Shown here: positions 1 through 34,883 of the stretch, in pieces
How positions within the stretch are numbered: the stretch's first letter is position 1
Layout: each line of letters begins with the position of its first letter
NCBI GenBank assembly: GCA_947170195.1
Contig: CAMVSS010000008.1
Span: forward strand, 1-34,883
Length of the DNA: 34,883 nt
Origin: an uncultured Treponema sp.
GTDB lineage: Bacteria; Spirochaetota; Spirochaetia; Treponematales; Treponemataceae
Direction of reading: 5' to 3'
Program-made: the position numbers and the translations under genes
Notes under the pieces: model-generated
Told to the model about the DNA's origin: nothing
Seen by the model: only the letters and a program-made list of their open reading frames with translations
Database searches by the model: none

Positions 1-105
1 TGTTGTTTTTTTACTCTTCATCTTTAAAACTTTTTTTCACCCCCACTTCTTTTTTTAAATTTTCTTTCCCCCCCCAAACGCGTATCATTTTAGGAATTTT
101 TTTTT

Positions 106-125
106 CCCCCCCCCCCCCCCCCCCC
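106..125. repeat. Homopolymeric C20 tract (G20 on minus) within a ~130-nt pyrimidine-rich stretch; C8 at 68-75
   Basis: Read directly: uninterrupted run of 20 C; positions 1-130 are strongly pyrimidine-biased on the plus strand. Confidence 0.95.
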
Positions 126-230
126 GTCATTTGTCAAGTGTTTTTTCAGACTTTATCAAGCATCAGAATTGTACAAAAAAAATTAATGGTTGGAAATTGA
201 AACAATTAATCCGCTATAGAATTTTTCGCC

Positions 231-821
231 TTAAAATTTCATTCGTCCGCGGAAGCTTCGCGCAAGTGTCAATTTATCAGCATATTCGAGGTCGCCGCCG
301 ACCGGAAGACCAGAGGCAAGCCGGGTCACTGCTATATCAGGGAAACTGGCAAGCAGACGCTGGATATAAAGAGCCGTCGTATCGCCCTCCACCGTCGGAT
401 TTGTCGCAATTATGATTTCTTTGATTGAAGAAGTGCGCACACGCTCAATAAGCTCACGGATTCTCAGCTGGTCAGGGCCGATTCCCTCCAGAGGTGCAAT
501 TACACCGCCGAGCACATGGAAAAGTCCGGAAAACTCATGGGAGCTTTCGATGGTGCTAACGTCCTGCGGCTGCTCCACGACGCAGATGACGCTGCGATCG
601 CGCAGGTTGTTTGAGCAAATCGGACACGGATCTTTTTCCGTCCATGCGCCGCAAATCGAGCAGGCATGAATCTTGTCCTGCAGCGTCGCCATTTGTGTCG
701 CGAACTGCCTGACCCATGAGGAATCAGCTTTGAGAATGTAGTTTACCAGCCGCCCGGCTGATTTTTTTCCGATTCCAGGAAGCCTGGAAAATGAACCGGT
801 CAGTTCGTCGATTGCAGTCAT
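231..821 (-). CDS. recR: Recombination mediator protein RecR
   Basis: 196 aa; N-terminal LPGIGKKSAGRL HhH, CSICGAW..CPIC zinc finger, Toprim-like VCVVEQPQDV and LGGVIAPLEGIGPDQLRI; downstream of dnaX and ybaB. Confidence 0.96.
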   Translation of the reverse strand: MTAIDELTGSFSRLPGIGKKSAGRLVNYILKADSSWVRQFATQMATLQDKIHACSICGAWTEKDPCPICSNNLRDRSVICVVEQPQDVSTIESSHEFSGLFHVLGGVIAPLEGIGPDQLRIRELIERVRTSSIKEIIIATNPTVEGDTTALYIQRLLASFPDIAVTRLASGLPVGGDLEYADKLTLARSFRGRMKF

Positions 822-825
822 CTTA

Positions 826-1131
826 TTACAGCCCCGGAATGTTCATTCCGCCGAGAAGAGACGAGGAACGCTGCTTTATCTGTTCCTGAATCTTGTCCAT
901 AGCGTCGTGATGGGCTGCAACGATCAAATCCTGAAGCATCTGAACATCGCGAGGATCAACGGCTATCGGATCTATTTTTATTGAAACAAGCTCCATCTTT
1001 CCGTTCATAGTAACCTGAACGATATTTCCTCCGGCAGAGCCTGTCACAGAAATCTGGGCAAGCTCTTCCTTCATCTGATTCATTGTACCCTCAAGGTTCT
1101 TGAGATTTTTTACCATATCGAAAGGATTCAT
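826..1131 (-). CDS. YbaB/EbfC family nucleoid-associated protein
   Basis: 101 aa; MNPFDMVKNLKNLEGTMNQMKEELAQ...; classic position between dnaX and recR; GGAGG SD upstream. Confidence 0.93.
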   Translation of the reverse strand: MNPFDMVKNLKNLEGTMNQMKEELAQISVTGSAGGNIVQVTMNGKMELVSIKIDPIAVDPRDVQMLQDLIVAAHHDAMDKIQEQIKQRSSSLLGGMNIPGL

Positions 1132-1227
1132 TGTTTTCCTCCATATTATACTGCCTAAAAATCACCCGAACGGGATTTCTATATTTTTTAGGGAGACTTC
1201 GAAAAAAACGAGTTTCTTGAAGTGCTC

Positions 1228-3369
1228 TTAATCTTCGTCCACAACATCAGAAGCCTGATTCTCTTGTGAAGAAGTGTTCTCTTCCGATTTCTTTGCTTTT
1301 TCATCAGCATCCCGCTGAATTTCTTCCGGAGTTTTCTTTGAATGTCCGACAATCTGTCCCCGGAAAGCCTCGCAAAGCATTTTTACCTGTTTTGGTGCAG
1401 ATTCTTCTATATTTTCCGGCGTCTGCTGCTGAAGAAAATTAACCGAAAAAGTTATCTGTTCGCCGCAGAATGCAGAAAGATATGAAGAAATCTGCTGCGC
1501 ATGGGCATCAATCTGCATCTTGAGGTATGTGGACTGAACAGTTGCGCTTACGACATTACCATTCTTCGTCCACGCTCCTGTCTGATACAAAGACGAGGCG
1601 AGCATAGGAGCGCGCATCGCAAGCTCACGAATCGCGCTTTCCCTGAAATCTGAATCGGTGCCGGCTGTTTGGTCAGGCGGCACAGCTCCGCCGTAACTAA
1701 AAGATGGTCCTGTCGGCTGAACCTGCTCGTCGGACGGGGTCGGATCTGGCGGCGCAAAATCTTCATCGAGCTGGGAAGACGGCGAAAACTGCGCGCTCTG
1801 CGCGCTTTGCGCGAATGCCGACGTTGCCGATCCCTGCGTTGCAGAAGTTCCCTGGGCGAAAATGTTCGCAGGATGCGAAGAATCGGCTGCCGGAGCTGGC
1901 GGTTGATTTGATGCAGCAGGAGCGGTCGCAAGAGACTCAAACACATTGTGAGGCTGCGCGGACGGCGCGCCTACATCTGCCGGAGATGAGGAAACCGGCT
2001 GGAATGCCGGCGCGGACGCCGGCTGAGATGCCGAGGCAAATGCATTTGTTGAAGCAAATGCATTTGCCTGAGCGAGCTGAGAAAACTGTGGCGGCGCGCT
2101 TCGCTGAGGCTGCTGCTGTGCTGCCTGTGGCATATGCATCAAAGGCGAACCGAAAGAAGCATTTGATGGCTGAGCGTTCGGCATTGCCGCCATTCCCTGC
2201 GCATGAGCCGACTGCGCTGCCGGAGCTGAAAGCAGGAGAGATTTTGCCTCGTCAATCGCTTTTTTTACTTCCGCCGGAGAGACATACTGACTCAGCCAGC
2301 TCAAGCGGGAAAACGCAAGCTCCAGCTCGTAGCGCGGAGAAAGCGAGTACCTGATGTCGCGGTACAACTGCAGCAAAATAGAAAGCGCCCGCTCCAGCTG
2401 AATAGGGTTCCATGCGGAAAGCACTGCCTGGGAATAGCGTTCCCGCGACTGACCGAGCAGGGATTCCTTTGTGACTCCGGCCTTTATGAAAAGAACGGAG
2501 CGCAGATAATCCGTACAGTTTGATATAAATTGTTCTATAGAAATGCCGTTCTGCAAAAATTCGTCTATTTTGAGCAGGGCATCCTGAGTCTTATTTGAGG
2601 CACAATCTTCGAAAATCGCGTTCAGACGGTCAACGCCTACAAGTCCGAGCTTGTCGCGAATCTTGTCGTATGTGATGCAGTCGCCAGAGAAAGCCGCCAC
2701 CTGATCGAAGAGCGTGTAGGCGTCGCGCATGGAGCCAGTGGATTCCCGGGCAATCCAGTAGAGTGCTTCTTCCTCCGCCTTGATGCCGATTTCCGCGGCT
2801 GCCTGCGCAAGCTGTTCCTTTACGGTGTCGATCGGGACGAGCCGGAAATTGAACTGCTGGCAGCGCGACTTAATTGTGGCAGGGACTTTCTGAAGCTCCG
2901 TCGTCGCAAAAATAAAGATTACGTACGGCGGCGGTTCCTCGATTGTCTTGAGGAGCGCGTTGAACGCCGGAGTTGAAAGCATGTGGACTTCGTCTATTAT
3001 GTAAATCTTGTAGCGTGAGCTTTGCGGAGGAAAGAGAACTTCATCCTTAATCTGGCGCACGTCATTTACGGACGTATTTGAGGCACCGTCTATCTCGATG
3101 ACATCAGTGCTCTGTCCCTTCGTGATTTCGATACAGTGCTGACATTTTCCGCACGGAGTTGCTGTCGGACCGTTCTCGCAGTTCAATGCCTTTGCGAGGA
3201 TTCGCGCGGTAGAAGTCTTTCCGCAACCACGTGGTCCCGTAAAAAGATATGCGTGTGCGATTTTATTAGATTCAATTGAATTTTTCAGCGTTTCTGCTAC
3301 GAATTCCTGCCCTGCAAGACCCGAAAATTCCTGTGGTCGTCGTCTTGTGGCTGTAACCTCGTATGCCAT
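1228..3369 (-). CDS. dnaX: DNA polymerase III subunit gamma/tau
   Basis: MAYEVTATRRRPQEFSGLAGQEFV..GPRGCGKTSTARILAKALNC..C..C..C zinc motif..DEVHMLS; Ala/Pro/Gln-rich linker. ORF track begins at a TTG (3375); ATG at 3369 has a GGAG upstream. Confidence 0.96.
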   Translation of the reverse strand: MAYEVTATRRRPQEFSGLAGQEFVAETLKNSIESNKIAHAYLFTGPRGCGKTSTARILAKALNCENGPTATPCGKCQHCIEITKGQSTDVIEIDGASNTSVNDVRQIKDEVLFPPQSSRYKIYIIDEVHMLSTPAFNALLKTIEEPPPYVIFIFATTELQKVPATIKSRCQQFNFRLVPIDTVKEQLAQAAAEIGIKAEEEALYWIARESTGSMRDAYTLFDQVAAFSGDCITYDKIRDKLGLVGVDRLNAIFEDCASNKTQDALLKIDEFLQNGISIEQFISNCTDYLRSVLFIKAGVTKESLLGQSRERYSQAVLSAWNPIQLERALSILLQLYRDIRYSLSPRYELELAFSRLSWLSQYVSPAEVKKAIDEAKSLLLSAPAAQSAHAQGMAAMPNAQPSNASFGSPLMHMPQAAQQQPQRSAPPQFSQLAQANAFASTNAFASASQPASAPAFQPVSSSPADVGAPSAQPHNVFESLATAPAASNQPPAPAADSSHPANIFAQGTSATQGSATSAFAQSAQSAQFSPSSQLDEDFAPPDPTPSDEQVQPTGPSFSYGGAVPPDQTAGTDSDFRESAIRELAMRAPMLASSLYQTGAWTKNGNVVSATVQSTYLKMQIDAHAQQISSYLSAFCGEQITFSVNFLQQQTPENIEESAPKQVKMLCEAFRGQIVGHSKKTPEEIQRDADEKAKKSEENTSSQENQASDVVDED

Positions 3370-3456
3370 GTTCAAAATTCTCCAAATTTATTTTTCTTTT
3401 CTATTAGAATAATGGATTTTATGGACTTTTGATAGAGATTTCTATATCTTAAAAGT

Positions 3457-4293
3457 ATGAATTTTCTTGAAATAAACGACATGACTTTTACTTATCCGCC
3501 GGTCGAAGGCGATGTTGATGAGAACGGCAATCAGATTGTGCCGCGTCCTGTATTCGAACATTTTTCCGCAACGCTCCCGTCGGGATTCGTAAGTTTCGTC
3601 GGTCAGAATGGATGCGGAAAATCAACGCTGATGCTTCTTTGCGCAGGTCGTCTTGCACCTGATTCAGGAAGCATATCGCTGCTCTCAAAAAATCCTGCGG
3701 CGCTGCCGGAAGAAGAAAAAAATCTGCTCGCATCGTTCATCTATCAGAACATGGAATTCGAAACCGAAGACAAGGTTTCAGAACTGCTTTCTCAGGTTTA
3801 CATGAACGGAAATCTCAAGGGAAATGCGGCCTCAATCCGTGGCGGAAAAAACAAGGATTTGCTCGCAGAAGTGATCGATGTGTTCGAGCTTGAAAATTCT
3901 CTCGAAAAAGGACTGTCTCACCTGAGCAAGGGAGAGATCCAGCGCGTTCTGCTGGCATTCGGCATTCTGTACGGAAGCGCGTCACTCTTTATGGATGAAC
4001 CGCTCTTCGCCCTTGAAAACTATCAGAAAGAAAATGCCCTCGCCTACCTAAAGGAATATGTCCACAAGACTGGCACGACAATCTACATCTCAATGCACGA
4101 GCTCGACCTGACGAAAAAATATGCCGACACCGTACTTCTCTTCTACCCGAACCGCGACATGGCGCTAGGCACACCGGAAGAAGTTCTCACACGCGAAGAT
4201 GTGGAAAAAGCGTACGGAGTACCGTATGCAATGCTCAAAGACCACGAAAATCTGAGCAGGGAATACCTCAATTCATTGAGCGAGAAAAAATGA
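3457..4293 (+). CDS. ABC transporter ATP-binding protein
   Basis: Walker A GQNGCGKST, signature LSKGEIQRVLLA, Walker B SLFMDEPLFAL, H-loop SMHELD. No permease gene adjacent in the window. Confidence 0.9.
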   Translation: MNFLEINDMTFTYPPVEGDVDENGNQIVPRPVFEHFSATLPSGFVSFVGQNGCGKSTLMLLCAGRLAPDSGSISLLSKNPAALPEEEKNLLASFIYQNMEFETEDKVSELLSQVYMNGNLKGNAASIRGGKNKDLLAEVIDVFELENSLEKGLSHLSKGEIQRVLLAFGILYGSASLFMDEPLFALENYQKENALAYLKEYVHKTGTTIYISMHELDLTKKYADTVLLFYPNRDMALGTPEEVLTREDVEKAYGVPYAMLKDHENLSREYLNSLSEKK

Positions 4294-5102
4294 ACATCTG
4301 CCTCTTCGAAGCAAAGGAACTGACCCAGACTGATGAAAACTCGTTCACCGGCTGCCTGAAAAAAAAGGACGAGCGCGCCCAGCACATCGTAAAAATTCTC
4401 CACAAGACGGCGGGCGGAACGTTCTCGGCCGGAATAATCGGCGGAGCAGCTGGAACAGCAACAATCACCTCAATTGCAGAAAAAGGAAGCGAAAATGAGG
4501 GTGAAATTGCGTTCTCATTCGTACCTGAAACTTCGGGGAAGCCCCTCTATCCGCTCACGCTCATAATCGGATTTCCAAGACCGATTCAACTCAGGCGGCT
4601 GTTGCGGGACATAGCGGGGCTTGGCGCAAAGAAAGTGATTCTCTGCGGAACGGAGCTGACCGAAAAATCATATCTGGATTCAAATGTCGTCTCCGATGGC
4701 AGCGCATACCAGATGCTGCTGGACGGAACGGCTCAGGCTGCGAGCACCCACGTTCCGAAACTCGTTTTCTACAAATCGCTTTCGGAAATGCTCAGGTTTG
4801 AAAGCGGCAATGATGGTGACTCAGGAAGCGAAATTCGCGCACGAGAATGGGACATGACATCAAAAATTGCGCTGGACAACCGTCGCGCCACGGAAAGCCT
4901 GCACGATTTTCTGAAACAGGAAGGCGCGCACTCGGTCATCGCAGCAATCGGAAGCGAAAGGGGCTGGACGGAAGCGGAACGAGATTTGCTTGAGCAGAAC
5001 GGTTTTACGCTTTGCAGCATGGGAACGAGAATTTTACGAACCGAAACAGCCGCGACTGTCGCATCATCAATCATACTTGATTCGATGGGCTTTCTTCAGT
5101 AA
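4290..5102 (+). CDS. rsmE: 16S rRNA (uracil-1498-N3)-methyltransferase RsmE family
   Basis: 270 aa; overlaps the upstream stop (ATGA); C-terminal SPOUT-like IGSERGWTEAERDLLEQNGFTLCSMGTRILRTETAATVA. Confidence 0.88.
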   Translation: MNICLFEAKELTQTDENSFTGCLKKKDERAQHIVKILHKTAGGTFSAGIIGGAAGTATITSIAEKGSENEGEIAFSFVPETSGKPLYPLTLIIGFPRPIQLRRLLRDIAGLGAKKVILCGTELTEKSYLDSNVVSDGSAYQMLLDGTAQAASTHVPKLVFYKSLSEMLRFESGNDGDSGSEIRAREWDMTSKIALDNRRATESLHDFLKQEGAHSVIAAIGSERGWTEAERDLLEQNGFTLCSMGTRILRTETAATVASSIILDSMGFLQ

Positions 5103-5140
5103 AACAGAACTACGTACTTAAAAACACGAATATGTTTTAC

Positions 5141-5212
5141 GGTCAATTAACTCAGTGGTAGAGTGCTACCTTCACACGGTAGAAGTCACTGGTTCGAATC
5201 CAGTATTGACCA
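5141..5212 (+). tRNA. tRNA-Val (anticodon CAC)
   Basis: Cloverleaf: GGTCAAT/ATTGACC acceptor, D-arm AGTGGTA, anticodon stem CTACC-TTCACAC-GGTAG, T-arm ACTGG-TTCGAAT-CCAGT, discriminator A; complete CCA not encoded. Confidence 0.95.
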
Positions 5213-5309
5213 ATCCACTTGTCACCTCTACACCTGCCTTTATCAACCTCTTTAATATCAAGTGCGGAAATGTTATACTAAGAGGCTTTTGTTATTATGG
5301 AGGAATTTA

Positions 5310-6995
5310 ATGTTTGATGAAGGTTTTGTCGGAATAAAAAAGAGAATTCTTTCTCCGACAAAAAGGGATATTTTTTTTGCCCTGCTTATTTTTATTGCAG
5401 CCCCATTGTTGATAGTTTTTTTAGCCCATATTCCTTTTCTTCAGAACATCTTAATAAACACAGCCTCTTCAGTCCTAGGCAAAACTCTTGATGCAGAACA
5501 CTGGCATTCTTATATGAACGAAATTTCAGTTTTGTTCTTTTTCGAAATGGCAGCCGCTTTTGTAATTCTGACACTAATTCATTATTTTCTGCTCGATGAC
5601 GACAAGAATTTTCTTGTTCTGCCAGAAAAAATCAAAAATGCGCTTCCGAAAAATTTAGCGACTTACCTTGTATGGGCTTTTTTCATCCTGACTTCCGCAA
5701 TTTCATTCATAACAGTTTTGAACCACGAGCCATGGGGCGACGAAATGATTGCCTGGAAGTTCGCCAGAGAAAAATCAATCCCGGAACTCTTTACGCTTAT
5801 GAGGTACGAAGGCCATTTCCTTCCGTGGTATATGCTCCTGATGCCGTTCGCAAAAACAGGATGCTCCGAGCTTTGGCTGTGCCTTGTATCCTGGACCATC
5901 AACACAATCGCAAATTTTATTTTTGTAAAAAAAGCTCCTCTCAACGCACTTGCTAAAATCATAGTCCTGTTCACGACTCCGTTTCTGTTCTGGAATCCTG
6001 TTGTTGCCCGCCCGTACGTGCTGATTTCACTGATTTTCTTCCTGATTGGGAGCTTGTACGAAAAACGAAATGAAAATCCAATTTGGTTTGCCATATGCAT
6101 AGCTTTTCTTGCAAACACTCACGCATATATAGAAGGTGTGGTCGGCATACTGAGTCTCTTCTTTTTTATTGAAGATATCATCATTCCATGGAAAAATTAT
6201 TCTTCCCGCCAGAAAAAGCTCCATCTGGCGGCCTTGGCAATAATTCTTGGGGGAGTCCTTTTTGCTTTGGCTCAGGTAGCTCCGGCCTTTATTTATTCTC
6301 CGCTTTTGGTTTCTGAGGCAAGCCACGCACCAGGATTTGAATCATTTAACTATTTCTTTACTTCATCGGGCTTTACTACAGCTCCGCAAAAATACACTTT
6401 CATAGCCCTCATTATGGCCACATTTTTGTATTTGGCATGTACGTCCATAAAGGGATTCTTTTTGCTTTTTGCCTCATATCTTTACATGGGACTTTTCTGC
6501 ATACTTATTTATAATGCATCAATTCCCAACAGAGCACTTTTATGGTTTGTCATTCTGATTTTTTCTCTCTGGCTCTCTTCCGGGGTTTCCATCCGAAAAA
6601 AATCAATCATAATCATCGTTTTCTCAGCGCTCCTGATTTCGCCTCAACTCACGATTTATGACATAAAAGAGCCTTTTGGTTCTCCAAGGAATACAACGGA
6701 ATACATTAAAAAAAATTATCCGGAAGGTACTAAAGTTTTTTTGAGCATCAATACAGAGGTTGATTTATATTATCCTGACACACATTCTTACACCGAACTT
6801 CCGGACTATGTCGCTTCATGCGCAGGCACAGATTCGCAGACAGTTCTTTTTGTAAGTCTTGATAAGGATATATTCTATAAAGATACATTGATTGCAGTCA
6901 GCAAGAATGCATCGATTAAATTTGTAAAAAAAATAAAAGGAGTTGTATGGGCTGATTTAAATATCTATGAGATAAGCCCGAACAGCACCAAATAA
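5310..6995 (+). CDS. Multi-spanning membrane protein, possible GT39/GT83-like glycosyltransferase
   Basis: Many hydrophobic segments; acidic first-loop motif [16 protein letters not shown] typical of ArnT/PMT-like GT-C enzymes; ATG at 5310 preceded by GGAGG (ORF track starts earlier). Confidence 0.6.
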
Positions 6996-7006
6996 AAAGA
7001 GTAAAA

Positions 7007-8560
7007 ATGAAAAAAATAGTTGTTATCGTAGCCGGTCCTGCAGGTCTGACGGCAGCATACGAACTGCTTGATAAATCCACTGGTTACGAGGTCACAGTCC
7101 TTGAGGAAAGCTCCTCTTTAGGAGGAATTTCACGGACTGTAAATTACAAAGGCAACCGTATGGACATGGGTGGCCACAGATTTTTCTCAAAAGTGCCGGA
7201 AGTAAACGAATGGTGGCAGAAAATGCTTCCAAAGCAGGGGTCGCTTTCATTCGATGACGCAGTGCTTGGCAGGAACGGGCTTCTTGAAGAGGGCGGACCG
7301 AATCCCGAAAAAGAAGACAGGGTTATGCTTCTCCGCAACAGGATGTCAAGAATATTCTTTAACCGCAGATTTTTTGATTATCCAATTTCGCTCAAATTTG
7401 AAACTTTCAAGAACATGGGGCTGTTGACAACGATTACAGTCGGGTTCAGCTACATAAAAAGTGCGATTTTCAAGCGTAAAGAAAATTCTCTGGAAGATTT
7501 TTACATCAACAGGTTCGGAAAAAAATTATATTCAATGTTTTTCGAGAACTATACGGAAAATCTTTGGGGACGACATCCTTCCTGCATTTCTCCAGAATGG
7601 GGTGCGCAGCGCGTAAAAGGCCTTTCGATTGTTGCGATTCTCAAGGATATGTTCGGAAAACTTTTCAATAAAAAGAACCGAAAGGTCGAAACTTCTCTTA
7701 TTGAGTCATTCTCTTATCCTAAACTGGGGCCGGGCCAGCTTTGGGAAATCACAGCTTCTGAAATCACGAAAAGGGGTGGAACAATCATTCAGAACGCATC
7801 AGCTGTCGCCATCCATAAAAACGAGAATAACAATATCACTTCTGTCACATACCGAAAGGATGGAGCAGACGTGACCATTGACTGTGATGCTGTTATTTCA
7901 TCAATGCCGCTCAAAGATTTGGTTTCTGACATGAACAACGTTCCACAGGAGATCAGTGAAATTGCGTCAGGTCTTCCGTATCGCGATTACATGACTGCAG
8001 GAGTGCTCCTGAAATCCCTCAATCTTAAAAACAAAACTTCTGTAAAGACTCTTGGTGGAATCATTCCGGACAATTGGATTTATATTCACGACCGAACAGT
8101 AAAAATAGGACGTATTCAGATTTACAATAACTGGTCGCCCTACATGGTAAAAGATGTTGAGCACACCGTCTGGATCGGACTTGAATATTTCTGCAATGAG
8201 GGAGATTCGCTGTGGTCTCTCTCCGATGATGATTTTGGAGATCTCGCCATCAATGAAATCAAAAAACTCTCTCTTATCTCCAACAAATCTGATGTTCTTG
8301 ATTTTCATGTTGAACGGGTAAAGAAAGCTTATCCGGCATACTTTGATACTTATGCAAAAATCGACAGGCTTAGAGACTATCTGGATACAATTCCAAACTT
8401 GTACTGCGTAGGTCGAAACGGTCAGCACAGATACAACAACATCGATCATTCCATGTGCACGGCTTTTGAGGCTGTAAAAGCAATCCTTTCCGGCACGACT
8501 GACAAATCCACAATTTGGAATGTAAACACAGAAAAAGAATACCACGAAGAAGCAAAATGA
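7007..8560 (+). CDS. FAD-dependent oxidoreductase (NAD(P)-binding / amine oxidase-like, UDP-galactopyranose mutase/PPOX-like)
   Basis: N-terminal dinucleotide fold [29 protein letters not shown]...MGGHRFF, C-terminal [15 protein letters not shown]. Confidence 0.8.
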
Positions 8561-9015
8561 AAGAGCTGATTTCTTTAATTCTTCACTTTGATTTTCAAAA
8601 ACTCTTTTTCGCCCAGACACAGAACAGCATAATTCAATTCTTCCGATATGCTTTTGTCGGAGGAATTGCAACGGTTGTAGACTGGGGAGTTCTCTTTTTA
8701 CTGACGCGGGCCGGAATGTATTATCTGATTTCTGCTGTTTTTGGATTTTTTTCCGGACTTGCTGTTAATTTTATTCTTTCAAAATGTTTCGTATTTAACG
8801 GAATGAAAACCTGCGCCTGCAAAGCAGTTGAGTTCGCTGTTTATGCGGCAATAGGGGCCATGGGACTTGGCTTTACGCTTGGAATCATGTATGTGCTCAC
8901 AGAAATATGTCATCTTTTTTACATGCTCTCAAAAGTGACTTCAACTTTGATTGTTCTTTTTTGGAACTATGCCGCCAGAAAAAAGATTTTATATCGCTTC
9001 GAGCAAAATCAATAA
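8557..9015 (+). CDS. GtrA family membrane protein
   Basis: Four predicted TMs; [24 protein letters not shown]...[26 protein letters not shown] overlap with the upstream gene. Confidence 0.85.
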
Positions 9016-9057
9016 GGGAGTTTGCAGTTTTTTTAGAAAGACACATTCTCCCTGCTG

Positions 9058-9086
9058 TTGTTACGAAAAACAAATATTGATATAAT
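9058..9086 (+). promoter_or_regulatory. Candidate sigma-70 promoter of guaB
   Basis: TTGTTA (9058-9063), 17-bp spacer, TATAAT (9081-9086); about 55 nt upstream of the guaB ATG. Confidence 0.55.
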
Positions 9087-9141
9087 CGTTTAATTTTACT
9101 TTTTTGTTTTACACAACATATTTATTTCATGGGAGAAAATC

Positions 9142-10650
9142 ATGGCATTTTATTTTTCTGAACCTTCACACACATTCGGTGAATATCTTCTGGTTCCGGG
9201 ATATTCAAGTGAAAACTGCATTCCGGACAATGTAAGCCTCCGCACTCCGCTGGTTCGCTTTAATAAGAAGGCTGGTGAAGAATCTCCTTTAAGCATGAAC
9301 ATTCCGATGGTTTCTGCTGTCATGCAGGCTGTTTCTGATGACAAGATGGCAATCGCACTCGCAAAAGAGGGCGGAATCAGCTTCATTTTCGGAAGCCAGT
9401 CAATCGAGGATCAGGCCGCAATGGTTGCCAGGGTAAAGGCATACAAGGCAGGTTTCGTAACTTCTGACTCAAACATCCGTCCTGACCAGACTCTTGAAGA
9501 AGTAATCGCGCTAAGCGAAAAGACTGGTCACTCAACGGTTGCCGTAACTGAGGATGGAAGCGCAAACGGAAAACTTCTCGGAATCATCACATCGAAAGAT
9601 TTCAGAATCGGTCACTGCCCGGCCGGTTCAAAAGTAAAAGATTACATGACGGGACTTTCTGACCTCGTTACAGGAAAAGACGGAATCACACTGAGCGAGG
9701 CAAACGACATCATCTGGGAGAAAAAAGTAAATCAGCTCCCGATCGTGGACAAAAACGGAAATCTCATAAGCCTCGTCTTCCGAAAGGATTACTCAACCCA
9801 CGCAGAACACCCGCTTGAGCTTCTTGATTCAGCACACCGATACGTCGTCGGAGCCGGAATCAACACGAGAGACTACATGGAGCGCGTACCGGCTCTCATC
9901 GCGGCAGGTGCTGACGTATTCGTTCTGGATTCAAGCGAAGGATATTCTTACTGGCAGGAAAAAGCTCTCAAAGACATCCACGAAAAATTCGGCAAGGACA
10001 TAAGAGTCGGAGCTGGTAACGTAGTTGACGCCGAGGGGTTCAACTTCCTCGCAGATGCCGGAGCAGATTTCGTAAAAATCGGTATCGGCGGCGGCTCAAT
10101 CTGTATCACCCGCGAACAGAAAGGTATCGGACGCGGACAGGCAACAGCTACAATTGAGGTTGCAAAAGCTCGCGACGAATACTACAAGAAGACCGGAATC
10201 TACATCCCGATCTGCTCTGACGGCGGCATCGTACATGACTATCACGTAACGCTTGCTCTCGCAATGGGCGCAGACTTCGTCATGCTCGGACGCTACTTCG
10301 CACGCTTCGAAGAATCTCCATCAAACAAACTCGTCGTAAACGGCAACTACGTAAAGGAATACTGGGGAGAAGGCTCAAACCGCGCCCGAAACTGGCAGCG
10401 ATACGACCTTGGCGGCAAAAAATCAATGGCATTTGAAGAGGGCGTTGATTCATACGTTCCATACGCAGGATATCTGCATGACGGTGTCGGCATGACCCTC
10501 AAAAAGGTCGTTCACACCATGTGCAACTGCGGCGCGCTTTCAATCCCTGAGCTTCAGGAAAAAGCAAAGATCACGCTCGTAAGCGCAACGACAATCAGCG
10601 AGGGTTCTGCCCACGACGTCGTTGTACGAAACACATCAATACAGAGCTAA
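9142..10650 (+). CDS. guaB: Inosine-5'-monophosphate dehydrogenase
   Basis: 502 aa; catalytic-Cys loop [23 protein letters not shown], tandem CBS-like insert ([37 protein letters not shown]). Confidence 0.92.
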
Positions 10651-10657
10651 GACGATT

Positions 10658-10699
10658 GAGCAAGTTTCGAAAGTCTGTAACTTTTGAAACATTGCTTAC
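10658..10699. repeat. Intergenic palindrome family B copy
   Basis: GAGCAAGTTTCGAAAGTCTGTAACTTTTGAAACATTGCTTAC; imperfect palindrome shared with 15349-15399, 21895-21933 and 30324-30365. Confidence 0.7.
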
Positions 10700-10752
10700 A
10701 AAAAAAGACCGTGCTTTCAGAAAATCAATCTGGAAACATGGTCTTTTTTTTT
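10700..10752 (+). terminator. Rho-independent terminator after guaB
   Basis: AAAAAAAGACCGTG...CATGGTCTTTTTTTTT. Confidence 0.75.
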
Positions 10753-10829
10753 ATTTTCGATAGTTGAGGCTGCCTAATCTGTAGCTTTTGAAATTTAGTC
10801 AGAGATTTGAAACAGCCTCAGTTTTCTAT

Positions 10830-10930
10830 GGGAACTTCGAAAATGCGACGTTCTAACTCTTGCTATTTTCAAGAGTTAGAACTCGGCAGCACATTCGAAA
10901 AATCGCTGAAAGCGAGTTTTTCAAAGTGCC
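10830..10930. repeat. Intergenic palindrome family A copy with an inserted hairpin
   Basis: GGGAACTTCGAAAATGCGACG + perfect 12-bp hairpin TTCTAACTCTTG-CTATTTT-CAAGAGTTAGAA (10851-10881) + GCACATTCGAAAAATCGCTGAAAGCGAGTTTTTCAAAGTGCC (10889-10930); ends 1 nt from the stop of the minus gene. Confidence 0.75.
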
Positions 10931-10931
10931 A

Positions 10932-12977
10932 CTATTTCAGTTCAGGCTTGAAACCGAGGACAACTTCAGCCGTCGCATATTTTTTTGCCTCCGCATCTGT
11001 CATCTGAGGGCGTGAAGCATCTGCACCGGCTCCTGTATTCTTGTACTCACGGAAGAAACACTTCGCAGCCGTGTTTACGCTGTCCCAATCACCCCAGGCG
11101 ACTTTATCAACGATGTTGTCAATCTGACAGTGCTGGTAGACAGTCTTTGCAGGAACTCCATCGACAGTCGCAGAGCCGCCGGTCCAAGTTCCCCTTCCGA
11201 TCATTACTTTTTTTGTTGCGAGAGAAAGAGCATTAGCACCGGTTATGAGACAATTGTTGAATACAAAACCGTTCGCGTAGTCAGCGGTTGATTTGTATCC
11301 GGTATCAGGATTTGCAGCCGCCACGATGATGCATCCGGTCGGGTAGTTGTAGCTGTAAATCATACAATTGTCAAAGAACGCAGTCGCGCCGCCACAGATG
11401 TAGTCTCCGAAACCTTCAATGTAGCAATTCTTAGCGTAGATTCGTCCTGAACGCCAGTAGAGAGTGTCCTGCTGACCGAGGAAGAGACAGTTTTCGAGGT
11501 AGCAGCGGTCAACTCCCTTGAGGGCAAGAGTGATAGAACGCTTTTCCGAGCTTCCCCAGAGCGCATTCCATTCCGCACCTTTGTTGTAGAACGTGATGTT
11601 CACAGCGTTAAAGTAGCAGTTTGCCGGCGGATCCTGAGGAATTGAAACAGCACCGCCAACATTATCAGCACCCTTAGGCAGGAAGTTGACTTCCACGAGG
11701 AGGTTTCCGTCGATTGATCCGGTATCTGCCTCATATCCGTAAATGACAGTCTTGGCCGGATCAGTTCCAATCAGGCTGATTCCAGGTTTCGTAATCACAA
11801 GTTTTTCGTAATAGAAACCAGGAAGAATCTTGATTGCAGAATTCTCAGGAACGGCCGCGATTGCCTCAGCGATTGTCTTGTATGCGCCGTCCTTTCCTGT
11901 CGGCTCGACAGTTGCCGCAAACGCCATCTCCGGCACAACAGGCGTCGGATTGATGACTTTAGTTGAGTCAGCACGGGTAAACGGAAGTTTGTTCAGCTTG
12001 AGAGCCTTTCCTGTAATCGTTGAAGTGTCGTAGAACACAGGATCCTTTGAATTTACTTCCGGTCCCTGAATGTTGATTCCGGCAGGCTTTTTCGCAGGGC
12101 GTTTGCTCTCAGGCGGGCGATCGTTCGTGATTTTCGGATTCGAAACAAGGTCAGCCTTGAGCTTTTTTCCCATATCTTCGAGAGACATTCCGCTTACATC
12201 CTCGTCGATTACAGTGAGGAAATATGCGTAGCGGCCGAATGCGTTTGTCGAGCCGTCGTTGTCGCCGAATTCAAGATAATTTCCTTTTCCGAGCATCATG
12301 TCCCAGTTGAATTTTGACGTGTCGAATTCAGGATGATCAGGATTTGCGGCAAAATCAGTACGCTCGGCGCAGATGTCCGAGTGACGCTTTACGCCGTCGA
12401 TGAAGATTTCTGCCTTCATGTTCTGCGGACCGCCAGAAAGATCGAACACTATGCGGTAATCATGCCAGTCAGTTACGATGTCTCCCGGTCCCTCAGGAAG
12501 GCGGAGACGTGACATGCTCTTTGAGCCTTTTATCTGGTTTGAAGAATTGTGACGGATCAAAGTCTGCCATGCGCCGTTCTGAACGAATGCGTACAGGATG
12601 CCGTATGGGGTTGTCGGGCTGTCCGGGTCATAAGATCCCTGAGCCTTAAAAATCAGCGTGATGAGTTTTTCATTTCCGGTGAGCGGAAGCATGATAGCGT
12701 CCTGCTTGCCGTCAAGCGTGCTGAATCTCAAAACTTTTTTCTTGTTGATGTCAGCGTCGAGCAGAGAAAAGTGCTCTTCGTACGAATTTGAGACTTGCCA
12801 TCCGGCCTTGTTCAAATCTTTCAGAACATCTTTCGGACTTCCGTTTCCTGGAAGGTAAAGGTTCCAGCCGGAAACCGGCTTTAAATTACGCTTTATTTTT
12901 TTAGCAGCGGTAAATGCAGGCAGCGCGCATGATGCGGCAATAAGGGCTGCAAGCACGACCTTCAACGATTTTTTCAT
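10932..12977 (-). CDS. Secreted pectinesterase (CE8-like) with N-terminal LamG/concanavalin-like region
   Basis: Signal peptide MKKSLKVVLAALIAASCALPAFTA; TIAEAIAAVPENSAIKILPGFYYEKLVI, LFLGQQDTLYWRSGRIYAKNCYIEGFGDYICGGATAFFDNC, GRGTWTGG. Confidence 0.88.
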   Translation of the reverse strand: MKKSLKVVLAALIAASCALPAFTAAKKIKRNLKPVSGWNLYLPGNGSPKDVLKDLNKAGWQVSNSYEEHFSLLDADINKKKVLRFSTLDGKQDAIMLPLTGNEKLITLIFKAQGSYDPDSPTTPYGILYAFVQNGAWQTLIRHNSSNQIKGSKSMSRLRLPEGPGDIVTDWHDYRIVFDLSGGPQNMKAEIFIDGVKRHSDICAERTDFAANPDHPEFDTSKFNWDMMLGKGNYLEFGDNDGSTNAFGRYAYFLTVIDEDVSGMSLEDMGKKLKADLVSNPKITNDRPPESKRPAKKPAGINIQGPEVNSKDPVFYDTSTITGKALKLNKLPFTRADSTKVINPTPVVPEMAFAATVEPTGKDGAYKTIAEAIAAVPENSAIKILPGFYYEKLVITKPGISLIGTDPAKTVIYGYEADTGSIDGNLLVEVNFLPKGADNVGGAVSIPQDPPANCYFNAVNITFYNKGAEWNALWGSSEKRSITLALKGVDRCYLENCLFLGQQDTLYWRSGRIYAKNCYIEGFGDYICGGATAFFDNCMIYSYNYPTGCIIVAAANPDTGYKSTADYANGFVFNNCLITGANALSLATKKVMIGRGTWTGGSATVDGVPAKTVYQHCQIDNIVDKVAWGDWDSVNTAAKCFFREYKNTGAGADASRPQMTDAEAKKYATAEVVLGFKPELK

Positions 12978-13131
12978 TAAAATCCTCCTCCAAATTTTTA
13001 TGAAATCATTTTTATTGTAAATAGTATCGTTTTGATTGTCGAGTTCGAGCAGCGCGCAGAGTTAAAACGAATCAGACTATCTTTTGTCTTTTGAAGATTT
13101 CCATTAAGATTATTCGCAGAGGAAAAAAATC

Positions 13132-14631
13132 ATGGCAAAACCGCTTATCTGTCTTTGTCTGACAGGAAAAACGCTCGACGAAGATTTAAAAATTATTGAA
13201 CAGTACAAGCAGTACATCGATCTGGTTGAACTCCGGGTCGATTTTCTTGATGAAGACGAAAGGCTGAAAATCCGGGACTTTCCGACAAAAGCCGGATTCC
13301 CGTGCATTCTGACAATCCGACGTGTGATTGACGGCGGACAGTATGCGGACGGAGAAGCAGCCCGAACGACGCTCTTTGCGCGCGGACTTGCTTTTGCGAA
13401 CGAAGACTATTCAAAAAATTTTGCGTACGTTGACTTTGAGGAAGATTTTCACATTCCGAGCCTTCAGGATGCCGCTCTCGCTTACGGAACAAAAATCATC
13501 CGTTCGTACCACAACATGAAAGAGCCGGTAAAAAATATTGCGGAAAGGCTCAAGAAAATGAGCACGTCAAAATTCGAAATTCCGAAGATTGCGTTCATGC
13601 CGCATTCCCTCAGAGACGTAACCGATCTGTACATCGCGATGAAAGATTTCAAAAACAGCGATCAGATTATCTGCGCAATGGGTCCGATAGGTCTTCCGAC
13701 ACGAATTCTGGCAGAAAGATTCAATTCATTCCTCACCTACACTTCGCCTGCCGAACTTATTGATAATCTCAGGGATATCGGGCACGTGGATCCAAAAACT
13801 CTCGATACGCTTTATCACTTCCACAAAATCGATGATTTTACGAAGCTTTTCGGAATCACAGGCTGGCCGTTGAAATACACTTCAAGTCCTAAGATTCACA
13901 ACGAGGGTTTCGCAAAAACAAATCAGAATGCTGTATACATTCCGTTCAAGGCGGAGAGCGCAGATGACGCTTTTGACTTCGCTGAAAATCTCGGCATAAA
14001 AGGATTTTCTGTCACAATTCCGCACAAAGAGAATATCATCAAGGATTTAAAGCTTGTCGACAGAAAGGTCGAGCTGATCGGAGCATGCAACACAGTAATC
14101 AACAAACACGGAATCTGGACAGGCTACAACACTGACTGCGACGGATTCGCAAGGGCGCTTCTCGAATTCACAGGGCTGCAGGACCTCAAAAAGCTGAAAA
14201 TTTCCATTATTGGAGCCGGAGGAGCGGCAAAAGCCGTTGCCTATGCTGTAAAATCCCTCGGTGGAAAAGCCTGCGTGTTCAACAGAACTCTTTCAAAAGC
14301 ACGCGACATAGCTGAAAAATACGGCTTCGACTACGAATTCCTTTCGCTGAGCGGAGTCACCAAAATGTCGCGATACAACGACATAATCGTCCAGACAACT
14401 TCTATAGGAATGGGGTCAAAGGACAAATCAAACGAACGAAATGATCCTATCTGGTTCTACGAATTTGCCGGAACAGAGATGGTTTACGACATCGTTTATG
14501 AACCAGAGGAAACACCGATGCTCGTCCGCGCAAAAAAGGCGGGCTGTCGAATTCACAACGGATTTACGATGCTGAAATATCAGGGAGAAGAGCAATTCAA
14601 ACTTTTTACAGAGGTATACAAAAATGACTGA
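13132..14631 (+). CDS. Bifunctional 3-dehydroquinate dehydratase (type I) / shikimate dehydrogenase fusion
   Basis: N-term: VELRVDFLDE..IIRSYHNM..KIAFMPHSLRDV (AroD). C-term: FGITGWPLKYTSSPKIHNEGF..GYNTDCDGF..IIGAGGAAKAVAYAV (AroE). Confidence 0.93.
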   Translation: MAKPLICLCLTGKTLDEDLKIIEQYKQYIDLVELRVDFLDEDERLKIRDFPTKAGFPCILTIRRVIDGGQYADGEAARTTLFARGLAFANEDYSKNFAYVDFEEDFHIPSLQDAALAYGTKIIRSYHNMKEPVKNIAERLKKMSTSKFEIPKIAFMPHSLRDVTDLYIAMKDFKNSDQIICAMGPIGLPTRILAERFNSFLTYTSPAELIDNLRDIGHVDPKTLDTLYHFHKIDDFTKLFGITGWPLKYTSSPKIHNEGFAKTNQNAVYIPFKAESADDAFDFAENLGIKGFSVTIPHKENIIKDLKLVDRKVELIGACNTVINKHGIWTGYNTDCDGFARALLEFTGLQDLKKLKISIIGAGGAAKAVAYAVKSLGGKACVFNRTLSKARDIAEKYGFDYEFLSLSGVTKMSRYNDIIVQTTSIGMGSKDKSNERNDPIWFYEFAGTEMVYDIVYEPEETPMLVRAKKAGCRIHNGFTMLKYQGEEQFKLFTEVYKND

Positions 14632-15346
14632 ACTAAATCAAAAAGAGCAGAAAGTGCTCGCCGCTACGACTGCGATCGACACTTTAATCAATCAGAAAAA
14701 AATTTTCTCAGGAATGAAAATTGGTCTCGGAACAGGCAGTACGGCTCTTCCAGCTGTAAAACGCCTCGCGGAGCGCATTGCTGACGGAACTCTTGAAGAT
14801 ATAAAAGCTGTTGTCACCAGCTTCCAGACAGAAAATTACTGCAAGGATCTCGGAATCCCTGTATACACGCTCAACGACCGCGCGATTGACGGCGAGCTGG
14901 ACCTTGCGATCGACGGAGCTGATGAAATCGACCCTAAAAACAATCTGATTAAAGGCGGCGGAGCTGCACATCTCCTTGAAAAAATCGTTGAATACAATGC
15001 AAAGGAACTCGTGATCGTTGCCGATGAATCAAAAGCGGTTCCTCACATGGGAACAAAATTCCCGCTTCCTGTCGAAATCATAGGCGGAGCACGCCGCTCT
15101 GTAGAAAAAAAGCTGAACGCGATGGGAGCAACCTGTGTGCTCAGAGAGGGTGTGCGCAAGTGCGGTCCGGTAATCACCGACAACGGCAATCAGATTCTTG
15201 ACTGCACATGGCAGAATCCGGTCGATCCTGCAAAAATGGAAGAAGAAATAACAAAAATCGTCGGAGTGGTTGAGGTAGGTTTCTTTACAAAACTGCGACC
15301 GACCGCTTTCATTGCCCACGCTGACGGAAAAGTCGAGATCAGATAG
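14624..15346 (+). CDS. rpiA: Ribose-5-phosphate isomerase A
   Basis: GLGTGSTALPAVKRLAERI, DLAIDGADEIDPKNNLIKGGGAAHLLEKIV, HMGTKFPLPVEI; overlaps the upstream stop by 8 nt. Confidence 0.95.
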   Translation: MTELNQKEQKVLAATTAIDTLINQKKIFSGMKIGLGTGSTALPAVKRLAERIADGTLEDIKAVVTSFQTENYCKDLGIPVYTLNDRAIDGELDLAIDGADEIDPKNNLIKGGGAAHLLEKIVEYNAKELVIVADESKAVPHMGTKFPLPVEIIGGARRSVEKKLNAMGATCVLREGVRKCGPVITDNGNQILDCTWQNPVDPAKMEEEITKIVGVVEVGFFTKLRPTAFIAHADGKVEIR

Positions 15347-15348
15347 AA

Positions 15349-15399
15349 AATTGAGGCTGTTTCGAAAGTCAAGACGGACTTTTGAAACTCGCTCAATTT
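15349..15399. repeat. Intergenic palindrome family B copy
   Basis: AAATTGAGGCTGTTTCGAAAGTCAAGACGGACTTTTGAAACTCGCTCAATTT; immediately 3' of the rpiA stop. Confidence 0.75.
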
Positions 15400-15400
15400 G

Positions 15401-15445
15401 TGAGGGAAAACGAAACTCTTTCGCAAAAGGTTTCTTTTTCCCTCA
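15401..15445. terminator. Second hairpin between convergent rpiA and era
   Basis: TGAGGGAAAACGAAAC...GGTTTCTTTTTCCCTCA inverted repeat. Confidence 0.55.
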
Positions 15446-15467
15446 CGCACCTTTTTTCTTCCAAAGG

Positions 15468-16412
15468 CTACTTCAGAAGTCTGTCGAGGGTGTTATCTTT
15501 CTGACGCCAGTTCTTGTCGACTTTTACCTGCAAATCGAGGTCAATCTTATAATCAAATATTTTGCGCAGCTGTTTCATGCTTTCAAGCCTGATGGTTTTT
15601 ATCATCTGCGCGCCTTTTCCGATTACTATGCCTTTCTGACTTTCTTTTTCGACGCAGAGAAATGCGCGGCACCACATTTTGCTAGGCGTTCGCATCTCCA
15701 TGTCGGCAATCTGGACATAAACCGAATGAGGAACTTCCTGCTCCAATCTGTTAATCGCCTGCTCGCGAATGACTTCCGCAATTCTGAAATCAACTTCCTG
15801 ATCCGTATAGAATTCCTCTGAATACAAGTGAGGTCCTTCCTCAGCCATGTCATACAAAGCCTTGAGGACTTCGTTGATGCCCCTGTCTTCCTTTGCGGAC
15901 ATTTCCAAGATACGGTTTTCCGGAACATCCGGAAGGTTTGATTTTATGAATTTTCTTGCGTGATCCTTGATGGCGCGGCTTTCGTCGATTTTGTTGAGCG
16001 CGATGACGAGCTTTTCCTGATGTTTTTCCAGAAGCTCAGCGATCAGCCGCTCTTCCTCCGCACATGTTCGCGTAGAATCTATTATATAGAGGATAAGATC
16101 AGAATTTTCGAGCTGGTCGGCGACGATGTTCCTCATGCGGAGGTTCATTTTTTTCTCAGAGTCGTGATATCCGGGCGTGTCGATAAAGACAAGCTGCCCG
16201 TAAGAAGTGTTCACAATTCCACGGATTGCGTTTCGCGTCGTCTGAGGCATTGCGCTTACGATCGAGACAGGCTCACCAGCCGCCGTGTTCAGAAAAGTAG
16301 ATTTTCCGGCAGACGGTCGCCCAATAATCGTAACGAGCGCTGTCTTAGGACCTACCGGTGGCTGCTCCGGGAGCGGTGCTTCAGTATTTTCAGTCAGTTT
16401 TTCTTCTGCCAT
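15468..16412 (-). CDS. era: GTPase Era
   Basis: GRPSAGKSTFLN, DTPGYHD, NKID; C-terminal KH region EKESQKGIVIGKGAQMIKTIRLESMKQLRKIF. Confidence 0.93.
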   Translation of the reverse strand: MAEEKLTENTEAPLPEQPPVGPKTALVTIIGRPSAGKSTFLNTAAGEPVSIVSAMPQTTRNAIRGIVNTSYGQLVFIDTPGYHDSEKKMNLRMRNIVADQLENSDLILYIIDSTRTCAEEERLIAELLEKHQEKLVIALNKIDESRAIKDHARKFIKSNLPDVPENRILEMSAKEDRGINEVLKALYDMAEEGPHLYSEEFYTDQEVDFRIAEVIREQAINRLEQEVPHSVYVQIADMEMRTPSKMWCRAFLCVEKESQKGIVIGKGAQMIKTIRLESMKQLRKIFDYKIDLDLQVKVDKNWRQKDNTLDRLLK

Positions 16413-16423
16413 ACAAATTTCCC

Positions 16424-18508
16424 TTATACCCTGAACATCAGATCGATGTAGCTCGGGTACGGCTTGTATTTTTCTCCAAGGATTGGCTCAATCTCGTCCG
16501 CTATTTTTCGTGTCAGTTCCATCTGTGGAATTACCTTGTCGGCATAAGCACGGGCCTGAGCCGCAACGTCTTCGATTTTTTCAGCATCGGCATGAATGCG
16601 CGCAAGTTTCTTCGCCTCAGCGTCGAGCTTGTCTGCGAGAGAACTGATTTCCTTGAGCACGTTTACCTGAGCCGAACATTTTGCCCCGGAAACGATTCCC
16701 ATTACCTTTGCTGCGCTGTCGGCAACATCGTTCATGAAAGTATAGCTTGCCGGAAGAATGTCGCGGTAAATCATGTCGAGCATAGTGTTTGCTTCGATGT
16801 TGAGCGTCTTTGAGTATTTTTCGAGCTTGATTTCATGATGGCTTCGCATCTCAACTTCGGTATAGACACCATACTTGCTGAACATTTCGATGTTCTGCTT
16901 GTCGAGATAGTGTTCCATTGCGTCAGGGAGTGTCTTGAGGTTCATCAATCCGCGTTTTTCAGCCTCTTTTACCCATTCATCATCGTAGCCGTTTCCATTG
17001 AAGATGATCTTCTTGTGCTCTTTTATGGTCTTCTTGATGAGTTTCTGCAAATCTTCGTTCAAATCTTTTGAGCCTTCAAGCTTTGAGGCAAATTCATCGA
17101 GTGTCTCCGCAACAATCGTGTTGAGGACGACGTTCGGGCCGGAGATTGAAAGCGAAGAACCGAGCGAACGGAATTCGAATTTGTTTCCTGTGAATGCAAA
17201 CGGAGATGTTCTGTTTCGGTCTGTCGTATCTTTTGGAATTCCAGGCAAGACAGAAACGCCGATCTTCATCTTTTCCTTTGATTTCTGAGAGTAAGGAGTT
17301 CCGTTTTCGATTGAGTCGAGTACGGCCTGCAATTCATCACCGATAAACATCGAGATAATTGCCGGAGGTGCTTCGTTTGCTCCGAGTCGGTGATCGTTTC
17401 CTGCGGACGCGACGCTGTCCCGCAGCAAATCCTGATGCTTGTCAACGGCCTGAATGACCGCCATCAGGAAGAGAATGAACTGGGCATTTTCGCGCGGAGT
17501 TTCTCCCGGTTCGAGAAGGTTGAATCCGTCGTCCGTGCTCATGGACCAGTTGTTGTGCTTTCCGCTTCCGTTTACGCCTTCGAACGGCTTTTCCGCAAGG
17601 AGACAGTACAGGCCGTGCTTTAGCGCAACCTGCTTCATAAGCTGCATCGTGAGCTGGTTCTGGTCCGCGCTCAGGTTCGTGGTGGCAAAAATTGGAGCCA
17701 TCTCGTGCTGAGCCGGAGCGACTTCGTTGTGCTTTGTCTTGCTCAAGATTCCGAGCTTCCATAGCTCGGTGTCCAAATCAGCCATGAACTCGGCGATGCG
17801 CGGCTTGATTGAGCCGTAATAGTGGTCGTCCATTTCCTGACCTTTAGGCGGCATCGAGCCGAAAAGCGTTCTTCCAGTGAAGATTAAATCTTTTCTCTGT
17901 TCCCAGAGTTTTTTGTCGATTAAGAAATATTCCTGTTCCGGACCTACAGTTGTGACGACACGTTTTGCGCTTGTGTTGCCAAAAAGTCGGAGTATTCTGA
18001 GAGCCTGCTTGTTGAGGACCTCCATTGAACGGAGAAGCGGCGTTTTTTTGTCGAGTGATTCACCTGTGTAAGAGCAGAATGCGGTCGGAATGTAGAGCGA
18101 GCCGTCCTTAATGAACGCGTAGCTGGTCGGATCCCACGCGGTGTAGCCGCGAGCTTCGAATGTAGCACGGAGTCCGCCGCTCGGGAAAGACGAGCCGTCA
18201 ACCTCGCCCTTTACAAGCTCCTTTCCGCTGAATTCCATGATCACACCGGATCCGTTCGGAGAAATGAAGCTGTCATGCTTTTCGGCAGTAAGTCCGTTGA
18301 GCGGCTGGAACCAGTGCGTAAAGTGAGTCGCTCCCTTTTCGACAGCCCAGTCTTTCATGGCGTTTGCGACGACGTTTGCAACCTCAAGTTCCAGCGGAGA
18401 GCCTTGCTGGATTGTTTTTTTGAGTGATTTATACGTTTCCTTAGGGAGACGTGCTCTCATCACATCGTCATTAAAAACCATGCTTCCGAAAATTTCTGGT
18501 ACGGACAT
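16424..18508 (-). CDS. glnN: Glutamine synthetase type III (GSIII)
   Basis: About 694 aa; [66 protein letters not shown] track starts at 18520; the GGAG inside that first ATG codon context favours ATG at 18508. Confidence 0.9.
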
Positions 18509-18535
18509 TTTATGCTCCATTTTTTATTAATATGG

Positions 18536-18594
18536 ACACCGCATGGATGCGGTGTAAGATTAATTAGGACCAAAATTACAGGAGGTGATTTTGG
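18536..18594. repeat. Two adjacent hairpins (array Z)
   Basis: ACACCGC-ATGGAT-GCGGTGT (18536-18555) and CCAAAATTAC-AGGAG-GTGATTTTGG (18570-18594), between hisA-I-E and glnN. Confidence 0.85.
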
Positions 18595-18597
18595 CTC

Positions 18598-19899
18598 TTA
18601 TTTTTCTTTGTGTCTCTTATCAAGCTCGTTATAGACATCCTGCCATGTGACGCCCTCTTTATATAGAAGAACGCTCACGAAATAGAGCAGGTCGGCAGCT
18701 TCCCATACGACATCTTCTTTTGACTCAGCTTCATCGCAAAGTTCTTCCGCCTCTTCCATAACCTTTTCCCTGACACGCTTTGCATCAAGGGTTGCCGTGT
18801 AACTTCCCGGCTTCGGATTTGCAAATCTTTCTGCAATCGTGCCATACAACCGCTCAAGATTTGATTTTGCGTCAGCTTCCGAACCGAAACATGTGTAGCT
18901 TCCTGTATGGCACACGCCTCCGTGCGGAAGAACCGTCGCCAGAACAGTGTCGCGGTCGCAGTCAGCGCGCATCTTTATAAGCTCAAGGAAGTGTCCGCTT
19001 GTCTCGCCCTTTGTCCAGAGAGTGTTACGAGTGCGGCTGAAGAAAGTAAGTTTTCCAGTTTCAAATGATTTTTCGAAAGCAGCCTTGTTTGAATACCCGA
19101 GCATCAAAACTTCGCCTGCCGGACTTTGTGCGATTACAGGAATCATTCCATTTACTTTTTCAAAATCAAGACAACTGATGAATGCATCCTGAAGATTTAC
19201 TTTGCCCGTATACAGAGCCATTCCAAGCTGAACATCGCATCCGAGCTTTTCAAGCTCAGCGATCTGCTCGACGGTGTTTACTCCGCCCGCAACAACCACG
19301 CGACAGGTAACTGATTTTCTAAGTTCTTCGCAGGCCTTCATGTCAGTTCCCTGCATGCAACCTTCTTTTTCGACGCAGGTAAAAAGAAGCTCGGAACAGT
19401 ATTCTTCCGCCTCACGTGCACCTGTAATAAGAGGAACATTCAGAGTTTCTGTCCAGCCTTTTACAGCGATTTTTCCGTTGATGGAATCCACTGAAATTAT
19501 TATTCGCTGCCTGCCGATTGTTTTAACAAGCTCTTCCAGAAATTCTTTGTTGAGAACTGACTGACCCGGCTTCGGATCAGGATTCCATGCAGCCGAACCG
19601 ATTATTACTTTTTCTGCGCCAAGGGAAATCAATTCCCTGGCTTTTTTTGCCGTACGGATTCCACCGCCGACACGAACGTTTCCATGACGAAGCAAATGTT
19701 TTAAGAGAGCAGTATTTTTTGTATTTCCTTTTTCGTCTGTGTTGCGCAACGCCTGATCAAGGTCGATGATTGCAACTTCACCATACTTGTTGAATTCAGA
19801 AATCAAAGAATCAGCATCATCACGCTGGATAACAAGCTCTTTGCCGTTTTTAAGCTGGACTACGTGTCCGTCCTTCATGTCAATAGAAGCGATAACCAT
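18598..19899 (-). CDS. HisA-HisI-HisE fusion (ProFAR isomerase-like / PRA cyclohydrolase / PRA-PP pyrophosphohydrolase)
   Basis: HisA: IASIDMKDGHVVQL, VRVGGGIRTAKKARELISLGAEKVIIGSAAW, SVDSINGKIAVKGW. HisI: VLMLGYSNKAAFEKSFETGKLTFFSRTRNTLWTKGETSGH..DCDRDTVLATVLPHGGVCHTG. HisE: VREKVMEEAEELCDEAESKEDVVWEAADLLYF. ORF track starts at a TTG (19935); ATG at 19899. Confidence 0.9.
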   Translation of the reverse strand: MVIASIDMKDGHVVQLKNGKELVIQRDDADSLISEFNKYGEVAIIDLDQALRNTDEKGNTKNTALLKHLLRHGNVRVGGGIRTAKKARELISLGAEKVIIGSAAWNPDPKPGQSVLNKEFLEELVKTIGRQRIIISVDSINGKIAVKGWTETLNVPLITGAREAEEYCSELLFTCVEKEGCMQGTDMKACEELRKSVTCRVVVAGGVNTVEQIAELEKLGCDVQLGMALYTGKVNLQDAFISCLDFEKVNGMIPVIAQSPAGEVLMLGYSNKAAFEKSFETGKLTFFSRTRNTLWTKGETSGHFLELIKMRADCDRDTVLATVLPHGGVCHTGSYTCFGSEADAKSNLERLYGTIAERFANPKPGSYTATLDAKRVREKVMEEAEELCDEAESKEDVVWEAADLLYFVSVLLYKEGVTWQDVYNELDKRHKEK

Positions 19900-19906
19900 G
19901 GATGCA

Positions 19907-19935
19907 ATTATATCAAAATGATGTATAATATACAA
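19907..19935 (-). promoter_or_regulatory. Candidate promoter of the hisA-I-E gene (leaderless spacing)
   Basis: Minus strand: TTGTAT - 17 nt - TATAAT, 7 nt before ATG at 19899. A plus-strand TATAAT (19924-19929) overlaps it. Confidence 0.5.
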
Positions 19936-19942
19936 ATAAGTA

Positions 19943-20075
19943 AAAAACGACCGTCATTACGGTCTTATCAGGAGGCTTGCAAAAAAGCACGTCCGTGTGC
20001 TTTTTTGCGCGGCCGAGTTCTTGCCGTTGGCAACAACTCGCTATCCGTTGCCTCCGTGCAACGCCGCTAACGCGG
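19943..20075. repeat. Five-hairpin intergenic array (array X)
   Basis: 19949-19964 GACCGT-CATT-ACGGTC; 19979-20008 12-bp stem, loop GTCCGT; 20014-20040; 20046-20063 CGTTGC-CTCCGT-GCAACG; 20064-20075 CCGC-TAAC-GCGG. Confidence 0.9.
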
Positions 20076-20094
20076 GGTTTTTAAAGGAGTAATA

Positions 20095-21273
20095 ATGAAA
20101 AAACTTGTTTCTCTTGCTGCTGTTTTTTCCATCGGACTTTCGCTCATCGTTGCCGGTGAAAACGACTACGTAAAACGCGAAATCAACGCCCATGAACGCT
20201 GCCTTCCGACATTCGTCGAGGCATTAAAATCCAGAATGACTTTCTCCCTCGGCTGGAAAGACGGATCTGATCCCGCCGCATGGAAAAAAACGGGACTCGC
20301 AAAAGCCCGTGAGCTCATCATACAGAACGAAGACAACACGCCGTTCGACATGGTCGTCCTCGAAACAGAAAAACGAAAGGGCTATGTTGCTCAGAAAGTT
20401 GTGTTCAACATCAGCGCGGAAAGCCGCGTGCTCGCATATCTCCTCATTCCAAACGGAAAGAAGAACCAGACATTCCCGGCAGCACTCATGCTCCACGACC
20501 ACGGCTCAAACTTCATGATCGGCAAAGAAAAGATGGTAAAGCCGTTCGGAAAAACTGACGAAGACAAAGATCGGCTCAAGAAAGCCGAGGACTGGTCAAA
20601 AACTTATTTCTCAGGAAATTTCCCTGGCGACGAGCTTGCGAAGCGCGGTTACGTCGTACTCAGTTTCGACGCATTCGGATGGGGCGACCGCTCAGTAAAG
20701 GGATTCCGCACAGAATCTCAGCAGAGCCTTGCATCAAACCTGTTCAACATGGGAACAAGTTTCGCCGGAATCATCGCGCAGGAAGACTGCCGAGCTGCGA
20801 AATTCCTCGCATCGCTTCCTCAGGTAGACAAATCACGAGTCGCATGCGTCGGATTCAGCATGGGCGGATTCCGCTCATGGCAGCTTGCCGCAATCAGCGA
20901 CGACATCACTGCGGGAATCTCGGTTTGCTGGATCGGAACCATGAAAGACCACATCGTAGAGGATGACGGTCAGCTCAAGGGAAACAGCGCATTCAGCATG
21001 CTCCACCCGACAATCGCAAAATTCCTCGACTACCCTGACGTAGCGGGTCTTGCAGCTCCGAAACCGATGTATTTCGTGTCAGGTGACCGCGACGGTGTAA
21101 ACCCGGTTGAGGGAACCAAAAACGCATACGAAAAAATGCACAAAATCTGGAAAGCAAACGGCGCAGATGACAAGCTCGTCACAACTCTGACACCAGGTCT
21201 GACGCACTCATACCCTGCGGACCAGCAGAAGCTGACTTATGATTGGCTCGACGACATTTTCAACAACAAATAG
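20095..21273 (+). CDS. Secreted alpha/beta-hydrolase (dienelactone hydrolase / acetylxylan-esterase-like)
   Basis: Signal peptide MKKLVSLAAVFSIGLSLIVAG; LMLHDHGSNF, GYVVLSFDAFGWGDRS, nucleophile elbow GFSMGG, LTHSYP; SD AAAGGAG. Confidence 0.75.
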   Translation: MKKLVSLAAVFSIGLSLIVAGENDYVKREINAHERCLPTFVEALKSRMTFSLGWKDGSDPAAWKKTGLAKARELIIQNEDNTPFDMVVLETEKRKGYVAQKVVFNISAESRVLAYLLIPNGKKNQTFPAALMLHDHGSNFMIGKEKMVKPFGKTDEDKDRLKKAEDWSKTYFSGNFPGDELAKRGYVVLSFDAFGWGDRSVKGFRTESQQSLASNLFNMGTSFAGIIAQEDCRAAKFLASLPQVDKSRVACVGFSMGGFRSWQLAAISDDITAGISVCWIGTMKDHIVEDDGQLKGNSAFSMLHPTIAKFLDYPDVAGLAAPKPMYFVSGDRDGVNPVEGTKNAYEKMHKIWKANGADDKLVTTLTPGLTHSYPADQQKLTYDWLDDIFNNK

Positions 21274-21299
21274 CCGTTCCGACTGACAGAAACAATTAT

Positions 21300-21345
21300 G
21301 GGGAGCTTCGAAAAAATCTCTGAAAGCGTTTTTTTTGAGGCGCCC
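21300..21345. repeat. Intergenic palindrome family A copy
   Basis: GGGAGCTTCGAAAAAATCTCTGAAAGCGTTTTTTTTGAGGCGCCC abutting the stop codon at 21346 (minus gene). Confidence 0.7.
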
Positions 21346-21837
21346 TTATTCGATAATCAGGTATTCCTGATTGAAATCCTTGAGCATGTCCGGATTTTTT
21401 TCGGCTTCCTCAAGGATTTTTTTTGCGATTCCGTCCCCGATGACAAATTCCCTCACCCTCTCGAACGGCACCCGATTTATTGCGGGACAAGTATTTTCAA
21501 GCATCACTTTGAGCGCGCCGTCTTTTCTGCAGGCTCGGAGCGGCCATATCGAGCAGTCGAACGGCTTTTCATCTGAATCAAGAATGCATCCGCGCTCAGA
21601 ATCGAGGAACGGACAAGCAGCTTCTTCTTCCGGATCATCAGTTTTATAGGCATCATCAAGATTGACCGTATAGCTGTTTTTTGCCGCCGGCTTGAACACG
21701 GCGTGAGGATATTTTTTTTCGAGCAGATTTTTTTGTTTCTCGGAGAAAATCGGAGTCTCCCACAAACTTTTTCGCCTGAACGAGCAGCAGAATTTACACG
21801 CCGCGCAATCTTCAGAAGAAAGAATCTTTGAAAGCAT
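21346..21837 (-). CDS. YkgJ-type cysteine cluster protein
   Basis: CAACKFCC ... CPFLDSERGCILDSDEKPFDCSIWPLRAC ... CPAI. Confidence 0.8.
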   Translation of the reverse strand: MLSKILSSEDCAACKFCCSFRRKSLWETPIFSEKQKNLLEKKYPHAVFKPAAKNSYTVNLDDAYKTDDPEEEAACPFLDSERGCILDSDEKPFDCSIWPLRACRKDGALKVMLENTCPAINRVPFERVREFVIGDGIAKKILEEAEKNPDMLKDFNQEYLIIE

Positions 21838-21894
21838 TTTTCAACGCTCCTTATAAACATTCCGCATCAGCGGCATTTCATGCAGGCAACGAAT

Positions 21895-21933
21895 TAGGCA
21901 GTTTCAAAACTAACAGACTTTTGAAACTTGCTT
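21895..21933. repeat. Intergenic palindrome family B copy
   Basis: TAGGCAGTTTCAAAACTAACAGACTTTTGAAACTTGCTT. Confidence 0.65.
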
Positions 21934-21960
21934 GAATGCCAGCCCTTCTGCGAACGATTT

Positions 21961-22956
21961 TTACGCGATTTCTCCATAAAATTTATCCAGAAGAATATCG
22001 GGATGATATGACAGTTTCGCCTTTCTGAGCCCTTCAACGCCCATATCTTCCTCGCGGTTCAAATATGTAAAATCCGGGCACGCATTTGCAAAACACCAGT
22101 TGATTGCGGCATACGCTCCGTCCACGGCAGCAGCTTCAAGGCACTTCTCGTAGTGGACGTCCAGCACACCGTCAGAAATTCTAGATGCGAGCGTCATCGC
22201 GACCGGTTTTCCGCCGATGTAAAGAACTCCGCCCTCAAGATTGAACGAATCCTTGTTGGCGACCGCGAGCTTTATGGACTCAAGCTCAAGCCGGAGGATT
22301 TCCATATCCGCGATATTCTGGCCACCAGCTTTCTCAACGCGCTGATCAAGCCACTGCTTGGAAACCGAAATGATGTCGTCAGAAATATTGCACAGCGACA
22401 GCAGCCGGAATTCCCATTCGCCCTCATGAATCCTCAAAAAACGCGAGACATGATTTTTTTTCTTGTGATAAGTTTTTCCGGCGAGCACGGCAAGTTTTTT
22501 GCGCTCATAAATATAATCGCAATCATCTCGGTTTGTCTGAAAATCCGCTTTCAGATCCGGGTGCTTCTCTCGCAGCCAACGCTCAACGCACTCTTTCTGA
22601 ACGGCGGTAAGCAGGCAAAACTGCATCTTCCTGCCATGCTCCTGCGCATCCGAAAAAATCAGCTCGAAAGCCTTGAAAAGGCTGCTTTCATTCCGTGCTG
22701 CCTCCAAAGTATCAGCGCCGGCATCTTCCAGAGCGTCACCATCAGCCGTCAATGCGATCGGGAAACCGTATCCCGTCCTGTTGCCGCTCCCGGTGTAATA
22801 ACGGAACAAAAATCCGTCCTGAACCGAAGTTTTTATGTCATACTTTTTTTGAAGGAGAAAAAGGTTAACAAGGGAAGAATCGCTCCCAAAAAGCTCGTCG
22901 TGTATATTCCCCGACAAAAATCGAAAATCATTAAAATCTAAAATCTTCCAGTTCAT
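21961..22956 (-). CDS. DUF2156-like (phosphatidylglycerol lysyltransferase C-terminal-like, GNAT fold) protein
   Basis: FGSDSSLVNLFLLQKKYDIKTSVQDGFLFRYYTGSGNRTGYGFPI; ...YIGGKPVAMTLASRISDGVLDVHYEKCL..AYAAINWCFA; ATG at 22956 inside the track ORF. Confidence 0.75.
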   Translation of the reverse strand: MNWKILDFNDFRFLSGNIHDELFGSDSSLVNLFLLQKKYDIKTSVQDGFLFRYYTGSGNRTGYGFPIALTADGDALEDAGADTLEAARNESSLFKAFELIFSDAQEHGRKMQFCLLTAVQKECVERWLREKHPDLKADFQTNRDDCDYIYERKKLAVLAGKTYHKKKNHVSRFLRIHEGEWEFRLLSLCNISDDIISVSKQWLDQRVEKAGGQNIADMEILRLELESIKLAVANKDSFNLEGGVLYIGGKPVAMTLASRISDGVLDVHYEKCLEAAAVDGAYAAINWCFANACPDFTYLNREEDMGVEGLRKAKLSYHPDILLDKFYGEIA

Positions 22957-23036
22957 CACTTTAAAAAATAGTAATAAAACTTCTTTTTAGCAAGAAAAAC
23001 TCGAAATTCTCTTCAATATTTGTTATATTCTTCTGC

Positions 23037-23717
23037 ATGCGTCAGATTTGTTATAGATGTTTCAGACCGATGGCAAGTTGCCTCTGCAAATTCGTTCCTC
23101 CATTCGACCCGGGCGTAAAATTCGTCTTTTTGATGCACCCGAAAGAAGCAAAACGACAGAGAACCGGCACAGGAAGAATCGCACACGCCGGGCTGATCGA
23201 CTCAGAAATCATAATGGGAATCGACTTTACGAAAAACACCCGCCTCTGCCAGCTCCTCGCCGATCCGCAGTACTATCCGGTCCTTATGTATCCGGGAGAT
23301 GACGCATGGACGGCAAAAAAAGAAGGTTTCAAAGAAGCCATCGGAAACAAAAAACTGCTCGCAATCATAATCGACTCAACATGGTTCTGCTCAAAGAAGA
23401 TGATCAAACTCAGCACCAACATCATGGCCCTGCCGAAAATCAGTTTTTACGGAAATTACCGGTCAATCTTCACCTTCAAGCGCGAACCAAGCCCAGAATA
23501 CATCTCCACAATCGAGAGCTGCTATTATTTCATCAAGGAATTGCAGGAAAACGGCATCGCAAAATCAGACTGCAATCCGGAATGCCTCATGGACGCATTC
23601 AAAGAGATGATAAAATTCCAGCTGCAGAAGGAAAACGACCGCATAGACGGAAAGCTCCCGAACACTCACGCAAGCGATTACAAATACTCAAAAAAGAAAG
23701 AAATACCAAAATTTTAA
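23037..23717 (+). CDS. DTW domain protein (TapT-like tRNA aminocarboxypropyltransferase)
   Basis: CYRCFRPMASCLC, MHPKEAKRQRTGTGRIAH, IIIDSTWFCSKKM (D-x-T-W motif), FKREPSPEYISTIE. Confidence 0.85.
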   Translation: MRQICYRCFRPMASCLCKFVPPFDPGVKFVFLMHPKEAKRQRTGTGRIAHAGLIDSEIIMGIDFTKNTRLCQLLADPQYYPVLMYPGDDAWTAKKEGFKEAIGNKKLLAIIIDSTWFCSKKMIKLSTNIMALPKISFYGNYRSIFTFKREPSPEYISTIESCYYFIKELQENGIAKSDCNPECLMDAFKEMIKFQLQKENDRIDGKLPNTHASDYKYSKKKEIPKF

Positions 23718-23932
23718 ACATTTTTTAATGATTATATTTCGAAAATTAAGCATAAATTATAAAACCAACTTTTAAAATAAGCTAAAAATTTCAAAAAATT
23801 TACATCGATTTTATCCAAAATAACGCAATTTTATAAAATTTCAGCTTTTTTATATTACTCCATTCGAATATACTGACATCATGAAAAATATTCCTGGCAG
23901 GGAATTATGTAAAAAATATGGAGGCATTTTTT

Positions 23933-24427
23933 ATGAAAAAGTTTCTTGCTCTTTTTAGCGCAGCTCTACTGTTCGGTGCTTCTGCATTTGCGGAAGGCTA
24001 TATCAACGCAAACGACCTTACTTTAGGTGAGATCACCGAAGACAAGACAGAGGAAGACGGATTCGTCATCCACGCTTCGGCCGAGCGCATGGTTGTAATC
24101 GACAAAGCGGACGGACAGAAATACGAGGATGAAGTTTTCACTCAGAGAATCAACCTCAAGGGAAAAATCGTCGGAAAAGCGCGCTGCGTTTCTTTCCCGG
24201 CAAAAGCAGGTGAAAAAATTACAGTTTACTGCCTTTCTTCATCAAAAACCGACGCGAGAGTTGTTGTCGTACGAAACGAAGCTGGAGAAACTCTCAAGGA
24301 AATTTCTGCGGCAGCTGCAAACCCGGTTGTCAGCGTAGGCGAAATCGTAGCCCCGGCTGATGGTGAGTACACTGTCGGCGGAACAAACGGCGGAGTTTAC
24401 ATCTATCAGATCACAGTAGGAAAATAA
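23933..24427 (+). CDS. Small secreted protein resembling accessory domains of bacterial pectate lyases
   Basis: Signal peptide MKKFLALFSAALLFGASAFA; beta-rich FVIHASAERMVVIDKADGQKYEDEVFTQRINLKG...GEYTVGGTNGGVYIYQITV; GGAGG upstream of ATG 23933. Confidence 0.55.
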   Translation: MKKFLALFSAALLFGASAFAEGYINANDLTLGEITEDKTEEDGFVIHASAERMVVIDKADGQKYEDEVFTQRINLKGKIVGKARCVSFPAKAGEKITVYCLSSSKTDARVVVVRNEAGETLKEISAAAANPVVSVGEIVAPADGEYTVGGTNGGVYIYQITVGK

Positions 24428-24454
24428 TCCGGTAACTTTTCTTAGACTCACGGA

Positions 24455-24487
24455 CGCAGAGGTTTCATACGGACTCTGCGTTTTTTG
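24455..24487 (+). terminator. Rho-independent terminator
   Basis: CGCAGAG (24455-24461) ... CTCTGCG (24474-24480) TTTTTT. Confidence 0.8.
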
Positions 24488-24493
24488 TTTATT

Positions 24494-24529
24494 GGCACAT
24501 TCGAAAAACCGAAGTTTTTAGAAGTTCCC
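24494..24529. repeat. Intergenic palindrome family A copy (short)
   Basis: GGCACATTCGAAAAACCGAAGTTTTTAGAAGTTCCC. Confidence 0.7.
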
Positions 24530-24557
24530 TTTATATGGCAATAATAAAATCACCACA

Positions 24558-27500
24558 ATGGAGGAATCCAGATTGATTAAAAAATCAGCACTGAGAACAG
24601 GATTCGGCCTCATCCTCGCCGGAATTGTGTCCCTTGCATCCGCACAGGAACGCACGGCATGGACAAACGTAAAGAATCCCGAAATCACAAAAATTGAGCT
24701 GACGGCCGGCAACCCGAAGGAAATCACAGTCAGCTTCAATCTTCTTACTTCAAACGACGGAGCCGACAAAGGTTCCATCGACATGATAAGCTCTTCCGGC
24801 GAAAAAACGACCAATGTCATCGGGAAAACCCGGCGCGAAGGAAAATCAACAACTTTCACACCGGAAAAAAGCGGCGAATACACTTTCGTCGTTTACGGAG
24901 AGCGCAAGGGCGAAAGCACAAAAATCAAATCTGCTGAAAAGACATTCTCTTTCACATATCCGCTCGAAAAACCGAATCTTTCCCTTCTCAACCTCGGAAA
25001 CGGCACAGTCCAGGCAAAATGGACCAGCGCAAAGGAAGCGGACGGCTACCTGCTCTCATACACTGACAGCACGGGCAAAAAACACTCGCTTCCAAAGACA
25101 ACCGACCTGACCGCAGAAATCAAGGGTCTCACTCCTGGCGCATTCTCCGACATCAGCGTTGCGGCAACCCGCGGCTCCGAATCAGTATCTTCAGACGTGC
25201 TCCACAAACGAATTCTCCAGGAAAAAGAGCGGGAATGGTTCTTCACCGAATACGGAACGTCAACAGACCCTGCTGTAAACACATGCAAGATTCTTGACTC
25301 AAACGACCTCAAAGTTACTCTCAATTCCTGCACATTCGACGCGGCGAGCGAAAAAATCGGCACGAAAGGCGGAAAATTCACCGCATTCTTCGACGGAATC
25401 ACCTACTATTACACCGTCATCGATCCTGAAAAAGAAAATTTCGAGCTGACGGCAACCGTTCACGTGGACTACCACAACCCAATGGCTGACGGACAGGAAG
25501 GATTCGGCATCGTCGCATACGACAAAATCGGCGAGATGGGCGAAAAGAACATCATTCCATTCACGAACAGCGCGGGCGTCATCTCATGGAAGTACACGAC
25601 ACACATCAACGGAGCAAAAAAAGAAATCAAAGACGGTCTCGGAGCGCGCTTTGTCAGCGGAATCACGCAAGAAGTCATGAAAAAAGGCGAGACTGCAATC
25701 ACGGAAAGCGCAGTCTGCAAGGCTGATGCATTCAGCTATGACGCGTCATACAAAATCAGGAGCGGAAATTCATACAGAATCACCCTCAAAAAAGACAACA
25801 CCGGCTACCACGCAATCTACAAGCAGGAAATTCCGTCCGAGGACACCGTAGAAGAATACATCATGTACGATCCTTCAAAGCTTACACAGCTCGACAAGAA
25901 TCACGTGTATGTCGGATTTGTAGTAGCGCGAGGATGCAACGCAACATTCAGCGACGTTGACCTCAAGATCACCGATCCGAAAAAAGATCCGCCTGCACAG
26001 GAAGAGCCGCCGGAGCTTGTACCGCTCTCAGTTTCAGTGGACAGCCCGACAACGTGGTATGACGGAAACTATCCGTTCGCATTCACCTCAAACGCCGAGG
26101 GAAAAATCCATATCGAAGCGACGGACGAAATCACAAAAAAACGGACTGTTCTCGTAAAAGATGATCCTGTCGTATTCCCTGCAAAGGCAACATCAAAGAA
26201 AATCTACTACAAGAAGACTCTCAAGCTTGCAAAAGCAGGATTCACGAACGTCGAGATTACGTTTACCCCGACGGACGGCTGGCGACCAGAACCAAAACAG
26301 GTAATCGCACAGTTCAACCGGGAGATAAACAAATACGAGCAGGATTACAAGCCAGTTTCAATCCTCCACTCAGTCATAACAAAATCTTACAAAGGAAAAG
26401 AACTTTACGTTTCCAAGGACGGTTCGGCATTCGGAGACGGAACAAAAGCAAATCCGCTCTCAATTGAAGATGCAATCGCCTACTGCAAACCAGGTCAGGC
26501 AGTCATCCTCATGGAGGGAACATACTACCCGACGAGAGTGCTCAACATCCAGCGCGGAAACAGCGGCACGGCAAAGGCACGAAAATACATCCGTTCGGAG
26601 CCAGGAAAGCGCGTCGTCCTCGACATGTCTTCACTCAACGCAAACGGCTACACCGGCGCCGCATTTGAAATCCGTGGAGATTACTGGACGATCGAAAACA
26701 TCGACGTGACACATTCCGCAGAAAACCTCAAGGCGATCCAGATTTTCGGAAGCTACAACATCCTGAACATGGTCGACACCTACCTGAACGGCGACACCGG
26801 AATCCAGATTGCGGGAGCAGCATCCGACGAGCCTGCGCTCTGGCCGCATGACAACCTTATCTACGGCTGCGAATCATTCGGAAACGCTGACCCGGCAGAA
26901 AACAACGCCGACGGATTCGCCGCAAAACTGACAGCGGGCTCAGGAAACGTATTCCGAAACTGCGTCGCACACCACAACGTTGACGACGGATGGGATCTCT
27001 ACGCGAAGAACGAGACGGGGCCGATCGGAGCAGTCCTCATCGAGAACTGCATCGCCTACTCAAACGGACGAAGAATTGACGGTTCAGGCCACGGAGACGG
27101 AAACGGATTCAAGCTCGGCGGAGAAGGAATTCCTGTACGACACAGAATCTTCAACAGCGTAGCATTCAACAACGACCTCAACGGAATCACGACGAACTCA
27201 AATCCTGCGCTGATTGTCGACCACGTTACAACATACGGAAACAAGGCTGGCAACATCACCATGTACGGAAAAGGAAAGCTCACGGACAGCCCGCGAACCT
27301 ACGAGACTCATGGCGTGCTCTCGCTCAGAGGAAGCAGCCGTGACAACGCAAACTCAATCGACGGACAGCAGCCGTTCCTCGAGGGAGATGACAACTACTT
27401 CTTCAACGGAGCACAGGCTATAAACAAGAGCAAGGAAGTGGTCGATGACAGCATTTTCGTAAACGTCAACTTCAGCAAGATTGAAAACGGACTGAACGCG

Positions 27501-27638
27501 GACGGCACATTCAACAGATTGCCAAGAAGCGCGGACGGTATTTTTGATCTCGGAGATTTGTTCAAACTGAACGAAAAGACACCTGCCAACTCCGGAGCGG
27601 ACTACAATTACAAAGTCCGAGGAAAAGGCAAAAAATAA
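24558..27638 (+). CDS. Secreted pectate/exopolygalacturonate lyase (PL9-like) with N-terminal Fn3-like domain
   Basis: ELYVSKDGSAFGDGTKANPLSIEDAIAYCKPGQAVILMEGTY; NNADGFAAKLTAGSGNVFRNCVAHHNVDDGWDLYAK hallmark. GGAGG spacing suggests a possible TTG start at 24573. Confidence 0.88.
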   Translation: MEESRLIKKSALRTGFGLILAGIVSLASAQERTAWTNVKNPEITKIELTAGNPKEITVSFNLLTSNDGADKGSIDMISSSGEKTTNVIGKTRREGKSTTFTPEKSGEYTFVVYGERKGESTKIKSAEKTFSFTYPLEKPNLSLLNLGNGTVQAKWTSAKEADGYLLSYTDSTGKKHSLPKTTDLTAEIKGLTPGAFSDISVAATRGSESVSSDVLHKRILQEKEREWFFTEYGTSTDPAVNTCKILDSNDLKVTLNSCTFDAASEKIGTKGGKFTAFFDGITYYYTVIDPEKENFELTATVHVDYHNPMADGQEGFGIVAYDKIGEMGEKNIIPFTNSAGVISWKYTTHINGAKKEIKDGLGARFVSGITQEVMKKGETAITESAVCKADAFSYDASYKIRSGNSYRITLKKDNTGYHAIYKQEIPSEDTVEEYIMYDPSKLTQLDKNHVYVGFVVARGCNATFSDVDLKITDPKKDPPAQEEPPELVPLSVSVDSPTTWYDGNYPFAFTSNAEGKIHIEATDEITKKRTVLVKDDPVVFPAKATSKKIYYKKTLKLAKAGFTNVEITFTPTDGWRPEPKQVIAQFNREINKYEQDYKPVSILHSVITKSYKGKELYVSKDGSAFGDGTKANPLSIEDAIAYCKPGQAVILMEGTYYPTRVLNIQRGNSGTAKARKYIRSEPGKRVVLDMSSLNANGYTGAAFEIRGDYWTIENIDVTHSAENLKAIQIFGSYNILNMVDTYLNGDTGIQIAGAASDEPALWPHDNLIYGCESFGNADPAENNADGFAAKLTAGSGNVFRNCVAHHNVDDGWDLYAKNETGPIGAVLIENCIAYSNGRRIDGSGHGDGNGFKLGGEGIPVRHRIFNSVAFNNDLNGITTNSNPALIVDHVTTYGNKAGNITMYGKGKLTDSPRTYETHGVLSLRGSSRDNANSIDGQQPFLEGDDNYFFNGAQAINKSKEVVDDSIFVNVNFSKIENGLNADGTFNRLPRSADGIFDLGDLFKLNEKTPANSGADYNYKVRGKGKK

Positions 27639-27684
27639 GGGCACATTCTAAAAAGTCGCTTTAAGCGATTTTTTAGAAGTTCCC
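27639..27684. repeat. Intergenic palindrome family A copy
   Basis: GGGCACATTCTAAAAAGTCGCTTTAAGCGATTTTTTAGAAGTTCCC, begins at the base after the lyase stop codon. Confidence 0.8.
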
Positions 27685-27692
27685 ATAAGTCA

Positions 27693-29387
27693 CTAACGAA
27701 GCTCCAAGGGGAGTTTTCCCTGCGGAGCGAATTCTCCGTTCAGCGCGCCGAACAGAGCCTTGAACGTATATGGAGAATAACTGTAGCCCAGCAAAATCGT
27801 GTCCGCCCATTTAAAATCGAGGACCGGAACCGGCGACAGCACCGACATGATTATTACCCTTTTTCCGCTGTTCTGAAGCCGCTTTGCAATCATCGCGCTC
27901 CTTTCATTTGCCACACAGATTATTATCGTATTGTAGTTCCGGGCTATTGCCTCAAGATTGTTGCTCATCCAATCCGTCTGAATCGGCCCCAGCTCATAAT
28001 CATATTTAAATTGGTCGCAGTCCTGACCATAGCGTTTTTTTGCTTCCTCGAAAAATTCCGGGAACTGATTTTGTCCAGCGAGCAGAATTTTTTCATTTTC
28101 TGACGGCTTGTACGGGAACGAACCTGTCTTGTAAGCCGCAATTGACCGGCATGCCTGAGAAAGAAAGAACGCCTGGCCGTCCCGGTTCGGAACCTTGTCT
28201 TTTAAAGTCTCGATTTCAGGATAGAGAGGAGCCGCATTTCCGGACTTGAAATAGCGAAGCTTGGAAAGCACTACCCTGTGAGCCGCCGTTACGACAGTCT
28301 TCCTGAAATTTGAATCAGTCTGCATCAGCGAGAGATTTGACGTCCAGAGATTTTCGTCGAGGCGCGCCGTAGTTGATGAGATTACGATGTCATTTCCTGC
28401 CTCAATCGCCATCCTAAACGCACGGGACAGACTTCCGGCGTACATCGTCGCGCCGTTCATCATCATGTCATCCGTGATTATAAGCCCTGTATAGTGAAGC
28501 TGCTCGCGCAAAATTTTCGTCAAAAAAGTGTGGGAAAGAGAAGCAGGCTCCCCGCTCGCAATGATTTTCGGAAAGCTCAGATGACCGCTCATGATGGCAG
28601 GAATATTCTGCGCAATCAGATATTTAAACGGAACAAGCTCGCGGCTGTCGAGAGTCTGAAAGTCTATGTTGATTTGGGGAAGATTTCCGTGCGAATCGAG
28701 GCTTGTGTCTCCGTGTCCCGGAAAATGTTTTGCAGTCGGAATGACGCCCGCATCGATGGAACCCGCTGTAAATGACGCTCCGAGCTGCCCAACAAATTCC
28801 GCATCCTCGCCGAAAGAGCGCGGGCCGATTACAGAAGAATTGTGATTAGTGTAAAGATCAATGGTCGGCGCAAAATTCATATTGATGCCGAGCGCGCTGA
28901 TTTCCTTCGAGATGTAATATCCGCTGTAGTATGCATCCATCGGGTACTGCGACGAGCCTATAGCCATGTTGCCGGGAGTATCCGAAGTGTCACCCTTTAC
29001 GTGGCGAATCCATCCGCCCTCCTGATCCGTCGCAACGAACAGAGGAATCTTGAAACGCCTGCTCTGCGCCTTTTTTTGCAAAGCAGTCACCGATTTTGCG
29101 ACCTGAATAGTGTTGTCCGTATTCCATCCGAAGACTTTTACGCTTCCAAGCCCCCGGTCAAGCACCCACTGGTTAAGAAGCTCGCTCGGCTCAGCACCAG
29201 CCCAGCCGAACATGAAAATCTGAGAAAGAAGCTCCTCGTCAGTCATCCGGGAAACCAAAAAATCTGCCAGCTCCTCGTTGGGAACGTCACTCCAAAAATC
29301 AGCATTTTCCGGAACAGAAGTATTTTTCTGGGCAAAAAGACTGAAAGAAATACAAAAAGCAATAAAGATGGTCGATAATTTTTTCAT
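27693..29387 (-). CDS. Secreted glycoside hydrolase family 3 protein (beta-N-acetylhexosaminidase-like)
   Basis: Signal peptide MKKLSTIFIAFCISFSLFAQ; VATDQEGGWIRHV, TAKHFPGHGDTSLDSHGNLP, IITDDMMMNG. Confidence 0.88.
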   Translation of the reverse strand: MKKLSTIFIAFCISFSLFAQKNTSVPENADFWSDVPNEELADFLVSRMTDEELLSQIFMFGWAGAEPSELLNQWVLDRGLGSVKVFGWNTDNTIQVAKSVTALQKKAQSRRFKIPLFVATDQEGGWIRHVKGDTSDTPGNMAIGSSQYPMDAYYSGYYISKEISALGINMNFAPTIDLYTNHNSSVIGPRSFGEDAEFVGQLGASFTAGSIDAGVIPTAKHFPGHGDTSLDSHGNLPQINIDFQTLDSRELVPFKYLIAQNIPAIMSGHLSFPKIIASGEPASLSHTFLTKILREQLHYTGLIITDDMMMNGATMYAGSLSRAFRMAIEAGNDIVISSTTARLDENLWTSNLSLMQTDSNFRKTVVTAAHRVVLSKLRYFKSGNAAPLYPEIETLKDKVPNRDGQAFFLSQACRSIAAYKTGSFPYKPSENEKILLAGQNQFPEFFEEAKKRYGQDCDQFKYDYELGPIQTDWMSNNLEAIARNYNTIIICVANERSAMIAKRLQNSGKRVIIMSVLSPVPVLDFKWADTILLGYSYSPYTFKALFGALNGEFAPQGKLPLELR

Positions 29388-29528
29388 AGTACAAACGAAC
29401 AGATTCTCATTATAGCAAAAACCACAGTCGCTTTCCATTCTCGAGCGATAATTTATGCCGATTTTACGCCAACATTCAATTTACAGACTAGACAAAATAA
29501 CCTTTTTTCTATATAGTAGAACCACTTT

Positions 29529-29600
29529 GGCGTCTTACCCAAGTGGTAAGGGAACGGTCTGCAAAACCGTGATGCAACAGTTCGATTCTGTTAGACGCCT
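29529..29600 (+). tRNA. tRNA-Cys (anticodon GCA)
   Basis: GGCGTCT/AGACGCC acceptor, anticodon stem ACGGT-CTGCAAA-ACCGT, T-loop GTTCGATTC, discriminator U typical of tRNA-Cys. Confidence 0.95.
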
Positions 29601-29609
29601 TTGCAAAGT

Positions 29610-29640
29610 ATGAGTCGCACTTAAGCGACTCATTTTTTTG
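29610..29640 (+). terminator. Rho-independent terminator after tRNA-Cys
   Basis: ATGAGTCGC-ACTTAA-GCGACTCAT TTTTTT. Confidence 0.85.
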
Positions 29641-29686
29641 CCTTCCGGAACTGTCTTGGCAAAGCCGGGTTCCGTTTTATATATAT

Positions 29687-29731
29687 GGGCCCCTCGAAGA
29701 ATCGCCGCAAGCGATTTTTCGAGGGGCTTCC
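29687..29731. repeat. Intergenic palindrome family A copy
   Basis: GGGCCCCTCGAAGAATCGCCGCAAGCGATTTTTCGAGGGGCTTCCC. Confidence 0.75.
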
Positions 29732-29737
29732 CTTTTT

Positions 29738-30259
29738 TTACTCAGGTTTCAGCTCAGGTCTTCGCAGCAATATTTCTTTAAGAACGCTCTGCCTCAGCTC
29801 CTCGGTCTCAAATCCGAGTACGACCTGCGCGCCGTTCTGTTTCAAAATCTCAAGGAAGCGTTTGTCAACGTTTTCAGTCTCCGGGTCGTCCTCATAAACA
29901 ACAGTCGGAAGACAACCGATGTCATCGAACGGAATGGCATAAGTGTCGTAAATCACCATGTTCTCATACACACCATTTATTCCGTAAGAAGAAGCCGCAC
30001 GCACGCTCATCTCAGCACCGATCAGTCCTACGAGCAGGAAAATAATCTCAAGATAAAACGCAAACTCCCTTAACGGCAGAATCACGATCAGCGCAGCGCA
30101 GAGCACAAAAATCAGAATTTGACGGATAGGAAAATCATTCGACAGCTTAAGAACTATATTTCCTGCACGAGAAAGCATCCTCTTCCTTCTGAACGGAATC
30201 GAAATCAAAAGTCCGGCAAAAACAAGCGCGGCTATTCCTGGAAAAACAAACTGGTTCAT
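29738..30259 (-). CDS. Hypothetical membrane protein
   Basis: 173 aa; N-terminal TM segments (FPGIAALVFAGLLI; ILIFVLCAALIVIL; FYLEIIFLLVGLIG); GGAG SD upstream. Confidence 0.7.
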   Translation of the reverse strand: MNQFVFPGIAALVFAGLLISIPFRRKRMLSRAGNIVLKLSNDFPIRQILIFVLCAALIVILPLREFAFYLEIIFLLVGLIGAEMSVRAASSYGINGVYENMVIYDTYAIPFDDIGCLPTVVYEDDPETENVDKRFLEILKQNGAQVVLGFETEELRQSVLKEILLRRPELKPE

Positions 30260-30298
30260 TTTCTAACTCCAATAAAAATACAGCATTTGCGCTATCGC

Positions 30299-30470
30299 GC
30301 GGCGTTGCACGCAAGCAACGGATGAGCAAGTTTCAAAACTCTGACTGGACTTTTGAAACTGCCTCGAATATGCAAGTTTTTGCTGACAGCAAAAACTCGG
30401 CCGTAATAAAAATTACATGGATGTAATTTTTACCATGCCTCTTTTAAAAAGTTCGCGGATGAACTTTTTA
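30299..30470. repeat. Modular hairpin array (array Y)
   Basis: 30303-30320 CGTTGC-ACGCAA-GCAACG; 30324-30365 family B palindrome; 30375-30397 AGTTTTTGC-TGACA-GCAAAAACT; 30407-30432 TAAAAATTAC-ATGGAT-GTAATTTTTA; 30445-30470 TAAAAAGTTC-GCGGAT-GAACTTTTTA. Confidence 0.9.
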
Positions 30471-30486
30471 TCATACATTCCTTCTT

Positions 30487-31020
30487 CTAACTGTTCTTTT
30501 CCTTTTGCCCCAGCCAGAACAAAAAAGTCTTTTTTGCCGACTCAAATGCAAGCGGAAGCTCCTCAAGCTCCTTCTCATTCCGGACAAAATGAGGCTCCAT
30601 GGAAAGGACTTCACTCTCCTCCGTTTTTAAAACAGCATTCTCCGGAAGACAAGCCTCAAAGAACAAATCGCACGTTTTGTAAGTGATTCCCTTGTACTCG
30701 TAAGTGTTCGGAAAACTGCATATATACGAAACCGACAGAGGCTTTACGCCAATCTCCTCAAAACATTCGCGGAAACAAGCCTCCTCGGCAGTCTCATTCG
30801 GATCAACAAAACCGCCCGGCAGCGCAAGAAATCCCCTGCGAGGCTCCTTCGCGCGCCGCTCAAAAAGAACCTTGCCGTCACTGTTTTTTATGATCAGCCC
30901 AACCGCGGAAGCCACATTGTTGTACAAATCAAAGCCGCAATCAGGACAAAGCCATTTCCTCATGTTGACGTTCTTTATGTTTTTCGACCCGCACGAAGGG
31001 CAAAAATTAAAATCGTTCAT
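30487..31020 (-). CDS. NUDIX hydrolase with N-terminal zinc ribbon
   Basis: CPSCGSKNI..CPDCGFDLY; Nudix box GGFVDPNETAEEACFRECFEEIG. Confidence 0.9.
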   Translation of the reverse strand: MNDFNFCPSCGSKNIKNVNMRKWLCPDCGFDLYNNVASAVGLIIKNSDGKVLFERRAKEPRRGFLALPGGFVDPNETAEEACFRECFEEIGVKPLSVSYICSFPNTYEYKGITYKTCDLFFEACLPENAVLKTEESEVLSMEPHFVRNEKELEELPLAFESAKKTFLFWLGQKEKNS

Positions 31021-31053
31021 CGCAACCCTCACGCTGAATCTTACCGTTTTTTT

Positions 31054-31920
31054 CTAATAATAACAAATCTTGAACTCACCGATCTGCTCAAATCCGCACC
31101 GGGCATAAAGCTTTTTTGCCGGCTCATTGCTTTTCTTCACGAAGAGAGAAATTTTTTTACCCGAATTGATGTATTTTCCCGCGACATAATCGAGCAGAAT
31201 CTTCGCAAACCGATTTCCACGAAACTCAGGCCGGGTAAAAATTCCGCCAAACTGGACATAATTATCGGATTTTGCATTCACGGTCAGCTTCGACACAATT
31301 TTTCCGTCGGCTTTAAGCAGGTAAACAAGCCCCTTGGAGAGAGCCTGGTTCAGCAAAATCCGGCTGGCATCCTCGTCAAAAACAGCCCCCTGAACGATAA
31401 CCTCCTCAAGCTCGTACGCTTTTTGCAGCTCGAAAATTTCCGACCTCATCTCAAGCGTTCCGACAACAATTTCGACATTCTTCGCCGCCTCAAGCTCCTT
31501 TTTCGTGCAGAACACGGACGGCTGAGTTTTTTCCATCAGATTGTAGTGAACGAAATTCATCGGATGCTTCGAAAGCCCCGACAGCACGGCAGATTCCATA
31601 AATTCAGCCGATTTTCGTTCGCCAACTATGCAAAACAATTTCCGGTCGCCGAGCAAATTGCAGAATTCGGCAAGCGCGAGCATGATCTGATTTTTCTGCT
31701 TCTCGGAAAGCGACGAAAGATTTGAAAAATACGGAAGAAGATGCCCGAACCGCGAAAAAACAATCACCCCGCAAATTTTATCCGACTCATCGCGGAGGAC
31801 ATAAACCTCGGATTTCTTTTCGTCCATCCTAAAAATCAGCGGAACACATTTTCTTTCGTTAGGGCGCAAAAATCTTTTGACCTCTTCAAGCCCCTTGTCC
31901 GAAACCAGCGAAATTTTCAT
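31054..31920 (-). CDS. GNAT family N-acetyltransferase
   Basis: C-terminal GGIFTRPEFRGNRFAKILLDYVAGKYINSGKKISLFVKKSNEPAKKLYARCGFEQIGEF. Confidence 0.85.
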   Translation of the reverse strand: MKISLVSDKGLEEVKRFLRPNERKCVPLIFRMDEKKSEVYVLRDESDKICGVIVFSRFGHLLPYFSNLSSLSEKQKNQIMLALAEFCNLLGDRKLFCIVGERKSAEFMESAVLSGLSKHPMNFVHYNLMEKTQPSVFCTKKELEAAKNVEIVVGTLEMRSEIFELQKAYELEEVIVQGAVFDEDASRILLNQALSKGLVYLLKADGKIVSKLTVNAKSDNYVQFGGIFTRPEFRGNRFAKILLDYVAGKYINSGKKISLFVKKSNEPAKKLYARCGFEQIGEFKICYY

Positions 31921-31964
31921 GCCGGAAATTATAGCAAATCATCAGCGTAAAGTTAATAAAAAGG

Positions 31965-32073
31965 CGGTGCCGGCATAGCAAGCAAAGCTTTCTACGCCGT
32001 CGCTACGTCCGCCCTTCGCTCACGCTCATACCTCCGCTTCGCTCCGGTACTTCGGGGCTACCATCGCTCACCG
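31965..32073. repeat. GC-rich structured intergenic block
   Basis: GC-rich island in AT-rich flanks, bounded by CGGTG...CACCG, with quasi-repeats (minus: GGAGCGAAGCGGAGGTATGAGCGTGAGCGAAGGGCGGACGTAGCGACGGCG). Confidence 0.6.
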
Positions 32074-32135
32074 ATTTTATAGTTCCCAAAAATCAATTTT
32101 TCCTTTAAGGTAAAGCAGTATAGAAAGGAGTTTTT

Positions 32136-32678
32136 ATGACTATCAACCCACAAAAAATGGTAAAAATTCATTACACGCTCAAAGACAAGGATGGAAAGCA
32201 GCTCGATTCTTCTCTTGGCGGCGAACCACTCGAATACATGCAGGGAATCGGAACAATCATTCCTGGACTCGAACGCGCCCTTGAAGGCAAAAACAAGGGA
32301 GATAAAATCCATGCAGAAATCGACCCAAAAGATGGCTACGGAGAATATGACGAATCGCTCGTTGCGGAAGTACCACGCTCACAGTTCGACGCACAGTTTC
32401 CAATTGAAGTTGGTCAGCAGTTTCAGGCGGACACAGCAACAGGCCCGATGATTGTAAAAGTAACAAAAGTCACTGACGACAAAATCACAGTGGACGGAAA
32501 CCATGAGCTTGCGGGTCAGAAACTCTTTTTCGACGTAGAAATAGTCGATGTGCGAGACGCAACAGAAGAAGAACTGGAGCCATACCTTGCCGGTGCGAGC
32601 GGCGGATGCGGCGGTTCATGCGGAAGCTGCGGTAGCGGATGCTCATCTTGCGGCGGATGCGGTGGCAGCTGCGACTAA
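32136..32678 (+). CDS. FKBP-type peptidyl-prolyl cis-trans isomerase (SlyD-like) with Cys/Gly-rich tail
   Basis: VKIHYTLKDKDGKQLDSSLGGEPLEYMQGIGTIIPGLERALEGKNKGDK; tail GGCGGSCGSCGSGCSSCGGCGGSCD. Confidence 0.9.
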   Translation: MTINPQKMVKIHYTLKDKDGKQLDSSLGGEPLEYMQGIGTIIPGLERALEGKNKGDKIHAEIDPKDGYGEYDESLVAEVPRSQFDAQFPIEVGQQFQADTATGPMIVKVTKVTDDKITVDGNHELAGQKLFFDVEIVDVRDATEEELEPYLAGASGGCGGSCGSCGSGCSSCGGCGGSCD

Positions 32679-32704
32679 TAAAGCAAAAAAAAGCGTTTTA
32701 GCAC

Positions 32705-32748
32705 CTCGAGAAACTTGCTTTCAGCAAGTTTCTCGAGTTTTTTTTATC
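32705..32748 (+). terminator. Rho-independent terminator after FKBP gene
   Basis: Perfect 15-bp stem CTCGAGAAACTTGCT-TTC-AGCAAGTTTCTCGAG followed by a T-run. Confidence 0.92.
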
Positions 32749-32939
32749 ACTCCAGATAATTTCCGTGACAAAATCTCCGATGTACTGTATATTGATGTTA
32801 GGGATTTTCTTAAAATAGGATTGAATTCAAAGGAGTTTACTCCTAATTTTGGTAGGGTGAATCTCCGTATTGCAGAAACCTGATATAGATTAATATAAAA
32901 ACATCGAGAGAGTTTAGCAAATCGGAGAGGGTTTGCGAA

Positions 32940-32971
32940 AAACCAATGCAGAACGCATTGGTTTTTTTTTG
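32940..32971 (+). terminator. Rho-independent terminator
   Basis: AAACCAATGC-AGAAC-GCATTGGTTT TTTTTT. Confidence 0.75.
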
Positions 32972-33010
32972 CCCAAAATCACAGATTGCAATTCCGGGAG
33001 CCAGAAATTT

Positions 33011-34363
33011 TCACCGCGCAAAACCAGAGCGAAACGAAGCCCGGTAAATACTGATAAAATAAATCGTCTCAAAAACCGCCGTGATTCCCCAGCTGAATAA
33101 ATATAGAAGAAAAAGAGATTCTATCGTCTTAAAATGGGCAAAAACCGTGTAGACCCAGGCAATCCTGAACACGCACGAGCCAAGAAAAACGAAGATCGAC
33201 GGAACAAAAGTCCTTCCCAGCCCTCGGCACGCCGCAATCGCATTGTCCATAAAAGCGGAGACACAGTAAGAGAAAGCCATAATCTTAACGCGGTGGAGAG
33301 CACAGTCAATCACGGCCGGATCCGAGCTGAATAAATGCATGACCTCCCTGTCAAATATGAGCAGAAGGACACCCAAAAAAAGCCCGGAGAGAAAAGAAAG
33401 AGATTCCGCCACGATAAAAGATTTCTTCACCCTAGATTTATTTCCCGCGCCGTAATTCTGAGCGATAAAAGTCGAGCACGCGACATAAAAACCGGCCATC
33501 ACGTTGTAAGCGACAGGATCAACATTCGCGCTCGCGGAAGCACCTGCGACCATAACAGAATCAAACGAATTCACGCCAATCTGAACAAAAACATTCGCAA
33601 AAGCAAAAATGGCATTCTGAAGTCCGGCAGGAAAACCGACACTAAAAAGCCTGAAAGCCTTCTCCCTTTCAATCCGCAGAGATTTAAAAGAGAATTTAAT
33701 CAGTTCATTTCCGCGAATCAAAAAAATCATTATCAGAATTGCGGAGATGTACTGAGATATCACAGTTGCAAACGCAATACCGCGCACCCCCATCCCGAAC
33801 CCGACAACAAAAATCAAATCCAAGGCGACGTTGAACAGCCCCGCAATGAGCAAAAAATAAAGCGGTTTCTTCGTATCACCACTCGCAGAAAAAATACCGT
33901 TTCCGAAATTATAGATTGCACTCGCCGGCATGCTCAGCATATAGATCTTAAAATAGAGCACGGCATCATCAATCAGCTCCGGTTTTGTATGCATCAACGA
34001 AAGCAGCGGCCGCCCAAAAACCACACCAACAGCAAGCAAAAACACCCCCGAAGCAAAACAAAGGATAACCGCCGTGTGAACCGTCTGCGAAAGAGATTTT
34101 TTATCACCTGCACCAATATAATAAGCCGAAACCGCATTGACTCCGCTCCCCAAGCCCATCAAAAGCCCGCAGAACAAAAAGAGCAGCTGAGGCGTAGACC
34201 CGACCGCCCCAAGCGCAGACGTCCCCGCGAAATGCCCCGCAACAGCGATATCCACCATACTGAAAAGCACCTGCAGCAAATTCGTACAGACCAAAGGCAG
34301 AGAGAAAAAAAACATCGTTCGGACAATCGATCCAGACGTCATTGAAAGAGATTTTGTGCGCAT
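33011..34363 (-). CDS. MATE family efflux transporter
   Basis: 450 aa, about 12 TM; PLVCTNLLQVLFSMVDIAVAGHFAGTSALGAVGSTPQL; VGFPAGLQNAIFAFANVFVQIGVN. Confidence 0.88.
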   Translation of the reverse strand: MRTKSLSMTSGSIVRTMFFFSLPLVCTNLLQVLFSMVDIAVAGHFAGTSALGAVGSTPQLLFLFCGLLMGLGSGVNAVSAYYIGAGDKKSLSQTVHTAVILCFASGVFLLAVGVVFGRPLLSLMHTKPELIDDAVLYFKIYMLSMPASAIYNFGNGIFSASGDTKKPLYFLLIAGLFNVALDLIFVVGFGMGVRGIAFATVISQYISAILIMIFLIRGNELIKFSFKSLRIEREKAFRLFSVGFPAGLQNAIFAFANVFVQIGVNSFDSVMVAGASASANVDPVAYNVMAGFYVACSTFIAQNYGAGNKSRVKKSFIVAESLSFLSGLFLGVLLLIFDREVMHLFSSDPAVIDCALHRVKIMAFSYCVSAFMDNAIAACRGLGRTFVPSIFVFLGSCVFRIAWVYTVFAHFKTIESLFLLYLFSWGITAVFETIYFISIYRASFRSGFAR

Positions 34364-34434
34364 GAAGGAGATTGTAGTGCGATTTTTGCAATGGTGGAAG
34401 AGCGAAACCGTATGGAGCCAAAGGAGGGGAAAAG

Positions 34435-34883
34435 TTATGTAGTTTCGGCAACCTTCAGCATGTCATAATCATCATCAAGTCTATATTGTACGGGGTGATG
34501 TACTGACTCACCTTCCTCAAAATCTGCAACATTATCGGTCCAGAGTTCACACTGGTTGATAACGGTTTTCAATGCGTCTTCCTGACCTTCCGGCGGATAT
34601 TTGTATTTCTTCAGAAGCTTCTTAACAATCATGCGCATTTTGGCGCGAGCTGATTCTTTTTTCTGCCAGTCGATTGTTTTATTCTTGCGGAGAGTTTCGG
34701 TGAGTTCTTTTGTAAGTGCAACAAGATCTTCGTTGGAATAGAAATCCTTTACGGCTTCTGGTTTTGTGAGTGCATCGTAGAAGGCAAGTTCTTCGTCTGA
34801 AAGGCCCATCTTGTTTCCTTCCTCACTGGCATGCAGCATTTCTTTTGCAAGCTTTAAGAGCTCCTGAATTACTTCTTCGTTTG
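34435..34883 (-). CDS. hsdR: Type I restriction enzyme R subunit (HsdR), C-terminal part; 5' end outside window
   Basis: Frame stays open to the window edge (...NEEVIQELLKLAKEMLHASEEGNKMGLSDEELAFYDALT..NKTIDWQKKESARAKMRMIVKKLLKKYKYPPEGQEDALKTVINQCELW), typical HsdR C-terminal region. Confidence 0.85.
   Translation of the reverse strand, partial: NEEVIQELLKLAKEMLHASEEGNKMGLSDEELAFYDALTKPEAVKDFYSNEDLVALTKELTETLRKNKTIDWQKKESARAKMRMIVKKLLKKYKYPPEGQEDALKTVINQCELWTDNVADFEEGESVHHPVQYRLDDDYDMLKVAETT

Follow-up and report, generated by a model that had tools for sequence, protein, structure and literature searches.

Two structured RNA families of Rfam clan CL00124 come closest to the locus described here. 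TD-2 (RF03162) is typed as an sRNA, and TD-1 (RF03155), whose consensus ends in UUUUUAUAGGA, i.e., a Shine-Dalgarno sequence (SD), is typed as Cis-reg. GGA hexaloops closed by a C-G pair occur in CsrB/RsmZ-type sponge RNAs and in leaders bound by CsrA; the consensus published for CsrA from SELEX, RUACARGGAUGU, has six-base loops, and ANGGAN is the motif bound by RsmE (PMC7652899). Small, interspersed, structured repeats that may end up in transcribed leaders include the pneumococcal BOX, RUP and SPRITE elements, of which BOX is modular (PMC3049150). A constant orientation, with the repeat ending immediately ahead of a start codon, is described for the TAACTGA repeats of marine Beggiatoaceae (PMC4679880), and Treponema integrons carry hairpin attC sites of 63-132 bp (PMC3607928). 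The literature that we searched, whose scope left out the original description of TD-1 and TD-2, does not describe repeats targeted to SDs in Treponema.

Here we analyse a window of 34,883 nucleotides (contig CAMVSS010000008.1 of assembly GCA_947170195.1, an uncultured Treponema sp.) that contains a four-hairpin element of 119 nt, referred to as X. We interpret X, with a probability of about 0.82, as one copy of a mobile, non-autonomous element found in the Treponemataceae and as a divergent, SD-associated subtype of TD-2/TD-1. Members of its family stand in a fixed orientation at the SDs of genes, are absent from orthologous sites of relatives and have SD-like sequence on both sides. Unlike BOX, RUP and SPRITE, which are over-represented between convergent genes of an unrelated organism and have no described tie to SDs, the family sits at translation starts. 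The TAACTGA repeats differ in being heptamer arrays, usually without an SD and without evidence of insertion. The element also differs from the attC sites of Treponema, as it lacks R boxes recognisable by eye and a cassette array and occupies single SD-adjacent sites.

Structure of the element and its copies

The repeat unit of the family is about 115 bases long, and X is a complete copy of it (Table 1). In gene sense, the consensus begins with GGAG, followed by hairpin A (GCATGATAAAAAGTAC-NTCCNT-GTACTTTTTATCATG), hairpin B (GCCGAGTTcTTGCC-GTT-GGCAAcAACTCGCTATC), hairpin C (CGTTGC-CTCCAT-GCAACG), hairpin D (CCGC-TAAC-GCGG) and AGTTTTTATAAGGAG-N5-ATG. A second SD is thus found at the far end of the element. 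Read on the minus strand, the loops of hairpins A and C of X are ACGGAC and ACGGAG, respectively. Folds of X beat those of shuffled sequences on both strands (z -5.4 and -5.2). The product of the downstream gene has a signal-peptide-like N terminus and appears hydrolase-like by eye.

Table 1. Positions of the element, its parts and associated features in the window.
Feature	Position	Strand	Basis
Element X, complete copy, hairpins A-B-C-D between two GGAG (SD)	19971..20089	+ (gene-sense)	covariance model R1 140.3 bits; BLASTN E 4.7e-44
Distal GGAG, SD-like copy at far end of X	19971..19974	+	sequence; duplicated-flank statistics from other copies
Hairpin A of X, GCAAAAAAGCAC-GTCCGT-GTGCTTTTTTGC	19979..20008	+	sequence; covariation helix 1
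Hairpin B of X, CGAGTT..TTGCC-GTT-GGCAA..AACTCG	20014..20040	+	covariation helix 2
Hairpin C of X, CGTTGC-CTCCGT-GCAACG	20046..20063	+	covariation helix 3
Hairpin D of X, CCGC-TAAC-GCGG	20064..20075	+	covariation helix 4
Proximal GGAG, SD of downstream gene, 5 nt before ATG	20086..20089	+	sequence
Gene downstream of X, with X in its leader; 392 aa	20095..21273	+	ORF list
Rfam TD-2 (RF03162) match, model 1-98/98	19971..20063	-	40.5 bits, cut-off 48.7, E 4.4e-5
Element Y, upstream of minus-strand gene starting at 30259	30267..30442	-	R1 70.1 bits
Second hairpin A remnant adjoining Y	30443..30473	-	BLASTN 30 nt, 90% to hairpin A (L038); weak covariance model match
Element Z, decayed copy upstream of minus-strand gene starting at 21837	21848..21934	-	R1 36.4 bits, E 1.1e-8
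TGAGCAAGTTTC-type palindrome repeat	10652-10690, 15352-15394, 21889-21927, 30323-30365

A first-pass annotation of the window, made from the sequence alone, had described X and a second array, Y, with a common order of modules. Both exist as described and share that order, and array X is real, although it was placed at 19943-20075 and in fact takes in hairpin D and the SD that serves the gene beginning at 20095. On the strand reported for each array the loops keep A[CT]GGA, except for the first loop of Y, which reads ACGCAA. The annotation missed the decayed copy Z and counted only two loci, where BLASTN with one copy (E<1e-3) finds about 40 dispersed, apparently mobile copies in the source genome (assembly of 2.36 Mb, 80% complete, 263 contigs). 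A 22-nt pattern of the first module occurs 10 times in the genome, against 0 for reversed-pattern controls. Together with the BLASTN copies, the fold z-scores and the scores of a covariance model (R1) built from 20 of the genome's copies, this excludes chance as the origin of the resemblance.

Copies vary in their completeness. Tandem arrays reach three units with common SD boundaries (L067). In some copies 25-30 nt are repeated, hairpin D included, which requires re-insertion or recombination and counts against a reading of simple insertion. Some copies are shrunk to hairpin D, or to C and D, with an SD ahead of the start codon (L204, L206, L212, L219, and in the source genome C12:139-167, C46:11037-11069, C17:16628-16662); the 3' ends of the element seem to persist after loss of the 5' parts. 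One copy (L034, G000:C9:26137-26266) is followed by AGGAGGGACCCCGATTCTTTAGGAGCCTCC... in place of an obvious start codon, possibly an RNA gene.

Other repeats lie between genes of the window. An imperfect palindrome, TGAGCAAGTTTC(A/G)AAAgTC...ACTTTTGAAACTTGCTCA, forms a separate intergenic repeat, one copy of which splits Y (at about 30323-30365) and another of which adjoins Z. Intergenic hairpins of the form GGGAACTTC...GTGCC or AAAATCGC..GCGATTTT (window positions 10830-10929, 21300-21345, 27640-27690 and 29690-29730) look like recurring repeats of terminator type.

Relationship to TD-2 and TD-1

At Rfam gathering cut-offs only tRNAs were identified in the window, and none of 20 loci tested had a match. 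TD-2 and TD-1 surfaced only in an E-value search, in which X matches RF03162 over its full length, with three hairpins in order, at a score below the gathering cut-off (Table 1). Most of the tested loci also match TD-2 in this search. The cut-off is reached in 25 of 96 genomes of the genus, often exactly at copies found with R1 (e.g., 59.8 bits at G090:C59, which is copy L051). Thus, the first-pass statement that no named family has this layout no longer holds, an unknown sRNA family is untenable, and we place X in a divergent SD-associated subtype of TD-2. Shared with TD-2 are the order of hairpins C-B-A and the A(N)GGAN loops on the GGA strand. Unlike the TD-2 model, X has the extra hairpin D and an SD at both ends, and its family occupies mRNA leaders, the opposite strand being the one typed as sRNA. 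TD-1 resembles X in its terminal SD; its hairpins are different ones, and X has no match to RF03155.

Of 19 strong TD-2 loci that were read, about 12 share with the element both its orientation and its placement at an SD and start codon, and about 7 are away from any SD, so that SD targeting is a trait of the subtype of X rather than of all TD-2. Strong TD-2 loci away from SDs, L353 (G049:C1:539003-539102) among them, adjoin further GGA-loop sequences and may be better candidates than X for a CsrA-binding sRNA. A second type of hairpin element was observed at SDs near R1 copies (L321:436-556, minus strand; L056:2979-3097, plus strand). These are TD-1 copies scoring 46.3 and 59.8 bits against a cut-off of 64.5, and the match ends at the SD. 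Similar-looking hairpins follow the near SD in L187 and L095.

Position at the Shine-Dalgarno sequence

The position of 125 copies was read, 23 from the source genome and the rest from relatives. On the gene-sense strand, 118 of the 125 end 0-11 nt upstream of the start codon of an ORF, abutting its SD, compared with 13/125 on the opposite strand and 29% of random same-strand positions. The remaining copies are for the most part in tandem, at a contig end or associated with short ORFs. A scan of GTDB genomes with a pattern for the 3' end of the element returned 116 stretches, from Treponema or spirochaete records throughout among the titles listed, and a start codon lies within 17 nt downstream in 119 of 124 matches. 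The downstream genes encode a mixture of housekeeping and transport functions: 129 Pfam families were assigned over 116 genes, no family occurs in more than 4, and no cargo or mobiliser gene is enriched among these 116 by Pfam.

A fixed sense orientation and SD position could also be produced by a cis-acting regulatory leader, in which the hairpins would govern how accessible the proximal SD is, or how far transcription reads through, and copies would persist because they regulate. In one version of this explanation the distal GGAGGC would exert the control by pairing with GCCUCC of hairpin C, and the predicted fold of X does contain this pairing, leaving the proximal SD open. In gene sense, the sequence upstream of the element is enriched in promoter-like sites (22% vs 9% in shuffled sequence), and TD-1, of the same clan, is typed Cis-reg. 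However, the functional mixture of downstream genes gives no regulon, and the element is patchily present at orthologous genes. The distal pairing is not general, as many loops read ATCC, and the mean openness predicted for the SDs is modest (proximal 0.47, distal 0.30). Nor is there an excess of G-U pairs for the gene-sense strand. We regard this reading as rather doubtful; cis-regulation and mobility can both be true together. We rejected sequestration of the SD by the loops as a general mechanism, since NTCCNT can form no more than three pairs with GGA, and its position 5 is free.

Empty sites and a putative flanking duplication

The element was found in 61 of 98 genomes of the genus Treponema, with 0-37 copies per genome, and in a sample of the Treponemataceae in 66 of 145 genomes, representing 9 of 20 genera. 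At adk, the element is present in the source genome and the 19 closest relatives have an empty site with a single SD; by this comparison the adk copy is a lineage-specific gain. When the flanks of occupied sites are joined, they match empty orthologous sites with one SD at purC, a gene for an AraC-type regulator and tpiA. The empty site of the AraC-type gene is TATAATATCCGTCTATAAGGAAAAAGAATG and the occupied site is TATAATGTCCACCAATAAGGAG[element]TTTTATAAGGAAAAAGAATG; ATAAGGA occurs once in the former and on both sides of the element in the latter. This is the one clean pair of an occupied and an empty site; at purC and tpiA the two sites have diverged too far for a clean duplication to be read.

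Across copies, near and far flanks are more alike than permuted pairs at offsets -4 to +3 from GG and nowhere else. In the within-genome comparison the excess is at offsets -4 to -1, and in the GTDB subset of 37, which is smaller and restricted by the search pattern, the duplication is not significant. We read the match of about 8 bp, NNNNGGAG, as a putative target duplication. The fixed position at the SD, this flank match and the empty sites with one SD together argue for a mobile, SD-targeted element in mRNA leaders.

No transposase or integrase was found linked to the element, inspection of copies revealed no terminal inverted repeat common to the ends GCATGATAAAA... and ...GCGGAGTTTT, and no resident parent transposon with matching terminal inverted repeats was identified. 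Longer versions that might be autonomous, with hairpin A far from D, were not recognised in the 124 GTDB matches, and BLAST gave no match to plasmid or phage carriers. An IMG/VR contig classed as viral contains one full copy, immediately ahead of a start codon (L352:4190-4335).

A run of T at the 3' end of the element would suggest retroposition, which is made less likely by a duplication that is short and seems to be of constant length. Imperfect palindromes in many intergenic copies, with mismatches that are symmetric as DNA hairpins would give (see below), also recall REP-type repeats moved by a Y1 transposase (RAYT/IS200-IS605). However, Y1_Tnp is absent from G042, G048, G051, G059 and G083, genomes holding 14-28 copies, and its absence from several high-copy genomes speaks against this enzyme, which we rejected as the mobiliser. 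To our knowledge, the Y1 mechanism is not expected to duplicate flanks, which also counts against it. We give a REP-type origin scarcely any weight.

Covariation and strand

In an alignment of 114 copies, fitted to the covariance model, which favours pairing, compensatory changes occur at 30 of 30 pairs, 97.2% of cells pair and the covariation score is 0.403, compared with 0.112 for shuffled alignments. Hairpin A has compensatory changes at 12/12 of its pairs, and the stems of hairpin C are entirely exchanged between species, which is also visible in the raw sequence. The first-pass observation that stems differ and stay paired is thus borne out as true covariation, within the source genome and across genomes. 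Conservation of the module order and of the GGA-type loops likewise holds at both levels.

Mismatches do not favour either strand as the RNA (44 G-T vs 47 A-C, p 0.83), and the wobble test was therefore set aside as a means of choosing one. This symmetry would fit arms whose complementarity is maintained in the DNA, or solely while the element moves, followed by neutral decay. The 472 cells changed on both sides, and the large excess of such double changes over G-U intermediates, could also be produced by template-switch correction of the palindrome arms in an inert, vertically inherited repeat. Such correction could explain how the arms stay paired, but mobility is needed to account for the fixed placement at SDs, the empty sites and the gains in single lineages, and we consider it very improbable that correction accounts for the covariation of a repeat that does not move.

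GGA loops and the possibility of an sRNA

On the strand read in the first-pass annotation, the loops of hairpins A and C have the form C-A(N)GGAN-G, in which only A and GGA are invariant; this exact pattern is present in about 85% of the loops of hairpin A. The ANGGAN hexaloop closed by C-G is that of a CsrA-binding hairpin, on the GGA strand only, and csrA is present in the source genome. Two such hairpins per copy, with a striking match to the published CsrA/RsmE consensus, together with the presence of csrA and the typing of TD-2 as an sRNA in the GGA orientation, would be consistent with a trans-acting sRNA that binds or titrates CsrA in the manner of CsrB/RsmZ. Unlike those RNAs, for which the likeness extends to the loops and their closing pair, the GGA strand of the element runs antisense to a neighbouring gene's leader in 118/125 copies.

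The first-pass annotation had proposed a discrete RNA ending near 19943 in a terminator-like hairpin. At X this hairpin lies outside the element, in a flank that differs among copies, and the corresponding "U-rich" hairpin of Y is the remnant of a second hairpin A, also outside the element. No conserved terminator was found on the GGA strand across copies and no promoter-like site at X; across copies promoter-like sites on this strand are not clearly enriched (10% vs 6% in shuffled sequence). Given these results and the antisense orientation, the discrete sRNA is unsupported, and we treat a role of CsrA as possible rather than as the explanation. Wobble pairs are not in excess for the GGA strand, and a copy number of 0-37 with empty orthologous sites also speaks against an sRNA, which we judge improbable.

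Proposed mechanism and significance

For the mobile, SD-targeted element that we favour, we predict that a staggered cut at the SD duplicates about 8 bp. The gene would thereby retain an SD with normal spacing to its start codon, so that the insertion would be tolerated. Once inserted, the element would be transcribed within the mRNA leader, so the GGA strand would normally be antisense. The arms may be kept paired by the mobility step itself, if this step recognises hairpins, either of an RNA intermediate or of DNA in single-stranded or cruciform form; alternatively, arm-to-arm correction may maintain them, rather than selection at each site on one RNA strand.

More tentatively, and at rather less than even odds, the TD-2 subtype and TD-1 may form a class of mobile elements that home to and regenerate SDs by means of an undescribed enzyme. 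Such a class may carry hairpins of CsrA type, or leader structures, to dozens of mRNAs and in this way act as a transposable regulator of translation. A target this sharp and biologically meaningful is rare among small bacterial repeats. If this reading is true, the Rfam entries TD-1 (a cis-regulatory RNA) and TD-2 (an sRNA) would at least partly represent mobile DNA, and entering at a ribosome-binding site while leaving one behind would amount to a "safe-site" strategy at translation initiation.
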